DNA of 64,000 nt from Streptomyces sp. NBC_00654. GTDB taxonomy: Bacteria > Actinomycetota > Actinomycetes > Streptomycetales > Streptomycetaceae. Both the position numbers and the translations under genes were made by a program. The DNA lies in the NCBI RefSeq assembly GCF_026341775.1, contig NZ_JAPEOB010000002.1, forward strand, positions 558,001 through 622,000. The letters run 5' to 3'. The notes beneath the pieces were generated by a model that did not search any database, had not been told where the DNA came from, and saw nothing but the letters and a program-made list of their open reading frames with translations. Shown here piece after piece: positions 1 through 64,000 of this stretch. Positions within the stretch are counted from its first letter, which is position 1. Every line of letters starts with the position of its first letter.

Positions 1-635
1 ATCACCACCAGTTCCTCTTCGCGTTGTCCGGCCCTGATGACCCCCCGGTCCTCCAGCAGCGCGATGCGGCGTTTCATGACCGGTCCGAAGGGCACCGTCC
101 GCCGGGCCACCACCGCGGCCTTCAGGCCTCCCCCGCGCAGCAGGTCCACCGTGGTCTCCACCCCGCACACATCGGAGTGCACGATCAGCAGCATGCCGCC
201 GTCGGCGAGCATCCCGGGAGCGTTGGCGCACAGGGGGTCCAGCAGTGCCCGTCCGTCCCGCGCGGCGTCCCAGGCCCTGGCCGGTCCGCTCCGGGGCAGC
301 TCCTGCCGGGGGGACGGTACGTACGGCGGGTTGGCGAGTATCACGTCGAACTGCCGGTGCGCGGGGAGTGTCAGCGCGTCCCTGCGTTCGACCCGGACGG
401 GGAGCCGGCGCACCCGGGTGTTGAACCGCGTCGTGAGCGCGGCACGGCGCGAGATGTCCACGGCCGTGATGTGCCCCGCACCCACGCCGGCGGCGGCGAT
501 GGCCAGGGCGCCGGTGCCGGTGCACATGTCCAGGACCCGTGCGCCGAAGGGGATTCCCGCATCACGCAGCGTCTGGGCCAGCAACCAGGTATCGGCCTGA
601 GGCCGGTAGACACCAGGAGGTCTCAGTAACCACAC
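1..635 (-). CDS. HemK2/MTQ2-type N5-glutamine methyltransferase, 3' end off the window
   Basis: SAM-dependent methylase of the HemK/PrmC superfamily, which methylates glutamine side chains in proteins such as release factors. Visible are the SAM-binding loop VLDMCTGTGALAIAAAG near residue 35 and the family-defining NPPYVPSP motif near residue 88, which binds the amide. The best start is the GTG at 635 (V-W-L-L-R-P-P-G-V-Y), giving the usual N-terminus ending in GVYRPQADT. No strong ribosome site precedes it. About 211 codons are present and the C-terminus lies beyond base 1. It runs in the same direction as the EgtD-like gene 39 bp upstream, so co-transcription is possible. Confidence 0.82.
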   Translation of the reverse strand, partial: MWLLRPPGVYRPQADTWLLAQTLRDAGIPFGARVLDMCTGTGALAIAAAGVGAGHITAVDISRRAALTTRFNTRVRRLPVRVERRDALTLPAHRQFDVILANPPYVPSPRQELPRSGPARAWDAARDGRALLDPLCANAPGMLADGGMLLIVHSDVCGVETTVDLLRGGGLKAAVVARRTVPFGPVMKRRIALLEDRGVIRAGQREEELVV

Positions 636-674
636 GGCACGATCCGCACATCGAAAGTACTGCCCTTTCCCATG

Positions 675-1685
675 TCAGATCTCATGCGTGCGCTCACGGA
701 GATCGTGCGAGCGGGTGAAAAGGAAGATTCCGTACTGCCATTCCTCGTCGATCCACTCCGCGCGGAGATCGAGACCGCGCGAGGTGACATCGGCTACGAA
801 TTGCTCGCGCCGGAACTTGCGGGAAAGCCCGACGTTGATCGATTCTCCGCGCCTCAGGTTCAGCTCAAGATTCAATGCGCGGAGCGCGACGGAATGGTCT
901 TCCCTCGCGTAGACCCGGGCCTCGACGGCAGAGGCATCGGAGTCGAAGTGGGCCCGCACCTGAAAATTCCGGGAGTCGAAATTACCGTCGAAGCGCCGAT
1001 TGAGGTGATCCAGATGATTGAACCGGAATCGCGTGAACGCCGACCGGCCCTCCGGATCGTTGTACGCGGCTTCGAGTGTCCGGGCCGACTTCAGGAGATC
1101 GACGGATACCAGGAATCCGTCGCCGGGCCGGAGCGTACCGACGATCTCGGACATCAGTCCGTCCAGTTCTGCCGATGTCATATTCCCGAGATTGCTCCCG
1201 AGGAATGACACCACCACCGGCTCGGGCTCACTGTCCCGCAGCCAGGCCAGCCCGGCCTCGTACCGGCCCCACAGCCCCCGCACTCTCACGGAGGGAAGCG
1301 TGGCGGCCAGATCTCGCCCGCTGGCCTCGAGCATCTCGCGGCTGACGTCGATCGGCAGGTAGGAGGTCGGGCGACGAGCGGCACAGGCCGCCAACAACAA
1401 GCGGGTCTTCTTGGCGCTCCCGCTGCCCAGTTCGGCGATCGACCCGCATCCGATCAGGTCGGCCATTTCGTCGGCGTGACGCTTCAGCAGCCCGAACTCG
1501 ACCCGAGTGAGATAGTAATCGGGCAGCTCGGTGATCAACTCGAACAGGTCCGACCCGAGAGCGTCGTACCCGAAATGAGCTGGAATCCGCGGCGGCTCCT
1601 CCCCGAGGCCGGCCAGGAGAGCCGACCGGTCATCCCAAAATGCGGCGCCCTTGTCAACCGCCATGATTTCGACTCGACTCAGCAC
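675..1685 (-). CDS. EgtD-like SAM-dependent amino-acid betaine methyltransferase with altered substrate pocket
   Basis: A 336-residue member of the EgtD family, which trimethylates the alpha-amino group of histidine in ergothioneine synthesis. The GTG start at 1685 sits 8 nt after AGGAGGGG. Retained features are FGYDALGSDLF (Y40), YYLTR (Y58), the SAM loop ELGSGSAKKTR and FLGSNLGN (N168). Against the mycobacterial EgtD sequence as I remember it, the C-terminal third aligns without gaps, but the two residues that set histidine specificity differ: M252 is Ala256 and E282 is Gly286. Ser288 (EgtD S284) is kept. No egtA, B, C or E is nearby. The fold is clear. Whether the substrate is histidine, tryptophan or another amino acid is open. 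Third-position GC looks lower than in neighbouring genes, which may indicate transfer. Confidence 0.85.
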   Translation of the reverse strand: MLSRVEIMAVDKGAAFWDDRSALLAGLGEEPPRIPAHFGYDALGSDLFELITELPDYYLTRVEFGLLKRHADEMADLIGCGSIAELGSGSAKKTRLLLAACAARRPTSYLPIDVSREMLEASGRDLAATLPSVRVRGLWGRYEAGLAWLRDSEPEPVVVSFLGSNLGNMTSAELDGLMSEIVGTLRPGDGFLVSVDLLKSARTLEAAYNDPEGRSAFTRFRFNHLDHLNRRFDGNFDSRNFQVRAHFDSDASAVEARVYAREDHSVALRALNLELNLRRGESINVGLSRKFRREQFVADVTSRGLDLRAEWIDEEWQYGIFLFTRSHDLRERTHEI

Positions 1686-2007
1686 TGCAACGCCCCTCCT
1701 GGCTCCCCGGACCGGCGTGCCCGATCAGCAGCCGTAGTCCCATGCCTGCCGTGCGTGCTCCGATCAAACAGGATGCATAGGCCGTCGACGTTCCGGCCGC
1801 CCCCGTGGATTCTGCCACTGCCCAAGAGAGCGCAAACCGCCGCGTGCGGCGAATTCACCGTCCGGCATCGGAGCAGTACGGAATTCGGCCACGGAACGAG
1901 TTCTTGGTCACCGACGCGCCGCCGATTGCCCGCGGGGAGGAGTCAACGCTCACTCATGTCCTCGCTCACTCATGTCCTCGCACGCGAAGGCACACCGGGG
2001 CCTGCCT
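1686..2007. other. intergenic region upstream of the EgtD-like gene, with a 16-bp direct repeat
   Basis: No convincing gene in about 320 bp. It presumably carries the promoter of the leftward EgtD-like gene. It contains two abutting perfect copies of CTCACTCATGTCCTCG (1949-1964 and 1965-1980). Its base composition is less GC-extreme than the flanks. Confidence 0.5.
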
Positions 2008-2496
2008 TCAGGAGAGGTCCTTACGCATCAGGGTGCACATGGTTTCGTAGCGCCGCACCGACCCGTCCGGGGCCTGCTCGTCCCACGCATCCGGCTGACG
2101 GTCATATGCGGCATAGCCCAGTCGTTCGTACAGCACCCGCGCCCGGGGATTGCTCTCCTCCACGCCGAGCTCGGCGTGCCTCAGTCCCCGGGCCCTGATG
2201 CGTTGCTCCGCGGCACCGACGAGGAAGGTGCCGATCCCGCACGACTGCAGGGCGGGATGCACCGCGAGCTGCCACAGCGTGCCGACGCCCCGCTTGACCA
2301 GGTAGTCGACACCACCCTTCGCCACGGGGATGTCCGTCACGGGGCAGACCGCGAGGTAGTCGACCTCTCCGAGCCGTACGCGGGCCAGCTGCTTCGCGAC
2401 GCCTGCCAAATGGTGTTCGGACCCCGACCACCCGCACGACGCCAGGTCCGCGGGCACCAGATCGCGCGCCGACAGCCGCAACTCCACGCTGAACAT
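2008..2496 (-). CDS. GNAT family N-acetyltransferase
   Basis: A single-domain acetyl-CoA-dependent N-acetyltransferase of about 162 residues. The acetyl-CoA pyrophosphate loop is LQSCGIGTFLVGAAEQRIRA (motif A, Q/RxxGxG), followed by ESNPRARVLYERLGY (motif B), as in the family. The ATG at 2496 was chosen because GGGGAG lies 8 nt upstream; in-frame codons further upstream have no ribosome site and an unlikely Arg/Cys-rich reading. Substrate unknown. It is monocistronic between an intergenic repeat region and the DJ-1 gene. Confidence 0.85.
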   Translation of the reverse strand: MFSVELRLSARDLVPADLASCGWSGSEHHLAGVAKQLARVRLGEVDYLAVCPVTDIPVAKGGVDYLVKRGVGTLWQLAVHPALQSCGIGTFLVGAAEQRIRARGLRHAELGVEESNPRARVLYERLGYAAYDRQPDAWDEQAPDGSVRRYETMCTLMRKDLS

Positions 2497-2671
2497 CCTC
2501 AGGTCTCCCCAGTCGTACGTCGATCGGCTCCGGCAACGGCAGGGCTCCGGGGACACCGAACGGAGGCTGTCCCCGCCCCGGAACCCGTCATCTCCCGGAT
2601 CATGTTCCCCTGCGGCCGGCGGGCACGCGCGAGCAGGTGCCCCTTCCTTCAGGGCAAGCGCGGCCGGCCAC

Positions 2672-3409
2672 TCACTGATCGCTCAGCTGTGCCAGCAGGG
2701 CCGGGTGGCCGGCCAGGGCCTTCTGGAGCAGTTCCCGGGCGAAGGGCGCGTACTGGCCGCTGTCGGCGGCCTTCCAGTCGATCGGGCCGAAGGGCGGCTC
2801 GGGGTCGTACTCGATGAACAACTGGACCATCCGCGCGACCTCGTCGCCGGCGAGGCGGCCGACGAGGTGCAGCGCCATGTCGATGCCCGCCGAGACTCCA
2901 GCGGCGGTGATGACATGGCCGTCCTCGACCCAGCGCCGGGTGACCGGGGTCGCCCCGAACCTCGCCAGGAGGTCCCGGTACATCCAGTGCGTGGTGGCCC
3001 GGCGGCCCTCCAGGAGCCCTGCCGCCGCGAGCAGCAGCGAGCCGGTGCACACGGAGCCGACGACCTGGGAACGCGCCGCGGTCTCCCGCAGGTTCCGGAG
3101 CAGATTCTCGTCGGCCATCGCGGCGAGGGTGGGAACGAGGCCACCGGGCACGATCATCGCGTGCGGATCCGGTATCCCGTCGAAGGTGTGACTGGGCACG
3201 AGGGACAGCGGGGTGTCGCTCGCCATCGGCTCGATCCGCTCACCGACCACGACGGTGCGGTAGCCGGGAACGAGATCGCCCAGCGCCGCGAACACCTGTA
3301 GCGGGCCGACGATGTCCAGCGGAGTGATCCCGGGGTACAGCACGAACGCGATGGTCTTCGTCGGGGCCTCGGTCGGCGCGGGCGAGGCTGTGGGCGTGGT
3401 CTCGGTCAT
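2672..3409 (-). CDS. DJ-1/PfpI family protein (isonitrile hydratase-like)
   Basis: A 245-residue flavodoxin-like protein of the class I glutamine amidotransferase superfamily. The nucleophile elbow is GSVCTGSLLLAAAGLLEGR, with the catalytic-type Cys followed by RATTHW, typical of isonitrile hydratases and of the N-terminal domain of GlxA regulators. A low-complexity Thr/Pro/Ala leader (about 20 residues) precedes KTIAFVLYPGITPLDIVGP. The ATG at 3409 follows CCAGGAGCC. It is divergent from the GlxA-type regulator at 3597, whose N-terminal domain is homologous, so the regulator probably controls it. The actual reaction is unknown. Confidence 0.85.
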   Translation of the reverse strand: MTETTPTASPAPTEAPTKTIAFVLYPGITPLDIVGPLQVFAALGDLVPGYRTVVVGERIEPMASDTPLSLVPSHTFDGIPDPHAMIVPGGLVPTLAAMADENLLRNLRETAARSQVVGSVCTGSLLLAAAGLLEGRRATTHWMYRDLLARFGATPVTRRWVEDGHVITAAGVSAGIDMALHLVGRLAGDEVARMVQLFIEYDPEPPFGPIDWKAADSGQYAPFARELLQKALAGHPALLAQLSDQ

Positions 3410-3596
3410 GACAGGGCTCCTGGACGCAGGCGATCGGGTGGCGGATTCCCGGCGGATTCTCCGGACGGCGTGCTGCCGCCCGGCAAGCCTCGCCCGGCGT
3501 CGACGGCGAGAACGGACGAGTCCGGGCTTCCTGTCCGGATTTCTGGGATACCTGTCCTCCAGACACATTCGCGGGACAGCCTTTAGGGTCGTCGGC

Positions 3597-4616
3597 ATGA
3601 CGAAAGCTGTCCGCCACCATGTGGTGGTCGTGGCCTACGACGACGTGGAACTCGTGGAGGTCGCCTGCGTGACCAGCGCCTTCGACGGGGCGAACCGCCT
3701 CGGCGCGAGCCCGCCCTACGAGGTCCGACTGGTCACCCCGGAGGGCCGCCCGGTGCGCTGTTCCTCCGGGCTGGTCCTGGGCTCGCAGGCGGCTCTGGAA
3801 CGTACCCGCGGCCCGGTCGACACCCTGCTGGTGGTCGGCGGACCGGGCCATGCCGCGGCGGCGCGGAACGCCCGGCTGGTCGAGCATGTACGCCGCCTGG
3901 CGGGTCTCGGCCGTCGGGTCGCGTCGGTGTGCACGGGCGCGAGTGTCCTGGCGGCGACGGGCCTGCTCGACGGCCGGCGCGCCACGACCCACTGGGCGTA
4001 CGCGCACGACCTCGCGGAGCGTCACCCGGCCGTCCACGTCGACGCCGCGCCGCTGTACCTGCGCGACGAGCACGTCTGCACGTCGGCGGGGGTCACCGGG
4101 GCGCTCGATCTCACCCTCGCGTTCGTCGAGGAGGACCACGGCCCGGCCCTCGCCCGGACGCTGGCGCGGATGATGGTGACCTATCTCCAGCGTCCGGGAA
4201 ATCAGGCTCAGATCAGCATGTTCGTCGACGCACCGGCCCCGGAGCACCGGACCGTGCGGCAGGCGGTGGAGCACATCACCGGGCACCTCGACGGCGATCT
4301 CACCACTACGGCCCTCGCCACGCACACGGGAGTCAGCGGGCGCCATCTGGCCCGGCTGTTCCTCGACCACCTCGGGCAGAGTCCCGCCCGGTTCGTACGG
4401 ACCGCACGGGCCGAGGCGGCCGCGCAGCTCCTGGTCTCCACACCGCTCTCCCTGGCCTCGATCGCGAGACGCTGCGGGTTCAGCTCGGCCGAGACGATGA
4501 GGCAGGTGTTCCTGGAGCACTACGGAACCACACCGAGCCAGCACCGCACGGTGCACGGCTCCGCACGGGTCACGCCCGCCACCGGCAGTCCGGTTGCCCG
4601 CCGGGACGGCCGGTAG
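3597..4616 (+). CDS. GlxA-type AraC family regulator (DJ-1 domain plus AraC HTH)
   Basis: A 339-residue regulator with an N-terminal DJ-1/PfpI sensor domain (VVVVAYDDVELVEVACV; elbow SVCTGASVLAATGLLDGR) and a C-terminal double-HTH AraC domain (from about residue 220: LATHTGVSGRHLARLFLDHL and IARRCGFSSAETMRQVF). The ATG at 3597 is taken because the AraC/DJ-1 homology begins there. TTTAGGGT lies just upstream, consistent with a very short or absent leader. It is divergent from the DJ-1 gene across about 190 bp, a usual regulator/target layout. Its last 47 bp overlap the 3' end of the convergent acyltransferase gene. Confidence 0.88.
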   Translation: MTKAVRHHVVVVAYDDVELVEVACVTSAFDGANRLGASPPYEVRLVTPEGRPVRCSSGLVLGSQAALERTRGPVDTLLVVGGPGHAAAARNARLVEHVRRLAGLGRRVASVCTGASVLAATGLLDGRRATTHWAYAHDLAERHPAVHVDAAPLYLRDEHVCTSAGVTGALDLTLAFVEEDHGPALARTLARMMVTYLQRPGNQAQISMFVDAPAPEHRTVRQAVEHITGHLDGDLTTTALATHTGVSGRHLARLFLDHLGQSPARFVRTARAEAAAQLLVSTPLSLASIARRCGFSSAETMRQVFLEHYGTTPSQHRTVHGSARVTPATGSPVARRDGR

Positions 4617-5328
4617 GACGCCCTCCCGTCGCCGGCCGGCCCGCGGCGTGAACCGCGGGCGCGGCCTGCACGGCGAGGGCGGCGGGCTCGCCGAGGCGGG
4701 CGGCCGCCGTACGCCACGCCGTGGTCACCGCGCTCCGGGCCCGCGCCGTGCGCATGGCCCGGTCGCCGCTGAGTTCCAGCGGCGCCCCCACGTGGACATG
4801 CAGGTCGGGCCGGCGCAGCGGTGCCGTGGCCAGTCCGGCGAGCTGCTTGGCCACGCTTCCCGAGGTGACGCGGCGGGCGCCGGCCTGGCCCACGGGTACG
4901 ACGGGGGCTCCGGTGCGTTCGGTGAGCCGGGCCAGGCCGCTGTGGAAGGTGCCCGGGGCCGCCTCCGCCGCGTCCGTGCGGCGGGGCAGGCCGCCTTCGG
5001 CGTAGATGAGGATCAGCCTGCCGTGCGCGAGGGCCTCCGCCGCCGCGTCGATCGCGGCCGCGGCCCGGCGGTCCCGGCGGAACACGGGGATGTGCCCCTC
5101 CCGGGCGAGGACCCGGCCGAGCAGGGGAACGCGCCACAGTCCGGCCGCCGCCATGACGACGGGCTCGACGCCGAGGCGGTACAGGGCGGCGAGCACGATG
5201 GCGGGGTCGGCGAGCGAGGTGTGGTTCGCGACGATGACGCTGCCCGGCGTGAGGCCGGTGCCGGAGTCGGTGGTCACCGACAGACGGCCGACGCCCGGCG
5301 CCAGGATGCCGGCGATTCGACTGAGCAT
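4570..5328 (-). CDS. lysophospholipid acyltransferase (PlsC family)
   Basis: A 252-residue 1-acyl-glycerol-3-phosphate acyltransferase-like protein. It has the catalytic NHTSLAD (NHx4D) motif near residue 35, the substrate-binding block PVFRRD, and YAEGGLPRR as a variant of the EGTR motif. Such enzymes transfer acyl chains to lysophospholipids or ornithine-lipid precursors at the membrane. The C-terminus is a low-complexity Ala/Pro/Arg tail that overlaps the convergent GlxA-type gene. The ATG at 5328 has GGAG 8 nt upstream. The exact acceptor cannot be read from the sequence. Confidence 0.82.
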   Translation of the reverse strand: MLSRIAGILAPGVGRLSVTTDSGTGLTPGSVIVANHTSLADPAIVLAALYRLGVEPVVMAAAGLWRVPLLGRVLAREGHIPVFRRDRRAAAAIDAAAEALAHGRLILIYAEGGLPRRTDAAEAAPGTFHSGLARLTERTGAPVVPVGQAGARRVTSGSVAKQLAGLATAPLRRPDLHVHVGAPLELSGDRAMRTARARSAVTTAWRTAAARLGEPAALAVQAAPAVHAAGRPATGGRPTGRPGGQPDCRWRA

Positions 5329-5403
5329 GTGTGGTCTCCGTTTTCGACGATGGTGTTCCTCATCGTCGGCGGCGGGAGGCCGCTGGGGCGTGAGTCCTCG
5401 TAC

Positions 5404-7227
5404 TCATCTTCCCGGCCGCCGTGGCGAGTTCCCGTTCCCGGCCCGGAGGATGTCGGCCATGGACTCTTCGCGCCATCGGCTCAGGAGTTCGTGGAAGGCG
5501 TACGCGCCGTGAGGGTAGGCGATCGGGCCGTTCGGCCGGCCGCGCCCCTCGCGGTTGTAATAGCCGGGGGTGCACTCGGCGTGGAACCACTCGTGGTCGG
5601 GGGCGTCCTCGGCCAGGACGGCGAGCCAGGCGTCCTCGGCCGCGCGGGACGGTTCGATGAGCGCGCCCTCGGCTTCGGCCGCCGCGACGAGGGCTGCGGC
5701 ATGGACGGCCTGCTCGTCCAGAATGTGCGTGAAGTTGACGCTGCTGGCGTTCTGGAGCGTCCCCATCTGGATCAGGTTCGGGAAGCCGTTGCTGGTGAAG
5801 CCGTGCAGAGTGCGCGGGCCCTGTCGCGCCCAGGTGTGCAGCAACTGGGCGCCGCCGCGGCCGTGGACGGGGAGCTTGCCGGAGTGGATGCCGGAGGTCC
5901 CGACGGAGAACCCGGTGGCGAAGATCAGGCAGTCGAGTTCATACGTGGTGTCGCCGACCACGACGCCGTGTTCGGTGATGCGCTCGATGCCATGGGTGTC
6001 CGCGGTGTCGACCAGGGTGACGTTGCCGCGGTTGAACGCCGGGTAGTACGTGTCGGAGAAGGTGGGGCGCTTGCAGGCGTACCGGTACCAGGGTTTGAGC
6101 TTCTCCGCCGTGTCCGGGTCGGTGACGGACTGTTCGACGCGGGTGCGGAGTTCGTTCATCTTGGCGGCGTCGGCCGCCTCGTAGGCGGCTTCGAAGACCT
6201 TCCGGTCGCCCTGCCGGCGGAAGCTCGGCAGGAGCTTCTCCAGGAGGTGGGCCGACAGGGTCCAGCGGTCCGCCACGAGATCCTGTCCGGCCGTCTCACC
6301 GGAGACGATCCGCAGATAGTTCTCACGGCGTTCTCGCGCCCAGCCGTCGTGGTCGGCGCCGACGTCCCGGGCGGTGGTACGGCGGTTGGCACGCACGTCC
6401 ACGGTGGAGGGGGTGCGCTGGAAGACGTAGACGTGCCGGGCGTCCTCGGCCAGCATGGGTATGACCTGGACGCCGGTGGCCCCGGTGCCGACGATGCCCA
6501 CCCGTTTCCGCGCGAGGCCGGTCATGCCTCCGTCCGGGGTGCCGCCGGTGTAGGCGTAGTCCCACCGTGACGTGTGGAAGGTGTGGCCCCTGAAGTCCTC
6601 GATGCCGGGTATCCCGGGGAGCTTCGGCTCGGAGAGGGTGCCGGTGGCCGTGACGACGTACGTGGCCCGGAACGCGTCGCCGCGGTCGGTGGAGACGATC
6701 CACGTCCCGGACGCCTCGTCCCAGGCGAGTGAGGTGACCGCGGTGGAGAACAGTGCGTCGGAGTAGAGGGTGAACTTCCGTGCGACCCGCATCGCGTGGC
6801 GGCGTATCTCCTCACCGGGAGAGTACTTCCACTCCGGAACGTACCCGGTCTCGTCGAGCATCGGCAGGTACACGTGCGATTCGATGTCGCAGTGGATGCC
6901 CGGGTACCGGTTCCAGTACCAGGTGCCCCCGAAGTCGCCGCCCTTCTCCACGATCCGGACGCGCTCCAAGCCCTGTTGCCGCATCCGCGCCCCGGCGAGA
7001 ATGCCGCCGAATCCCCCACCGACCACCGCGACATCGACGATGTCGTGCAGCGGCTCCCGCCCGACCGGCTCCCCCGCGTACGGATCTGCGGCGTAGTAGC
7101 CGAACTCGGCGTCGGTGTCGCGGTATTGGCGGGCACCGTCGGGCCGTACACGCCGTTCACGTTCGAGGCGGTACCGCTCCCTCAGCGCGGCGGGTCCGTC
7201 GGGGGCCGACGCTTGAGAGGTTGTCAT
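5404..7227 (-). CDS. flavin-dependent monooxygenase, Baeyer-Villiger type
   Basis: A 607-residue class B flavoprotein monooxygenase. Two Rossmann motifs (VVGGGFGGILAG for FAD and VGIVGTGATGVQVIP for NADPH) flank the Baeyer-Villiger fingerprint FRGHTFHTSRWD (FxGxxxHxxxW[P/D]). GGTWYWNRYPGIHCDIES is the conserved cyclohexanone-monooxygenase block. Such enzymes insert oxygen next to a ketone, giving esters or lactones. The ATG at 7227 has GAGG about 10 nt upstream; an in-frame TTG at 7242 is less likely. It is divergent from a lactonase-like lipoprotein, suggesting a ketone to lactone to hydroxyacid route (inference). The acyltransferase gene follows 75 bp downstream. Confidence 0.9.
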   Translation of the reverse strand: MTTSQASAPDGPAALRERYRLERERRVRPDGARQYRDTDAEFGYYAADPYAGEPVGREPLHDIVDVAVVGGGFGGILAGARMRQQGLERVRIVEKGGDFGGTWYWNRYPGIHCDIESHVYLPMLDETGYVPEWKYSPGEEIRRHAMRVARKFTLYSDALFSTAVTSLAWDEASGTWIVSTDRGDAFRATYVVTATGTLSEPKLPGIPGIEDFRGHTFHTSRWDYAYTGGTPDGGMTGLARKRVGIVGTGATGVQVIPMLAEDARHVYVFQRTPSTVDVRANRRTTARDVGADHDGWARERRENYLRIVSGETAGQDLVADRWTLSAHLLEKLLPSFRRQGDRKVFEAAYEAADAAKMNELRTRVEQSVTDPDTAEKLKPWYRYACKRPTFSDTYYPAFNRGNVTLVDTADTHGIERITEHGVVVGDTTYELDCLIFATGFSVGTSGIHSGKLPVHGRGGAQLLHTWARQGPRTLHGFTSNGFPNLIQMGTLQNASSVNFTHILDEQAVHAAALVAAAEAEGALIEPSRAAEDAWLAVLAEDAPDHEWFHAECTPGYYNREGRGRPNGPIAYPHGAYAFHELLSRWREESMADILRAGNGNSPRRPGR

Positions 7228-7295
7228 GTGGGGGGACCTCAATCCTGTCGATCGGGCCGCCCCGGATCGAACGGCCGTCCGCTACGGTAGCAACT

Positions 7296-7315
7296 ACCGG
7301 ACAACGGTGTCCGGT
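7296..7315. promoter_or_regulatory. palindromic operator candidate between the monooxygenase and lipoprotein genes
   Basis: A perfect inverted repeat, ACCGGACA-N4-TGTCCGGT, in the 199-bp divergent promoter region. Length and symmetry fit a TetR-family operator, and the TetR gene at 8460-9050 is the obvious candidate binder. Binding is inferred. Confidence 0.5.
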
Positions 7316-7426
7316 TGACGCACGGGTGCATATGGCGCTCGCCCTGAGCCCGTCCACGCCCCGGGCGGCAGCCGCGGGCCCCGGCCGAAGGCACCCGCAC
7401 ACAGCGGACAGGAAGAGTGATCCCCC

Positions 7427-8446
7427 ATGCCACGACTCTCCATCCGGCCCCTGGCCGTCCTCGCCATGACCGGCACCCTGATCCTCACCGGGTGCGGCAC
7501 GCAGACAGGTGACCCGGGCGGTCGGGCGGCCCCCGTCGGCGCGGACAGGATCATCCGCGCGCACAAGGTCATGCAGCTGACAAAGGTCCACGAAGAGACC
7601 GGGATGACGCTGCTGGAGGGCCCGGCCTTCGGCGAGGACGGCGGCCTCTTCGTCGTGGACGTCACCGCGCCCTCGGGCCGGCCCAAGGTGATACGCGTCG
7701 ATGTCGGGAAGAAGACGTCGCGGGCGGTCCACACCGACGACCGGGGGGCTTACACCTCGGCGCAGTTCAGCCCTTACGACGGACGGCTCTACCTGACCGA
7801 CTACGCCCACGGCGAGGTCGTGAGCCTGGCCCCGGACGGCGGTGATCAGCGGACCTTCTTCTCCGGCGAGGTCGAGGGGGCACAGATGAACCCCGACGAC
7901 ATCGCCTTCGACGAGGAGGGCAACCTGTACGTCAGCGACTCCCGCGGCCTGAGCGAGGGCAAGGAGCACGGGCGTGTGGTGCGGATCGACCGCGACGGCG
8001 AGAAGGCCAGCGTCCTGGCCGAGGATCTGGCCTCGACGAACGGAATCTCCTTCGACGTGGACTACCGAGGGCTCTGGATCAGCGAGCTGACCCAGAACCG
8101 GATCTCCTACCTCCGCCTCGACGGAAAGGGCGGCGTGGCTTCCCGGCACACCGCCATCCGTGTCGACGGCGGAATCGCCCAGACCGACTCGATCGCCGTG
8201 GACGCGGACGCCAACCTCTACCTGGGACTGCACGGCCGGGCCGCGATGGCCGTGTACGACCAGCACGGTGAGCGCATCGCGACGGTGGAGATCCCCTCCC
8301 GCGCCGAAGGCCTCGAATCGGTGACGAACGTGGCGATCACGCCCGGCGGGACCAAGGCCTACATGACCGTCAGCGGGCCCGCCGGAGGGTTCCTGTACTC
8401 CTTCGACGCTCCGGCGGAAGGTATCCGGCAGTCCAACGGCGGCTGA
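7427..8446 (+). CDS. SMP-30/gluconolactonase-like lipoprotein
   Basis: A 339-residue exported lipoprotein. The signal peptide ends in the lipobox LTGC (Cys23). The mature part is a six-bladed beta-propeller of the SMP-30/gluconolactonase/LRE group, with characteristic strands such as GPAFGEDGGLFVVDVTAP, NPDDIAFDEEGNLYVSDSRG (metal-site Asn/Asp) and STNGISFDVDYRGLWISE. Family members hydrolyse lactones with a divalent metal or act as binding propellers. The ATG at 7427 follows a weak AGTGAT site. It is divergent from the Baeyer-Villiger monooxygenase and convergent with the TetR gene 13 bp away. A role in opening lactones made by the monooxygenase is plausible but unproven. Confidence 0.83.
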   Translation: MPRLSIRPLAVLAMTGTLILTGCGTQTGDPGGRAAPVGADRIIRAHKVMQLTKVHEETGMTLLEGPAFGEDGGLFVVDVTAPSGRPKVIRVDVGKKTSRAVHTDDRGAYTSAQFSPYDGRLYLTDYAHGEVVSLAPDGGDQRTFFSGEVEGAQMNPDDIAFDEEGNLYVSDSRGLSEGKEHGRVVRIDRDGEKASVLAEDLASTNGISFDVDYRGLWISELTQNRISYLRLDGKGGVASRHTAIRVDGGIAQTDSIAVDADANLYLGLHGRAAMAVYDQHGERIATVEIPSRAEGLESVTNVAITPGGTKAYMTVSGPAGGFLYSFDAPAEGIRQSNGG

Positions 8447-8459
8447 CGCCGGCCCGCGC

Positions 8460-9050
8460 TCATCCCTCGAAAGGCCGTACCGGTCCCACCTCGATGCCGA
8501 GCAGCCGCCAGGCGGCCAGCGCCCGCTGTTCGCGCTCCTCGCGGGTGGGGCCGGTGACCGCTCCGGAGACCATGGCGACCGCGAGCATCAGGTCGTTCGC
8601 CCCACCGAGCCGGTACCCGTCCGGCAGGTGTCCCCGCAGACCCCGCTCGACCCTCTCGGAGAGGGCCAGGGCATGCGCGCGGATACCGGAGCGGCTTCCG
8701 GCTCCATCGGCGTGCATGAGCCCGATGAAAGCCGCCGATTCCGTGAGGTGCCACGTCATCACGCCGAGGACGTCGGCCAGGGTCGCTCCCTCGGCCGCCG
8801 CGGCCTGCTCGATCTGCCGTACGTTCTCCTCCAGAACCGCGGTCGCCACGGCGGCCCGGTCGGGAAAGTGCCGGTACAGAACGCCCTGCCCGACGCCGGC
8901 ACGACGCGCGACGGCGGAGAGCGGAGCGTCCAGACCGGACTCCGCGTAGACCTCCCGTGCGGCGGCGACCAGAGCGGCGCGATTACGGGCGGCGGCCTTC
9001 GGCCCGTCGTTCGCGGGCCGCCGCTCGTCCGCCCTGGGCTGCTGCTTCAC
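8460..9050 (-). CDS. TetR/AcrR family transcriptional regulator
   Basis: A 196-residue regulator with the TetR N-terminal helix-turn-helix AVARRAGVGQGVLYRHFPDR at about residues 45-65 and an all-helical C-terminal ligand domain. The GTG start at 9050 lies just upstream of the K/Q/R-rich extension usual in this family. It is convergent with the lipoprotein gene. The inducing ligand is unknown. The dyad at 7296-7315 is the likeliest target, which would make this the repressor of the monooxygenase and lipoprotein pair. Confidence 0.9.
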   Translation of the reverse strand: MKQQPRADERRPANDGPKAAARNRAALVAAAREVYAESGLDAPLSAVARRAGVGQGVLYRHFPDRAAVATAVLEENVRQIEQAAAAEGATLADVLGVMTWHLTESAAFIGLMHADGAGSRSGIRAHALALSERVERGLRGHLPDGYRLGGANDLMLAVAMVSGAVTGPTREEREQRALAAWRLLGIEVGPVRPFEG

Positions 9051-9235
9051 CCCGGAAGAGTACCGGCCGGACGGGGACCGCTCGGGCCTGCCGGCGGGGC
9101 GGGCCCGAACACACCGGATGAGCGGGGCACATGGAGGAGGCCGCCGGACGGGGAAGCGGGAGTGCGCACAGACATGCCCCGCCCCGGCGGGCGGAGCATG
9201 TCCGGGAAGTGCGGGTCCGCACGAGCGGGCCGGCC

Positions 9236-9952
9236 TCAGGCCAGCGTGTATCCCAGCACGCCGCCGTGGATCTGGCCCTCGCAGTTCAGCTGGATCGAGT
9301 CGAAGATCTGGCGGTTCTCGTTCCGCAGGCAGCGGAGCAGCGGAACGGTGGCCACGCCGGCCGGCTGGGCCGTATAAAGCCAGCCGAGGCGGGTCACGTA
9401 CTGCTGGCCCTCACAGCCGACGTCCGTACTGGTGAAGTGGTCGCCCCTGACCTGGCACAGATACAGCGGCGCGGTGTCCGGGGCGGCGTAGGTGTACAAC
9501 GAACCGAGCGGCCCCTGCAACTGGTAGCCGGTGGGGTGGTACCAGCTGTTGCTCTGGGTGTCGGAGCTCTTGTGATAGCGGTTCAGGACGAACGTCGGTC
9601 CGGGGGTGTGGGGCTCCCCCGCGCAGAGGTACTCGACCGCGACCTGCACGTATCCGTTCGGGAGCTGGTTGACGACGGTGGGGCCCTTGACCAGGCTGCA
9701 CCGGGCGGGGTCGAACCCCTTGGCCACCGCACTGTCCATCGCGGTACCGACGGCTGACTGCACCGCGACGTTGTACGGGCCGCTTCCCAGGCCGCCGATG
9801 TAGAGCTGCACCGGTCCGACGGACGCGGCTGCCCGCTCTGCGGGAGCGGGAGCGGAGCCGGGGGCGGGAGCGGCGGAAGCCGGAGTGAGGAGGGACAGCG
9901 TGAGCGCGGCGATGGCCGCGGTCATGACGGTGAGACGTCGGGCTAAGCGCAT
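9236..9952 (-). CDS. secreted protein with two C-x-x-x-x-DHF-type repeats; TTA as third codon
   Basis: A 238-residue secreted protein of unknown function. The Sec signal peptide (MRLARRLTVMTAAIAALTL, cleaved around SAA) is followed by a short Pro/Ala linker. The C-terminal half holds two related repeats with paired cysteines: LYLCQVRGDHFTSTDVGCEG and LLRCLRNENRQIFDSIQLNCEG, each followed by LGW or LGY. These resemble repeats found in other secreted actinomycete and myxobacterial proteins. The ATG at 9952 has AGGAAGAGG upstream. Codon 3 is TTA, so translation probably needs the bldA tRNA and would be developmentally timed. Binding or structural roles are both possible. Confidence 0.8.
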   Translation of the reverse strand: MRLARRLTVMTAAIAALTLSLLTPASAAPAPGSAPAPAERAAASVGPVQLYIGGLGSGPYNVAVQSAVGTAMDSAVAKGFDPARCSLVKGPTVVNQLPNGYVQVAVEYLCAGEPHTPGPTFVLNRYHKSSDTQSNSWYHPTGYQLQGPLGSLYTYAAPDTAPLYLCQVRGDHFTSTDVGCEGQQYVTRLGWLYTAQPAGVATVPLLRCLRNENRQIFDSIQLNCEGQIHGGVLGYTLA

Positions 9953-10094
9953 GAAGGCCTCTTCCTCGGTTGGATGGAATCGCACGGTGAGCACGGGGCT
10001 ATGCATGGGATACCAAGGTGAGGGGCGTGATCCGCGACAGGCCCGCGCGCCATAGCTAAGCATGAGCGTGCCATTTCGACCAGAACGCCGCGCA

Positions 10095-10127
10095 GGCCAT
10101 GGAAGGGGCGGAAAACCGCCCATGGCC
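10095..10127. other. inverted repeat upstream of the secreted protein gene
   Basis: An interrupted inverted repeat: GGCCATG and GGGCGG arms, an AAAA loop, then CCGCCC and ATGGCC. It lies 21 bp from the terminator-like hairpin at 10148 and could be part of a double terminator for the alkyl sulfatase gene, or a regulatory site. Confidence 0.4.
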
Positions 10128-10147
10128 ACCTGCTCCCCCACGCGTGT

Positions 10148-10181
10148 GCGGCTGCCCCGGGCCGTGGCCCGGGGCAGCCGC
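10148..10181 (-). terminator. rho-independent-like hairpin after the alkyl sulfatase gene
   Basis: A perfect 15-bp stem, GCGGCTGCCCCGGGC with its complement, around a 4-nt loop, about 20 bp beyond the sulfatase stop codon. No U-tract follows, as is common in Streptomyces terminators. Confidence 0.7.
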
Positions 10182-10200
10182 GTCGTTCGCGTGGTCGCGG

Positions 10201-12030
10201 TCAGGGCGTGACGATGGCGAAGTCGGGATCGGGGGTGTCGAGCAGTTCTGTGAGGGTGGCGAAGACCTGTGGGTCGCCCTGAACTTCGACGTCGTCGAAG
10301 CCTCCGCCGGCCAGGACACCGAGCAGTTGCCGCTTCGTCAGGGTCAGCGTCAGGTCGGCGGCCGGCGCCGGTCCCCGCGTCCCGGATGTCTCATCGGTGC
10401 TGCGGAAGGTCAGTGCCCCGTTGGACAGCAGCAGGTGCCAGGTGCGGCCTTCGTCGGTGACGTTCCAGGCCATCCGGAGCCTCTTGTCCCACGCGCGCGG
10501 CCCGTCGATGCGGATGGCCAGCGAGTCGATGAGCATGTCGACGGTCAGCGCCATCGCCATCTCGGGGTTGGTCGTCTCCAGGGCGGTGTGCGCGACCGCA
10601 CCGCGCAGTTCCTGGGCGCCCATCAGGTAGAAGTTGCGCCAGGTGCCGTTCTCCGAGCCGTGGCCGAGCTTTTCGTACACCGAGGCCAGCGCCTCCTTGG
10701 CCGCCGCGTCGCCGGGTTCGGCGAACACCGCGTGCCCGAGAAGCGTGGCGGCGAAGCGCAGGTCTCCCGCGTGTGCGTATTCCTCGCCCTTGGCGACGAG
10801 TGCGGCGACACCTCCGTAGTCCGCGGCGAAACGCTTGGCCTGCTCGGTCGGCGGGTGCTCCCAGAGGTGGGCCGGGTTGCCGTCGAACCAGCCCATGTAT
10901 CGCTGGTAGATGGCCTTGACGTTGTGGCTGAGCGAACCGTAGTACCCGCGGTTCGCCCACCGGCGCGCGATGGCGGGCGGCAGTTCGATCCGCTCGGCGA
11001 TCTCGGCGCCGGTCAGCCCCTGGTTGGTCATGCGCAGGGTCTGGTCGTGCATATAGGCCCACATGTCGCGCTGGCCCGCCAGGTGTTCGACGATGCGGTC
11101 CTTGCCCCAGGTCGGCCAGTGGTGCGAGGCGAACGCGACGTCGGCGCCGTCGCCGTACAGCTCGATGGTCTCGTTGAGGTAGTGGGCCCAGATGCGGGTG
11201 TCCCGGACCAGTGCTCCGCGCAGGGTCAGGATGTTGTGCATGTTGTGCGTGGCGTTCTCCGCCATGCACAGCGCGCGCCGGTCGGGGAAGTAGAAGTTCA
11301 TTTCCGACGGTGCTTCGGTGCCCGGTGTCATCTGGAAGACGATCCGTACGCCGTCGACGGTCTCCTCCTGGCCGGTGCGGGTGATGTCGAGCGTCGGCGG
11401 GATGAGGGTGATGGTGCCCTTGGAGGTCGTCATGCCCAGGCCCGCGCTGATCTGGCCCGCGGGCCCCTTGTCCAGTTCGGCGCCGTACATGTACACCGCG
11501 CGGCGGGTCATCGCACCGCCCGCGTACACGTTCTCCGCGACGGCGTGTTCCAGGAACCCCGCCGGGGCGATCACGGGCACCGGGGCGTGGCCGTGCGGCA
11601 GGACGCCGCGCGAACCGCCGAAGTGGTCACCGTGCGAGTGCGTGTAGATCAGCCCGGTGACCTGGCGGTCACCCCGGTGCTCCCGGTACAGCGCGAGCGC
11701 CGCCGCTGCGGTCTCGGCGGAGATCAGCGGGTCGATGACGATGACACCGGTATCGCCCTCGACCAGCGTCATGTTCGACAGATCCAGGTTCCGGACCTGG
11801 TAGATCCCCTCGGTCACCTCGAACAGGCCCTGTTTGTCGCACAGTTGGCTCTGCCGCCACAGGCTGGGGTGCGCGGTGTCCGGGCATTCCCCGGCCAGGA
11901 ACGCGTACGCGCCCCCGTCCCAGATCACCCGGCCGTCGTCAGCCCGGATGACGGCCGGTTCGAGGGCGGCGACGAAGCCCCGCTCGGCGTCGTCGAAGTC
12001 GGTCCTGTCGGAGTAATCAAGTTCATCCAT
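10201..12030 (-). CDS. alkyl sulfatase (SdsA1/BDS1-like metallo-beta-lactamase fold)
   Basis: A 609-residue type III sulfatase that cleaves the ester bond of linear alkyl sulfates such as dodecyl sulfate. The binuclear zinc site is THSHGDHFGGS (H131, H133, D135, H136) and downstream metal ligands lie in CMAENATHNMHN. A helical dimerisation middle region and a C-terminal SCP2-like lipid-binding domain (about residues 490-609) complete the family architecture at normal length. The ATG at 12030 has no clear Shine-Dalgarno; TACAAT about 20 bp upstream could be the -10 box of a short-leader mRNA. It sits beside the arsenic genes but in its own unit. Confidence 0.92.
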   Translation of the reverse strand: MDELDYSDRTDFDDAERGFVAALEPAVIRADDGRVIWDGGAYAFLAGECPDTAHPSLWRQSQLCDKQGLFEVTEGIYQVRNLDLSNMTLVEGDTGVIVIDPLISAETAAAALALYREHRGDRQVTGLIYTHSHGDHFGGSRGVLPHGHAPVPVIAPAGFLEHAVAENVYAGGAMTRRAVYMYGAELDKGPAGQISAGLGMTTSKGTITLIPPTLDITRTGQEETVDGVRIVFQMTPGTEAPSEMNFYFPDRRALCMAENATHNMHNILTLRGALVRDTRIWAHYLNETIELYGDGADVAFASHHWPTWGKDRIVEHLAGQRDMWAYMHDQTLRMTNQGLTGAEIAERIELPPAIARRWANRGYYGSLSHNVKAIYQRYMGWFDGNPAHLWEHPPTEQAKRFAADYGGVAALVAKGEEYAHAGDLRFAATLLGHAVFAEPGDAAAKEALASVYEKLGHGSENGTWRNFYLMGAQELRGAVAHTALETTNPEMAMALTVDMLIDSLAIRIDGPRAWDKRLRMAWNVTDEGRTWHLLLSNGALTFRSTDETSGTRGPAPAADLTLTLTKRQLLGVLAGGGFDDVEVQGDPQVFATLTELLDTPDPDFAIVTP

Positions 12031-12158
12031 ATGGGATGAGTAGCCCAAATTGTACAAAAATACTCACCCCATCCGCCCGGAGTCGAGGGCTCCGAACGCG
12101 GCGGCCACGGTCGCCGGTGCCCGTCGGCATGCGCGGTCGGCTGCATCGCGCAGCGCGC

Positions 12159-12581
12159 TCACACCGCGGCCTCCGGCGCGATATCGGCGATCAGGTCCTC
12201 GACCAGCGCTCTGATCTCGTCGCGGACGGGACGGACCGCCGCCACACCCCGGCCTGCCGGGTCCTCCAGCTTCCAGTCGAGGTAGCGCTTGCCGGGGAAG
12301 ACGGGGCAGGTGTCGCCGCAGCCCATGGTGATGCACACATCCGACTCGCGGACCGCGTCGGCGGTGAGGACCTTCGGGACCTCGGCCGAGATGTCGATCC
12401 CCACCTCGGCCATGACCTCGACGGCAGCGGGATTGACGGCATCACCGGGGGCGGAGCCGGCGGAGCGGACCTCGACGCGGTCCCCGGCCAGGTGGGTCAG
12501 CCAGGCGGCGGCCATCTGGGAGCGGCCGGCGTTGTGGACACAGACGAACAGGACCGTCGGCCTGCCGGAAGGCTCGGACAT
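12159..12581 (-). CDS. arsC: arsenate reductase, low-molecular-weight phosphatase type
   Basis: A 140-residue cytoplasmic enzyme that reduces As(V) to As(III) for export. The phosphatase-like P-loop CVHNAGRS (CX5R) is near residue 14 and the redox cysteines of the triple-Cys relay appear in GCGDTCPVFPGKRYLDWKLEDPAG. This matches the thioredoxin- or mycothiol-coupled ArsC classes of Gram-positives. The ATG at 12581 follows GGGAGAG. It is divergent from arsR/acr3 across 90 bp holding a dyad, so co-regulation by ArsR is likely. Confidence 0.93.
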   Translation of the reverse strand: MSEPSGRPTVLFVCVHNAGRSQMAAAWLTHLAGDRVEVRSAGSAPGDAVNPAAVEVMAEVGIDISAEVPKVLTADAVRESDVCITMGCGDTCPVFPGKRYLDWKLEDPAGRGVAAVRPVRDEIRALVEDLIADIAPEAAV

Positions 12582-12630
12582 GGGGGACTCTCCCGTCTCG
12601 CGGCGACGGAAGCCGCCAAATGAATCAGCC

Positions 12631-12648
12631 CCCACTGTTATCAGTGGG
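12631..12648. promoter_or_regulatory. putative ArsR operator between arsC and arsR
   Basis: A perfect dyad, CCCACTG-TTAT-CAGTGGG, 23 bp before arsR and 50 bp before arsC. Its position suits coordinate repression of both directions. Identity as the ArsR site is inferred from placement. Confidence 0.55.
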
Positions 12649-12671
12649 CGATGATGTGAGAATATCAGCGC

Positions 12672-12980
12672 ATGCTGACTTCAGTCGATCCTGATCTGAT
12701 CCGGGTGCTGGGCGATCCGCTCCGCCTCCGGATCGTGACCCTGCTGGCGCGCGAGACGCTCTGTACGACGCACCTGGTCGAGGAGACCGGCGCGAAGCAG
12801 ACCAATCTGTCCAACCATCTGAAGGTCCTGCGCGAGGCCGGCGTGGTGGATACCGAGCCGTGCGGCCGCTTCACCTACTACAAGCTGCGCCCCGAGGTCC
12901 TCGCCGGCCTCTCGGAGCAGTTCGCGGGGCTGGCCGAGTCCGCCCGTACCGCGGGCCGGAACAAGAGGGCCTGCCCATGA
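12672..12980 (+). CDS. arsR: ArsR/SmtB family arsenic-responsive repressor
   Basis: A 102-residue winged-helix metalloregulator. The DNA-recognition helix is TNLSNHLKVLREAGVVDTE and the wing is CGRFTYYKLRP. Only three cysteines are present (C31 in ETLCTTH, C64 in EPCGRF, C101 near the end). The classic ELCVCDL pair is absent, so the As(III) site differs from that of the second ArsR at 14176. The ATG at 12672 begins the conserved DPDLIRVLGDPLRLRI core. Its stop codon overlaps the acr3 start (ATGA), so the two genes are translationally coupled. Confidence 0.92.
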   Translation: MLTSVDPDLIRVLGDPLRLRIVTLLARETLCTTHLVEETGAKQTNLSNHLKVLREAGVVDTEPCGRFTYYKLRPEVLAGLSEQFAGLAESARTAGRNKRACP

Positions 12981-14107
12981 CCGCCGAGCGCAACACGACG
13001 GCCTCCGCCGATCAGGCCGGGAGCGACGGCGAAGGCGACTCGATCGTCCGGAAGCTCTCCACCCTCGACCGGTACCTCGCGGTGTGGATCCTGCTCGCCA
13101 TGGCCGCCGGCCTCGCCCTGGGCCGCCTCGTCCCGGGAATGAACGACGCGCTGGCGAAGATCGAGGTCGGCGGGATCTCGCTGCCGATCGCGCTGGGCCT
13201 GCTCGTCATGATGTATCCGGTACTGGCCAAGGTCCGCTACGACAGGCTCGACAGCGTCACCGGCGACCGCAAACTGATGGTGTCCTCGCTGGTCATCAAC
13301 TGGGTCGTCGGCCCGGCCGTCATGTTCGCCCTCGCCTGGATCTTCCTTCCCGACCTTCCCGAGTACCGGACCGGCCTGATCGTCGTCGGCCTCGCCCGCT
13401 GCATCGCCATGGTCATCATCTGGAACGACCTCGCCTGCGGGGACCGGGAAGCCGCAGCCGTACTCGTCGCGCTCAACTCCGTCTTCCAGGTCATCGCGTT
13501 CGGCGTGCTGGGCTGGTTCTACCTCGACCTGCTGCCGCAGTGGCTGGGCCTGGGCGACGGCCAGGGCCTGGACGTCCCGGTGTGGCACATCGCGCTGAAC
13601 GTCATCGTCTTCCTCGGCATCCCGCTGCTCGCCGGGTTCCTCACCCGCCGCATCGGTGAGAAGAAGATGGGCCGCCGGTCCTACGAGGCGACGTTCCTGC
13701 CGAGGATCGGCCCCTGGGCGCTGTACGGCCTGCTCTTCACGATCGTGATCCTGTTCGCCCTGCAGGGGAAGACGATCACCTCGCAGCCGCTGGACGTCAT
13801 CCGGATCGCGCTGCCGCTGCTCGTGTACTTCGCCATCATGTTCTTCGGCTCCTTCCTTCTCGGCAAGAGCCTCGGACTGGCCTACGACCGCACGAGCACG
13901 CTCGCGTTCACCGCGGCCGGCAACAACTTCGAACTGGCCATCGCCGTGGCCATCGCCACCTTCGGCGTCACCTCGGGCCAGGCGCTGTCCGGCGTCGTCG
14001 GCCCGCTCATCGAGGTGCCGGTCCTGATCGGGCTCGTGTACGTCGCGCTCGCCTGGCGCGAGAAGTTCGCCCCCTCGGCACTCATCACACCGGACAGGGC
14101 CGGCTGA
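12977..14107 (+). CDS. acr3: arsenite efflux permease Acr3
   Basis: A 376-residue integral membrane carrier exporting arsenite (and often antimonite). About ten transmembrane segments start at YLAVWILLAMAAGLALG. The signature ARCIAMVIIWN in TM4 holds the essential Cys (C142), and the later block FTAAGNNFELAIAVAIATFG is also family-typical. An N-terminal polar extension of about 28 residues precedes the first helix. The start ATG overlaps the arsR stop. Together with ArsC it completes the reduction and export route. Confidence 0.94.
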   Translation: MTAERNTTASADQAGSDGEGDSIVRKLSTLDRYLAVWILLAMAAGLALGRLVPGMNDALAKIEVGGISLPIALGLLVMMYPVLAKVRYDRLDSVTGDRKLMVSSLVINWVVGPAVMFALAWIFLPDLPEYRTGLIVVGLARCIAMVIIWNDLACGDREAAAVLVALNSVFQVIAFGVLGWFYLDLLPQWLGLGDGQGLDVPVWHIALNVIVFLGIPLLAGFLTRRIGEKKMGRRSYEATFLPRIGPWALYGLLFTIVILFALQGKTITSQPLDVIRIALPLLVYFAIMFFGSFLLGKSLGLAYDRTSTLAFTAAGNNFELAIAVAIATFGVTSGQALSGVVGPLIEVPVLIGLVYVALAWREKFAPSALITPDRAG

Positions 14108-14175
14108 CACACCGCCGCGGCCTCCGGGCACCCGCCGGCCCCACCGGCCGACGGAAGAGCCGGACGGTACGGCGG

Positions 14176-14559
14176 TCAGCGGCCGCGAGCGGGGGCGGTA
14201 CGCAGGTCGAGCATGGCGGACATGGCCGCCACCACGGACGGGGCGACCTGGTAGTAGACCCAGGTCCCCCGCCGCTCGGAGGTCAGGAGCCCGGCTTCGC
14301 GGAGCTTCTTCAGGTGGTGGGAAACGGTCGGCTGAGAGACACCGACGTCGGAGATGTCGCACACACATGCCTCGCCGCCCGGATGGGAGGCGACCTTGGA
14401 GAACAGGCGCAGCCGTACCGGGTCGGACAGCGCCTTGAACATGGCGGCCATCTTCTCCGCGTCGTCCTGCGACAGCTCCCCGGCGGTGATCGGCGGACAG
14501 CACGGCACCGCCGGGGCGGGGTCCAGAACCGGCAGTTCCACAACCTCAGACTTCGACAT
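14176..14559 (-). CDS. arsR: second ArsR family repressor with CVCD arsenic site
   Basis: A 127-residue ArsR regulator with the canonical metal-binding motif EACVCDIS (C65, C67) and an extra vicinal pair C20-C21 in PCCPP. The recognition helix is SQPTVSHHLKKLREAGLL and the wing is RRGTWVYYQVAP. The ATG at 14559 is followed at once upstream by a dyad, so it probably autoregulates. It is divergent from the ArsO-like flavoprotein gene and convergent with acr3, with no gene between them. Two differently built ArsR proteins in one island suggest separate sensing of arsenic species. Confidence 0.92.
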   Translation of the reverse strand: MSKSEVVELPVLDPAPAVPCCPPITAGELSQDDAEKMAAMFKALSDPVRLRLFSKVASHPGGEACVCDISDVGVSQPTVSHHLKKLREAGLLTSERRGTWVYYQVAPSVVAAMSAMLDLRTAPARGR

Positions 14560-14568
14560 GCGTCTATG

Positions 14569-14582
14569 TTGACACTTATCAA
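14569..14582. promoter_or_regulatory. putative ArsR operator upstream of the second arsR and the ArsO-like gene
   Basis: TTGACACTTATCAA is an imperfect palindrome of the TTGAnA...TnTCAA type used by ArsR/SmtB proteins. It lies 9 bp upstream of the leftward arsR start. TTGACA also resembles a -35 box for the rightward flavoprotein gene, so binding would block both promoters. Confidence 0.55.
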
Positions 14583-14664
14583 TACCGGGTGGCAAGCTTC
14601 GAATATCGACAGCAATCGAAACAGCGGCCGGGGCAGGTCGCTCATCCCGGAGGACATCACCGCC

Positions 14665-16062
14665 ATGACCACCACCGCAGACCTTCCGGTCGCCGTCATC
14701 GGCGCCGGCCCCATCGGACTGGCGGCCGCCGCCCACCTGACCGAGCGCGGCATCGAACCACTGGTCCTGGAGGCCGGCCCCACCGCCGCCACCTCGGTGC
14801 GCGGCTGGTCGCACGTGCGGCTGTTCTCCACCTGGGGCGAGATCACCGACCCGGCCGCCGAGAAGCTTCTGGCACCGACCGGCTGGACCAGGCCCGACGC
14901 GGACACGTACCCGACGGGAGGGGACTGGGCCGCCCGGTACCTCCAGCCGCTGGCCGACGTCCTGGGCGACCGCATCCGCTACGGCACGACCGTCACCGGG
15001 GTCTCCCGCACCGGCCGCGACCGCATCGTCGACGCCGACCGCGACAGCCAGCCCTTCGTCCTGCACCTCACCACCCCGGACGGCGAGGAACGCGTCCTCG
15101 CCCGCGCCGTCATCGACGCCTCCGGCACCTGGACGACCCCGGGCCCGGCCGGGGCGAGCGGTCTGCCCGCCCTCGGGGAGAAGGCCGCCGCCGACCGCGT
15201 CACCTACCGCGTCCCGGACCTCAAGGACCCGGCCGTCCGCGCCCGTTACGCCGGCAGGCGCACGGCCGTGATCGGGTCCGGCGCCTCCGCGTTCACCGCC
15301 CTGGCCGCTCTCGCCGGCCTCGCGAAGGACGAAACCGGCACCCACGCCGTATGGATCCTGCGCCGCGGCATCAACGGCTCCACCTTCGGCGGCGGGGCGG
15401 CCGACCAACTGCCCGCCCGCGGCGCCCTGGGACTCGCCGCGAAGGCCGCCGTCGACGACGGCCAAGCCGACGCGGTCACCGGCTTCCGCACCGAGAGCAT
15501 CCGACGCACCGACGACGGCCGCCTCGCCCTGACCGGCGAGGACGGACGCCACCTCGACCCGGTCGACGAGGTGATCGTGCTCACCGGGTTCCGCCCCGAC
15601 CTCTCGTTCCTCTCCGAACTCCGCCTCGGCCTGGACGAACGCCTCCAGGCACCCACCGGACTGGCACCACTGATCGACCCCAACCAGCACTCCTGCGGCA
15701 CCGTCTACCCCCACGGCCACCGCGAACTGTCCCACCCCGAGACAGGCGTCCACCTCGTCGGGATGAAGTCCTACGGCCGCGCCCCGACCTTCCTCGCCAT
15801 GACCGGCTACGAACAGGTCCGCTCCGTCACCGCCGCCCTCGCCGGCGATACCGATTCCGCCGACCGCGTCGAACTCACCCTCCCCGAAACCGGAGTCTGC
15901 GGTGGCGCCGGGCTCTTCGACGACCCCACCGCCGGAACGGCAGACACCGGAAGCTGCTGCACCGCGCCGACGCCCGAACCCGCACAGCCCGGCACCGCCG
16001 GCACCGCCCTGCCCATCGTGACCGCCCGGAACGAGGAATCATCAGGCGGCTGCTGCTCGTGA
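14665..16062 (+). CDS. FAD-dependent oxidoreductase, ArsO-like
   Basis: A 465-residue flavoprotein with two dinucleotide-binding motifs (VIGAGPIGLAAAAHL at the N-terminus and VIGSGASAFTALAAL near residue 200) and the late ATG-type block VIVLTGFRPDL. This is the architecture of the flavin monooxygenase ArsO of Streptomyces arsenic islands such as arsRBOCT. The C-terminus is cysteine-rich (CGGAGLF, GSCCTAP and a terminal GGCCS), fitting soft-metal binding. The ATG at 14665 follows GGAGG at 11 nt. The substrate, possibly an organoarsenical, is unproven. Confidence 0.78.
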   Translation: MTTTADLPVAVIGAGPIGLAAAAHLTERGIEPLVLEAGPTAATSVRGWSHVRLFSTWGEITDPAAEKLLAPTGWTRPDADTYPTGGDWAARYLQPLADVLGDRIRYGTTVTGVSRTGRDRIVDADRDSQPFVLHLTTPDGEERVLARAVIDASGTWTTPGPAGASGLPALGEKAAADRVTYRVPDLKDPAVRARYAGRRTAVIGSGASAFTALAALAGLAKDETGTHAVWILRRGINGSTFGGGAADQLPARGALGLAAKAAVDDGQADAVTGFRTESIRRTDDGRLALTGEDGRHLDPVDEVIVLTGFRPDLSFLSELRLGLDERLQAPTGLAPLIDPNQHSCGTVYPHGHRELSHPETGVHLVGMKSYGRAPTFLAMTGYEQVRSVTAALAGDTDSADRVELTLPETGVCGGAGLFDDPTAGTADTGSCCTAPTPEPAQPGTAGTALPIVTARNEESSGGCCS

Positions 16063-16574
16063 CCGAGCTCGAACGATGGTCGTCCGGCGGCCCCGGCACG
16101 GCCTACGTCACGGCCGCGATCATGTGGGTCCTCCTGGCCGGTCTGGGCCTGGACCTCCCCCGGTGGGGCGTCGCGCCGGCCTCCGCCGCGTACGTCGCGC
16201 TGCTGAGCGTGCTGGCCGTGATCCACAGCCGCAGGATCCGGATGCGGCTGCACCGTTCCCGCTCCAACTGGCGCATGCTCGCCACGCTCGTCGCGGGAGC
16301 AGTGGTGACCGGCGGGACGGCCCTGGTGTCCGGCCCGCTGGTCGAGTCGCTGGAGCCGATGGCCGCCGGTCCGGTCCCGGCCACGGTCACCTCGGCCGCG
16401 TTCCTGCTGTTCGTCGGGCCGGCGGGGAAACAGCCGACGAGGGAACAGCCGGGCGAGGGGCGGGCCGATGAGCACTCCCACCGGCTTCGACGAACTGATC
16501 CATCCCTCCACCCGGCTGTCGGTGGTCGCGCTGCTCGCCGCCACCGAATGGGCCGACTTCGCTTTCATCCGTGA
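16059..16574 (+). CDS. small four-helix membrane protein of unknown function
   Basis: A GTG start overlaps the stop of the ArsO-like gene (GTGA), so it is in the same operon. About 125 residues hold four predicted membrane spans (AAIMWVLLAGLGL, AAYVALLSVLAVIHS, LATLVAGAVVTGGTAL, TVTSAAFLLFVGPAG). The frame stays open another 40 codons across the start of the next gene, but that tail is Arg/His-rich and may be an artefact of overlap. Not recognised as a named family. Such proteins are often paired with the small winged-helix regulator that follows. Confidence 0.62.
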   Translation: MTELERWSSGGPGTAYVTAAIMWVLLAGLGLDLPRWGVAPASAAYVALLSVLAVIHSRRIRMRLHRSRSNWRMLATLVAGAVVTGGTALVSGPLVESLEPMAAGPVPATVTSAAFLLFVGPAGKQPTREQPGEGRADEHSHRLRRTDPSLHPAVGGRAARRHRMGRLRFHP

Positions 16575-16926
16575 CAGCCTCTCGCTCAGCGACTCGGAGC
16601 TCTCCAAGCAGCTGCACACCCTGGGAGAGGCCGGATACCTGGAGATCCACAAGGAGGGCGGCGGCCGCAAGCGGCGTACGAAGGTACGGCTGACGGACCG
16701 CGGCCGTACCGCCTTCGATGCCTGTGCCGGTTCAGCCGGTGGCCTCTGTCTTCCCGCTGAAGTGGATGGCGCAGGGGCTGCGCTCGGCACTGCTGCCGGA
16801 CGCCGCGCGGGCCGCCGAGCCGGTCGGTTCGTGGGAACTCCCCACAGTCGCCCTCGTGCTGACCGCCTGGGCCGTCCTCGGGTTTCTTCTCGCGATTCCG
16901 CTGCTGCGCCGCGCCGCCCGGCGTGA
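16468..16926 (+). pseudogene. winged-helix (MarR/PadR-like) regulator, C-terminus replaced
   Basis: Residues 1-84 are a normal small winged-helix regulator: FDELIHPSTRLSVVALLAA, SDSELSKQLHTLGEAGYLEI (recognition helix) and a basic wing ending RLTDRGRTAF. The family normally ends a dozen residues later. Here the frame runs on into Arg/Ala-rich sequence that is really an ABC permease fragment read out of frame. A deletion joint near 16715-16740 best explains this. The DNA-binding half may still be functional. It overlaps the upstream membrane protein gene by 107 bp. Confidence 0.6.
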
Positions 16927-16990
16927 GTCCGGATCCCGGCTGATCACGCGCCACCGCAAGGCCGCTCGGAACGGGGCGGTGCCCGCGTAG
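16718..16990 (+). pseudogene. C-terminal remnant of an ABC-2 type permease
   Basis: From about 16738 this frame reads VFPLKWMAQGLRSALLPD, then the last transmembrane span (TVALVLTAWAVLGFLLAIPL) and a basic tail. That is the end of drug-export ABC-2 permeases. No upstream permease or ATPase part exists, since the preceding sequence is the regulator gene in another frame. It is therefore a fragment left by a deletion. Confidence 0.6.
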
Positions 16991-17088
16991 GCGGGGTCAG
17001 GCGGCGTCGTCGTGGGCGAGGCAGCCGCCCAGCTCGCGCGAGCCCTCGGCCTGCGCCAGCAGCCCCGTGGCCTTTTCGGCGACGGCCT

Positions 17089-17262
17089 CGAGACGAGGCC
17101 CTGAACACCACCGTCTCCCTGCTGCGCACCGAGGCGGGACGAGCTCCTCATGACACCGGGCTGACCGGTCTCATCGGCGAACTCGTCAACCGTAGCGAGG
17201 AGTTCCGCGCCGCCCGGGCCAAAACACAACGTGCGCCTCCATCACACCGGCCGCACTCCTGA
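17089..17262 (+). pseudogene. frameshifted C-terminal remnant of an MmyB-type XRE regulator
   Basis: The reading NTTVSLLRTEAGR...LTGLIGELVNRSEEFR matches the C-terminal ligand domain of MmyB-like XRE regulators. The expected continuation (a KHNVRLHHTG block) is present but in another frame after about 17220, so a frameshift lies there. No HTH domain remains upstream. On the opposite strand, about 17000-17097 can also be read as a short gene tail, so this stretch may hold several gene scraps. Confidence 0.5.
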
Positions 17263-17368
17263 TCCCTCCGACCGGCGGAACCAGTGAGTACGGTGCTGTG
17301 CTCGCCCGGCGCGGGACGGCGTCGGCACCAGTGCCGGTGCCGGTGCCGGACGTCACCGGCCGACCGGT

Positions 17369-17977
17369 TCAGGTTCCGGTGCGGATGCCGTCGCCGTCGC
17401 TGTCGCCGAGCGCCCAGGCCTCGATGTCGCGGTAGTGGATCGGCCCACGGCTGCGGCCGACGTTGCTGCCGACCAGGTGCAGACGTTCGGCCGGCCATGG
17501 ACGGCCGGCGAATCCGGCGAGCGTCTCGGCGACTTCCCCGGCCGAGGTCCGGTCCCCACGGCGGGCACGGGCCAACGTGAGATGGGGGCGCAGGGGTCGG
17601 TCCTCGAAGGCGACACCGCAGCTCTTGACCGCGGTACGCACCTCGTCTGCGAGCATGTGCAGCGCGTCGAGGTCTCCGTCGACTCCGCTCCACAGCACCC
17701 GGTCGTCGAAGCTTCCGCCGCCGCGCAGTGCCAGCCGGGGTGGCCGGTGGTCCGCCGCGAGGCGGGCGAGCAGCGGGCGCAGGAACGGTACCGTCCCGAC
17801 CGGCAGCTCCCCGAGGAACGCCAGGGTGATGTGCCAGTCCTCGATACGGTTCCACCGCATGTCCGGATGCGTGTCGTAGGCGGGGCGCAGTTCCCGGGCC
17901 AGTTCTTCCTTCGCGTGGTCGGGCGGGGCGAGGGCGATGAACACGCGAACGGTCGCGGGCTGAGTCTGTTCGTTCAC
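17369..17977 (-). CDS. thpR: RNA 2',3'-cyclic phosphodiesterase / 2'-5' RNA ligase
   Basis: A 202-residue 2H phosphoesterase. The two catalytic histidine motifs are HITLAFLG near residue 52 and HLTLARARRG near residue 130. The opening RVFIALAPPDHAKEELA is also typical. The family hydrolyses 2',3'-cyclic phosphates or ligates 2'-5' RNA ends in vitro; its role in Streptomyces is unclear. The GTG at 17977 is chosen because homology begins a few residues later; no strong ribosome site is visible. It ends in a Gly/Asp-rich tail. Confidence 0.85.
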   Translation of the reverse strand: MNEQTQPATVRVFIALAPPDHAKEELARELRPAYDTHPDMRWNRIEDWHITLAFLGELPVGTVPFLRPLLARLAADHRPPRLALRGGGSFDDRVLWSGVDGDLDALHMLADEVRTAVKSCGVAFEDRPLRPHLTLARARRGDRTSAGEVAETLAGFAGRPWPAERLHLVGSNVGRSRGPIHYRDIEAWALGDSDGDGIRTGT

Positions 17978-18453
17978 ACCGGACTTCGTACCGCATCCGG
18001 TGGCCGACCCGAGGGACCGGGGTCCGGGAGACGGCCCCACGAGGGCGGCGACGCCGCTTCCGGTAGCACGCGATGTCCGGGAACACCGCCCGCACAACGG
18101 CAGGCACCTGACAAAATCGCCTCATAGCTGTTCGTTCGGTGACCCTGAACAGAATCGAGCTCGCGGACAGGCGAGTTGTCCACTCCCGGGCCTCCCTCGC
18201 CGAGGTCTGCCGCTGCCAGAACTGGGGACCGAACACCGAAGAGGAGACGCGTACGTCAGAGCTGAGAGAGCACACTCGTTGTCTCTCCGCGGTCCCGGCC
18301 GGGTTCCTGTGACCGTGTCATGACCGTTCGCCGGGAGCGGCGCGGCGTGAGGACCCCTTTCGGATGGTCCGATACGGGGCAGGGTCCGGGTGCCGGGGGC
18401 GAGTTCGACGGGGCGGGGGCGGGGCCCGGCAGGGGAGGCGCCAGACTGGGGGA
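17978..18453. other. intergenic region, no gene seen
   Basis: About 475 bp between the divergent thpR and the 70-residue gene at 18454. Open frames here have no family features. I see no strong repeat or hairpin; it should contain both promoters. Confidence 0.4.
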
Positions 18454-18666
18454 ATGTCTCTTCCTCGTACGGAGTGCCCCGAGCCCGGGTGCGGCCGCGA
18501 TGTCGCGGTCAGCCGCAAGGGTCTCGTCTACCGCCACGACCCCGCGTCGGGCAGGACCGCGGAGCTGAAGTCGTGCCCCGGAAGCCTGAAGCCGGTCCAG
18601 GCACCGCAGGGCGACCCGGTGCTGTTCGTGGTCCCGGCGATGCCGGAGCCGGTCCGGCTGTTCTGA
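18454..18666 (+). CDS. small conserved cysteine-containing protein
   Basis: A 70-residue protein starting MSLPRTECPEPGCGRDVAVS, with a CPEPGC pair and a later single Cys in LKSCPGSL. It reads like a half zinc ribbon followed by a short hydrophobic C-terminus (VLFVVPAMPEPVRLF). The ATG follows a GGGGGA run and GGGGAGG further upstream. Function unknown. It seems monocistronic. Confidence 0.6.
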   Translation: MSLPRTECPEPGCGRDVAVSRKGLVYRHDPASGRTAELKSCPGSLKPVQAPQGDPVLFVVPAMPEPVRLF

Positions 18667-18937
18667 TCCCGCGCGGCCTCAGAGATGTCCGCCGTGCTGG
18701 CTCCGCCCTGCTGATTCGGCCGATTCGGCCGAGCTGATTGCGCCGATTCGGGCGAACCTTCCCGGTCTTCGTGGCACAGCCCGCGAAGGCCGGTGAGACG
18801 TCTGCCCGTCGGTTGGGGCAGAGTGTACGGAGCCGGGAACTGGAACTTCCCGGTTCCTGCGCAGGTTGCGGAGGGCGTCCCGATTCGTTTGATGTGTGAC
18901 ACGACAGAGTGCTCTCGTCGTGGGAAGTGGGCAACAC
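18667..18937. repeat. imperfect GATTCGGCC repeats in an intergenic region
   Basis: At about 18711-18755 the 9-bp unit GATTCGGCC occurs twice in tandem, followed by two degenerate copies (GATTGCGCC, GATTCGGGC). No gene is seen. The region precedes the unknown gene at 18938. Confidence 0.4.
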
Positions 18938-19465
18938 ATGGCCATGGTGGGCCTGTTCTGGATCGTCGGCGGCGATGTGTATGTGGGCGCGAAGCCGTCC
19001 GGTCCGGGTCCCGGGGTACGCCTGACCTCCGAGGGCGTGGTGGCTCTCGGCGACGGGCAGTCCGGCCTCTACCTGTGGGAGGACGTGCGAGCCCTGACGG
19101 TGGCCGACGTCCCCGTGAAATCCTTCGGGCGGCAGGTCGGCGCGCTCAAGGACGTGGCCCTGGGCATGGTGCTGAACCTGGCTGCGCCCGTGGGCCTGGG
19201 CCGTGCGGACGAAGCCCCGGCGATGATGTCGGTGCGCGTGGAGTCACCCTCCGGCAGCCACGAGCTCAATGCCTACGTGGCCGCCGCCGTGGGCTACTCC
19301 CCCACGGAGGTCGGTCTTTCCCGAACCCTCCTGTCCCGCTTCACCGAGGGCGCCGCGACGATGTCCACGGCGCTGGCGGCGATGTCGGAGTGGGGCCGGG
19401 CGTGGGAGGGGGGCTCACCTCGCGAGGCGCAGCGGGAGGAGCTGTTGCGGGGATGGGTGGGCTAG
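18938..19465 (+). CDS. conserved hypothetical protein
   Basis: About 175 residues beginning MAMVGLFWIVGGDVYVGAKP. It has regular beta-strand-like spacing (VRLTSEGVVALGD, LYLWEDVRALTV) that could be a PH-like or small beta-barrel fold, then a conserved-looking helical C-terminal half. No transmembrane segment or catalytic motif. The ATG at 18938 is one of two close candidates (the next is 18944), with GGGAAGTGGG upstream. I do not recognise a named family. Confidence 0.6.
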   Translation: MAMVGLFWIVGGDVYVGAKPSGPGPGVRLTSEGVVALGDGQSGLYLWEDVRALTVADVPVKSFGRQVGALKDVALGMVLNLAAPVGLGRADEAPAMMSVRVESPSGSHELNAYVAAAVGYSPTEVGLSRTLLSRFTEGAATMSTALAAMSEWGRAWEGGSPREAQREELLRGWVG

Positions 19466-19553
19466 AGGCTGTCCATCGGATCCGTCTGTGCGGCTCCTGC
19501 GCGGCTCGGGGAACCGGGCCGATGCACTCCGCAGCCCCCGTACCCTCTTCCTC

Positions 19554-20510
19554 GTGCCAGCCTCACCCCTGTACCACGTCGCCGTCCTCGTACTCGAAGG
19601 CGCGAAGCCTCTTGATGTCGGTATTCCCGCACAGGTGTTCACGACTCGCGCGAGCATGCCGTACGAGGTGCGGGTGTGCGGCGCGGCACCCGGTCTCGTG
19701 GCCGGCGGCGACGGCCTGTCGTACTACGTCGCCCACGGCATCGACGCACTTGCGTGGGCTGACCTCGTCTTCGTTCCCGGCTACCGGCACCCGGACCGTG
19801 ACGACCCGCCGCAGGCCGTCGTCGATGCGCTGATCGCCGCCCACGATCGGGGCGCCCGGCTCGCCGCCATCTCCACGGGCGCCTTCGCGCTCGCTGCCAC
19901 GGGCCTGCTCGACGGCAAGCGCGCCACGACGCACTGGCATTACACGCGGGCGCTCGCGGCGAAGCGTCCACGGGTCCAGGTCGACGAGAACGTTCTGTTC
20001 GTCGACGAGGGCAGCGTACTGACGTCGGCCGGCGCCGCCTCGGGCATCGACCTGTGTCTGCACATTCTGCGCGGCGATCTGGGAGTGGCCGCTTCGAACC
20101 ACGCGGCGCGGCGCCTGGTGGCGGCCCCCTACCGCAGCGGCGGTCAGGCACAGTACGTGCCTCGGAGTGTGCCCGAGTCGCTCGGCGAGCGGTTCGCCGC
20201 CACGCGGGAGTGGGCGCTGCACCGGCTCGGCGAGCCCCTCACCCTTGACGTGCTCGCCCGGCATGCGGCGGTGTCGCCGCGCACGTTCTCGCGGCGCTTC
20301 GTCGAGGACACGGGGTACACGCCGATGCAGTGGGTCATGCGAGCCCGTGTCGACCTGGCCCGTGAGCTGCTCGAGCGTTCGCAGCGGAGCATCGAACAGA
20401 TCGCCGCCGACGTCGGCCTCGGCACCGGTGCGAATCTGCGGCTGCACTTCCAGCGCATCCTCGACACCACGCCGAGCGAGTATCGGCGCACCTTCACCCA
20501 GGGGCAGTAG
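19554..20510 (+). CDS. GlxA-type AraC family regulator (second copy)
   Basis: A 318-residue regulator with a DJ-1/PfpI domain (VAVLVLEGAKPLDVGIPAQVF; the elbow position reads AISTGAFALAATGLLDGKR, with Ser where Cys is usual) and a C-terminal AraC domain (LARHAAVSPRTFSRRFVE, IAADVGLGTGANLRLHFQ). GTG at 19554 is the start. TACCCT seven to eight bases before it is a good -10 box for a leaderless mRNA. It is 107 bp upstream of the GAPDH gene in the same direction, so it may control that gene. Confidence 0.88.
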   Translation: MPASPLYHVAVLVLEGAKPLDVGIPAQVFTTRASMPYEVRVCGAAPGLVAGGDGLSYYVAHGIDALAWADLVFVPGYRHPDRDDPPQAVVDALIAAHDRGARLAAISTGAFALAATGLLDGKRATTHWHYTRALAAKRPRVQVDENVLFVDEGSVLTSAGAASGIDLCLHILRGDLGVAASNHAARRLVAAPYRSGGQAQYVPRSVPESLGERFAATREWALHRLGEPLTLDVLARHAAVSPRTFSRRFVEDTGYTPMQWVMRARVDLARELLERSQRSIEQIAADVGLGTGANLRLHFQRILDTTPSEYRRTFTQGQ

Positions 20511-20617
20511 CCCGTCACCACCCCGTGGCGCGATCCTTGCGGACCGTGGCGATCACGCCGCTGTTACCAGGGGATGCCGCGCGAGAACCTGATGGCGAAC
20601 CCGAAGGGACACCACTC

Positions 20618-21616
20618 ATGACTCGCATCGCCATCAACGGATTCGGCCGCATCGGACGCAATGTGCTGCGCGCACTGCTCGAACGCAAGAGCGATCTGGA
20701 GGTCGTCGCCGTCAACGACCTCACGGAGCCCGCCACCCTCGCGCGGCTGCTCTCCTACGACACGACGGCGGGCCGGCTCGGCCGCCCGGTGACGGTCGAC
20801 GGGGACACCCTCGTCGTCGACGGCCGCCGCATCACCGTGCTCGCGGAGCGCGAACCGGCGCAGCTGCCGTGGGCGGAGCTCGGCGTGGACATCGTGCTTG
20901 AGGCGACCGGCCGCTTCACATCGGCCACGGCCGCCCGCGGCCACCTCGACGCGGGCGCGAAAAGGGTACTCGTCAGCGCGCCGGCGGACGGTGCCGATGT
21001 CACGCTCGCGTTCGGGGTCAACACCGACGCGTACGACCCCGCCGTGCACACGATCGTCTCGAACGCCTCGTGCACGACCAACGCGCTTGCCCCGCTGGCC
21101 AAGGTGCTCGACGATCTCGCAGACATCGAGCACGGCTTCATGACGACGGTGCACGCCTACACGCAGGAGCAGAACCTGCAGGACGGTCCGCACCGCGACG
21201 CCCGCCGCGCCCGCGCCGCCGCTGTCAACATCGTGCCGACCACGACAGGCGCCGCCAAGGCGATCGGCCTCGTGCTGCCGAAGCTCGACGGCAAGCTGTC
21301 GGGCGACTCGATCCGTGTGCCGGTTCCGGTCGGATCGATCGTCGAACTCAACACGACCGTCGCTCGCGACGTGACGCGCGAGGACGTGCTGGCGGCGTAC
21401 CGCGCCGCGGCGCAGGGGCCGCTCGCCGGCGTACTGGAGTACTCGGACGACCCGCTCGTGTCGTCCGACATCACGGGCAATCCCGCCTCGGCGGTCTTCG
21501 ACTCGGCCCTTACCCGCGTCGACGGCCGCCACGTCAAGGTGGTCGCCTGGTACGACAACGAGTGGGGCTTCTCGAACCGCGTGATCGATACGCTCGAACT
21601 CCTCGCCACCAGCTGA
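20618..21616 (+). CDS. gap: glyceraldehyde-3-phosphate dehydrogenase, class I
   Basis: A 332-residue phosphorylating GAPDH that converts glyceraldehyde 3-phosphate to 1,3-bisphosphoglycerate. The NAD site is INGFGRIGRNVLRALLE with an acidic residue in VNDLTEP (NAD preference). The catalytic motif is SNASCTTN (C152) with H179 in TTVHAYTQEQ. The second Cys often found after TTN is Ala here (TTNALAP). The ATG follows GAAGGGA. An isolated GAPDH next to a GlxA-type regulator, away from pgk/tpi, suggests an auxiliary isozyme rather than the housekeeping one. Inhibitor resistance is one possible role. Confidence 0.93.
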   Translation: MTRIAINGFGRIGRNVLRALLERKSDLEVVAVNDLTEPATLARLLSYDTTAGRLGRPVTVDGDTLVVDGRRITVLAEREPAQLPWAELGVDIVLEATGRFTSATAARGHLDAGAKRVLVSAPADGADVTLAFGVNTDAYDPAVHTIVSNASCTTNALAPLAKVLDDLADIEHGFMTTVHAYTQEQNLQDGPHRDARRARAAAVNIVPTTTGAAKAIGLVLPKLDGKLSGDSIRVPVPVGSIVELNTTVARDVTREDVLAAYRAAAQGPLAGVLEYSDDPLVSSDITGNPASAVFDSALTRVDGRHVKVVAWYDNEWGFSNRVIDTLELLATS

Positions 21617-21625
21617 CCGTGCACC

Positions 21626-21656
21626 GGGCGGCGCGCCTGCGGAGGCCGCGCCGCCC
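21626..21656 (+). terminator. hairpin terminator after gap
   Basis: A perfect 10-bp GC stem, GGGCGGCGCG with its complement, and an 11-nt loop, 10 bp after the gap stop codon. Confidence 0.65.
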
Positions 21657-21822
21657 AGCACCTTCGTGTGAGCGCTCCGGTCGGCCAGTTGTCGGCAGGC
21701 ACCACCGTAGGCGTCGATGGGCGCTGCGAAGCCGAGCATGTGCACGGCCGGAGAGCATTCTTCCGGGCGTACGGGGACAATCCCGGAAATGCCGCGAGCG
21801 TGCGTGCCAGGCCTGTGCTTGC

Positions 21823-22470
21823 ATGAGCGCCATGGTGTCTGCTGAGCGTTTGCTCGCCTTCGCGGCTATGTCATTCCTGTTGATCGTGATCCCCGGGCCC
21901 AGTGTGCTGTTCGTGATCGGGCGGGCGTTGGCGCAGGGGCGGCGCGCGGCGCTGACCACCGTTGTGGGGAACACGATGGGTGCCTATGTACTCATCCTGG
22001 CCGTGGCTCTCGGGATCGGGTCGATCGTTGAGCGCTCCGTCCTGGTCTTCACGGTGCTCAAGCTGGCCGGTGCGGCCTACTTGGTGTATCTGGGTGTGAA
22101 GGCGTGGCGGCAACGCGGCTCGCTGCAGACCACGTTCACTGCCGAACAGGCCCAGCAGGGCGGCCGCCGCACGATGTGGGAGGGGTTCGCCGTCGGTGTG
22201 GCCAACCCCAAGACCCTCGTGTTCTTCGCCGCCGTGCTGCCGCAGTTCGTCGACCGCGCCCAAGGAAACGTCGTGCTTCAGATGCTCCTGCTCGGGCTGG
22301 TCTTCAACATCATCGCCATGGCCTGCGACAGTCTGTGGGGACTGATCGCGGCAACCGGACGGGACTGGTTCGCCCGCTCACCCCGGCGGCTCTCCCTGGT
22401 CGGAGGGGTTGGCGGGCTCACGATGATCGGCCTCGGTGTCACCGTGGCCGCGACGGGACGCAAGGACTGA
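21823..22470 (+). CDS. LysE family amino-acid/metabolite exporter
   Basis: A 215-residue inner-membrane protein with about six spans. The N-terminal hallmark is FLLIVIPGPSVLFVIGRALAQGR (PGP motif), and the mid-protein block is GFAVGVANPKTLVFFAAVLPQF. Such RhtB/LysE carriers export amino acids or homoserine lactones by proton exchange. Start ATG 21823 or 21832; neither has a clear ribosome site. No linked regulator. Confidence 0.88.
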   Translation: MSAMVSAERLLAFAAMSFLLIVIPGPSVLFVIGRALAQGRRAALTTVVGNTMGAYVLILAVALGIGSIVERSVLVFTVLKLAGAAYLVYLGVKAWRQRGSLQTTFTAEQAQQGGRRTMWEGFAVGVANPKTLVFFAAVLPQFVDRAQGNVVLQMLLLGLVFNIIAMACDSLWGLIAATGRDWFARSPRRLSLVGGVGGLTMIGLGVTVAATGRKD

Positions 22471-22523
22471 TCGCCGGCCGCCCGAACGGATGCCGTGAGC
22501 GGGCGACCGCTGCGGGACGACTC

Positions 22524-22748
22524 TCAGTCGAGCCCCTCCGCCTTCAGTTCGTACACCAAGAGGAGCGTTCGATAGGCCTCGTCGGGTACGTCCAGGCACG
22601 CCTTCGGCCGGAAGCTGAGCGTCGAGTGGTTGTCCAGAGCCCGCTCGCACGTGGCACGCACGTCTGCTTCGGACTGCGTGCAGGCGGTGAGAGCCATGAC
22701 CAGGAGTGTCGCTGCGAGTGCCGCGGCCACGGTCGTACGGATGCGCAT
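22524..22748 (-). CDS. small putative lipoprotein
   Basis: 74 residues: a signal peptide (MRIRTTVAAALAATLLVMA) ending in a lipobox (LTAC) followed by about 52 mature residues with two further cysteines (ATCERAL, KACLDVP) that could form a disulfide. The ATG at 22748 has GAGGGAGA just upstream. Function unknown. Confidence 0.65.
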   Translation of the reverse strand: MRIRTTVAAALAATLLVMALTACTQSEADVRATCERALDNHSTLSFRPKACLDVPDEAYRTLLLVYELKAEGLD

Positions 22749-23221
22749 GGTCTCCCTCGGGGCTGTTCCTGACAAGGCAGACATTGTCTTCCAACAGCGG
22801 CGATCCGGGACATTAGTTGGCGCCATATGTACCCGAACGTGCCTCCTGGCGAGGCATGCTGACGAACGTGCGGTGCCCTGCGGCCAGTCCGGCAGCGGTG
22901 CCCGGATCAGCGTTCGCCGCACAACCGCGGCAGCGCCTTCCGGGCCCCGGCAGGTAGGGCTTGCCCTACCTGCAAGTGTGCGGCGGACCCCCGTGACCGG
23001 ACGACCACCGGTACGGAATGGTGGCCGGGACGGCAACAGCACCTGGGGTGCCGTCACCATCCGGTTCTGCGTCCTGCGTCCTTCGCCCCGGGCGTGCGCC
23101 CCGGCGTCGCAACCACGCCTCGAACGACCTGGTTGCGCGCGTCGTTGAACCGAACTCATCAACCCGTCGGCCCGCGGTCCGGCGTGCCGGCCACGCACTC
23201 GATCGAGCCGAAGGATTCTCC
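22749..23221. other. intergenic region with a long perfect dyad
   Basis: About 470 bp with no convincing gene between divergent units. Its notable content is the 24-bp dyad at 22950-22973, listed separately. It also holds the promoters of the lipoprotein and the membrane protein. Confidence 0.45.
22950..22973. promoter_or_regulatory. 24-bp perfect dyad, possible operator
   Basis: GCAGGTAGGGC-TT-GCCCTACCTGC: two perfect 11-bp arms with a 2-bp centre. The tiny centre argues against an RNA terminator hairpin and for a dimeric regulator site. It is 200-270 bp from either flanking start codon, and no regulator gene adjoins it. Confidence 0.5.
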
Positions 23222-24103
23222 TTGCACAGCGCAGCAGCACCGCCACGGACCGCAGGGATACCCGGTCGCACACTCGCTACGCTCTCGGCTCTCACGGTGG
23301 CCCTCATCGCCGCCTTCGTCGTAGCCCCGCGCACGCTGGCGGCACGCACGTCGGGCAGCGGCTTCGACGACGAGCAGGACCTCGCAGCATCCTTCCGCAG
23401 GGCGTTCGCCGGGTACTGGAGCTCCGGCGACCGGGAGTTCTCCCCGGGCCTGGAAAGGGTGGTCGATCACTGGTTCCACTACCACGTGGCGAAAGCCGTG
23501 ATCGCCACGGTCCTGCTGGTCGTGCTCGTCGCCCTCGGCATTCTTCTCTGGAGGGCATTCCTCGGAACTACGGGTGACAAGACGGGCAGACAGGCAGGCC
23601 TCGCGTCGGCCGGCGTTCTTGTCACGGTGCTCGCACTGCTCTCGTTGGCGGCGGTCGTGGCCAACATCCAAGGTGCGAAAGCGCCCTTCGCCTCACTGCT
23701 GCCGATGCTGGGCACCGTCACGGGCACCGGCACCAACACCGGTGAGGGGATTCTCGCCGATACGCTCGATCAGGTCAGGCAGCGACTGGCCGACTCGCTG
23801 AGTACGGATGGACCGCCCCCGCCTGTCCTCGATGTAATGATCAGCGACTTTGCTCGATACCACGTGGCGATGGTCGTGCTGTCCGGCATCGTGGCGGTCG
23901 TCTTCGTCGGCATCAGCGTGGCGTCGTTGAAGAAGCGTGCGGCAACAGGGCAGTCCGACAGGCGGACGAGACGCGTACTGGGGTCGTTCGGGGTTCTCTC
24001 GGCGGTGCTGACCCTGGTCGTGACTGTCGTCCTCGTGGCAAACATGACCACTGCGGCAGACCCGGCGCCGCCACTCCTCGCCCTCTTCGAAGGTGGATGG
24101 TGA
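23222..24103 (+). CDS. multi-span membrane protein of unknown function
   Basis: 293 residues with about five transmembrane segments: TLATLSALTVALIAAFVVAP; AVIATVLLVVLVALGILLW; SAGVLVTVLALLSLAAVVAN; MVVLSGIVAVVFVGISVASL; VLSAVLTLVVTVVLVANMTT. Two similar halves each have a FxxYH(V/-)A block before a span (WFHYHVAKAV, DFARYHVAMVV), suggesting an internal duplication. The TTG at 23222 is preceded by GAAGGA at 6 nt. Annotated relatives are usually just membrane proteins; I cannot assign a role. Confidence 0.65.
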   Translation: MHSAAAPPRTAGIPGRTLATLSALTVALIAAFVVAPRTLAARTSGSGFDDEQDLAASFRRAFAGYWSSGDREFSPGLERVVDHWFHYHVAKAVIATVLLVVLVALGILLWRAFLGTTGDKTGRQAGLASAGVLVTVLALLSLAAVVANIQGAKAPFASLLPMLGTVTGTGTNTGEGILADTLDQVRQRLADSLSTDGPPPPVLDVMISDFARYHVAMVVLSGIVAVVFVGISVASLKKRAATGQSDRRTRRVLGSFGVLSAVLTLVVTVVLVANMTTAADPAPPLLALFEGGW

Positions 24104-24609
24104 GGCCTTCCGCAGGCGGCCCAGATCCTGACGCAGACCGGTGATTCGCGTCCGTCGTACGTGGCCGGCCCGCCGGCGCCACGTAGGGTGCTGGGGCACC
24201 TCACCGTGGCATCCTCTGTACGGAGACGGCACCCGGACCCGCGAATTCACCTGCGTCGGAACGGTCTGGCGGGTACTCGCGCAGGGCACGCTCCGCAGCA
24301 TCTCCACCCGCGATCCGGTGAATCTCGCCCATGGCGGGCAGATTTCACGCATGGGCCTGATCGCTGAAACTGGAACCAGTGACGGGGACAGCTCTGCCCC
24401 CCGAATCCCGGCCGAGCCACACCGGGGACGTACAGCGCGAACCCATCAACCGGCCGGCCAATCGTCAGCCAACCGACCAAGCTCTTTCCACGAGTTCCCC
24501 GCACTGTTGTGACATGTTCATCCCATGGCCGTCGGTATGGCCGAAGCTTCGCCAGGAGCGTGAGCGCGCTCCTCCACCTGCCCGACCCCTGAAAAGAGGA
24601 CCGGCCACC
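24104..24609. other. intergenic region, no gene seen
   Basis: About 500 bp before the lamin-tail protein gene. Open frames have no family features. The promoter of that gene should lie here; I could not single out a convincing -35/-10 pair. Confidence 0.4.
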
Positions 24610-26025
24610 TTGCGTACCCACTGGCGTGGACAAGCCCACATCACCGCCGTCGCCCTGACCCTTCTGACCCTTCTGACCCTCGGCCTGTCCGGTGCGCCGG
24701 CCTCGGCGCAGGAGCAGCCCACGGTGCGGATCAACGAGGTCGAGTCGAGCGGCGGAAGCCCCGGCGACTGGATCGAACTCGTCAACACGGGGACCACCGC
24801 GGTCGACGTATCCAAGTGGGTCGTCAAGGACAACGACAACTCCCACTCCTACACGCTCGGCAAGAACACGTCGCTGGCGCCGGGCGCCTTCCTGGCACTG
24901 GACGTCGGCCCCTCGTTCGGTCTGGGCAGTGCGGACTCCGCACGGCTGTTCACGGCGGGCGGTTCCACCGCGGTGGACACGTACACCTGGACCGACCACG
25001 CCGCCACCACCTTCGGGCGGTGCGAGGACGGCACCGGTGGCTTCCGCGCCACCACCGCCCCGACCAAGGGTGCGGCGAACGCCTGCGGCGACACCGGTGG
25101 CGGTTCCGGCACCACGTGGCCGGGCGGCGCGGAGGTGACCGTCGCCGATGGCTCGAACGTGTTCGGGGAGAACCTCAGCGGTCTCTCCTTCGAGAACTCG
25201 GGTGTCCTCTGGGCGGTGCGGAACGGCCCCAGCAAGCTCTTCCGGCTCGTGCCCGATGGTGCGAAATGGCGGCCCGACCCGGCCGGGGGCTGGGCGTCGG
25301 GCAAGACTCTGCGCTACGCGGGCGGCAGTGGTGAGCCCGACGCCGAGGGCGTGGTCGTCACTCCCGACGGAATGTTCGTCGCCACCGAACGCGACAACAG
25401 CAAGGGCTCCACCAGCGCACCGAAGATCCTGCGCTTCGACACCTCCTCCACGGCGTCCTCGCTGAACGCGGCCGCGGAGTGGAACCTCACCTCCGATCTG
25501 CCCTCCCTGCCGGCCAACGCAGGGCCCGAAGCCATCTCGTGGATCCCGGACACCTTCCTGACCGCGAACGGCTTCCGTGACGAGCGCACCGGTGCCGCGT
25601 ACAACCCGGCCGGCTACCCCGGCCACGGCAGTGGCCTCTTCTTCGTCGGGGTCGAGGACAACGGCACGGTCTACGCCTACGCCCTCGACCAGTCCGGCGG
25701 CGGATACACCCGGGTCGCGACCATCACCAGCGGCTTCTCCGGTGTGATGGACCTGGAGTTCGAGCCCGCCACCGGACGCCTGTGGGCGGTCTGCGACGAC
25801 ACGTGCGAGGGCCGCAGCTCAACCCTGGGGATCAACGCCCAGGGCAAGTTCGCCATCACCCACACCCACGACCGCCCCACCGGCATGGGCGACTACAACA
25901 ACGAGGGCTTCGCCATCGCCCCGAACACAGCCTGCGGCGGCGGCCACAAGCCGGTCATCTGGTCCGACGACGCCAATGACGGCGGGCACGCGCTGCGCGC
26001 CGGCACGCTGAACTGCACTCCCTGA
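24610..26025 (+). CDS. secreted lamin-tail-domain protein
   Basis: A 471-residue exported protein. The Sec signal (ALTLLTLLTLGLSGAPASAQ) is followed by a lamin-tail (LTD) beta-sandwich at about residues 37-150 (VRINEVESSGG, DWIELVNTGTTAVDVSKWVV, the family hallmark), a Gly/Thr linker, and a C-terminal propeller-like domain of about 300 residues (NLSGLSFENSGVLWAVRN, PEAISWIPDTFL, GVMDLEFEPATGRLWAVCDD) resembling esterase-like phytase or SdiA-type propellers. The TTG at 24610 has GAGGA 9 nt upstream. Probably extracellular binding or hydrolysis; no catalytic residues assigned. Confidence 0.8.
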   Translation: MRTHWRGQAHITAVALTLLTLLTLGLSGAPASAQEQPTVRINEVESSGGSPGDWIELVNTGTTAVDVSKWVVKDNDNSHSYTLGKNTSLAPGAFLALDVGPSFGLGSADSARLFTAGGSTAVDTYTWTDHAATTFGRCEDGTGGFRATTAPTKGAANACGDTGGGSGTTWPGGAEVTVADGSNVFGENLSGLSFENSGVLWAVRNGPSKLFRLVPDGAKWRPDPAGGWASGKTLRYAGGSGEPDAEGVVVTPDGMFVATERDNSKGSTSAPKILRFDTSSTASSLNAAAEWNLTSDLPSLPANAGPEAISWIPDTFLTANGFRDERTGAAYNPAGYPGHGSGLFFVGVEDNGTVYAYALDQSGGGYTRVATITSGFSGVMDLEFEPATGRLWAVCDDTCEGRSSTLGINAQGKFAITHTHDRPTGMGDYNNEGFAIAPNTACGGGHKPVIWSDDANDGGHALRAGTLNCTP

Positions 26026-26042
26026 CACCGGCCACTCGGTCC

Positions 26043-26105
26043 GGCTCCGAGGGCTCCGAGGGCTCCGAGGGCTCCGAGGGCTCCGAGGGCTCCGAGGGCT
26101 CCGGC
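26043..26105. repeat. 9-bp tandem repeat (GGCTCCGAG)
   Basis: Six perfect copies of GGCTCCGAG and one degenerate copy, directly after the lamin-tail gene and before fabV (convergent). A multiple of three, but outside coding sequence. Probably copy-number variable. Confidence 0.85.
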
Positions 26106-26184
26106 GGATGATCTCCATCGCCGGGGCCCTCGGCCGCTGTGTGCCTCTCGAAGGGTCTTGAGGAACACCCTTGTCGGGCCGGGG

Positions 26185-27399
26185 TCAGGCTGTGTGGTCG
26201 GGCCAGGGGATGTCGGTGGCAACAGCGGCGGCGTAGTCGATGCCCGGCACGGAGAATCCGTAGAGGCGTTGGACCTCGGAGCGGAACCAGGCGAGATCGG
26301 CGAGGTCGGCGATGCTGTCGGTGGTGGCGGCCTCCCAGCGTTCGGCGACGGCCGCCTGGACGTCGTCGGTGAGCTCCCAGGTGTCCAGACGGATACGGCC
26401 TTCGTCGTCCAGATCAGACGGGGCGGCGCCGGTGAGCTGATCCCACAGAGCGGCGAGCTGGTGCACCGGCGGGACCAGGTCCTCTCCGAGTACGCCGCGC
26501 AGCAGGCCGGTGTACAGGGCGATGCCGGGGATGGCGGTGGAGGACTGGGTGACGGCGGCGCCGTTCACGGAGGTCACGGCCCGGCCGCCCACCGTCCTGC
26601 CGAGCCGCTCGTTCAGGCTGCGGGCGGTGGCCTCCAGGTGTGCCTTGGCCGTGCCGATCGTGCCCTGCCGGTAGATCGCCGCTGTCAGCGGCGAGCCGAT
26701 GTACGACAGCGCGGCGGTCGCGAAACCGTCGGCGAGCAGGCCCCGGCCGGCGAGTTGATCGATCCAGCGTTCCCAGTCCGTGCCGCCCATCACCGCCACC
26801 GTCTGCTCGATGTCATCGCCCTCGGCCGGCCCGGTCTCGACCTCGCGGACCTCGGGTACGCCCTCGCCGTCGAAGACAAGGGTCTTGGTGCGGTTCGCCT
26901 GGCCGATCGGCTTGAGGACGGAGGCGTACGTGGTGCCGGTGGCGGGGTCGGTACGCCGGGGCGCAGCCACCGAGTAGATCAGGTAGTCCAGCCTGCCGCC
27001 GAACCGCTGCTCGACGAGGTCGGCGACCTGGTTCTTCATCGTGTCGGAGAACGCGTCGCCGTTGAGGAAGACCAGATCCCGCCCGGCGGTGCGGGCGATG
27101 TCGGCGGTGGCAGCGGTGCGGTACCAGCCGGCCGTACCGGTACGCCGTTCGGTGGGGGCCTTCTCGAAGGAGACCATGATGCCGCGGATGCCGGCACGCT
27201 TGAGTCCGGCCAGGGTGGCCGCGAGGCCGTATCCGGCCGAGGAGCCGATGATCAGAGCTACCGGCCCGTCCCCCTCCGGCACCTCGGCGGAGCCGGGGCA
27301 GGCCTGCCACATGTCGGCCACCAGCCGCTCGCAGCCCGCCGGGTGGGAGTCGAGGAAGAGGAATCCCCGGTTGCGGGGAATGAGAACGCGCTCGCTCAC
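26185..27399 (-). CDS. fabV: trans-2-enoyl reductase FabV
   Basis: A 404-residue NADH-dependent enoyl-ACP/CoA reductase of the FabV class, normal in length. The start is MSERVLIPRNRGFLF (GTG 27399, AGGACT upstream). The NAD site is IIGSSAGYGLAATL and the catalytic signature is Y-x8-K (Y243 and K252), which distinguishes FabV from FabI (Y-x6-K). It catalyses the last step of fatty-acid elongation and is intrinsically triclosan-resistant in other bacteria. It stands alone, not in a fab cluster, so it is likely an accessory reductase. Confidence 0.93.
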   Translation of the reverse strand: MSERVLIPRNRGFLFLDSHPAGCERLVADMWQACPGSAEVPEGDGPVALIIGSSAGYGLAATLAGLKRAGIRGIMVSFEKAPTERRTGTAGWYRTAATADIARTAGRDLVFLNGDAFSDTMKNQVADLVEQRFGGRLDYLIYSVAAPRRTDPATGTTYASVLKPIGQANRTKTLVFDGEGVPEVREVETGPAEGDDIEQTVAVMGGTDWERWIDQLAGRGLLADGFATAALSYIGSPLTAAIYRQGTIGTAKAHLEATARSLNERLGRTVGGRAVTSVNGAAVTQSSTAIPGIALYTGLLRGVLGEDLVPPVHQLAALWDQLTGAAPSDLDDEGRIRLDTWELTDDVQAAVAERWEAATTDSIADLADLAWFRSEVQRLYGFSVPGIDYAAAVATDIPWPDHTA

Positions 27400-27603
27400 G
27401 ATTGCAGTCCTTGGGGTCGGCCGGGACGGAGGCGTGGCGGCCCACCGGGCCGCCGCGTCCTGCAAGTCTGCGGCAGGACGGACTCGGACAGCGGTTCCAC
27501 CAGGGACAACGATCACGAGCCGGTCTTGGAGTGTTTCCACCACTTCCGGCGAGGAGGCGGCTCGACGTACCGGCGAACACCCGGCCCGGGGCCGGTCCCG
27601 GCG

Positions 27604-28401
27604 TCAGTCGGTGTGCTTCCAGGCAGTGAGCTGGAACAGCCGGGCCGTGTGCATATAGGGCGGGCGGGCGGTGGTGGCGAGTTCGAGGCGTTCGAGGTCC
27701 GCGTAGTAGTCCGGTTCGTGCTTGCGTGCGTCGTCGCTGATGTAGTCGCAGAAGCTGCGGATGCCGTAGTGGGAGATGTCCCGGCATCCGAGCGTCCGCA
27801 GGGTGGGGATGATCTCCTCGGCCGTGTGGAGTGTCAGCGCGGAGTCGAACATCCGGGTCCGGGCCTGATCGGTGTCGAGTGCGGCGAGGGCGGCCGCGGG
27901 GTCCATCTCCCGGACGGCGATGGTCAAGGGTGCCGAATGCCGGTTGATCGCCATGACGGAGACCAGGCCGCCGGACTTCAGCGGGGCAAGCACCGAGGCG
28001 AGCGTTCCTGGGACGTCGTCCATGTATTGCAGGAAGTTGTGGCAGAGCACGACGTCGAACTCCCCGTCGGCGAGGTCCCGGGGCAGATCGGTCGCGTCGG
28101 CTTCGACACAGTCGATCAGCTCTGTCACCCCGCCTGCCACGGCGCGCCCGGTGGCCGCGGCGAGCATGGCGGGCGCGTGGTCGACAATGGTGACATGGTG
28201 CCCGCGGGCCGCGAGACGCATGGCGTCACCGCCGTCGCCACCGGCGAGGTCGAGAATCCGCAGCGGCTCGCCACCCGACGCGTCGAGGTGACGGAGCAGG
28301 TTCGCCTCGGCGATCGAGTAACGCAGTCGGCCCCAGGGGGCGTCCTGCCATTCCTGCCAGGCTTTCATCGCGGCGTCCGACTTCTCAGGAGCTTCAGGCA
28401 T
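27604..28401 (-). CDS. class I SAM-dependent methyltransferase (CmoM-like)
   Basis: A 265-residue Rossmann methyltransferase: motif I ILDLAGGDGGDAMRLA, motif II VTIVDHAP, the DATDLP acidic loop and FDVVLCHNFLQYMDD (motif IV). The opening WQEWQDAPWGRLRY and overall layout resemble the tRNA carboxymethoxyuridine methyltransferase CmoM/SmtA group, but actinomycete relatives are uncharacterised. TATCGT six bases before the ATG suggests a leaderless transcript. Confidence 0.8.
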   Translation of the reverse strand: MPEAPEKSDAAMKAWQEWQDAPWGRLRYSIAEANLLRHLDASGGEPLRILDLAGGDGGDAMRLAARGHHVTIVDHAPAMLAAATGRAVAGGVTELIDCVEADATDLPRDLADGEFDVVLCHNFLQYMDDVPGTLASVLAPLKSGGLVSVMAINRHSAPLTIAVREMDPAAALAALDTDQARTRMFDSALTLHTAEEIIPTLRTLGCRDISHYGIRSFCDYISDDARKHEPDYYADLERLELATTARPPYMHTARLFQLTAWKHTD

Positions 28402-28542
28402 CCTGCGACGATAGCGGCCACTCCGCCCGCCGGGTGCGGGGGCTCGGTCCGGCGGGCGGGGTACGGACAGGGACGCGGGGCCGGCTCAACCGGCCGCCCC
28501 GGCAGGTGGAACCGCCGAACGCCGGGCTCCTGGCCCTCGCCG

Positions 28543-29076
28543 TCAGCCGACCCGCCGGGCCAGTACCTGTCCCGGCCAGGCCTCGTACAGGAACCGGTCG
28601 GTGGGGATGAACCCGTGACGTTCGTAGAACGCGACCAGTTCGCCTTCGCCGCCCGCCCAGCAGTCGACCCTCAGCAGCGCCACGCCTGCCCGCCGCGTCT
28701 CTTCCGCGGCGTGGGCCAGCAACGCCGCCCCGATTCCCAGACCGGCGTACCGCCGGTCGGAGACCAGCAGCCGGACGTACCGCTCGGGTTCTCCGGCAGG
28801 CGCGATCGGCATCTGAGCGCTGGGCCCGCGGTCCAGCACCAGCGCTCCGGCGGGTACTCCACCCGACTCGGCGATGTAGGGGGTGTTCTCGGTCATGTAC
28901 CGCTCGACGCGCTCCACCCCGCCCGACTTCCGCGAGAACGGCGTCGTACCCCACTGCTCGGTGTTGCCGCGCTCGTTCATCCAGGCGACCGCGGAGTCGA
29001 GCATGCTCAGCACGGCCGGTGCGTCGGCCGGGCTGCCCGGTCTGATCCGAATGCCCTGTTGGGTGGTGTCGTTCAC
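28543..29076 (-). CDS. GNAT family N-acetyltransferase
   Basis: A 177-residue acetyltransferase with the acetyl-CoA loop RRYAGLGIGAALLAHAAEE and the C-terminal LVAFYERHGFIPTDRF. The GTG at 29076 has no Shine-Dalgarno. Instead CCTAAGCTT, a good -10 box, lies a few bases upstream, so the mRNA is probably leaderless. That -10 box sits in an 18-bp unit repeated three times (next entry). Substrate unknown. Confidence 0.85.
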   Translation of the reverse strand: MNDTTQQGIRIRPGSPADAPAVLSMLDSAVAWMNERGNTEQWGTTPFSRKSGGVERVERYMTENTPYIAESGGVPAGALVLDRGPSAQMPIAPAGEPERYVRLLVSDRRYAGLGIGAALLAHAAEETRRAGVALLRVDCWAGGEGELVAFYERHGFIPTDRFLYEAWPGQVLARRVG

Positions 29077-29077
29077 A

Positions 29078-29131
29078 GCGGAAGCTTAGGTCCTGGCGGA
29101 AGCTTAGGTCCTGGCGGAAGCTAAGGTCCTG
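29078..29131 (-). promoter_or_regulatory. 18-bp promoter-like unit repeated three times upstream of the GNAT gene
   Basis: Three abutting copies of GCGGAAGCTTAGGTCCTG (plus-strand reading), one with a single change (CTTAGG to CTAAGG). On the coding strand each copy carries CCTAAGCTT or CCTTAGCTT, a possible -10 element. The nearest copy ends 1 bp from the GTG start. Confidence 0.7.
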
Positions 29132-29190
29132 GATGAAGAGGGCGCACGAGGGCGCCGGGACAACCGCCCGGTCAGGGTCTGGGTTCACAA

Positions 29191-29850
29191 CTACAGATGT
29201 GCGAGCAGTCGGTCCAGCGGCCGTGGTACGCGACCGAGGTCCAGGGCATCGACAAGTGATCGTGCGTACTGGCTCTTCCGGCCGCTGATGGTGCCCATGA
29301 AGCGCCGCAACTGCTGTTCAACGCTCCGCTCCCGCTGGGCGGGCTGTTTCTGGAAGATGTGGAACGCCCGCAGGTCGCCCTGTGCCTCGACGACCTGTTG
29401 CACCGAGGCGGCACCGAGAGTGCGGATCAACTCCTCTTCCAGGTCGGCGACACACACGTGGAAACCGAGCGGCTCCATGTCGGCGCGAGCGAGGTCACGG
29501 CCGAGACCCGCCCGTTCCAGGGCGCGCGCGAAGTGGCTCTCCTCTCCGGCGTCGCACAGGCCCGCCAGTCCGACGTCGAGCCCCTGAGGACCGAGGAGAT
29601 TCAGGAATCTGCCGATGCTGGTCGCGCCTCCGAGCGGGATGACGGAAATACCCTCCGCACCGAGGGAACGGCCATGACGCGCCGCCAGGGCTTCGAGCGC
29701 GACCTCGTCGCTGACTCCTTCCACGAGTACCGCCGTACGCACAGCGCCGCGGGCAGCCAGTTCATGTGCGGCCTCGGCGGCCGCTGGAGCCCCCGCACCG
29801 CCCGCTGCCCACTCGATGACCGCCCCGCGGAACCGCTCTATCGCATCCAT
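29191..29850 (-). CDS. stand-alone TOPRIM domain protein (OLD-nuclease-like)
   Basis: About 219 residues with a TOPRIM fold: glutamate motif AVLVEGVSDEVALEALAARH, the strand ISVIPLGGATSIGRFL, and a DxD-like segment GLCDAGEE. This is the nuclease half of OLD/RecF-like proteins but without the ABC ATPase, a form seen in actinomycetes. The C-terminal third (IFQKQPAQRERSVEQQLRRF) is helical and basic. The ATG at 29850 has only a weak site. A nucleic-acid cutting role is family inference. Confidence 0.72.
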   Translation of the reverse strand: MDAIERFRGAVIEWAAGGAGAPAAAEAAHELAARGAVRTAVLVEGVSDEVALEALAARHGRSLGAEGISVIPLGGATSIGRFLNLLGPQGLDVGLAGLCDAGEESHFARALERAGLGRDLARADMEPLGFHVCVADLEEELIRTLGAASVQQVVEAQGDLRAFHIFQKQPAQRERSVEQQLRRFMGTISGRKSQYARSLVDALDLGRVPRPLDRLLAHL

Positions 29851-30054
29851 GAGCACCAGTTTCCCAGCCGGAGCCGGGCGGACCGCAACGACCCGCCTCG
29901 CGCAAACATCTCGCGGTTCCCCGGAGGCCGGAGGTATCCGCCCGCCTTCCCCATACGCCTCGACCGACGGCGGCGCCCGCACACACGCAAGCTGCGGGCA
30001 CGCGCAGCCCGGCGGCGGCACGCGCACCCCGCTGAAAGCGTTTTCCCATCACCT

Positions 30055-30103
30055 CGCCCGAGAGGCCACTTCCATCGCCCGCACGGCTTCCGCCTCTCGG
30101 GCG
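30055..30103 (-). terminator. inverted repeat between the enolase-superfamily and TOPRIM genes
   Basis: Perfect 12-bp arms CGCCCGAGAGGC and GCCTCTCGGGCG with a 25-nt loop. The right arm runs into the repeat element at 30099. It is downstream of the catabolic operon, so it may end that transcript. Confidence 0.5.
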
Positions 30104-30290
30104 TGTGTCGAAAGTCCCGCCTGGCTCGCGACGCCCGGCACGCACGCTCGCCGCGTTGTCCGCGTTGTCTGCGTTGTCGGCGTGTCCTTGTACGTCCCGT
30201 ACGAGGACACTCCTCCGCCTTGCGATCGCACGCACCGGACGCCGTGAGCCCCGCCCTTCGGACGGACGGCGCTACTTTCGACACACGCCC
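30099..30290. repeat. terminal-inverted-repeat element, copy 1, with internal insert
   Basis: Perfect 17-bp terminal inverted repeats: GGGCGTGTGTCGAAAGT at the left and its complement at the right. The right half also carries the CCGCCC/GGACGG hairpin found in copy 2 at 47863-47923. About 130 bp is inserted relative to copy 2, including GCGTTGTC-type short repeats (about 30160-30180) and a second near-perfect hairpin (30182-30210, 13-bp arms GTGTCCTTGTACG, one mismatch). No coding capacity. Confidence 0.75.
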
Positions 30291-30294
30291 TAGT

Positions 30295-31536
30295 TCAGTC
30301 CGCCCGCCATCGGCCCGGTACGGGCGGCGGGAGCGTGGCCAGACAGCGGTAGACGGCATCGCCGCGGAAGGCGTAGCGCCGCTCGGTCTCCGGAGTGAGC
30401 CGGACGCCGAGCCCCGGCGCTTGCGGGGCGAGCAGGTGGCCCGCCTCGATACGGAACGGCTCGACCAGGAGTTCGGACCGTAGGGAGTATGCGGGCAGGG
30501 GCCACTCGGCCAGCCGGCCGCCGCCGACGAACGCGGCGTGATAGTTGGCCGCCTGGCACACCGCACTGCCCCAGCAGTGGACGACCGTGTCGACGCCGTG
30601 TTCCTCGGCCGCCGCGAAGACGGCCAGCGTCTGCCGCAGCCCGCCGACGACCGTGGCGTCCGGCTGCACCATGTCGTAGTACCCCGAGGCCATGCGCCCC
30701 AGCAGTTCCCGCGCCGTGGTGACGGTCTCCCCGCCCGCCACCGGGCAACCGGCCGCCCGTCGCAGTGCGGGGTACTCATGCGCGAGGGCAGGACCCAGCG
30801 GCTCCTCCAGGAATCGCAACGGCTGTTGAGTGCCGGCCTTCACCGCGTCGAGAAACGCCAGCGCGTCCGCCACCGACTGGCCGGGGTCATCGAGGTTCTG
30901 CGCCATGTCGACGGCGATGCCGACGCCGTGCGGGGCCGCGTGGTCCAGCGTCCACACCGCCTTGTCCGCCTCGTGACCCCGTGCCCTGATCTTGAAGGTG
31001 CTGATCCCGAGGGCGGCAACAGCGGCGATCTCGCTCCTCATCGCCGCCGGGGAAGTCGAGTCGCCCCCGCTGGCGTAGAGCCGGATCCGGTCCGTACGAC
31101 GGCCGCCCAGCAGCTCGTACGCCGGTACGCCGGCCCGTTTGCCGAGGGCGTCGACCAGGGCCGCCTCCACGGCGGAGATGACATGACGGGCCGCCCCTTG
31201 AAGACTCCAGTACCCCGTGACGAGCACCATGTCCCGATAACGTTCCGCCAGGTCCGCGGCCGGCCGTCCGAGCAGGTAGGGAGCCAGCAGGTCGACCGTC
31301 GACACGAAGACGTGCGGTGCGAACACGGCGAGATAGCCCTCGCCGAGACCGGTCGTGCCGTCGTCCAGCGTCACCTCGACCAGACCCGTCGTGCGCCATC
31401 CCGTGGGCAGCGCGACGCGCACCTCCAGATTCTCCGGATCGGCGTACGGAGCGCTGAGCAGGACCGGCCGGACCGCCGCGACGCGTACCCCGCTGTCGGC
31501 GAGCGCGGCGAGGTGCGCGGAAGCGGGTTCGGGCAT
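30295..31536 (-). CDS. enolase-superfamily dehydratase/racemase (MR/MLE family)
   Basis: A 413-residue barrel enzyme, last gene of the catabolic operon. The catalytic Lys/Arg strand is TFKIRARG (KxR). The metal ligands are the Asp in VDMAQNL and the Glu residues in RFLEEPL and AGGETVT. The Asp/His dyad is in QPDATVVGG and VVHCWGS. This fits the mandelate-racemase or acid-sugar dehydratase subgroups. The ATG at 31536 is 13 bp after the stop of the upstream dehydrogenase, with GAGG as ribosome site (a GTG at 31545 is possible). It probably abstracts the alpha-proton of a sugar acid or related carboxylate. Confidence 0.88.
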   Translation of the reverse strand: MPEPASAHLAALADSGVRVAAVRPVLLSAPYADPENLEVRVALPTGWRTTGLVEVTLDDGTTGLGEGYLAVFAPHVFVSTVDLLAPYLLGRPAADLAERYRDMVLVTGYWSLQGAARHVISAVEAALVDALGKRAGVPAYELLGGRRTDRIRLYASGGDSTSPAAMRSEIAAVAALGISTFKIRARGHEADKAVWTLDHAAPHGVGIAVDMAQNLDDPGQSVADALAFLDAVKAGTQQPLRFLEEPLGPALAHEYPALRRAAGCPVAGGETVTTARELLGRMASGYYDMVQPDATVVGGLRQTLAVFAAAEEHGVDTVVHCWGSAVCQAANYHAAFVGGGRLAEWPLPAYSLRSELLVEPFRIEAGHLLAPQAPGLGVRLTPETERRYAFRGDAVYRCLATLPPPVPGRWRAD

Positions 31537-31549
31537 GTCGGTCACGTCC

Positions 31550-32515
31550 TCAGAATCCTCTGGACCACTGCACGGTGTTGCGCAGTGGGGCACCGCTCCG
31601 GAACCGGATCAGGTTGTCGGCGAACACCTCGACGACCCGCGCCCCCTCGTCCGTCGAACCTCCAGCGGTGTGCTGCGTGAGAACGACGTTCGGGCAGGTC
31701 CACAGGGGATGCCCCGCAGGCAGCGGCTCCTGCGCCGTCACGTCCAGCACCGCTCCGCCGAGCCGCCCCGAGGACAGCTCGGACACCAGCGCCTCCTCGT
31801 CCACCAGCGACCCCCGGCCGGCGTTCACCAGTACAGCCCCCGGCCGCAGCATCGCCAGCCGTCGCGCGTCGAGCAGCCCGCTCGTCCCGGGAGTCCCGGG
31901 CAGCAGCGCCACCACCACGTCGAAGCCGGGCAGCCGCTCGTCGAGTTCTGCGAGGGTACGGATATCGCCCGAGCCACGCGCGAAGTGCGACACCGGGCAG
32001 CCGAACGGCCCCAGCAGTTCGGCGAACCTCCTGGCGATGGATCCTCGGCCCAGCACGAGGACCCGCGCCCCGGACAGCAGGCGCAGCCGAGACCGGACGG
32101 CGGACTTCGCCCAGGTGCCGTGCGTGCGCAGCCCGGTCAGTTCGTCGATGCCGCGGTACAGGGCCAGGACGCCCGCGAGGCACGACTCCGCCACCGGGTC
32201 GGCGAAGACGTCACCCAGGTTGGTGACGGCCAGCCGACGCCCGAGAACCGGCCAGTCGAGAGCGAGATAGCCGTCGATCCCGACCGAGGCGAGCTGCAGC
32301 CACCGGAGCCGGGAGGCTTCGGCCACCCAGACCGCCCGGGGGTTGCCGAGCGCGATGTCGGCGTCGGCGAGCGCACGGGCGTCCGCCGCGGAGGCGGTCC
32401 CCGGTTCGGCGAACCACACGGGCCCGGAACCGAGACCGCCCAGGCGGGCACGGCCGGAGTCGTCGAGCGGCAGTTCCACGTACAGGGCGAGGCCGTCTTC
32501 GTTCCCGTTCACCAC
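31550..32515 (-). CDS. D-isomer-specific 2-hydroxyacid dehydrogenase
   Basis: A 321-residue NAD(P)-dependent dehydrogenase interconverting 2-keto and D-2-hydroxy acids. The dinucleotide motif is VLVLGRGSIARRFAE, and the catalytic Arg, Glu and His lie in NAGRGSLVDEEAL, TAQEPLPAGHPLW and LTQHTAGGS. The GTG start at 32515 overlaps the stop of the upstream DUF6807 gene, so it is translationally coupled. It is the middle gene of the operon. Confidence 0.9.
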   Translation of the reverse strand: MVNGNEDGLALYVELPLDDSGRARLGGLGSGPVWFAEPGTASAADARALADADIALGNPRAVWVAEASRLRWLQLASVGIDGYLALDWPVLGRRLAVTNLGDVFADPVAESCLAGVLALYRGIDELTGLRTHGTWAKSAVRSRLRLLSGARVLVLGRGSIARRFAELLGPFGCPVSHFARGSGDIRTLAELDERLPGFDVVVALLPGTPGTSGLLDARRLAMLRPGAVLVNAGRGSLVDEEALVSELSSGRLGGAVLDVTAQEPLPAGHPLWTCPNVVLTQHTAGGSTDEGARVVEVFADNLIRFRSGAPLRNTVQWSRGF

Positions 32516-33465
32516 GGGTGCTCCGCGAGGTACTCGGCGATCCGCACGCGGTCCCAGGCTCCGTCCGCGACGGTGACCCGGTAGCGGCGGGACAGGGTGT
32601 CGCCCGGGGCGAGTTCCAGCTCGTCGTAGAAGGCGAAGGAAGGCGCGACCGCCGCGAAGGGCTCGTTGCGGACGAACCAGTGCGAGGGGTGGGTGCCGCG
32701 CTCCCCCGCGTGATCGTTCTCCGGGGCGTGCTGGAAGATCAGTGTGGCGTGCCCGTCGGCGCCGTCGTGCTCACCGCTGTAGGCGAGCCAGGGTGCCTGC
32801 GTTCCCATCAGTTCGGGGCCCGCACCGTCCGGCCCGAGGATCTGCCCGCCCCGGAACGCGCGCGGCCCGCGCCAGAAGAGACCGGTGTAGCCCGCCGCCT
32901 CCCGGCCGTGTGTCGTGGGGCTGCCGAAGCGCAGCGGCTCCGTGCGCCGGTTGGTGATCGCGCTCGCCCAGGTCAGCGTCCAACTGCCGCCGCGACGCGC
33001 CGCGTCGGTGCCGGAACCGGCGTGTTCCACATCGTGGAGTTCGATGCGCCGCCGCTCGTCCGCCCAGTGCGTACCGTCGTGGTGATGCCATGTCAGCCGC
33101 TCCGCGATGACCGCGCGTCCGGCCTCCGCCGCCACCTCGTCGAACCCGGCATGTGCCATCGATCCGACGCGCTCGGGCAGCGGCTGGTAATCCTGGCCGT
33201 GCACATAGGTGTTGCCTCCCCACAGGTTCTGCCCGGAGAGATGGGAGGCGGTCATCTGGATGCCCTTGTGCCAGCGGTGGTCATGGGGCCGGTAATCGGT
33301 GACAACGTTATCAGCCAGCGTGCGCAGGGGATGGACGTACGGCTTCGGGGCCTCCCAGGCCGCTTCCGGGCGGTACACGTAACTGATCAGATCGATGCCG
33401 CCCCGCTCCTCCGTGACCGTGATCCGGTCACCGTGGACGTGCGTGATGCCCAGTGGACTGCTCAT
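32509..33465 (-). CDS. DUF6807 / PmoA-family protein
   Basis: A 318-residue soluble beta-rich protein, first gene of the operon, of the family labelled PmoA although unrelated to membrane methane oxygenase subunits. His-rich conserved blocks stand out: NVVTDYRPHDHRWHKGIQM, the segment around NTYVHGQDY, and the HPSHWFVRNEPFA region. These suggest a metal or sugar site. Relatives lie in carbohydrate-degradation loci next to Gfo/Idh/MocA dehydrogenases. GGGAG lies 12 nt before the ATG and a LacI-type operator 24 bp upstream. Confidence 0.8.
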   Translation of the reverse strand: MSSPLGITHVHGDRITVTEERGGIDLISYVYRPEAAWEAPKPYVHPLRTLADNVVTDYRPHDHRWHKGIQMTASHLSGQNLWGGNTYVHGQDYQPLPERVGSMAHAGFDEVAAEAGRAVIAERLTWHHHDGTHWADERRRIELHDVEHAGSGTDAARRGGSWTLTWASAITNRRTEPLRFGSPTTHGREAAGYTGLFWRGPRAFRGGQILGPDGAGPELMGTQAPWLAYSGEHDGADGHATLIFQHAPENDHAGERGTHPSHWFVRNEPFAAVAPSFAFYDELELAPGDTLSRRYRVTVADGAWDRVRIAEYLAEHPW

Positions 33466-33916
33466 GTGTCCGTAGTCTCCCGTACGACTGGAAAGCGCTT
33501 ACCAAAAGCTAAGCCCTGCGCCGGACGGGCGTCAACAGGAAACCGAACGGCCGGAAGCGAGTGGTCTTTTCGCGGCCGTCGACATGTGGCCCGTCCACCA
33601 CCGGCGGCGGCACCCCGGCCGGCGTGACCGGTCTCCACGGTCCGGCACCGGCCGGTGTGCCACGGGAGGACGGATCCGACTGCCCCCGCAGGCCCCCCTC
33701 ACTTGGGCATCGTGGTCCTCTGCCGCTCGGCACGGTGCGTCCGAGCGGCCAACGTGGCGAATCCGATGCCCTGTTGGTTCGCCCGATCACGAGACGCCGT
33801 ACAGCCGTACAGCTTTCTCCATCCGCCGGAACACACGCGCTCGGCTTGCGACGGACTCCGACGGCGCCCTCGCTCCGCCGACCGTGTTGCCGGCCGGCAG
33901 CCCTTAGGGTGATGCG
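33466..33916. other. divergent intergenic region with a LacI-type operator
   Basis: About 450 bp between the catabolic operon and the dead hydrolase gene. No gene is seen. It holds the operator at 33489-33504 and, at the right end, TTAGGGT about 10 bp before the hydrolase ATG. Confidence 0.45.
33489..33504 (-). promoter_or_regulatory. LacI/GalR-family operator
   Basis: TGGAAAGCGCTTACCA contains the palindromic AAGCGCTT core and flanking TGG/CCA typical of LacI/GalR sugar-responsive repressors. It lies 24 bp upstream of the first gene of the operon. The regulator gene is not in this window. Confidence 0.65.
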
Positions 33917-34759
33917 ATGGCCACTGTGAACGCGAATGAGGTCGCCCTGGGCATCGAGTCCTTCGGCGACGACAACGCACCACTCGTCCTGCTCGCGGGC
34001 GGGACGACCATGCTCTCCTGGCCCGACGCGCTCTGCCGTCGACTCGCCGACGGTGGGCGACGCGTGGTGCGTTACGACCTGCGCGACAGTGGCGAGTCGA
34101 CGACGGCGGACCCGGAGGCGCCCGCCTACACCCTGCGCGACCTCGCCGCCGACGCGGCGGCTCTGGCCGGCGCGCTCGGTGGCGGGCCCGCGCACCTCGC
34201 GGGGATCGGCGTCGGTGGAATGGTCGCCCAGGTTGCCGCGCTCGACCACCCGGGCGCTTTCTCGGCTCTCACTCTGGTCGGCACCCGTCCGGTCGCGCCC
34301 GGCCCGCCCGACGACGACCTTCCCGATCACGACCAGGCCACGATGAGCCGACTGTTCGCGCATGCGATGCCCGACTGGACCGACCGCGAGGCGGTGGCGG
34401 AGTTCGCCGCCGCCGGTGCGGAGATCCTCGGCGACGACCCCGACGCCGCTCGCAGGACCGCCGCACGCGTCTGGGACCGTACACCCGGCACCGCACCCCC
34501 GGTCCAGATGGCCAACCAACTGGGCATGGTGTTCTCCAGGCTCGACTGCGGACCCCGTTGGCGCGAGCGCCTGTCCGAGATCGGTGTCCCCACGCTCGTC
34601 GTCCACGGCCGTCACGACCGGTTCTTCCCGGTCGGCAACGGCGAAGCGATCGCGCACGAGATCCCCGGGGCGCGGCTGCTCGTCCTCGGTCAGGCGGCCA
34701 CGGCGATCCCCGACGCAGCGGCCGACGAGTTCGCCGAGGCGATGCTCGCACTCGGATAG
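33917..34759 (+). CDS. alpha/beta-hydrolase fold protein lacking the catalytic Ser and His
   Basis: 280 residues with the complete hydrolase fold (oxyanion strand LVLLAGGTTMLSW, DLRDSGEST, the acid in LVVHGRHDRFFP). The nucleophile elbow reads HLAGIGVGGMVAQ, with Gly98 where G-x-S-x-G needs Ser. The catalytic His position in PGARLLVLGQAATAIP is Thr262. The rest of the alignment to TAP/haloperoxidase-like hydrolases stays gap-free, so this looks like a maintained pseudoenzyme, not decay. It may bind a ligand or partner. Confidence 0.8.
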   Translation: MATVNANEVALGIESFGDDNAPLVLLAGGTTMLSWPDALCRRLADGGRRVVRYDLRDSGESTTADPEAPAYTLRDLAADAAALAGALGGGPAHLAGIGVGGMVAQVAALDHPGAFSALTLVGTRPVAPGPPDDDLPDHDQATMSRLFAHAMPDWTDREAVAEFAAAGAEILGDDPDAARRTAARVWDRTPGTAPPVQMANQLGMVFSRLDCGPRWRERLSEIGVPTLVVHGRHDRFFPVGNGEAIAHEIPGARLLVLGQAATAIPDAAADEFAEAMLALG

Positions 34760-34892
34760 GGGACGGCGCGTGCCGCGTGTGCGGCAGGTGTGCAGCGCTG
34801 GGTGTCGGAGCCTCGACACCGCCGGCGAACGCAAGCGGCCGTCAACGCATCGGCTGTCGGGTCGGTCCAGCACGCGCAATCGGCGCACCCGA

Positions 34893-34945
34893 GTACGTCG
34901 CCCCCGAGTACGTCGCCCCCGGTACGTCTTCCCCGGTACGTCTCC
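34893..34945. repeat. short GTACGTC repeats downstream of the L,D-transpeptidase gene
   Basis: The block CCGAGTACGTCGCCC occurs twice in tandem, followed by two shorter related units (CGGTACGTCTTCCC, CGGTACGTCTCCCC). Non-coding, between the convergent hydrolase and transpeptidase genes. Confidence 0.6.
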
Positions 34946-34963
34946 CCGGCGCCGGCCGCAGGG

Positions 34964-35833
34964 TCAGTCGGCCGTACCCGGCTTGGTGCCCCAGATGTAC
35001 AGCGCGTCGTCGATGTCCAGCAGGTCCCACAGCGCCGCCGCGTCCGCGAGCCGCAGGTTCACGCAGCCGGCCGACCCGCCCCCGTCGAACAGGCCGTCGG
35101 GACGCCCGTGCAGTGCCTGACCGCCGTCGAAGAACTGCGAATACGGCATGGGCGCGTTGTTGTAGATCGTGGAGACGTGGTCGCGGTCCCGCCAATAGAC
35201 GGCGTGCCAGCCGGTCCGGGTCTCCTCGTCGTCGCGCCCGGTACGGATCGGAACGGGGTCGAAGTCGACGTTCCTGCCCGTCTGCACCCACAGGAGCTGA
35301 CGTCCGAGGTCGACGCACGTGACGCGGTAGGAACACTGGGGGCAGTCACCGGCGGCATTGGGGTTGGCGCGGGCTTCGACCGCCGTCATCGTCCGGTAGG
35401 TGACGAGGTTGGCGTAGCCGTCGGCGGGGGTGATCGACCGGGACCGCTGGAACGTACGGATCGCCGCGCAGTCCTCGGGGGACTGTGCACCGTCGACGGT
35501 CAGCTTCAGGTATTCCTCCATGGGCCGCTGGTAAGGGCCGGTGGAGGCTGCGCATGTCTCTGCCACGACCGCCGGCCCCGACGCTGCCGCCGACGGCGCC
35601 GTCGTGGCCGCCGCCGTCCCGGGGAGCGCGGCGGTCAGTCCCGCACCCACCACGGCCAGCGCCGCGATCCGCCGCCGCACCGTACCGCTGCGAAGCCCTG
35701 CCCGTGCGCGTCCGGTCCGTGCGCGTCCGGTCCGTTCGCGACTCCTCCGGGCGCCTCTCCCCCGTACCGCCGTGGCCCGGTCGCCCTCCGTGGATGGCCT
35801 GCCCCTACGTCCGATGGCGTCCGTGAGCTTCAT
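34964..35833 (-). CDS. L,D-transpeptidase (YkuD domain), secreted
   Basis: A 289-residue exported enzyme. The N-terminus is a long Arg-rich region with RTGRARTGRARAG repeats, then the hydrophobic signal core (IAALAVVGAGLTAALPGTAAA). The YkuD catalytic segment is HGRPDGLFDGGGSAGCVNLR near the C-terminus, with His and nucleophilic Cys. Such enzymes make 3-3 cross-links in peptidoglycan or anchor proteins. The ATG at 35833 follows GGAGG at 6 nt. The C-terminus ends soon after the Cys motif, as in minimal YkuD proteins. Confidence 0.85.
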   Translation of the reverse strand: MKLTDAIGRRGRPSTEGDRATAVRGRGARRSRERTGRARTGRARAGLRSGTVRRRIAALAVVGAGLTAALPGTAAATTAPSAAASGPAVVAETCAASTGPYQRPMEEYLKLTVDGAQSPEDCAAIRTFQRSRSITPADGYANLVTYRTMTAVEARANPNAAGDCPQCSYRVTCVDLGRQLLWVQTGRNVDFDPVPIRTGRDDEETRTGWHAVYWRDRDHVSTIYNNAPMPYSQFFDGGQALHGRPDGLFDGGGSAGCVNLRLADAAALWDLLDIDDALYIWGTKPGTAD

Positions 35834-35959
35834 GCCGACCTCCGCGCCTCGTGCGGCACACCCTCCGGCGGCGTGTGGCCGCCCCTGCACACCGGGCGAC
35901 CGTCGGCCCCGCACCCCACAGCTATCAGGAGCGGTCTGTCCGCGCCCCGCGGAGTTGAG

Positions 35960-36026
35960 CCGAACCGGTGAGGCCCCCGGGACGGCACGCGCTGAGCGCG
36001 GCCGTCCGGGGGCCTCACCGGTTCGG
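35960..36026 (-). terminator. long hairpin after the SpaA-repeat gene
   Basis: About 26-bp arms, starting CCGAACCGGTGAGGCCCCCG and closing with the complement, with a single bulged G and a loop of about 14 nt. It lies 12 bp beyond the surface-protein stop codon. One of the strongest terminator-like structures in the window. Confidence 0.8.
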
Positions 36027-36037
36027 AGGTAACCGGG

Positions 36038-38170
36038 TCACTTGTACGTGCCGGGCTCTCCCCGCTTGTTCGCGACCTTGACCGTCACGGTCTCACCGGC
36101 GTTCTGCTCAGTGATCACGAACGGCCCGTTCACCGGGTCTCCCGGCAGGACGTACCCCTCGGGTACGGCTGTCTCCAGCAGGTAGTACGTCCCGAGCGGC
36201 AGTTCGTCGAAGACACACGTTCCGACACGGTCCGTGGAGCAGCCCGGACCGGTGCGGGTGTCCGGCGTCACGGTGCCGTTCGGCAGGGTCTGCAGACCCG
36301 TGACCCCGTTGGACTCGCGCCACAGCTCGAAGACGGCCCCGGCGAGCGGGTTGCCGTTCTTCGCATCGGTCTTGACGACCTTGATGGTCGACTCCTCGGA
36401 CGGCACCGAGGACTTGGTGTTCTCCGCGGTGACGGTGAGACCGTCGGACGCGTTCTCATCAGTGAGCACCAGCGGCCCGAACACCGCGGGATCGGGCAGC
36501 TCGTACCCGGCAGGTGCAGCGGTCTCACGCCAGTAATACGTACCGGTCCCCACCGTCCTCGTGCACTCACCATCAGCACCAGTCGTGCACGAAGCACCGA
36601 CCTGCGTGTCAGGAGTCCCACCAGTGGTCTGAAGGCCAGTCACACCATTGGTCTCCTCCCACAACTCGAACACCGCACCCGCAAGAACCTCACTAGTCGC
36701 CGAGTCCTCCTTGACGACCGACACAGAACCCGAAACAGCCGTCCTGTCGTCCTCAACAGTGATGGTGACACCGTCCGGAACCTCTGCCTGGGTCAGTACC
36801 AAGGGTCCGAAGACCGTCTGCGCGGGCAGTTCGTAGCCGGGCGGGGCAGCTGTCTCACGCCAGTAGTACGTGCCGAGGTCCACCGTCCTCGTGCACTCGC
36901 CGTCGGCGCCGGTGGTGCAGGAGGCACCGACCTGCGTGTCGGGAGTCCCACCGGTGGTCTGAAGACCGGTCACACCGTTGGTCTCCTCCCACAGCTCGAA
37001 CACCGCACCCGCGAGAACCTCACCGGTCACCGAGTCCGTCTTGACGACCGTTACCGGTGCTTGGGGTGTCGGGGCCGAGCAGTCCGGCAGGTCGCCGTCG
37101 AACGGGTAGGCGTGGAACTCCTGGCCGCCACCCCCAGCGGGAGGGCTGGTGTGGGTGAGGGAACCGGTGGTGAAGAAACGGCCGTTGACACCCGGCAGGG
37201 TGACGGTGACCTCCGAGGCCGGGTTGCCGATCAGGACGCTGCCCTGGAACTGGCCGGTTCCGGCCAGGTTCACCGTCGTGGCGTCCGGGAAGTTCCACAG
37301 CAGACGCGGACGGAGCTGGTTCAGCGGGTCGGAATCCGCGATGCCACCGCTGAAGGTGCTGAGCGTGCGGGAGGTTCCGAGGACGTTCACCAGGACAGTG
37401 GCGCCCGCGGGAATGTCCTCGAAGACGAGGCCCTGCTGAGCACCGGTACTCGTGGTCATGTCGAAGTCGACGTTGAAGACCTGGAGGGCCGAGGTGTTGT
37501 CGCCGGTGAAGAGGGTCTGGCCCCCCTGGTTGACAGCGGTGCCGGTGGCGGGCCGCTGTCCGCTCTCGGTGCGCGCGTAGCACTGGCTCGCCGTGGTGAG
37601 CTGGCCGCGAAGCGCGCTGTACGGAGCGGCGGCGTCCGGGTCGGCGATGACCGTCCCGGTGATCGTGCCGGTGGCGGTGCCCGCGTGCCGGACGACCCCG
37701 TCGTCGGCGAGCAGGCGCTGGTCGGTGGCCACGGTGACGTTGCCGCCCGTGGTGAGGAAGTCCGCGCCGACCGGCGGAGGGACCCGCGAGCCGACGCCCA
37801 CGATGCCGATGTTGTAGATCGCGCTGCCCGCGGCACTCTTGTTCTGGTCGAAGTCGCCCAGAACGACGAGGCGGCCCTCGGCCTCGACGGCGCGGTCACG
37901 GACGCGGTAGTCGCCGCCCGTGAAGATGTTGATGCCGTTGTCGCGACCCATGATCGGGCCGTTGTCGATCGGCGGGTAAGGATCCGGGCAGTCACCGGGG
38001 ACGCAGGGTCCGAGGCCGCCGGGGAGGGGAGCCGCGACGGCCGGTGTCGCCGTGGCTCCGAGGGCGATCACGGGGGCCGACGCGGCGGCGACCACATAGG
38101 CGAGACCGGCCGCCCAGGCACGGGTGCGTCTGGTGTGGCCCCGGCCGGATAGCTGGGTGAGGAGTTTCAT
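36038..38170 (-). CDS. secreted choice-of-anchor A protein with three SpaA (prealbumin-like) repeats
   Basis: About 710 residues. The signal peptide ([20 protein letters not shown]) is followed by an N-terminal choice-of-anchor A adhesin-like domain (about residues 60-350), then three SpaA/Cna-B type repeats of about 95 residues. Each begins VVK(T/E)D and ends in an ENTK- or ANKRG-like strand with a central YY(W/L)xETA, supplying the Lys, Glu and Asn/Asp of intramolecular isopeptide bonds. Repeats 1 and 2 share 40 or more identical residues. There is no LPxTG motif or C-terminal membrane anchor, so it is released or held non-covalently. The ATG at 38170 has no strong ribosome site. Confidence 0.83.
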
Positions 38171-38465
38171 ACCAGGCGTTCTCGCACGCACGCGAGGGAT
38201 GGTCCGTACGGGACACTCACTGGGAACCGTTTGTCTCACCACAGATCACCCGACCGGGCCGGTGGATTCCGGGCGGAGTCCGGTTCGCCGTCGGCGCTCC
38301 CCGGGGCGGCAGCTGTTCTCGCTCCGGCCGACGGAGTACCGTCCCTCCGAAGATCCTCGGACGGCCGGTCGCGAGACTTCCGGCGTGAAGGCCCCCGCGC
38401 GACGAACGTGCGCGGTCCGGCCACTGATACGGCGGTGGCCGGCGCCCGTACGGCTGTGGGCCGGC

Positions 38466-39065
38466 TCAGCCGTTACCGGCTTCCCGTGCCACGTTTTCCA
38501 GCCGGCTCCGGTGGGTCTCCCAGTACGCCTGGTCGCCCTGCGGGATGCTGTCGTTGCCGTTCACCCACCCGACTGCCCCGTCGATGAGTTCCCGCACGAT
38601 GTCCGCGTGGCCGGCGTGCCGGCTGGCATCGGCGATCACGCGTACCAGGACATGGTGCAGTGTGGTCTCGCGCCGTTCCTCCGGCCACCACGGGACGTGT
38701 CCGATCGCGTCGAGCGCCAGTGTCTCGATCGTACGGTCCGAGTGCTCCCACGCCTGGCGGTAGAGCCCCACGATCTCTTCGCGGGACTCGTCCGCGGTCG
38801 CCCACATGTCGGCATTGGTCTCGGCGTCCTCCGTGTACCACCAGGGAGGCGGCTCCTCACTGAAGAACGGCCGGCCGAACGTATCGCCGAGGTACCCCAA
38901 CTCCACACCCGCGCAGTGCTTGACCACCCCCAACAAGTTCGTGCCGGTGGGTGTCAGCGGACGACGGACGTCGTATTCCGAGAGCCCGTCGAGCTTCCAC
39001 AACAGGGCTTCACGAGCGTCTTGCAGATAGCGGAGAAGGTCCGCCTTCGCGTTCGGTTCGGTCAT
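38466..39065 (-). CDS. DinB/DUF664 family protein
   Basis: A 199-residue four-helix-bundle protein. The conserved block LLGVVKHCAGVELGYLGDTF holds the first metal-ligand His; a later His pair lies in ASRHAGHADIVREL. Members bind a divalent metal and some are thiol-dependent (mycothiol) S-transferases, while others are damage-induced proteins of unknown role. The ATG at 39065 begins the family homology. Single-gene unit, divergent from the iron-box gene. Confidence 0.85.
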   Translation of the reverse strand: MTEPNAKADLLRYLQDAREALLWKLDGLSEYDVRRPLTPTGTNLLGVVKHCAGVELGYLGDTFGRPFFSEEPPPWWYTEDAETNADMWATADESREEIVGLYRQAWEHSDRTIETLALDAIGHVPWWPEERRETTLHHVLVRVIADASRHAGHADIVRELIDGAVGWVNGNDSIPQGDQAYWETHRSRLENVAREAGNG

Positions 39066-39152
39066 GCCGGGAAGTCTCGCACCCGGCACTGACAGCCGGA
39101 CGGCGCGGGACCGCCGGCCGCCCCTGCCCTGCCCCCCTTCCCTGTCCAAATA

Positions 39153-39171
39153 TTAGGCGAGGCATGCCTAA
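39153..39171 (+). promoter_or_regulatory. DmdR/IdeR-type iron box
   Basis: TTAGGCGAGGCATGCCTAA matches 14 of 19 positions of the Streptomyces DmdR1 consensus TTAGGTTAGSCTMACCTAA as I remember it, including both TTAGG and CCTAA ends. It ends 8 bp before the membrane-protein ATG, where an iron-loaded repressor would block transcription. Confidence 0.68.
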
Positions 39172-39179
39172 CTTTCTCT

Positions 39180-39728
39180 ATGGTGTCCTTCATGGGCTTC
39201 TGGGAAGTGGCAAGGGTGGGCATGGGCTACGCGCTTCTGCTGATGACCTTGTTCGCCGTCGTCGTCGTAGGGTCTCTCCACGTCTCCCGGGACTCCTTGC
39301 TCCCGGACTACCCCCAGGCCATCCGCGAGCGATACGGGCCGCAGAGCGCCCGGGGCCGTCGGACGGCGGCAGCGGCAGGGCTGCTGAATCTCCTCGCCCT
39401 GATCGTGGTGCCGGTGATCGGCGTACTCGATCTGCACGACCGGACGGTGGGCGCACTCGGCTTCTGGCCGCCGTTCGCCCTCGGCGCGGTCGGTTTCCTC
39501 GCCCTCACGCTCTTCGACCTGGTGGTCCTTGACTGGTGGCTGTTCTGCACCGTGCAGCCGCGCTTCATGGTGCTTCCCGGCACCGAAGGCATGGCCGAGT
39601 ACCGCGACTTCGCCTTTCATGTACGTGCGCTCGTACCCCGCCCCGTGCCATGGCCGCTGATGGCCATACCGGGATACGGGGCGGCTGTGGGCGCAGTGGC
39701 CTGTATCGCCGAAGCCCTCGCCGGTTGA
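39180..39728 (+). CDS. integral membrane protein, probably iron-regulated
   Basis: 182 residues with about four transmembrane spans (VGMGYALLLMTLFAVVVVG; GLLNLLALIVVPVIGVL; FALGAVGFLALTLFDLVVL; PLMAIPGYGAAVGAVACIA). No metal-ligand motif or transporter signature. The short polar stretch RERYGPQSARGRR lies between spans 1 and 2. The iron box overlaps its promoter, so expression should rise on iron starvation. The name and function are unknown to me. Confidence 0.72.
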   Translation: MVSFMGFWEVARVGMGYALLLMTLFAVVVVGSLHVSRDSLLPDYPQAIRERYGPQSARGRRTAAAAGLLNLLALIVVPVIGVLDLHDRTVGALGFWPPFALGAVGFLALTLFDLVVLDWWLFCTVQPRFMVLPGTEGMAEYRDFAFHVRALVPRPVPWPLMAIPGYGAAVGAVACIAEALAG

Positions 39729-39877
39729 AGCAGCGGACGTATCTGCCGTCCGGCAGCCAGCCCGGTCAGCCCCTCGGCCAGTCGGCCAGGATGGCGCACG
39801 GGCCGATGAGCGCAGGCCGCAGCGGAAGTGCTGCGGAGGTGCTGCGGATCCCGGCGTCCGCAGTCCTCGGCACAACG

Positions 39878-40342
39878 TCAGCGTGTGTCCGACGGATCCC
39901 GCACTCCGGGCGCCCCGGGCGCCCCTGCGGGGAACGGCTCGACTCCGACCACACGGCGTACGCGCGTCGGCTCGATCAGCACGATGACCCGCCGCTCGCC
40001 GGGAACGCGCCACTCGAATCGCTCGGTGCCCAGGTAGACGCGCGCGAGCCTGTCCATGTTCCGGTCCGCCTCCGGTCCCTCCACGAACCGGACGGCACGG
40101 CCGCGGATCTGTACCCGGTCAAAGGGATCGGCGGCATCCGCATGGGACAGGCACACGCGCGGGTCACGGCGCAGATTGCGTTCCTTGATACGGCCGATCG
40201 CGGTGTTGAACAGGAGCAGGTCCCCGTCCATGCCCACCCACATCGGGCTCACATGGGGAGCCCCGTCCGGGCTGACCGTTCCGACGTACCAGATGTGCGG
40301 CGCCTCGACCCTCAGACGGATTTCGTTCGACAGTACGACCAT
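39878..40342 (-). CDS. PPOX-class flavin/F420-dependent oxidoreductase
   Basis: 154 residues with the split-barrel pyridoxamine 5'-phosphate oxidase-like fold: HIWYVGTVSPDGAPHVSPMW, then LLLFNTAIGRIKERNLRRDP and CLSHADAADPFDRVQIRG. Actinobacterial members of this subgroup often use F420 instead of FMN. The ATG at 40342 starts the homology. The C-terminal tail is Pro/Gly-rich. Confidence 0.82.
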   Translation of the reverse strand: MVVLSNEIRLRVEAPHIWYVGTVSPDGAPHVSPMWVGMDGDLLLFNTAIGRIKERNLRRDPRVCLSHADAADPFDRVQIRGRAVRFVEGPEADRNMDRLARVYLGTERFEWRVPGERRVIVLIEPTRVRRVVGVEPFPAGAPGAPGVRDPSDTR

Positions 40343-40443
40343 GAACCGACTACTGCCCCGGAACGACCCGTCGGACACTCACCGGTCATGTCCGTCACGA
40401 CAGTCGCCCCGCAGGGGAGCCCTGTCCCCGCACGGGAGCGCCG

Positions 40444-41016
40444 TCAGCGGACGACGTCGAAGACGTTCTTCTGCAGGCCGTTGGCGTACGCCTCGTGCTC
40501 GACGAGCTTCAGCTTCTGGGTGTCCTTGTCCGTGTCGCTGAACAGGCGCTTGCCCGCGCCGAGGAGCAGCGGGAACACGAGCAGGTGGTATCGGTCGATC
40601 AGCCCGGCGTCCGACAGGTTCCGGTTCAGGGTGGCGCTGCCGTGCACGATGATCGGACCGCCCTCGGTCTCCTTCAGCGCGGCGACCTCGTCGAGCGAGC
40701 GCAGGATCGTGGTCCCGCCCCAGTCCGTGACCAGGTCGTCCTCGGTGAGCGTGGTGGAGACCACGTACTTCGGCATCGCCTTGTAGCCGGCGAAGTCCTC
40801 CATGCCCGGCCAGACCGGGCTGAACGCCTCGTAGCTGACCCGGCCCATCAGCATCGCGGTGGAGTCCTCCTGCTCCTGGCTCTTGATGGCGAATGCCTCA
40901 GGGAGGAATTCCACGTCCTTGAAGGTCCAGCCCGAGTTCCGGTAGCCGGGCTCTCCGCCCGGGGCCTCCACGACGCCGTCGAGCGAGATGAAGGCGGTGC
41001 TGATCAGGGTACGCAC
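40444..41016 (-). CDS. dihydrofolate-reductase-like (RibD C-terminal) protein
   Basis: 190 residues of the DHFR/RibD-C fold: opening RTLISTAFISLDGVVEAPGG, AMLMGRVSYEAFSPVWPG (NADPH site), KYVVSTTLTEDD, and GGPIIVHGSATLNRNLSDAGLIDRY (written in part). The opening GTG at 41016 follows GGGAG. Family members reduce pterin- or pyrimidine-like substrates; the actual substrate is unknown. Monocistronic. Confidence 0.87.
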   Translation of the reverse strand: MRTLISTAFISLDGVVEAPGGEPGYRNSGWTFKDVEFLPEAFAIKSQEQEDSTAMLMGRVSYEAFSPVWPGMEDFAGYKAMPKYVVSTTLTEDDLVTDWGGTTILRSLDEVAALKETEGGPIIVHGSATLNRNLSDAGLIDRYHLLVFPLLLGAGKRLFSDTDKDTQKLKLVEHEAYANGLQKNVFDVVR

Positions 41017-41244
41017 AGTGTCTCCCGGTGTTCTGTCTTGTTCTCGGCCGGTCCGTCCGGTGCACGCCTCGACCGGACCGACAAGCGCGGCGTACTGAGT
41101 ATTGCTGACTGAACGACTGCCGGCCGTGGAGAAACTCATCGGCCGCCGCCCACCGCCATGACGTTGCCGTACGCACCGCCCCGCCGTTCCCGTACCCACT
41201 GCCCTGCTGTTCCCCGCTACGCGGCAGCCGCGTAGCGTGACGCC

Positions 41245-41487
41245 ATGACCAGCGGAAATCGACAGCGCCGCCGCGATGGTGCTCCCAAACGCGCCCAGCT
41301 GACCAGCGGCAGCCACAGCGGGCCGAAGGACAAGCGCAAGGGGAAAGGCAAGACGGGCTTCATCGATCCGCCCAAGCAGCAGAAGCAGGCAGCGGCGAAG
41401 CGCCAGTGGAAGGCGCTCTTCGCGCGCCTGGAGGACGTCAGGGCGCGGGAGCAGGAACGCCAGCAGCACCGCGCCGCCGGAGAGTAG
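41245..41487 (+). CDS. small highly basic protein
   Basis: An 80-residue Lys/Arg/Gln-rich protein (segments GPKDKRKGKGKTGF and KQQKQAAAKRQWKALF) with a predicted C-terminal helix. TAGCGT six bases before the ATG indicates a leaderless transcript. The composition suggests nucleic-acid binding. No recognised domain, but the codon pattern and promoter make it a plausible gene. Confidence 0.58.
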   Translation: MTSGNRQRRRDGAPKRAQLTSGSHSGPKDKRKGKGKTGFIDPPKQQKQAAAKRQWKALFARLEDVRAREQERQQHRAAGE

Positions 41488-41591
41488 CCACTGGCCGCTG
41501 CCGACGTCTCCGCGCGTCCGTCATGGACGGACAGAGGACAGAACAGCCTTCCGGCGGCCGCGTTGCGCCCTCTCGCCGCGGCCGCCCTCGT

Positions 41592-42419
41592 TCAGCCCTT
41601 GAGGAAGTCCAACAGGTCCTGGTTGAACCGTTCCTTGTCACCCGGGACGAGCGCGATGCCGTGGGAGCCACCCTCGTAGACCTTGAGGGTCGCGTTCGGG
41701 ATGAGCTTCGCGCTCTTGCGGCCGGTGGCTTCGATCGGTACGACCTGGTCGTCATCGCCGTGCACGACGAGGGTGGGGATGTCGAACTTCTTGAGGTCCT
41801 CGTGGAAGTCCGTGTGTGCGAAGGCATCGACACAGGCGACGCCGCCCTCGATGGTCTCGGCCATGGCCATGTACCAGAAGGCGTCCTTGTTCCCCTCCGT
41901 GACCTTGCTGCCCGGACGGCCGGCGGAGAAGAACCCTTCCGAGGTGTCCTTCCAGAACTGTGAGCGTTCCTTGAGGATGCCTTCCTTTATGCCGTCGAAA
42001 ACGTCCTGCGGCACGCCCTCGGGGTTGTCGGGCCCTTTGAGCATCAGCGGGGTGATCGCGGACAGCAGGACCGCGGACCTGATCCGCCCGGTGCCGTGCC
42101 GTCCGATGTAGCGGGCCAGTTCACCGCCGCCCATCGAATGGGCCACGAGTGTCACGTCGCGCAGATCGAGGGCGTTGATGAGGTCGTTGAGGTCATCGGC
42201 GAAGGTGTCGAAGTCGTAGCCTTCGTACACCGGGGTGGAGCGGCCGTGACCGCGCCGGTCGTGCGCGATGCCCCGGAAACCGTTGTCGGCCACGTACTTG
42301 AGCTGGTCCTGCCAGGCGTCGCCATTCAGCGGCCAGCCATGGATGAAGACCACGGGGCGCCCCTTGCCCCAGTCCTTGTAGAAGATCTCGACACCGTCAC
42401 GTGTGGTCACCGTAGGCAT
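41592..42419 (-). CDS. alpha/beta hydrolase, non-heme chloroperoxidase-like
   Basis: A 275-residue hydrolase with HGWPLNGDAW (oxyanion hole), nucleophile elbow VAHSMGGGELARY, catalytic acid in VVHGDDDQVVP and His in YEGGSHGIALVP: the full triad of cofactor-free haloperoxidase/esterases. The ATG at 42419 follows GAAGGAC. Probably an esterase or lactonase in vivo. Confidence 0.9.
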   Translation of the reverse strand: MPTVTTRDGVEIFYKDWGKGRPVVFIHGWPLNGDAWQDQLKYVADNGFRGIAHDRRGHGRSTPVYEGYDFDTFADDLNDLINALDLRDVTLVAHSMGGGELARYIGRHGTGRIRSAVLLSAITPLMLKGPDNPEGVPQDVFDGIKEGILKERSQFWKDTSEGFFSAGRPGSKVTEGNKDAFWYMAMAETIEGGVACVDAFAHTDFHEDLKKFDIPTLVVHGDDDQVVPIEATGRKSAKLIPNATLKVYEGGSHGIALVPGDKERFNQDLLDFLKG

Positions 42420-42673
42420 GCGTCCGTCCTTCCGAAGGTTCGAGGCGGACCGGCGCCGAGGGCCTTCGTACCGGGGCGGGACGGCATCGGTCGGGGGAGC
42501 TTCCGGGGGTGGTACGCGCTCCGGGCCCCACAAGCCATGCTGAGGGCGGACCACGTCAGCGGCAACACGAGCACGTCGGGGGCGGTACGCGAGAAACCCG
42601 CCCGCCGAGAATTCACCGGGCGCGCCCGGCACCGGCCAGTAGCATGCCGGGAATGAGCTGGAGGGAGGAGCCG

Positions 42674-43222
42674 ATGCGACCGATACTGCTGGTGGACGTG
42701 GACGGCCCGCTCAATCCGTACGCCGCGAAGCCACACCGCCGGCCCGAGGGCTATGAGACACACCGGCTGCTGACACCTCGTTGGAAGGCCGCAGAACGAC
42801 GTCGGCTGACCGAGCGAGGACTGCCGGACATGCCGCCGAAACCACTGCGGGTGTGGCTCAATCCGCATCATGGGCCGGCCCTGGCCGCGCTTCCCTTCGA
42901 CCTGGTCTGGGCCACGACGTGGGAGGAAGAGGCCAATGACTTCATCGCTCCTGCTCTGGGGCTGCCCGAACTGCCCTTCATCGCCTGGTCCTCGACGCAG
43001 CCCATGCCCCGGGGAGGCGTGTTCTGGAAGACTCCGGAAATCGTCGCGCGGACGACGGGCCGGGCGTTCGCCTGGATCGACGACGAGATCACCGAGGCGG
43101 ATCGCGCCTGGGTGAGGGAGCACCACGACGGACCCGCCCTTTTGCGCCGGATCGACCCGCGACGCGGTCTCGCCGACGACGACTTCGTCGCGCTGACCGA
43201 CTGGGCGACCGGTCTGGACTGA
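42674..43222 (+). CDS. HAD-like hydrolase domain protein
   Basis: 182 residues beginning MRPILLVDVDGPLNPYA, with the HAD nucleophile motif DxDG at Asp8/Asp10. Later parts fit the fold (LVWATTWEEEAN as motif II Thr, and AFAWIDDEI as the terminal acidic motif). It lacks a large cap, so it is a small cap-type member. The ATG at 42674 has the excellent ribosome site GGAGGGAGGAG; an upstream in-frame ATG at 42653 is less likely. Substrate unknown. Confidence 0.82.
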   Translation: MRPILLVDVDGPLNPYAAKPHRRPEGYETHRLLTPRWKAAERRRLTERGLPDMPPKPLRVWLNPHHGPALAALPFDLVWATTWEEEANDFIAPALGLPELPFIAWSSTQPMPRGGVFWKTPEIVARTTGRAFAWIDDEITEADRAWVREHHDGPALLRRIDPRRGLADDDFVALTDWATGLD

Positions 43223-43329
43223 ACCCACGGGCGCCACGAACACAGCCGTCTCCGCGTCGGTCCGCACACCTCACGGCGATCGACGGGAGCATGCACTCCG
43301 GCAGCCTCACCGACCGGCGCCACCCCGGC

Positions 43330-44262
43330 CTACGGGCATTCCGTGAGCAACTCCGCCAACTCGTCGGTGAATTCGGTGAGCCTGCTCAATCGTGGTCCGC
43401 CTCGGGCTACACGGAATCCGTGGCGGCGGCCCCAGAAGGAACCCTGGACGGCATGGAACTGGGCCCATCGCCGGACGCGTTCGCGGTCGAGTTCCGCAGC
43501 CTCGGCGAACACATCCAGGACACGGTCAACGGCCTTGCGCAGGTCGTCCGCCGCAAGGAGCGCGAACGCACGGGACCTGAGCAACGTACCGCCGTCGTAC
43601 GCGGGATCCCCCGCATACCCTTTGGGGTCGACGGCCAGCCATGGCTCGCGCTCGGCGCGCAGGATGTTGCGGGCGTGCAGGTCGCCGTGGATGAGGGTGT
43701 CGGGCTGGTCCCGGCCCAATTCCCGGACGGTCGCCACGGCGGCGTCGAGCACCCGGTGCGGGAGCGTGTGGGTCAGCTCCGAGGCATCGACGCGCAACTG
43801 CTCCTCCCAGGCGTCGGCCTGTTCCCTCAACCGTGGCAGGCCGGGCGGAGCGGGGACGGCCAGGCGGCGGCTGAGCCTTCCGGCCACCGTCACCACCAGG
43901 TCGCCGTCCTCGATCTCCGCCAGGGTCGACATCCGGACGCGCTCCAGCAGCATCGCGAACCGATCGTCCGCGCGCTCGTGGAGCAGAACGGCGCCGCGCC
44001 CACCCCATGCCATGAAGGCGTCCGGCTCATGGACATTGCCGGGATGCGGAAACGACGCCTTCAGTACGGCGGCCGCCCCGTCCCGCCGCCGCACCGGGAC
44101 GATCACACCGACGCCCCCGTGCACGACCCGGCCGTCCGGAACGCACGCCCAGAGTCCCAGCAACTCCTCCACGGTCCTGGGCAGTTCCGCCAGCCACGTC
44201 GCCCCGGCTTCTCCCTCGCGTTCGACGGTGCACCGCGCGAACGCCTCTGGAATCGCGATCAT
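43330..44262 (-). CDS. aminoglycoside/hydroxyurea phosphotransferase (APH(6)-like)
   Basis: A 310-residue kinase of the family that includes streptomycin 6-phosphotransferases. The catalytic loop is LIHGDLHARNIL and the metal Asp lies in AVDPKGYAGDPAYDGG. The N-lobe has VLKASFPHP with the ATP-binding Lys. The ATG at 44262 is favoured because TATCGT lies about 6 bp upstream (leaderless). Real streptomycin resistance cannot be judged from sequence; many chromosomal copies have other substrates. Confidence 0.85.
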   Translation of the reverse strand: MIAIPEAFARCTVEREGEAGATWLAELPRTVEELLGLWACVPDGRVVHGGVGVIVPVRRRDGAAAVLKASFPHPGNVHEPDAFMAWGGRGAVLLHERADDRFAMLLERVRMSTLAEIEDGDLVVTVAGRLSRRLAVPAPPGLPRLREQADAWEEQLRVDASELTHTLPHRVLDAAVATVRELGRDQPDTLIHGDLHARNILRAEREPWLAVDPKGYAGDPAYDGGTLLRSRAFALLAADDLRKAVDRVLDVFAEAAELDRERVRRWAQFHAVQGSFWGRRHGFRVARGGPRLSRLTEFTDELAELLTECP

Positions 44263-44421
44263 CCCGGCACGATACGCCCGACCCCAGCGCTCGCCCATGC
44301 ACTCCAAGTGCTGCCCGGCCTCTCGCGCATCGGCGAACAACGCGGAGTCCGCCGCGGGCCACTGTGCGGTAGCGCTCCCGGGCCTCCCGTCACACCGCCG
44401 CGTCAGCGCACGTCGGGCACG

Positions 44422-45897
44422 TCAACGCGACTCGCCCCTCAACGGCTTCCCCGGAAACGCTTCGACCTGCAACTCCCCCGCGCTGACCACCGGCACACCG
44501 CCGACGAACAGATGCCGCACACCCACGGAAGGCCGTGTGGAGTCGACGTACGTGGCGGAATCGGTGATCGTCGCGGGGTCGATGACGACGATGTCGGCGT
44601 CCGCACCGATCCCGAGGTGTCCCTTGGCCCGCGCACCGGGCGCCACCTCGTCGAGGACGCGCGCAGGAAGATGGGCACACCGCCGGAAGGCCTCCGGCCA
44701 GTCCCAGGCGCCGCTCTCCCGCACCATCACCCGCAGCGACCTGGCGAATGTACCCGCCGTCCGCGGATGCGTCCTCCCACCCGGCGGAAGCGGCCAGACG
44801 GTGCTGTCGTTGCTGCCGTCCTTCCAGAAGACCGGCATCGCGTCACTGGCGACGATCGCGTCCGGGAAGGCAAGAGCGCTGCGCAGCATCCCCAGATCGC
44901 GTGGGTTCCCCTCGTCGAGGAACTCCAGAATGCACGGGGCCCCGGGGTCACTGCTCCGCAACTGCCGCAGGCGGCCCTCGTCGGCGATGCGCTCCCCCGA
45001 TTCGAGCATCACGACACTCGACGGGGACAAGCCCTTCATCCGCAGCCGTTCGGCGTCGAGGAAGGCGGCTCCGATCGCCGTGCTGCCCGCACCGTACGGG
45101 TAGGCCTCGACGGTCACGCGCGATCCCGACCGCCGTGAGCTGTCCAAAGTGCTCAACACGCGATCGATGTGGTGGCCCGATGTGCTGTTGACGTGACAGT
45201 GGTGCATCGCGGCGCCGGTCTCGGCTGCGGCGATGACGATCTCCTCGGAGCCGTCGGCGGGCGTGCCGGGGTCCATCTCGACGAGTTCGCGGACGTGTGT
45301 GTACGTCGGCACTCCGGCCCTCGCCGCGAGCCGGGCGACCGCGAGGAACTCGGCGGGCTCGCTGTGCGGCGCGTACCCGAGGAGCACTCCGATGCCGAGC
45401 GCTCCGGCGGCCAGCTCTCCCTCGATCAGTGCCAGCCACTGAGCGAGTTCACGGTCCGAGGAAGAACGCTGCCACGTGAGATGTCCCAGCACCGCGAGGC
45501 TGCTCACCGCCCCCGCGTCGGGTTGGATGCCCGAGAGCACCTGTGCCCGGGCGCTGCTCCACGAGGCCGAGAACCCGTAGTGCAGCGGCCGTCCCTGCGC
45601 GGCGGCCTCTGCGTACGCCCTCTCGATGGGCATGAGGCCGGCTTCCAGGTCGAGCGCTGTCGTCACGCCGTCCATGGCCTGCAGCCGCTGCCCTGCCACC
45701 GAGTGCACATGGCTGTGCAGGTCGACGAACCCCGGGCCGACGATCAGACCCGTGACGTCGATGAGCGCGCAGCCCGGCGGTGCGTCGAGCCCCGGGGCGA
45801 CGGCGCTGACCACGCCATCGGATACGAGCACATCGGCGATGGTGTCGAGCCCGGTTCCCGGGTCGATGACACGGCCGCCGCGCAAAAGTGTCTGCAC
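44422..45897 (-). CDS. N-acyl-D-amino-acid deacylase / D-aminoacylase family amidohydrolase
   Basis: A 491-residue metal-dependent amidohydrolase. The N-terminal beta-sandwich (LLRGGRVIDPGTG) leads to GPGFVDLHSHVHS, the first metal-binding HxH. AMHHCHVNSTSGHH supplies further His ligands and VASDAMPVF the catalytic Asp. Such enzymes release D-amino acids from N-acyl precursors. The GTG at 45897 has GGAG 8 nt upstream. Monocistronic. Confidence 0.87.
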   Translation of the reverse strand: MQTLLRGGRVIDPGTGLDTIADVLVSDGVVSAVAPGLDAPPGCALIDVTGLIVGPGFVDLHSHVHSVAGQRLQAMDGVTTALDLEAGLMPIERAYAEAAAQGRPLHYGFSASWSSARAQVLSGIQPDAGAVSSLAVLGHLTWQRSSSDRELAQWLALIEGELAAGALGIGVLLGYAPHSEPAEFLAVARLAARAGVPTYTHVRELVEMDPGTPADGSEEIVIAAAETGAAMHHCHVNSTSGHHIDRVLSTLDSSRRSGSRVTVEAYPYGAGSTAIGAAFLDAERLRMKGLSPSSVVMLESGERIADEGRLRQLRSSDPGAPCILEFLDEGNPRDLGMLRSALAFPDAIVASDAMPVFWKDGSNDSTVWPLPPGGRTHPRTAGTFARSLRVMVRESGAWDWPEAFRRCAHLPARVLDEVAPGARAKGHLGIGADADIVVIDPATITDSATYVDSTRPSVGVRHLFVGGVPVVSAGELQVEAFPGKPLRGESR

Positions 45898-46130
45898 TCT
45901 TCGTCTCCTCAGGATCGCGGAGCACCGGTTGGTCTTCCGGGCGACCCTAGGAGAGAACCCGCAACCGCTGTTCATCCGGGCGGACGAAACGCTGGCGGCC
46001 GGTTCGTGCGCCCCGACGATTCCAGGAGGGCAGAAGCCGTGCCGGACTCCAGGACCGCCCGGATCCGGCCGCCCGCCCGTGGTGAAAGTGCTTTGCCGTG
46101 CCCGGCGTCCGCTGGATAGCGTCGGTGTCC

Positions 46131-46425
46131 ATGACCCCGGTTCTGCTCCGACACCTGGGATTCGGGCCTGGGTACGGAGTTGGCCGAGGCCGTCGTCGCC
46201 CACGGCTTCGCCACCCTCGGGCTGTCCGCCGTCCATGCCACCGTTTCCGCGCCGAACAGCGGATCGCTGGCCCTGCTGAGCAGAATCGGCTTCGCGCACG
46301 TCCGGGACATCGTCGAGGACGACGGCAGCACCACGCGACTGCTGACGCGCTCCCTCACCGCGAAGAACGGGGCTTCCGCCGCCCCTCGGGCAAGAGCCGG
46401 CGGAGAGGGGCACTATATTCCTGGC
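46131..46425 (+). pseudogene. remnant of a GNAT acetyltransferase, internally deleted
   Basis: Bases 46165-46362 encode LGTELAEAVVAHGFATLGLS, then HATVSAPNSGSLALLSRIGF and the end of a RimJ-like GNAT. The N-terminal two thirds are missing. An ATG at 46131 opens MTPVLLR, a typical GNAT start, in a different frame, suggesting an internal deletion of about 90 codons plus a frame change. The remnant frame has no stop before the following methyltransferase and runs into it. Confidence 0.6.
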
Positions 46426-47094
46426 GTGACTGAACCCGCCTACCTCGCCGCGGTCCGGGAGTCGTACGACACCGTTGCCGCCGACTACGCCGACCGCGTC
46501 AAGTCCCCTGCCGAGCTTGATCCCTTGTCACGCGCGATGCTGACCGCGTTCGCCGAACTCGTCCGGGTCGCCGACCTCGGACCGGTCGCGGACCTGGGGT
46601 GCGGGCCCGGAAAGGTGACGGCCCACCTGGCCGCGCAGGGAGTGCCGGCTTTCGGGATCGACGTGTCGCCGAAGATGATCGAGCTGGCCCGGGAGGCCTT
46701 TCCGAACCTACGGTTCGCTGTGGGCTCGATGACCTCGCTGGAGCTCGACGAGGACGGACTCGGCGGCATCCTCGCCTACTACTCCACGCACCACACGCCA
46801 CCTGAGCTGCTGCCGGTGGTGTTCGCCGAGTTCCATCGCACCCTGGCGCCGGGCGGTCATCTGATGCTGGTCGGCCATGTGGGGGACGACGAGATTCGGC
46901 GCCCCACGCAGGCCTACGGCGGGCATACCGTGACGTACGAGTCCCACCTGCTGCCACCGGCCCGGATCGCCGAACTGCTGGGCCTGGCCGGGCTGGCCGT
47001 CAGCGCGCGCATGGTGGAGGAGCCCTGCGACGGGGCGACGCGGACGATTGCCACCTTCATGGCACGCAAACCGGAAACCCGTTCCGATCTCTGA
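46426..47094 (+). CDS. class I SAM-dependent methyltransferase
   Basis: A 222-residue methyltransferase with motif I VADLGCGPGKVTAHLA, motif II GIDVSPKMIELAR, and a post-motif YYSTHHTPPEL. The GTG at 46426 is the likely start: TATATT lies 7 bp upstream (leaderless) and the family homology begins at AYLAAVRESYDTVAADYADRV. Substrate unknown. Confidence 0.87.
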   Translation: MTEPAYLAAVRESYDTVAADYADRVKSPAELDPLSRAMLTAFAELVRVADLGPVADLGCGPGKVTAHLAAQGVPAFGIDVSPKMIELAREAFPNLRFAVGSMTSLELDEDGLGGILAYYSTHHTPPELLPVVFAEFHRTLAPGGHLMLVGHVGDDEIRRPTQAYGGHTVTYESHLLPPARIAELLGLAGLAVSARMVEEPCDGATRTIATFMARKPETRSDL

Positions 47095-47111
47095 CACGTC
47101 GGAGTGTGGCT

Positions 47112-47180
47112 CGACACCACTGGACAACCACCTGACGCCACATGGCGCCACTCTGTGCCATGTGGTGTCGGGTGGCGCCA
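47112..47180. repeat. nested inverted repeats and twin TGGCGCCA palindromes
   Basis: An outer pair CGACACCAC/GTGGTGTCG (47112 and 47162), an inner pair CCACATGGC/GCCATGTGG (47138 and 47157), and two TGGCGCCA palindromes exactly 30 bp apart (47143 and 47173). It lies between the methyltransferase stop and the HicB-like gene. It could be a terminator, a multi-site operator, or both. Confidence 0.5.
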
Positions 47181-47320
47181 TTTCTTGCCCCAAAGGGCGC
47201 ATGCGCATGGGTGACGCCACACCCACACAGCGAGGAACCCTCACATTTTCGCAGGTCAGAATGCTCCGCCCCATCCCCGTCCCGACGGCACCACCCCGCA
47301 GCTTGCACATAGGGCCACAG

Positions 47321-47339
47321 TGATGCCATGATGGCATCA
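47321..47339 (+). promoter_or_regulatory. palindrome overlapping the start codon of the RHH gene
   Basis: TGATGCCA-TGA-TGGCATCA is a perfect dyad whose last base is the A of the ATG of the next gene. A CATAGG -10-like box is 12 bp upstream. The placement is typical of autorepression by ribbon-helix-helix antitoxins. Confidence 0.65.
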
Positions 47340-47863
47340 TGGACCTCACGCCGTATATCGACAACCTCCGCCGCGAGCTCGCGGTGGCCGCCGAAGCCGG
47401 TGGCGACGAAGCCCGCGAGCTGGCGGAGCGGCTCACCGCTCCGCTGGAGTCGGCCACCCGGCTGGCCATGCTCAATGTGCTCTCCGCCGCGACGGACGAG
47501 ATCACCCGTGAACTCGCCCCCGGTTCGGTCGACGTACGGCTGCGCGGACTCGACCCCGACTTCGTGGTGACGCGGCCGCCCACCGACGGCGCCGCCCCTG
47601 CCGAGCCGGCCTCGCCCGTCGAGTCGCTCAACGCACCGGCCCCCGTCCAGGCCGAGGGGGACGACGGCGGCACCGCCCGCGTCAACCTGCGCCTGCCGGC
47701 CCACCTCAAAGCCCGCGCCGAGGAGGCGGCGACCCACGAGGGCCTGTCGCTCAACGCATGGCTGGTGCGCGCCGTGTCGGCCGCGGTCGACGGCGGCACC
47801 CGGACACGTACGACGGAGAAGGCCAGGACCATCGGCCAGAGCTTCACGGGCTGGGTGCACTAG
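47339..47863 (+). CDS. HicB-like ribbon-helix-helix DNA-binding protein
   Basis: A 174-residue protein. The N-terminal half is helical (DLTPYIDNLRRELAVAAEA), then a Pro/Ala linker, then a C-terminal ribbon-helix-helix domain: ARVNLRLPAHLKARAEEAA, followed by LSLNAWLVRAVSAAV. It resembles proteins annotated as HicB family antitoxins, but no HicA toxin is adjacent. In Streptomyces this gene commonly precedes a DUF4097 gene, as here. The start codon lies in a palindrome it may bind. Confidence 0.8.
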   Translation: MDLTPYIDNLRRELAVAAEAGGDEARELAERLTAPLESATRLAMLNVLSAATDEITRELAPGSVDVRLRGLDPDFVVTRPPTDGAAPAEPASPVESLNAPAPVQAEGDDGGTARVNLRLPAHLKARAEEAATHEGLSLNAWLVRAVSAAVDGGTRTRTTEKARTIGQSFTGWVH

Positions 47864-47923
47864 GGCGTGTGTCGAAAGCAGCCCCGCCCTTCGGGCGGAC
47901 GGCGCTGCTTTCGGCACACGCCC
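47863..47923. repeat. terminal-inverted-repeat element, copy 2
   Basis: 61 bp with 19-bp terminal inverted repeats (one mismatch), starting GGGCGTGTGTCGAAAGCAG at the stop codon of the RHH gene, and an internal perfect hairpin CCGCCC-TTC-GGGCGG. The same ends and core occur in the longer copy at 30099-30290. It may also terminate transcription. Confidence 0.8.
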
Positions 47924-48014
47924 CAGCCGCACCCCCGCCCCGTACTGCTTCACCCACCCACACACACGTCCCACCAGCGAGGACGTGCCAGAGAGCCAAG
48001 AGGACGGGACAGCC

Positions 48015-48857
48015 ATGCCTTCGTTCGACACTCCCCAGCCGATCTCGGTCACCGCCCGGGTGGACGCGGGATCCATCCAGTTCACCGCCGCCGACCGCCC
48101 CGACACGGTCGTCGAGGTACGGCCCCGCGACCCGAAGAAGGACAAGGACGTACGGGCCGCCGAGCAGACCGAGGCCACGTACGCGAGCGGCGTACTGACC
48201 GTCAGAACACCCAAGTCCAACCTGTTCGGCCGCACCGGCATCGTCGATGTGGCGGTCGACCTGCCCGCGGACTCGCGCATCGACCTGACCGGGGCCTGGA
48301 CCCAGGTGCTCGGCGAGGGCCGGCTCGGCGAGGTCCAGGTGAAGACCTCGTCCGGCGACGTCCGCCTCGACACGACCGGCCCGCTGAAACTGACCGCCGC
48401 CCACGGATCGATCACCGTCGACCGCGTCGAGGGCCCCGCCGAGATCACCACCAGCTCCGGCAGCCTGCGCGTCGGCCTCGTCGACGGCACCGCCGTCCTC
48501 AAGAACTCGCACGGCACCACAACCGTCGGCGCCGCGACCGGCGAACTGCGCGTCAGCGGCGCCAACGGCGACATCCACATCGAGCGCGCCGAGAGCTCCG
48601 TCACCGCCACCACCGCCCACGGCGCCCTGCGCGTCGCCGAAGTCGCCCGTGGCACCGTCCAGTTGGAAACCAGCTACGGCGCCATCGAGGTCGGCGTCCG
48701 CGAGGGCACGGCAGCCTGGCTCGACGTCAGCTCAAGCTCCGGGCAGGTGCGCAACACGCTCACCTCGTCCGAGACCCCGGGGAAGACCGAGGACACCGTC
48801 GAGGTCCGCGCCAGGACCCGGCACGGCAACATCGACATCCGCCGGGCCCGCGCCTGA
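48015..48857 (+). CDS. DUF4097 beta-strand-repeat protein
   Basis: 280 residues forming a right-handed beta-helix-like array of short strands (KTSSGDVRLDTTGPLKLTA, TTSSGSLRVGLVDGTAVL, VSGANGDIHIERAES, TTAHGALRVAEV). No signal peptide or enzyme motif. It follows the HicB-like gene by about 150 bp with the inverted-repeat element between them. The ATG at 48015 follows AGGACGGGAC. Function unknown; probably a scaffold or adhesive surface of a regulatory pair. Confidence 0.85.
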   Translation: MPSFDTPQPISVTARVDAGSIQFTAADRPDTVVEVRPRDPKKDKDVRAAEQTEATYASGVLTVRTPKSNLFGRTGIVDVAVDLPADSRIDLTGAWTQVLGEGRLGEVQVKTSSGDVRLDTTGPLKLTAAHGSITVDRVEGPAEITTSSGSLRVGLVDGTAVLKNSHGTTTVGAATGELRVSGANGDIHIERAESSVTATTAHGALRVAEVARGTVQLETSYGAIEVGVREGTAAWLDVSSSSGQVRNTLTSSETPGKTEDTVEVRARTRHGNIDIRRARA

Positions 48858-49335
48858 CCCAGAGGAAGCAGCCCCACGCCACGTACAACACCGCGCACTT
48901 CGGCCCACGAAGGGAATGAGGGCGCGCGATGCCTTCTTGTGCCGCGCCCCTCACAGCGCGGCGGTGGTCGCCGTCCCCGCCGCCGGCCGTCGGCCGGCGC
49001 GTCACCGCGTCACCGCGTCACCGCGTCACCGCGTCACCGCGTCACCGCGTCACCGCGTCACCGCGTCACCGCGTCACCGGCCGGGTCGTGGTGAGGACTC
49101 GCAGAAGGTTCACCCCTCGGCCCCCGAGTCACCCGTCCGGGTCGAAGACATCCCGCACACCCCGATGGCCGACGTTCAGCACCGGCCGGTGACTCCCTGG
49201 TCAACCGGGTCGACCGAGCCGGACGAGCCCGATGAGCAGGAAGGTCCGAGGCCGGCCCGGCGTCGGCAGTCCGCCATTCGGCCTACCCTGGCTCCGGGCA
49301 CATCCCCCACATGCCCGGAATGACGGGAGATCCTC
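48858..49335. other. intergenic region carrying the 8-bp tandem repeat
   Basis: About 480 bp with no convincing gene apart from the perfect tandem array at 48999-49078. It holds the promoter of the ATPase-like gene at 49336. Confidence 0.5.
48999..49078. repeat. perfect 10-copy 8-bp tandem repeat (GCGTCACC)
   Basis: Ten uninterrupted identical copies of GCGTCACC. The 8-bp period is not a multiple of three, so copy changes would shift any frame through it. No gene crosses it. It is 257 bp upstream of the gene at 49336. Confidence 0.95.
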
Positions 49336-49863
49336 ATGGCCGCGCCTGTAGCGGAAGAGCCCGGTACGCCGCCGAGCTACCCGCCGAAGACTCCGCCCCC
49401 TCCGAAGAAGCCGTCCTCGCCGCCTCGTCCGAAGGTCGGAGCCGATGGACCACTCACCGGCACCACGCGGATCGGTGTGGGCATGCGGGACCGGCGCGGA
49501 GCGAACTGGACCTTCGAATCCGCCCCGTGGTCGGTGCGCAACGCCGGAGGCAGGGTGGTGGCCCAGCTGGGAGAGTGGGGGCACCAGCCCGGCACCGCGG
49601 TCCTGGAGGCAGTACGGGCGGTGACCACGCTCCTGGTGACCGCCGCGGTCGCCGACACCGGGCGCCGCGTCAGTGTCCACCTCTCCGACCAGGACGGGCA
49701 CGCGTGCATCGTCGCCCTGTCGCACCGGGCCGGCCCGGCTCCCGGGCACAGCCCGGACGGGGACGATGTCCTTCACCGGATCACGGCGCAGACGGGGGTG
49801 ACGGCGTGCGGCACGGACACCGGTACCGACGGCCGCAGCCTCTGGGCGGTCATCAGCCTCTGA
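49336..49863 (+). CDS. degenerate HATPase (anti-sigma-factor kinase-like) protein
   Basis: 175 residues: a Pro/Lys-rich N-terminus (PPKTPPPPKKPSSPPRPK), then a fold like the RsbW/SpoIIAB HATPase domain (SVRNAGGRVVAQLGEWG, VLEAVRAVTTLLVTAAVADT in the place of the N-box, VSVHLSDQDGHACIVALSH, and a terminal SLWAVISL). The usual ELVTNAVRH and DxGxG ATP motifs are not preserved, so ATP binding is doubtful. Many Streptomyces genomes carry such partial copies. GGGAGATCC precedes the ATG. Confidence 0.62.
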   Translation: MAAPVAEEPGTPPSYPPKTPPPPKKPSSPPRPKVGADGPLTGTTRIGVGMRDRRGANWTFESAPWSVRNAGGRVVAQLGEWGHQPGTAVLEAVRAVTTLLVTAAVADTGRRVSVHLSDQDGHACIVALSHRAGPAPGHSPDGDDVLHRITAQTGVTACGTDTGTDGRSLWAVISL

Positions 49864-49895
49864 CGGTACCCACCGCCCGGGAAGCCACCGCCACC

Positions 49896-49937
49896 GCTGC
49901 CGCTGCCGCTGCCGCTGCCGCTGCCGCTGCCGCTGCC
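49896..49937. repeat. 7-copy 6-bp tandem repeat (GCTGCC)
   Basis: Seven perfect GCTGCC units about 30 bp after the HATPase-like stop codon. Non-coding. Confidence 0.85.
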
Positions 49938-50127
49938 GGGCGAACCTGGGGCGAACTCGCGTCGTTCCGGCCTGCACACGTCTGTTCAGGCGGATCGGTC
50001 GGCGCGGCGTCCGCCTGAACGCCCGCACGCAATCCCCTGCGCGTACGCCCCCGCCCCGCGACGCACCACATCCGGCGCCGCGCGCTGATCCGCCGGAGAT
50101 CACGGGACAGCCTTTAGCATGATCATC

Positions 50128-50538
50128 ATGGACATCACCATTCACACGAGCGTCCTCCCCCACGACGATCCGGACGCGTCCGTGGCCTTCTACCGCGACG
50201 TCCTCGGCTTCGAGGTCCGCAGTGACGTGGGACAGGGCAAGATGCGCTGGATCACGGTCGGCCCCGCCGGCCAGCCCAGCACCTCCATCCTTCTGGCGCC
50301 GCCGGCCACCGACCCCGGGATCACCGAGGACGAGCGCCGCACCATCGCCGAGATGATGGCCAAGGGCACATACGGCTGGATCCTGCTGGCCACCCGGGAC
50401 CTCGACAGCACCTTCGCGCAGGTCCGGGCCGGGCACGCCGAGGTCGTTCAGGAGCCCACCGAGCAGCCGTACGGCATCCGCGACTGCGCCTTCCGCGATC
50501 CCGCGGGCAACTTGGTCCGCGTCCAGGAGCTCGGCTGA
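50128..50538 (+). CDS. VOC (glyoxalase/bleomycin resistance) family protein
   Basis: A 136-residue vicinal-oxygen-chelate protein with paired beta-alpha-beta modules: TIHTSVLPHDDPDASVAFYR (first metal-ligand strand), VLGFEVRSDV, and DCAFRDPAGNLVRVQELG (the terminal Glu is a metal ligand). It starts at the ATG at 50128, 7 bp after TAGCAT (leaderless). An ATG at 50119 is in frame but overlaps the -10 box. Substrate unknown. Confidence 0.87.
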   Translation: MDITIHTSVLPHDDPDASVAFYRDVLGFEVRSDVGQGKMRWITVGPAGQPSTSILLAPPATDPGITEDERRTIAEMMAKGTYGWILLATRDLDSTFAQVRAGHAEVVQEPTEQPYGIRDCAFRDPAGNLVRVQELG

Positions 50539-50861
50539 GCCGTCCGGCCATCAGTGCGGCGCGGCACCTGAGCGCCCTCGGCCGCATGGCCGGCCCGCAC
50601 ACATCCACCACGCGTATGCTCTCAAGCGGCGACGAGCAGTGCCTCCGCGCCGACCGGCCGGAACCCCGCTGTCCGAAAGGCACGTACGCTGCGGGCGTTG
50701 CCTGTTGCCTGCTGCGACCGAACCGGTTCTCCCGCGGGCACCAGATGGCGGGCGGCGGTTGTCGGCGCCCGGCCCAGGCCCCGGTGGCGTACGTCCTGTG
50801 TCTCTCCTCGAAGTCCCGTTTCTACCCCGGGCAGTTGTCCGAACGTCGCACGGTGCGGCGG
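50539..50861. other. intergenic region, no gene seen
   Basis: About 320 bp between convergent genes. No family features, no strong hairpin. Confidence 0.4.
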
Positions 50862-51203
50862 TCAGGCACCGCGCCTTCCCGGCTCGCGGCTTCCCGGTTC
50901 GCGGCTTCCCGGTTCGCGGCTTCCCGGTTCGCCGCGTGCGTTCACGAGCCGTCGCTGCACATCCGCGACCAGGTCCCGGAGCCTCCCCTGCCGTACGCCC
51001 TCGTGGTCCAGCCACTCGTCGAAGCGCGGACGCAGATGCCGGGCCATGCCTGTGCCGTGGCGGCGCAGCACCGAACGGCTGATCGAGATCTCTTCCTGGA
51101 ACTCTCTGCGCAGGTCATCGGTCCAGCCCTGTTCCCGGTCGGCCTCCTCCAGAGGGGCTTTGAGGGCGGCCACCGCCTCGTCGAGCAAGGTGAGCAGTTC
51201 CAC
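50862..51203 (-). CDS. small helical hypothetical protein with GSREP repeats at the C-terminus
   Basis: 113 residues. The body is helical and acidic (LLTLLDEAVAALKAPLEEAD, EEISISRSVLRRHGTGMAR) and relatives occur as hypothetical proteins. The C-terminus is a GSREP pentapeptide repeat encoded by the 15-bp array at 50875-50934. The GTG at 51203 has GGGAGG 5 nt upstream. It overlaps no other gene and is upstream of nothing in an operon. Confidence 0.58.
   Translation of the reverse strand: MELLTLLDEAVAALKAPLEEADREQGWTDDLRREFQEEISISRSVLRRHGTGMARHLRPRFDEWLDHEGVRQGRLRDLVADVQRRLVNARGEPGSREPGSREPGSREPGRRGA
50875..50934 (-). repeat. 15-bp tandem repeat inside a coding region
   Basis: Four copies of CTTCCCGGTTCGCGG (outer two with one change each) encode the repeated G-S-R-E-P tail of the 113-residue protein. 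A 15-bp unit keeps the frame. Confidence 0.85.
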
Positions 51204-51276
51204 GAATCCTCCCAAGGATCACCACGCGCGCCCCCGCACGGGAAGCCCCCGGAGCGAGACGCGCTCATCGTCGAGG

Positions 51277-51915
51277 TCAGTCCGTGCCGCCGGCAGTGGG
51301 CAGCGGCGCCCGGTCCGGGTGGGCCCGAAGCCCGTCGAGAATGATCACCAGATACCGGCGCCATGTCTCCAGCGGTCGTTCGGCCGACAGACCCATGACG
51401 GCATCGATCATCGCCGCGATGGGTACGACGTCGGCCCCGGTGACGCCGTCGCGCAACGCGCCCTGGGCGTGCGCCCGCGCCACCAACTGCTCGCAGCGCG
51501 CGTTGATCTCCTGCCGCGCTCGCGCCAGACCGGTTCCCTCGATGCTGCCGTCGCGCATCAGCTCGCGCAGTCCCCGGTTGTCCGCGGCCCGCCCCAGGGC
51601 CTTTTCCAGAAATCCTGCCAGAGCGTCGAACCCGTCGTCCTCGGCCAGCGCCTCCCGCGCCATCGCCGCGATCCCGTCGAGCTCTTCGGCGAAGACGGCC
51701 GCTGCGAGCGCCTGCTTGTCCGGGTACTTCCGGTAGACGGTGCCCACTCCGAGCCCGGCGTGGTGCGCGACGTCGTTGAGTGTCGCCTGAAGGCCACGCG
51801 CGGCGAAGACCTCGTGCCCGGCCCGGAGGATGCGCCGGCGATTGAGCTCGGCATCCCGTCTCAACGGGCGTGGCTCCGCAGCACCGGGTTCCCCGTCCGC
51901 CCTCCGCGCACCCAT
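51277..51915 (-). CDS. TetR/AcrR family regulator
   Basis: 212 residues with the TetR HTH VAHHAGLGVGTVYRKYPDKQ and the RRRILRAGHEVFAARGLQAT first helix. The C-terminal segment with VIPIAAMIDAVMGLS-like packing (VPIAAMIDAVMGLSAERP) forms the ligand domain. The ATG at 51915 has GGGAG 7 nt upstream. It is divergent from the SDR gene, with two identical-type operators between them, and likely represses both. Confidence 0.9.
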   Translation of the reverse strand: MGARRADGEPGAAEPRPLRRDAELNRRRILRAGHEVFAARGLQATLNDVAHHAGLGVGTVYRKYPDKQALAAAVFAEELDGIAAMAREALAEDDGFDALAGFLEKALGRAADNRGLRELMRDGSIEGTGLARARQEINARCEQLVARAHAQGALRDGVTGADVVPIAAMIDAVMGLSAERPLETWRRYLVIILDGLRAHPDRAPLPTAGGTD

Positions 51916-51951
51916 CCACGGCTCCCTTCCGCTCACGTGCACCGACCACAA

Positions 51952-51970
51952 CCGGATACAGCATATCCGG
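51952..51970. promoter_or_regulatory. TetR operator 1
   Basis: CCGGATA-N5-TATCCGG, a perfect 7-bp-arm dyad; core GGATA-N5-TATCC shared with operator 2 forty bp away. Confidence 0.72.
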
Positions 51971-51991
51971 TTCATGCTACGGTCCATCTAA

Positions 51992-52010
51992 GTGGATATT
52001 CAGTATCCAC
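51992..52010. promoter_or_regulatory. TetR operator 2
   Basis: GTGGATA-N5-TATCCAC, same GGATA-N5-TATCC core as operator 1. The two centres are 40 bp apart, near four helical turns, allowing cooperative binding on one face. Confidence 0.72.
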
Positions 52011-52072
52011 ATAACGGTTCCGATGCGCCCACCGCGCGTCGGCGCACGGCTCGGAGGGGAAGGAAGCCAGGC

Positions 52073-52915
52073 ATGCAGACCGTGGTCATCACCGGAGGAA
52101 CCGACGGACTCGGCAGGGGGCTCGCCGCGCACTACCTGCGCCGGGGAGCACGCGTGGTCGCCGTGGGCAGTACGCCCGCCAAGGGGCAGGCTCTGCTGAA
52201 AGAGGCGGCAGCCCTATCGGCCGCGGACCGAGCTGTCTTCCTGCGGGCCGATCTGACCTCGGTCACCGCGGCCCGGGAACTCGTCACAGCGATCAGGAGC
52301 ACCTGCCCCTCGGTGGACACACTCGTCCTGTGCGCCCAGCGGTACCGGCTCTTCGGCCCCCGCACCGTCACCCCCGAAGGGTTCGAGCACAGCTTCGCCC
52401 TCGCCTACCTGAGCCGGTACATCCTCAGTCATGGCCTGCGCGAAGCGATGGAGTCCGCGCCGCGACCGGTCATCATGAACGTCGGCACCCCGGGAACTCC
52501 TCTGGGCCGCATCCACTGGGACGACCCCCAACTGACGCGCCGCTACAGCGGCACCAGGGCCACACTCCAGTCCTTCCGCGCCAACGACCTGCTCGGCGTG
52601 GCCTTCGCCGCCCTGTACCCCGGCACACCGATCCGCTACGTCGGCTACAACCCCGGCGTGGTGTCGACCGGCATGCCCGACCATCTGCCCCCGCCGCTTC
52701 GCGCCCTGACCAAGGCGTCCTTCGCCTTGATCGCCACGTCCGTGACCAAGGCCGTGGCTCCGATGGCCCGGCTCCTGGACGAGCCGCCGGGCGAACGCTT
52801 CACCGCCTACCGCACCTCCCGCCGACTCCCCCTGAAGGGGCCCGCGTTCGACCGGGAGGCAGCGCTGCGACTGCACCGCCTCACCGATGAACTGGTGAGC
52901 CGCCGGAGGCCGTAG
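52073..52915 (+). CDS. short-chain dehydrogenase/reductase-like protein without a recognisable YxxxK
   Basis: 280 residues with the SDR nucleotide loop VVITGGTDGLGRGLAAHYLR and the NAD(P) acidic/amide positions LRADLTSV and TLVLCAQRYR. Where YxxxK should be, the sequence reads YSGTRATLQSFRANDLLGVAF, so neither Tyr nor Lys falls at the usual spacing. RANDLLG is shared with some actinobacterial paralogues (memory). GGAGGGGAAGGAAG precedes the ATG. It is controlled from the same region as the divergent TetR gene. Confidence 0.78.
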   Translation: MQTVVITGGTDGLGRGLAAHYLRRGARVVAVGSTPAKGQALLKEAAALSAADRAVFLRADLTSVTAARELVTAIRSTCPSVDTLVLCAQRYRLFGPRTVTPEGFEHSFALAYLSRYILSHGLREAMESAPRPVIMNVGTPGTPLGRIHWDDPQLTRRYSGTRATLQSFRANDLLGVAFAALYPGTPIRYVGYNPGVVSTGMPDHLPPPLRALTKASFALIATSVTKAVAPMARLLDEPPGERFTAYRTSRRLPLKGPAFDREAALRLHRLTDELVSRRRP

Positions 52916-53053
52916 CCACGCACCGAACGGCGCTCCGTCGCTGCCGAGCCGCCGGGGGCGGGCTGTCAGAGGTCCCTCAACGCCTCGGCCGCGAACGAAA
53001 CCGCGCACGCCACGCGGCCGGCCGGATGAAGCCCGGTGTACGAGGCCGCGGGG

Positions 53054-53482
53054 TCAGATCACCAGGGCCAGGGTGGACGCGATGGCCACCGACAGCACCG
53101 CGCCCACCCCGGTGATCAGGGCTCTGGCGTGGAGCATGCCGAACGAGGCGGCACGGGTGGTCGCACCCTCCGGATTCCGGGCGCTGTAGTGGACCGTCAC
53201 GAACTCCCCCTCGGCCGGGACATGACGCGATTGGCGCTCCTCGAAGCTGACGGTGCGCCCGTCGGCCGTACGGAATTCCAGCGTGGGGTAACGGTGGGTG
53301 ACGAGACCGCCCTCGGCGTCCTGGCCCTCCTCGGTACGCACGGCCGTGCACCGGGCCTCGGCCGTGAGTCCCTCCGCCCAGGCGGCCCGCAGTTGCGGGC
53401 CCTTGAGCTGGCGGTCCAGCAGTCGGCCGCAGATCACGCTCGCGCCCAGGGAGACGACGAGATAGACGACAGCGATGACCAT
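53054..53482 (-). CDS. DUF3592-type membrane protein
   Basis: 142 residues: an N-terminal transmembrane span (MVIAVVYLVVSLGASVICG), a beta-rich extracytoplasmic segment (EARCTAVRTEEGQDAEGGLV, YPTLEFRTADGRTVSF, FVTVHYSARNPEGA) and a C-terminal span (LITGVGAVLSVAIASTLALV). This is the DUF3592 layout. Function unknown. Single gene. Confidence 0.78.
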   Translation of the reverse strand: MVIAVVYLVVSLGASVICGRLLDRQLKGPQLRAAWAEGLTAEARCTAVRTEEGQDAEGGLVTHRYPTLEFRTADGRTVSFEERQSRHVPAEGEFVTVHYSARNPEGATTRAASFGMLHARALITGVGAVLSVAIASTLALVI

Positions 53483-53800
53483 GGTTCTCCCGGAATGCTC
53501 ACGGCCCGGCCTCGGGCACCGGTATGCCTGACGGTCGAATGTCCGAAGGGGTGAAGGCAGCCATGATTCCGTGTGCGTCAGTCGTCGGCAAGGGGCGGCT
53601 CTTCGCCACGGAACCCCCTGGGAACGCAGACACCCCGGCGGCGCCCGGCCACCGACCCGGGCACGGTCCCCGGCGCCGTCCCGGGCGTCAGCCCGATGGC
53701 CTCGGGGCCTCCTGAACCTGGCCCGCCCCGGAACGCCGGATGGTCAGCCGGTCTCCGCCGGTGCGCCTCGAAAAGTGCGCCCGGTGGGCGAGCGGAGCAA
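53483..53800. other. non-coding region ahead of the decayed TipA-like regulator
   Basis: About 320 bp with no intact gene. It may hold unrecognisable remains of the HTH half of the MerR-type regulator that follows. Confidence 0.4.
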
Positions 53801-54113
53801 CGCCGATGGCCGCCTGGCGCGCGGAGCTGCTCGCCGCCTTCGACGACGGAGAACCGAGCGACAGCGCGCGAGCCATGGACCTGGCGGAGGAGCACCGCCT
53901 GCACATCGCCCACTGGTTCACCTCCTGCCCCGCGACATGCACCGGCGCATCGCGGACGACTTCGTCGCCGACCCGCGCGCCTTCGCCCTCGTGGTGCCCC
54001 CGTCGCAGCAACGCCCGGGACTGGCCTCCTATACCCGCGCGGCGGTCCACGCGAACGCGGGTCGCCGTACGCCGGGCCGCCCCCGCACCGAGAAGGAGCA
54101 GGAGAGCCGATGA
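53801..54113 (+). pseudogene. remnant of a MerR-family regulator, TipAS-like ligand domain
   Basis: MAAWRAELLAAFDDGEPSDS through EEHRLHIAHWFTSC is the start of a TipA-type antibiotic-binding domain. The continuation MHRRIADDFVADPRAFALVV to ASYTRAAVHANAGR is intact but in another frame after about 53935. The N-terminal MerR HTH is gone. The final TGA overlaps the start codon of the glycosyltransferase remnant (ATGA), so this was once an operon. Confidence 0.65.
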
Positions 54114-55030
54114 GGATCCTGATCGCCGCGGCCGGTTCGCGTGGAGACGTCGCCCCCCATGCGGGTCTGGGCGCCGGGCTGCGCCGGGCGGGGTACGACG
54201 TCGCCCTCGCCACCACGGAGACCTTCGCGCCTCTCGTACGCGACGCCGGGCTGGAGTTCCGCGCTCTCCCCGGCGACCCACGCGTGGGCGGCGGCCGCAC
54301 GGGCGGACGTGAACTGATGCGCAGCGCCGCCGCGTTCGTCACGGAGCTGGGCCAGGGGTTCGCCGACGCGACGGACGCCGGAACGGATCTGCTCCTGCTG
54401 TCGGCCACCACGGCCCCGCTCGGCTGGCACATCGCCGAGGCCACGGGTACGCCGAGCCTCGGCGTGTACCTCCAGCCCACCGCGCCGACCGGTTGCCCAC
54501 GGACCTGGAGGACTTTCTCGGGGCCGGGCCCCGGCCCGTCCTCATCGGATTCGGGAGCATGGCGGGCGGCGACGGGGAGCGACTGAGCGGGATCGCCGTA
54601 CGGGCGCTGCGTCGCGCCGGTCTGCGCGGCATCCTGCAGGCCGGCAGTGCCGGTCTCGCTGCCGACGACGAGGATGTCCTCACCATCGGGGACGTGCCGC
54701 ACGCCCCGCTGTTTCCCACGGCTGGCCGCGGTGGTCCACCATGCCGGGGCGGGCACCTCCGCCGCCGCGCTGCGCGCCGGGGTGCCCTCGGTCACCGTAC
54801 TGGTGACCGCCGATCAGCCGTTCTGGGCGGGACGGCTCGCCGCCATCGGCGCCGCCACCGCCCCGATCCCCTTCCGGTCCCTCACCGCCGAACGGCTCGC
54901 CGACGCACTCGGCCGGGTCGTCCGGCAGGAGACGTACACGAGAGCCGCTTCGGGAGCCGCGCGGCACATGCGGGCCGAGGACGGAACCGGCCGGACGCTC
55001 CAGGTCGTCCGGCGGATGATCCGGGGATGA
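54110..55030 (+). pseudogene. family 1 glycosyltransferase (UGT/macrolide-type), deleted and frameshifted
   Basis: Three fragments in three frames. First: MRILIAAAGSRGDVAPHAGL to LGVYLQPTAPT (54110 to about 54490), the N-terminal domain. A deletion of about 100 codons plus a frame change then leads to LPTDLEDFLGAGPRPVLIGF. A one-base insertion at about 54718 moves the last part, RLAAVVHHAGAGTSAAALRA to the C-terminus, into a third frame. The donor-binding HHAGAGT motif survives. It cannot make an active enzyme. GGAGCAGGAG precedes the ATG. Confidence 0.75.
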
Positions 55031-55098
55031 CGCCGCGCCCGCGCACACCGGGACGGCGCGACGAGTGATGCCGGGCGGCGGCCTTCCCTATTCCGGTG

Positions 55099-56196
55099 TC
55101 ACGCCGCTCCCGGCCGGTCGAACGAGGCCTGGAGCCGGGGGATGTAGTCCGCGAGCGCGGCGGACCAGCAGCCGTAGTTGTGACCGCCGTCGCAGGTGGG
55201 GGCCAGTGTCGCCCCGTTGCCGTAGGCGACGAGCCGGCTGTCGATTCCGAGCTGGTCCATGCGGGCCTTGACCCGTCGGGCGGCGATGTCGGTGAAGTGG
55301 TCGATGAGGCCCTGGTCACCGGTGTAGATCGTGGTCTCGACGCCGGTGAGCCTGGCCAGGTTGCTGGTGGCGGCGGGGTTGACCGCCTTCCAGACGCGAT
55401 CCGCGTCGAAGACCGGGTAGGGCGAGCCGTAGATCGCGTCACTGTCGACGGTGGGTCCGTAGCCGGTGCACTTTCCGGTGCCGGACGGGCTGGATGTGCT
55501 CACGGCGCACCATGCGCCCGTGAGGTTGAGTTCCGTGGCCAGGACCGCGCCGCGGATCTCCGCCATGTCGAAGTCGAGGCCGCCCGACAGGGAGGCGGCA
55601 TGGCCGAAGAGATCGGGCCGGGCTTCGGCGTAGTGCAGGGCCCCGGAACCTCCCATCGACAGGCCGACGACGGCCCGGTGGTCCCTGTCGGCGATGGTGC
55701 GCAGGTTCGCGTCGATGAAGGGGATGACCTGGTTCAGGTGGAAGGTCTCCCAATTCGCCGCGCCGACGGGCGTGTTCTGCATGACCCAGTCGGCGTACCA
55801 GCTCTTCAGGCCGCCGTCCGGCACCACGGTGATCATCGAGTCCGAGCGCAGCGCGGGGGCGGCCGCGGCGTCGTCCACGGTCCCTCCTCCGCCGTGCAGG
55901 AAGTACGTCACCGGCCACCGCTTGGCGGGGTCGGCCCGGTAGTCGCGGGGAAGGAAGATCCGGATCCTGTGCGGGCCGGACACCTCCGGGGTGGTCACGG
56001 TGATCGTGAAGTCGGTGTCGGAGTGCGTCACGGTGCCGTCGGCGACCTGGGTCAGGCCGAACCCGTCGGCCAGCACCGGAGGGGCCGAGCCCTCGGCGTG
56101 TGCGGACGGCGTCGCGAGTATCGCGGTGACGGTCATTGCCGTGGCAACGACCGCTGCTTTCATGTGCGGTCGCCAAGCGGCGAGCGGTGATTTCAC
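55099..56196 (-). CDS. secreted esterase of the antigen-85/Esterase D fold
   Basis: 365 residues with a signal peptide (KAAVVATAMTVTAILATPSAHA) and an alpha/beta-hydrolase domain: FLPRDYRADPAKRWPVTYFL, HGGGGTVDD (oxyanion), nucleophile GLSMGGSGALHYA (Ser near residue 178) and a C-terminal GHNYGCWSAAL with the catalytic His. This is the mycolyltransferase/tributyrin-esterase fold. The GTG at 56196 follows GGAGAGGAC. It lies 70 bp after the DD-peptidase-like gene, likely in one transcript. Confidence 0.87.
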   Translation of the reverse strand: MKSPLAAWRPHMKAAVVATAMTVTAILATPSAHAEGSAPPVLADGFGLTQVADGTVTHSDTDFTITVTTPEVSGPHRIRIFLPRDYRADPAKRWPVTYFLHGGGGTVDDAAAAPALRSDSMITVVPDGGLKSWYADWVMQNTPVGAANWETFHLNQVIPFIDANLRTIADRDHRAVVGLSMGGSGALHYAEARPDLFGHAASLSGGLDFDMAEIRGAVLATELNLTGAWCAVSTSSPSGTGKCTGYGPTVDSDAIYGSPYPVFDADRVWKAVNPAATSNLARLTGVETTIYTGDQGLIDHFTDIAARRVKARMDQLGIDSRLVAYGNGATLAPTCDGGHNYGCWSAALADYIPRLQASFDRPGAA

Positions 56197-56266
56197 GGTT
56201 GTCCTCTCCGAGTACGGGTTCCCGCGATGTGCGGGGGTTGCGGGGTCCACCGGGCTTGCGGGCGTC

Positions 56267-57511
56267 CTACAGTGCGCAGAAGGCGTCCACCGCGGCCTTG
56301 CCGGTGTCGAGCTGTCCCTTGGTGCCGCCCATCATGTGGAACTCGTTGTTCGCGTGCAGCACCTGCTTGTCGCCGTCCTCGCTGGTCAGCCACTGGCTGA
56401 AGTAGCCGAGCACCGCGCCGTTGTGCCCCCAGCCCCACTTTCCGCAGGGCAGCTGGAGATGCTGGATTCCGAGTCCGTAGGCGGACGTTCCCGAACTGTT
56501 CGCGGGCACGGTGGTCTTGAGTTCCGTCATCTGCGCGGGTGCCAGCAGCTTTCCGGTCAGCAGCGCCCTCCCGAAGGCCGCCAGGTCGTCGAGGGTCGAC
56601 ACCATGGCACCCGCGGGCCCGAAGATCTGCACGTCGGAGACCGTGACGTCGTAGGTGATGAACGTCACCGGGTGTACGTAGCCGCGCAGGTGGTTGCCGT
56701 AGATGACGGGATCGGTGGTGGGGAAGCCGGTGTCGGTCAGGCCCAGGGGTTCGATGATGCGCCGCGTGATCTCCTTGGCCGCGTCGGCGCCGGTGACGGC
56801 CTTGATGATCATGCCTGCCAGCACGTAGTTGGTGTTGGCGTAGCCGAACTTCTGGCCCGGTGCGGAGTTCGGGGCGTGCTGCGAGAGGGCGATGTCCACC
56901 AGCGTCTGCGGGGCCCAGGTCTGCCGCGGGTTGGAGTTGAGGAGATAGGGGCCGGCGATCTGCGGACTGCTGGAGTACTCGGGCAGGCCCGATGTGTGGT
57001 TGAGCAGCTGACGGACCGTGATCTTCGTTCCGTCGTAGCCATTGGCGTCGACCGCTCCCGGGAGCCAGCGGGCAACGGTGTCGTCCAGGGAGAGCCGCTG
57101 CTCGCCTTCGAGCTGGAGCAGTACGGCGGCGGTGAAGGCCTTGGTGTTGCTGCCGATCCGGAACTTCGCCTTCGGGTCGGCGGGCACCTTGGTGGAGAGA
57201 TCGCCGACGCCCGCGCGCACGTACTCGGTGGTGTCGCCCTGGCGCACCATGCCGATCACGCCCGGGTATCCATCGGCGACCCCCAGTTCGGCGCCGGCCC
57301 GCAGCAGGTCGGCCGGGGTCCTGTCCGCGGCGTTCGCCGGGCCGACACCGCTCAGCAGGAGGCAGGTCATCACGGCGGCCGGCAGCAGCCATCGCCGGTG
57401 CTTCGGCCCCGGCGCGGGCCGCCTGCCGGCGCCGTCTGCAGGTGCGTTCCCCGTGTCCGACGAGGTACGGGCCGCAAGGGTGGCGAGCATGCTCATCTCT
57501 GTGTTCTCCAT
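56267..57511 (-). CDS. secreted serine beta-lactamase-fold hydrolase (DD-peptidase R61-like)
   Basis: About 414 residues. A charged N-terminus and signal segment (RRWLLPAAVMTCLLLSGVGP) precede the class C/R61 domain: SxxK as SNTK (S121, K124), YxN as YANTN near residue 228, and HxG as GHNG. It resembles Streptomyces D-alanyl-D-alanine carboxypeptidases and EstB-like esterases. Start ATG 57511 or the in-frame ATG 57496; neither is decided by a ribosome site. Confidence 0.88.
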   Translation of the reverse strand: MENTEMSMLATLAARTSSDTGNAPADGAGRRPAPGPKHRRWLLPAAVMTCLLLSGVGPANAADRTPADLLRAGAELGVADGYPGVIGMVRQGDTTEYVRAGVGDLSTKVPADPKAKFRIGSNTKAFTAAVLLQLEGEQRLSLDDTVARWLPGAVDANGYDGTKITVRQLLNHTSGLPEYSSSPQIAGPYLLNSNPRQTWAPQTLVDIALSQHAPNSAPGQKFGYANTNYVLAGMIIKAVTGADAAKEITRRIIEPLGLTDTGFPTTDPVIYGNHLRGYVHPVTFITYDVTVSDVQIFGPAGAMVSTLDDLAAFGRALLTGKLLAPAQMTELKTTVPANSSGTSAYGLGIQHLQLPCGKWGWGHNGAVLGYFSQWLTSEDGDKQVLHANNEFHMMGGTKGQLDTGKAAVDAFCAL

Positions 57512-57636
57512 GGTGTTGAGTGACCCGATTCCACCCGGGCGCCGTGTGGTTCGACGAGCGGACGCAATCCGGGGTCTACGGGAATTCGGTGACGATCACG
57601 GGACAGTCCCCGGCCTCGGCCCTCAGCCCTCAGCCC

Positions 57637-57864
57637 TCAGCGCCGGCACGCGGCCGCGATGAGGAGCAGCAGAAGGAGGACTCCCACCGCCTGCACACAT
57701 CCGCAGCCGCTCTCCACACCCTTCCGGCCGGTCTCGACCTGGCCGCCGGGGGGAATTCCGGGATGCCGCTTGGCGTAGTGGTCCATCTGCCGCTGCTCGC
57801 CCTGGGATTCACCGAGCCACGGCGTCTTGAACCCGCACTCGCCGCACCAGTAGCGGTATGCCAT
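57637..57864 (-). CDS. small zinc-ribbon plus transmembrane protein
   Basis: 75 residues: YWCGECGFKTPW and a later YAKRHPG give a half zinc-finger (C-x2-C...H), then a C-terminal hydrophobic helix (GVLLLLLLIAAAC) with three cysteines before it. GAGGAG lies just before the ATG at 57864. It is divergent from the NACHT gene across 245 bp. Function unknown; the pairing could be chance. Confidence 0.65.
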   Translation of the reverse strand: MAYRYWCGECGFKTPWLGESQGEQRQMDHYAKRHPGIPPGGQVETGRKGVESGCGCVQAVGVLLLLLLIAAACRR

Positions 57865-58109
57865 GTCGACTCCTCAGGGGCCGTGGTCGGTGGTCGCTGG
57901 TGTGTCCATGGGACGGGAGGCGTCCGTGCGGGGTGGTGGGGGGCCGCTCGGGGCCCCACGGAGTGCGTCACCCGGCGGCGGTGCCGGCCGGGCACCACTG
58001 ATCGTGGCGTTCCCGCGGTTCGGAGGACAGGCCATGGCACCGGCCATGTATGACCGGTCGTCACGGTAGGCTCACGGCCGACCGCGCTCGGTGTGGAGGG
58101 GGAATCGAA

Positions 58110-60632
58110 GTGGCGGAGCAGTTGGGCCCGTTGCTGCGACGGCTGCGGACCCGGTCGGGGCTGACGCAGGAGCAGATGGCGGAGCGGTCCGGGGTGAGTG
58201 TGCGCACCATCCGCAGACTGGAGACGGGCAAGTCCAGAGATCACCGGCTGGGGACGCTGAACCTCTTGGCGGATGCGCTGGAGGCCGGGGCGGAGGACCG
58301 CCAGCGGCTTGCGGCCACCCTCACGAGCTCGCGGACCGTACCGGCTCCCGCGACGCCCGAGCCGGCCGCCCATGTGCTCGAAGCGGTCGAAGCGCCGGAA
58401 GCAGCCCCCGTGCTCGAAGCGGTCGATGGCCGCCCCTCGGCACAGCGTGCCGCCGCTCCCGCTCCCGCGCCTGTTCCCCTTCCCTCTCCCCTTTCCGTTC
58501 CTGTTCCTGTTTCCGGAAATGAGCGGCGGGCGTCTCCGAATCCCGGCGTACTCCCCACCGCGGCCGACGAGTTGGCGAGGGAGATCAGGCGTCGTTGGCG
58601 ACGGGAGGAGGAGCAGCGCCGGGTGCACGACCCCTTTCCCCTGCCGGTGCGCTGGCAGTACGCGCCGTCCTCACTGACCGACCACCCCGAGAACATTCAG
58701 CGCCTGCCGTCGGGAGCGACGTCCCCGCACCTGGACCTCGGCGGTGATCTGCGGAATGTGGCCGAGGTCTACCGGCGGATCCCGTCCGGGCGGCTGATCG
58801 TTCTCGGCCGGGCCGGATCGGGCAAGTCGATTCTGACGATCAGGTTCGTCCTGGACTTCCTGGAGACCCGGGCCCCTCTCGACCGGGTGCCGGTGATCTT
58901 CAGTGTCGGGTCCTGGGATCCGACGGCCGTCGCGCTGCGGGACTGGCTGATCGACCGGCTGGTGCGGGACCATCCGCACCTCACCCGGCGGGCCCCCGGC
59001 GGGTCGACGCTGGCCGCCGCCCTGGTCGACGCGGATCTCGTACTCCCGGTCCTGGACGGGTTCGACGAGATCGCGGAAGGCCTCCGGCGTACGGCGCTGG
59101 AGGCACTCAACACCACCTCTCTCCCCCTTGTGGTGACCTGTCGGCGTGGTGAGTTCGCCGAGGCGGTCCAGGAGGCCGGCTCCCCGCTGGTGTGGGCGGC
59201 CGGTATCGAACTCGGCGACCTCACCCTCGACGACCTCACCGTCTATCTGCCCCGGACGGCCCGGCCGGTCGCCCGTGGGCACGGCCACAGCGACGGTGGG
59301 GCGTCATGGGATCCCGTACTGAGGGAACTGCGTGCCCGGGAGGGCGGCACGGAGCCCGCCCTCGCCAGGGTGCTGAGCACCCCTCTCATGATCACCCTGG
59401 CGCGGACGATGTACAGCGAAGCGCCCGGCAGCGATCCGATGGAGCTGCTGGACTCCGAGCGGTTCCCCGACGCGCACTCACTTGAGGAACACTTATTGGC
59501 GGGCTTCGTACCGACGGTCTACCGGCACCGCGCCGCCGAGCGGACCGCCGACGGGCGCCGGTCCCCGGAGCGGGACTGGGGCGCGGTGCGCGCCGAGCGC
59601 TGGCTCGGCCATCTCGCTCACCACCTGGCCCGGCTCGACCGTGAGCAGCAGGATCTCGCCTGGTGGCAGATAGGCAATTCGCTGCCTCTCCCGACACGCG
59701 TCATGACGGTCGTGGTGGCGTCCGCCGTGTGCGTCGCCGTCTCCGAGTGGCTCGTCGCCCTCCTGTTCGCGTCGTACACGATCGGCGAGGTCCTGCTGCT
59801 GGGCAGCCTGATGGGGTCGGTGGCCGGACTCGCCTTCGGATCCGTGTACGGGCTCATCGCCTCGTTCGGGGCCGAGGAGTTCGAGCCCGCCCAGGTGCGG
59901 CTGCGGCTGCCCGGCACCGGGGGCGGCGTCGGCCGCCGGCCGGTCCGCACGTTCACCGCCCGGTTCGGAACCGTACTGCTGGGCGGCTTCGTGATGGGGG
60001 TCGGGTGTGCGTGTGCCCTCGTCCTCCAGCGCCGGCTCTACCACGGGCTCCCGCTCGTCGATGATGCGGTGATCAAGGGCATGCTCATCAACATGCTGGC
60101 CTTCGGGCTGATCTTCGGGGCGGGCGCCGGGCTGGTGTTCGGGCTCCTGGCCGCGCTCGAAGCGCCGCTGGACATCTCCTCGGCCGCCACGCCGGCCGGT
60201 CTGCTGTCCTCGAACCGCGCGACAGTGCGCCGCCAGGTCCTCGTTCTCGTACCGGCGCTCACCCTCGCGATCGCCTTGGTCGGGCATCTGGTCACCTCCC
60301 TGCTCCAGGGGGTTCTGGGGCCGATGAACTGGAAGGTGTCGGACGGGCTCGTCATCGGTTCGGTCGGCGGGGTCGGGGGTGCGTTCTCGTACGCGCTCTC
60401 CTTCACCGCCTGGGGACGGTGGGTGGTCCTGTGCCGTATCTGGCTGCCTCTGACCGGCAAACTGCCCTGGGACACGGCCGCGTTCCTGGACGACGCCTAT
60501 CGCCGAGGGGTGCTGCGCCGGGCCGGTGCCGTCTACCAGTTCCGTCATATCCGGCTCCAGCACCATCTGGGCAGGGTGTTCCGGGAGCAGCAGTCCGGCT
60601 ATGCGCCGGCCACGTTCACGCGCCGGGGGTAG
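58110..60632 (+). CDS. XRE HTH - NACHT NTPase - multi-span membrane protein
   Basis: 840 residues. An XRE helix-turn-helix fills residues 6-62 (LTQEQMAERSGVSVRTIRRL), then a Pro/Ala-rich linker (about 75-155). A NACHT-type STAND ATPase follows: Walker A GRAGSGKS (233-240), Walker B VLPVLDGFDE (311-320), a sensor-like VVTCRRGEF, and the winged-helix-like region to about 540. The rest (545-815) carries about six transmembrane spans, ending in FRHIRLQHHLGR. The GTG at 58110 has GGAGGGGG upstream. Codon 462 is TTA (bases 59493-59495), so expression probably depends on bldA. NACHT proteins in bacteria include anti-phage NLR-like sensors; the membrane part could be an effector. No characterised relative identified. 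Confidence 0.85.
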   Translation: MAEQLGPLLRRLRTRSGLTQEQMAERSGVSVRTIRRLETGKSRDHRLGTLNLLADALEAGAEDRQRLAATLTSSRTVPAPATPEPAAHVLEAVEAPEAAPVLEAVDGRPSAQRAAAPAPAPVPLPSPLSVPVPVSGNERRASPNPGVLPTAADELAREIRRRWRREEEQRRVHDPFPLPVRWQYAPSSLTDHPENIQRLPSGATSPHLDLGGDLRNVAEVYRRIPSGRLIVLGRAGSGKSILTIRFVLDFLETRAPLDRVPVIFSVGSWDPTAVALRDWLIDRLVRDHPHLTRRAPGGSTLAAALVDADLVLPVLDGFDEIAEGLRRTALEALNTTSLPLVVTCRRGEFAEAVQEAGSPLVWAAGIELGDLTLDDLTVYLPRTARPVARGHGHSDGGASWDPVLRELRAREGGTEPALARVLSTPLMITLARTMYSEAPGSDPMELLDSERFPDAHSLEEHLLAGFVPTVYRHRAAERTADGRRSPERDWGAVRAERWLGHLAHHLARLDREQQDLAWWQIGNSLPLPTRVMTVVVASAVCVAVSEWLVALLFASYTIGEVLLLGSLMGSVAGLAFGSVYGLIASFGAEEFEPAQVRLRLPGTGGGVGRRPVRTFTARFGTVLLGGFVMGVGCACALVLQRRLYHGLPLVDDAVIKGMLINMLAFGLIFGAGAGLVFGLLAALEAPLDISSAATPAGLLSSNRATVRRQVLVLVPALTLAIALVGHLVTSLLQGVLGPMNWKVSDGLVIGSVGGVGGAFSYALSFTAWGRWVVLCRIWLPLTGKLPWDTAAFLDDAYRRGVLRRAGAVYQFRHIRLQHHLGRVFREQQSGYAPATFTRRG

Positions 60633-60721
60633 CTCTCGCCGCCGACCGCGCCGCCCGGTCGTACGTACGGTGTGCGAAAACCCGAATGCGTCGGCCTGCG
60701 CGGTTCTGGGAGCATGCCCGG

Positions 60722-62893
60722 ATGGCACACCGCCTCGAACCCCTGGTCATCCGGCACGCGCACCGCCTCCCGGCCCCCTTCGGACCCGAAGGCCGGGGCG
60801 AGGGCGCGGCACGCCGGTTCGACGCCGCGCTGATGTCCGTCGGTTTCAAGCTCTCGGCCGCCCTGATGGAGCATCTGTCGGGGCTGGCCGAGGAGACCGT
60901 CGTCGACACGGCCGTGCGCACGCTGGACACCGTCCGCGAGATGACCGGCGACCATGTCCGGCACAACGTCTACTTCGTCGACTTCCCGGACAATGTGCCG
61001 GACACGTACGACTTCTGGATGCGGTGCCTCGCCGACGCGCTCGCCGACGATGCCTCACGGGAGAGCGTCCTTGCCCGGCTCAGCACCGGTGTGCTCGACC
61101 TGCTGACCCTCCCGTCGTACGGCAACTACCGGCACACGTACGCCGAGATGCTCGCCGCTCATGACGAGCTGATCGCGGCGGCGGGCGACCGGATGACGGT
61201 GCTGCATCTGGGCGGCAGCCCGGAGGACGAGGTCACCGCCCTGTACCTGGCCCTGGCAGGCAGCAGCACCCCGCTGGGCGAGGACGGGCTGCGCGACCTC
61301 GGGGCTCTCGCCGGGCACTGTGCCGACGGCCCCCAGCCGGAGGCGATCCCGGTACGGGAGGTCCGTGCCGTCATCAACCTCGCCCGCCTCCGCGCCGGCG
61401 GGGACCTGCTGCTGGACACGGTCACCGATGTGCTCCGTCTCGCCTGCGCGTTGTCGGACGGCGATGTGACCCTGGTGGAACCCACCCGGTTCCGGTCGCT
61501 GTCCCGGCCGGTCCGCCGCGCCCTGATCGCCGGACTCGACGCGGTCGTCGCGGCGGCCCCCGCCAAGCTCGCCGATGTCACCGCGCACCGCGAGGCGTTC
61601 AAGCGGCTCGGCGAGCGCCTCCACCCGCACGAGTACCCGGGCCGGCCGCACGCCGCCGATGTGTTCGCCGTGGCCCGGGGGGAGAAGGAGGCCCGGTCCT
61701 TCGACAGCCACGTCGAAGAGCTGCTGGGCCTGAACGACGTCACGGGGGCTGTGCGGCTGCTGACGGCGGCCCCGGGCAAGCTGTTCCGCTCCCTGGACCG
61801 TCTGCTGCGCGTCTGCCGCACCCAGGATGAGCGCGATGCCGTCGTGGCCGCTGCCGAGCAGGTCGCCCCGCAGGTCTCCGGCCGGGTCCTGTTGTCGGTC
61901 CGCGAGCACTTCCACAACCGTGTGCGGGAGACGGGCGGCCGCCGCGTCTTCGTCAACGGCCACGGCCGGGCCTGGGTCACCGCCGACACCCGCCCTCCCG
62001 TGCCGCTGCCCGAGCGCGAGCGCCTGACCGCAGTTCTCGACGCTCAGACGCGCAGCCGCCTTCCGGAGCCGGAGCACCTCCTGATCGACCCCGGCATGCT
62101 CGATGTCGCACTCCCGCTCAGCGGCCGGGCGACGGCCTCCGGTCTCGGCGTGCTGCCACGCGGTTCCCTCTCCCCCGTCGACGGTGAGCTGCTGCGCTTC
62201 TTCGTCCACTGGAAACAGACGGAGCACAGAACCGACTACGACCTGTCGGCGCTGATGCTGGACGCCTCGTACGCGACCGTCTCCTGGTTGTCGTACACCG
62301 CTCTCTCGGACGTCGGGGGCGTGCATTCCGGCGACATCACCGACGCGCCCGACGGCGCCTCGGAGTTCATCGATCTGCGCCTGGACGCCGTGCGCGGCAC
62401 ATTCATCGTTCCGCAGGTCAACATCTTCGCGGGGGAAGGCTTCGAAGAGGTCGAGGAGTCGTTCTTCGGCTTCATGCTGCGCGACGCCGAGCAGCGGGGC
62501 CGTCCCTTCGAGCCGCGTACCGTGCGCATGAAGTCGGAACTGCGTGGTCCGGGCCGGGTCGCGCTGCCCCTGGTGTTCCTGCGCGGGAGCGACGGCCGGT
62601 GGTACGCCAAGTGGCTCCACCTGTATCTCCGGGGCGCTCCGCACGCCAACCGCGTCGAGGGGAACCGGGTGTCCGTCGCGACGCTGGTGCGGGGCATCGT
62701 CGAGCGCGATCACCTCACCGTCCGGTATCTCACCGGCCTGATGGCCGGTCGCGCGACGGCCGTCACGCGCTGGGACGGCGTTTCGGTCCCGGCCGGCCCC
62801 GTGACCTACATCGGTCGGGAACGCCCGGACGGGCTGCACCCGGATTCACTGGTCATCACCCCGGAAAACCTGCGTGCCCTGATCCCCGGCTGA
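60722..62893 (+). CDS. large TerD-domain protein (MXAN_6230/SCO0854-like)
   Basis: 723 residues. The N-terminal 450 or so residues are helical with conserved blocks (NVYFVDFPDNVPDTYDFWMR, LPSYGNYRHTYAEML). The C-terminal part is TerD-like: LGVLPRGSLSPVDGELLRFF, TDYDLSALMLDA, GVHSGDITDAPDGASEFIDL, with the Asp-rich calcium-type strand pattern. It resembles the myxobacterial/actinomycete MXAN_6230/SCO0854 type (memory), but I see no RING zinc pairs. TerD proteins are stress and tellurite-resistance factors and occur in predicted conflict systems. It starts 90 bp after the NACHT gene in the same direction. Confidence 0.75.
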   Translation: MAHRLEPLVIRHAHRLPAPFGPEGRGEGAARRFDAALMSVGFKLSAALMEHLSGLAEETVVDTAVRTLDTVREMTGDHVRHNVYFVDFPDNVPDTYDFWMRCLADALADDASRESVLARLSTGVLDLLTLPSYGNYRHTYAEMLAAHDELIAAAGDRMTVLHLGGSPEDEVTALYLALAGSSTPLGEDGLRDLGALAGHCADGPQPEAIPVREVRAVINLARLRAGGDLLLDTVTDVLRLACALSDGDVTLVEPTRFRSLSRPVRRALIAGLDAVVAAAPAKLADVTAHREAFKRLGERLHPHEYPGRPHAADVFAVARGEKEARSFDSHVEELLGLNDVTGAVRLLTAAPGKLFRSLDRLLRVCRTQDERDAVVAAAEQVAPQVSGRVLLSVREHFHNRVRETGGRRVFVNGHGRAWVTADTRPPVPLPERERLTAVLDAQTRSRLPEPEHLLIDPGMLDVALPLSGRATASGLGVLPRGSLSPVDGELLRFFVHWKQTEHRTDYDLSALMLDASYATVSWLSYTALSDVGGVHSGDITDAPDGASEFIDLRLDAVRGTFIVPQVNIFAGEGFEEVEESFFGFMLRDAEQRGRPFEPRTVRMKSELRGPGRVALPLVFLRGSDGRWYAKWLHLYLRGAPHANRVEGNRVSVATLVRGIVERDHLTVRYLTGLMAGRATAVTRWDGVSVPAGPVTYIGRERPDGLHPDSLVITPENLRALIPG

Positions 62894-62985
62894 CTGCTAA
62901 CGTGTGCCCCGGCGAGGCCATGGACGGACTTCCTTCTCACTCCTCTCACAGATCCAGTCCCTCCGCTTTCCTTGCCCTCGACATC

Positions 62986-63015
62986 ATGCCGGGGTGCCGA
63001 ACGGCACCCCGGCAT
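62986..63015. terminator. bidirectional terminator between the TerD-like gene and the aminopeptidase
   Basis: A perfect 13-bp stem, ATGCCGGGGTGCC with its complement, around a 4-nt loop (GAAC), between convergent genes. Confidence 0.75.
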
Positions 63016-63094
63016 CGTCGTCTTCGTCACCGGGACGGGCGGCCGGGCATTCCCCCGGCCGTTCCCCGCCTCCGGGAAGGGCCGCCGTTCCCGG

Positions 63095-64000
63095 CTACCG
63101 GTCCCCTGCCGCCGCGACGGCGCCGAGGCTCGTGGGGTACAGGTATTTCCGCTCCGGAATGACGGTGCCGTGCACCCAGGCGTCGAAGAACCCGGTGAGG
63201 TCCCGCTGCGGCGAGACCTTCTTCGCGAGCGCCTCGAACTGCGGCCAGGAGGCGTTCCCGTAACGGTGTTCCTTCTGCCATCTCCTGAGGGTCCCGAAGA
63301 AGGCCGCGTCCCCGACGGTCCGCCGCAGGGCGTGCAGCATCAGCGGCCCCTTGTCGTACAACGCCGGGTCCAGTTCCTTGCCCTGGCCCGGGTCGTAGAG
63401 CTTCACGTTCCAGAACCCGGGGTTCTCCCTGTTCTCCTCCACCGTGTCGGCGTAGAAGCCGGTGTCGAGGTCGGCACCGCCCTTCTCCTCCCACAGCTGG
63501 TTCGTGTACTGGGCGAAGCACTCGGCGAGGCAGCCGTCGCGCCAGTCCGAGAACGAGACGCTGTTGCCGAACCACTGGTGGGCGTACTCGTGGACCATCG
63601 AGGCGTCGAACATCATGCCCTCGTACGTCGGACGGCTCTGGGTCTCCAGTGCGAGGGGGCCACTGCCGTCGTCGATCGGCCGGCCGGTGACGATGCCGCC
63701 GGCCGAGGAGAAGGGATACGGGCCGAACTTCGAGGACAGGAAGCCGATGATCTCCGGGAGCAGTGCCTCGGCGTCGGGATCGATCACGGCACCGGGGCCG
63801 TACGCGTTGATCACCGGGGTGCCGTCGGCCAGTTTCGAGGTGTTGACGGTGAACTTGCCGATGGCGATGGTGCTGACGTAGGTGGCGAGCGGCTTGTCCT
63901 CGTACCAGCGGAAGGTCTTGGTGCCGTCGGCGGATGAGGTGGCCGGGCCGGGGCGGCCGTTGCCGATCACGGTCCAGGTATCGGGGACCGTCGCGGTGAG
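63095..64000 (-). CDS. M1 family zinc aminopeptidase, N-terminal part beyond the right edge
   Basis: 302 codons of the catalytic domain. The zinc motif is HEYAHQW (HExxH) with the third ligand Glu in CLAECFAQ, 18 residues on. The exopeptidase motif GAMEN is absent; the equivalent segment reads ALETQSRP. The preceding WYEDKPLATYVSTIAIGKF is the standard M1 beta-domain entry. C-terminal end at 63095. The frame runs off the window (LTATVPDTWTVIGNG at the edge), so the start is not present here. Confidence 0.88.
   Translation of the reverse strand, partial: LTATVPDTWTVIGNGRPGPATSSADGTKTFRWYEDKPLATYVSTIAIGKFTVNTSKLADGTPVINAYGPGAVIDPDAEALLPEIIGFLSSKFGPYPFSSAGGIVTGRPIDDGSGPLALETQSRPTYEGMMFDASMVHEYAHQWFGNSVSFSDWRDGCLAECFAQYTNQLWEEKGGADLDTGFYADTVEENRENPGFWNVKLYDPGQGKELDPALYDKGPLMLHALRRTVGDAAFFGTLRRWQKEHRYGNASWPQFEALAKKVSPQRDLTGFFDAWVHGTVIPERKYLYPTSLGAVAAAGDR

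Follow-up and report, generated by a model that had tools for sequence, protein, structure and literature searches.

The closest described histidine N-alpha-methyltransferase to the protein studied here is EgtD (M. smegmatis, structures 4uy6 and 4pim; M. tuberculosis, 7scf). The EasF family (TIGR03439), which we take to be the fungal 4-dimethylallyltryptophan N-methyltransferase, also matches our protein, with a lower score than the EgtD model; should that substrate assignment be correct, indole amino acids are within the reach of EgtD relatives. The specificity of EgtD itself has reportedly been engineered, the double change M252V/E282A being said (Vit et al. 2015) to turn the enzyme from histidine to tryptophan. 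The variant is represented by structure 4pip, with tryptophan bound. According to excerpts of PMC8593015, EgtD holds the carboxylate of its substrate by Y56, Y206 and S284 and the amine by N166, while T213 and the carbonyl of Ala205 position a water at the imidazole.

A second set of described systems involves heme-oxygenase-like diiron oxygenases (HDOs). These appear to be specialised in amino acid substrates, and one of them, MboA, has a dedicated redox partner and acts on a tripeptide (PMC13185094, in excerpt). In the streptozocin pathway the arginine N-methyltransferase SznE feeds SznF, whose metal ligands are E215, H225, E281, H311, D315 and H318 (PMC11705231, in excerpt).

We compared with these systems an EgtD-like gene of Streptomyces sp. 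NBC_00654, located in a stretch of 64,000 nucleotides that was analysed as a whole (the window; Table 1). Our main reading, to which we give a probability of roughly two in three, is that its product is a predicted alpha-N-methyltransferase of an amino acid other than histidine and bulkier than it, linked to a pathway encoded by HemK, CDGSH and HDO genes.

Table 1. Positions of the genes and codons discussed, numbered in the window unless a contig (C) or locus (L) is named, and gene orders around the EgtD-like gene (E, read forward)
Feature	Position or loci	Strand	Remark
EgtD-like SAM methyltransferase (PF10017), 336 aa, GTG start	675..1685	-	A256/G286 at EgtD M252/E282
Ala256 codon (EgtD M252)	918..920	-	alignment mapping
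Gly286 codon (EgtD E282)	828..830	-	alignment mapping
HemK/N6AMT1-like methyltransferase, NPPY motif, 221 aa in full	1..635 (full: L036:12970-13635)	-	runs 31 bases past left window end
DJ-1/PfpI ORF pair	2672-4616		two neighbouring opposite ORFs
Flavin monooxygenase, 612 aa	5404-7242	-	
Canonical EgtD of the window's genome	C1:3652828-3653727		382.7 bits
HDO and CDGSH genes of the window's genome	L040:7837-9600		at C2:995.9 kb
HDO of the window's genome	L040:7837-8907		
EgtD paralogue with Asp282	L019:10007-10981		
Broken gene set of G099	L119:6750-9101		
Order E-HemK-CDGSH, HDO facing	L003, L010, L038		
Order of four genes forward, E first	L005, L116		
Order HemK-CDGSH-HDO-E	most loci		
Cassette divergent from E	L014		
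Cassette convergent with E	L114		
Order HemK-E, CDGSH match 3.6 kb on	L113		

Substrate-pocket residues of the EgtD-like protein

The protein matches the EgtD superfamily model PF10017 (Methyltransf_33) over its full length and above the gathering score, indicating the EgtD fold, and its predicted structure model is confident. It stays below the cut-offs of two narrower models: it scores 263.7 bits against 290.9 for the EgtD equivalog TIGR03438, for which the canonical EgtD of the same genome reaches 372.6 bits, and 165.4 bits against 205.55 for TIGR03439. Its nearest full-length relatives among the matches listed are Streptomyces proteins with 80-83% identity, and many members of its clade among those matches carry the public annotation 'L-histidine N(alpha)-methyltransferase'.

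The original prediction had placed Ala256 at EgtD M252 and Gly286 at E282 on a gap-free reading. Pairwise and multiple alignments agree on both assignments, and a possible shift by a gap was examined and affects neither site. The gap-free reading itself holds locally and fails overall: 47 residues separate the columns of Y206 and M252 in the query, as in 166 of the 171 related rows with Gly or Ser at 282 (among the matches listed), versus 45 in EgtD, so that this segment is two residues longer in the query. Both side-chain determinants of the EgtD pocket, M252 and E282, are replaced. The residues that grip the carboxylate and the amine are intact (Y56, N166, Y206 and S284, plus Y39), as had been predicted from Y40, Y58, N168 and S288, with a correction to one of these: query Y58 corresponds to EgtD Y57, and the carboxylate-holding Y56 of EgtD is query Y57. 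The remaining pocket residues are Asn165 (EgtD T163), Met169 (L167), Ala207 (A205), Ser215 (T213) and Tyr142 (F142).

A natural clade altered at both positions

Rows for comparison were collected by similarity searches with the query and with the protein of locus L019 (the best 120 of each), and the counts below are therefore not prevalences. As an independent check, groups were chosen by kinship. All ten canonical rows so chosen (EgtD, the genome's own copy and eight relatives) have Met252 and Glu282, as do 27 of 27 canonical rows in a further alignment. The 137 kinship-chosen clade rows, in which the query is counted two times (as QUERY and as P0002) and 16 loci duplicate some of the P proteins, have Ala (67), Gly (60), Val (8), Glu (1) or Thr (1) at position 252 and Gly (128) or Ser (9) at position 282, among the matches listed.

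An alignment of 264 rows was sorted by positions 252 and 282, so that its groups are pure at both sites by construction; it contains, among the matches listed, 171 rows with Gly or Ser at 282, 15 with Asp282, 78 with Met or Ile at 252 and Glu282 (all 27 canonical EgtDs among them), and no others. At the backbone-binding positions of the 171 Gly/Ser282 rows listed, Y39, Y56, G161 and Y206 occur in every one, N166 in 170 and S284 in 162, the other nine having Ala there. The side-chain positions behave differently. Ala205 and Thr213 are found in 78/78 of the Met/Ile252 plus Glu282 rows, whereas the Gly/Ser282 rows mostly have Cys205 (141/171), Ser213 (137/171), Asn163 (148/171) and Thr167 (123/171), again among the matches listed. 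Judged from this alignment, the side-chain pocket positions are changed as a set across the clade. Several of them are polar in most members (Asn163, Thr167, Cys205), the query itself having Asn, Met and Ala at these three.

We then estimated the room that the changes might leave. Summed over seven positions from residue volumes, which is a crude figure and not a structural measurement, the pocket side chains amount to 979 Å³ in EgtD, 906 in the engineered M252V/E282A pair, 797 in the query and 760 in the clade mean. Changed residues at 253 and 255 and the two extra residues near 213 could, on the alignment, refill the pocket. The query shares small residues at both positions with the engineered variant and differs from it in that its change is natural, clade-wide and accompanied by further pocket changes. 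This comparison bears on the possibility that the enzyme works apart from any HDO cassette and makes a betaine, for instance hypaphorine, by trimethylating tryptophan or some other proteinogenic aromatic amino acid. The tryptophan-bound 4pip structure has the same two positions made small, and the engineered pair frees about 73 Å³, near the difference of 75 Å³ between tryptophan and histidine by residue volumes. On the other hand, the natural set frees more by the same crude sum, polar residues have been added in most clade members, and the linkage to the HDO cassette described below would go unexplained. We regard tryptophan betaine synthesis as unlikely, though worth keeping in view, and the hint towards tryptophan in the original prediction loses ground on the first two of these points.

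The distribution of the changes on a tree points to one origin. In a quick IQ-TREE reconstruction of 86 rows chosen from the 264, with SH-aLRT support and without bootstrap, the 53 rows altered at 252/282 lie on one side of a single branch (SH-aLRT 100), and the 38 Gly/Ser282 rows among the 86 share one branch (SH-aLRT 99). In the same reconstruction two changes are required to account for the 15 Asp282 rows, which therefore may not be one clade. They form a second altered group of EgtD paralogues among the matches listed, with Ala or Ser at 252, typified by locus L019, where the EgtD-like gene is flanked by an OTCase-like ORF (assigned by eye) and a sulfotransferase. No HDO cassette was found within 10 kb of it, and the Asp282 group likely has a different specificity.

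Co-resident canonical EgtD

The window's genome encodes a canonical EgtD elsewhere, adjoined at G000:C1:3.65 Mb by EgtA-, EgtB- and EgtC-like ORFs (assigned by eye; only EgtD was scored). Near the query, neither egtA, egtB nor egtC was present among the eight ORFs scanned (window 3-8446), and no egt gene was seen by eye in the 13.7 kb flank of the gene (L036). The same pairing recurs in other carriers. Each of the 17 genomes of loci L003-L019 has one PF10017 match of 365-390 bits and one of 264-302 bits, with further weak matches in G075 and G077; the lower-scoring copy is the clade member (in G076, the Asp282 protein), and all 17 high-scoring copies (L089-L105) have M252 and E282. In G019, of the window's genus, the second EgtD match has 37% identity. 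A second match of 32-40% identity is likewise found in 22/22 carriers of the genus Pseudonocardia, 11 of which overlap the 17 scored genomes while the other 11 were assigned by identity match and not by EgtD-model score. By these sequence matches, every carrier genome checked has an EgtD of canonical or canonical-like type.

That co-residence counts against a second histidine methyltransferase, that is, an EgtD isoenzyme whose drifted pocket still takes histidine, as do the score under the equivalog cut-off and the replacement, in 137/137 clade rows among the matches listed, of the two residues kept in 27/27 canonical ones. The public annotation of many clade members and the retained fold and backbone grip are what such an isoenzyme would have in its favour, and we consider it distinctly unlikely.

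Linkage to HemK, CDGSH and HDO genes

The gene had been described as standing alone without other egt genes. Egt genes are indeed missing nearby, but the gene has a close neighbour: 39 bp after its stop, on the same strand, begins a gene for a HemK-like protein that is 86% identical to the HemK of locus L003 and is the only strong match of this cassette type in the genome (the next has 34% identity and 47.7 bits). In relatives, HemK is accompanied by a CDGSH protein (PF09360) and an HDO (PF14518, 'iron-containing redox enzyme'). All three lie within 2.5 kb of the EgtD-like gene at 14 of the 16 Gly/Ser282 loci L003-L018, two of which (L012 and L013) are apparently one strain twice; the two loci where no cassette was seen nearby, L004 and L018 (G075), are on contigs of 5.8 and 4.1 kb. 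The four genes are also together in G019 (L038).

The genus Pseudonocardia offered a broader sample. Among 62 genomes, 22 have a clade member (56-100% identity to the L015 protein; partial in G099), 53 have the HDO and 21 have both, and the HDO lies within 1 kb of the EgtD-like gene in 18 of the 22 carriers; 11 of the 22 are the genomes of L006, L008, L009 and L011-L018 already in the 16-locus count. In G075, G080 and G128 the two genes are on different contigs, and no cassette was found near the EgtD-like gene in the 5-8 kb of flank read in G080 and G128. G113 has HemK adjacent and gave no HDO match; true loss of the HDO was considered there and set aside as possibly a contig break, a 16-residue CDGSH-like match (E 7.7e-4) lying at the very end of the contig. 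No canonical-like EgtD was seen within 100 kb of the HDO in the 62 genomes, the nearest being 138 kb away in G091 (tables read by eye).

By eye, at least six gene orders can be told apart (Table 1). No HemK match was found in L117, and an apparent EgtD-like/HemK fusion in L005 was dismissed, an in-frame stop separating two genes. When neighbourhood persists despite such changes of order, the genes concerned are usually used together. Because the sampled genomes cluster phylogenetically, we give no p-value for the linkage.

The window's genome departs from this pattern, with only HemK adjacent to the query and the HDO and CDGSH genes 436 kb away. At that distant site all that was found of HemK is its C-terminal portion, on the minus strand, plus a short plus-strand fragment. 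We infer that the HemK beside the query may now serve the HDO of the distant cassette. In G099, counted among the 18 linked carriers, HemK and HDO in pieces lie side by side with an EgtD-like gene cut short, and the whole set appears to be decaying together. Both the separation in the window's genome and this broken set might suggest that the gene studied here is itself a decaying or inactive remnant, an idea to which we attach almost no credence given its full-length open frame, its intact Y39, Y56, N166, Y206 and S284, its 80-83% identity to the nearest full-length relatives among the matches listed, and its confident structure model.

The cassette also occurs widely without the EgtD-like gene. 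A clade member was found in 2 of 392 genomes of the window's genus (its own and G019; E 1e-75), and the HDO in 29 of 37, the window's own included. An HDO of the cassette family is present in 17/17 genomes of L003-L019. Of the 53 HDO-bearing Pseudonocardia-genus genomes, 32 have the cassette without an EgtD-like gene. Twenty HDO stretches from outside the clade (L061-L080) contain CDGSH in 20/20 cases and HemK in 15/20, with no EgtD-like match in any of them. Since the cassette is common without it, the EgtD-like gene is an accessory at most.

Features of the HDO partner

Two cassette HDOs that were scanned score 193.7 and 195.8 bits for PF14518, against a threshold of 28.9, and sequence matches connect the family to SznF (E 2.5e-07) and HrmI (E 6.9e-05). 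In an alignment of 13 HDOs, which leaves out that of the window's own genome, E181, H191, E247, H277, D281 and H284 are invariant (13/13) and align to SznF, with a spacing exactly that of its six metal ligands as given in the excerpts of PMC11705231. PF14518 was the only domain found; unlike SznF, the cassette HDO has no cupin domain. As far as those excerpts describe streptozocin synthesis, the cassette shares its logic of a methyltransferase and an SznF-like HDO working on an amino acid, and differs in having HemK-like and EgtD-like methyltransferases and a CDGSH protein. A fold model of the HDO (mean pLDDT 48.2) was discarded.

Proposed function

Because the histidine-recognition residues are lost, the change runs through a sizeable actinobacterial family and the genes are usually linked to the cassette, a different amino acid is probably methylated. 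The EgtD paralogue would retain the fold and SAM site of EgtD and its hold on the alpha-carboxylate and alpha-amine, with a side-chain pocket rebuilt to be non-acidic and, by our size estimate, larger. It would methylate the alpha-nitrogen of an amino acid that is distinct from histidine and bulkier, adding between one and three methyl groups; that amino acid would probably serve as substrate, intermediate or product in the actinobacterial HemK-like/CDGSH/HDO pathway, in which the CDGSH iron-sulphur protein is a possible redox partner of the HDO. We propose that the enzyme alpha-N-methylates, as an optional step, an amino acid that the cassette either makes or uses, because, in the excerpts cited above, HDOs appear to be specialised in amino acid substrates, SznE feeds SznF and MboA has a redox partner. 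The alpha-N-methylation, the pocket size and the HDO partnership are all predictions. We name tryptophan, N5-methylglutamine and amino acids with a guanidine or hydroxylamine group simply as candidate substrates.

An opened pocket could also admit the alpha-amine of a peptide or of a larger cassette product in place of a free amino acid, and the tripeptide substrate of the HDO MboA (PMC13185094, in excerpt) offers a precedent; yet the carboxylate-binding tyrosines 56 and 206 never vary in the Gly/Ser282 rows listed, pointing to a free alpha-amino acid and making peptide methylation, in our judgement, very unlikely. The idea of a natural non-histidine betaine synthase put forward in the original prediction is partly supported as far as the clade-wide change, the co-resident EgtD, the joint changes at 163, 167, 205 and 213 and the HDO linkage go, with the catalysis a matter of prediction.

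More tentatively, the HDO/CDGSH/HemK pathway may include an optional step in which the natural clade produces a so far undescribed betaine or N-methylated form of an amino acid, marking a natural-product family. Titles and abstract starts in the open-licence literature yielded neither a natural EgtD paralogue with these residues nor a paper on the HDO/CDGSH/HemK set. If true, nature would have redirected a scaffold through the very two positions that engineers chose. The L-histidine N(alpha)-methyltransferase naming in databases would wrongly count clade members as ergothioneine genes. Should our main reading hold, these proteins would show in natural variants what determines the specificity of EgtD, could yield new amino-acid N-methyltransferases and would flag an HDO gene set whose HDO is present in the majority of genomes sampled in two genera.

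Other genes in the window

Further genes of the window were noted in passing. For the pentalenolactone D synthase model, whose cut-off is 1100, the flavin monooxygenase falls short with 641.9 bits. The two ORFs with DJ-1/PfpI domains, one of which also has an AraC-type DNA-binding domain (FtrA/GbdR-like), overlap at their start ends in their longest frames.
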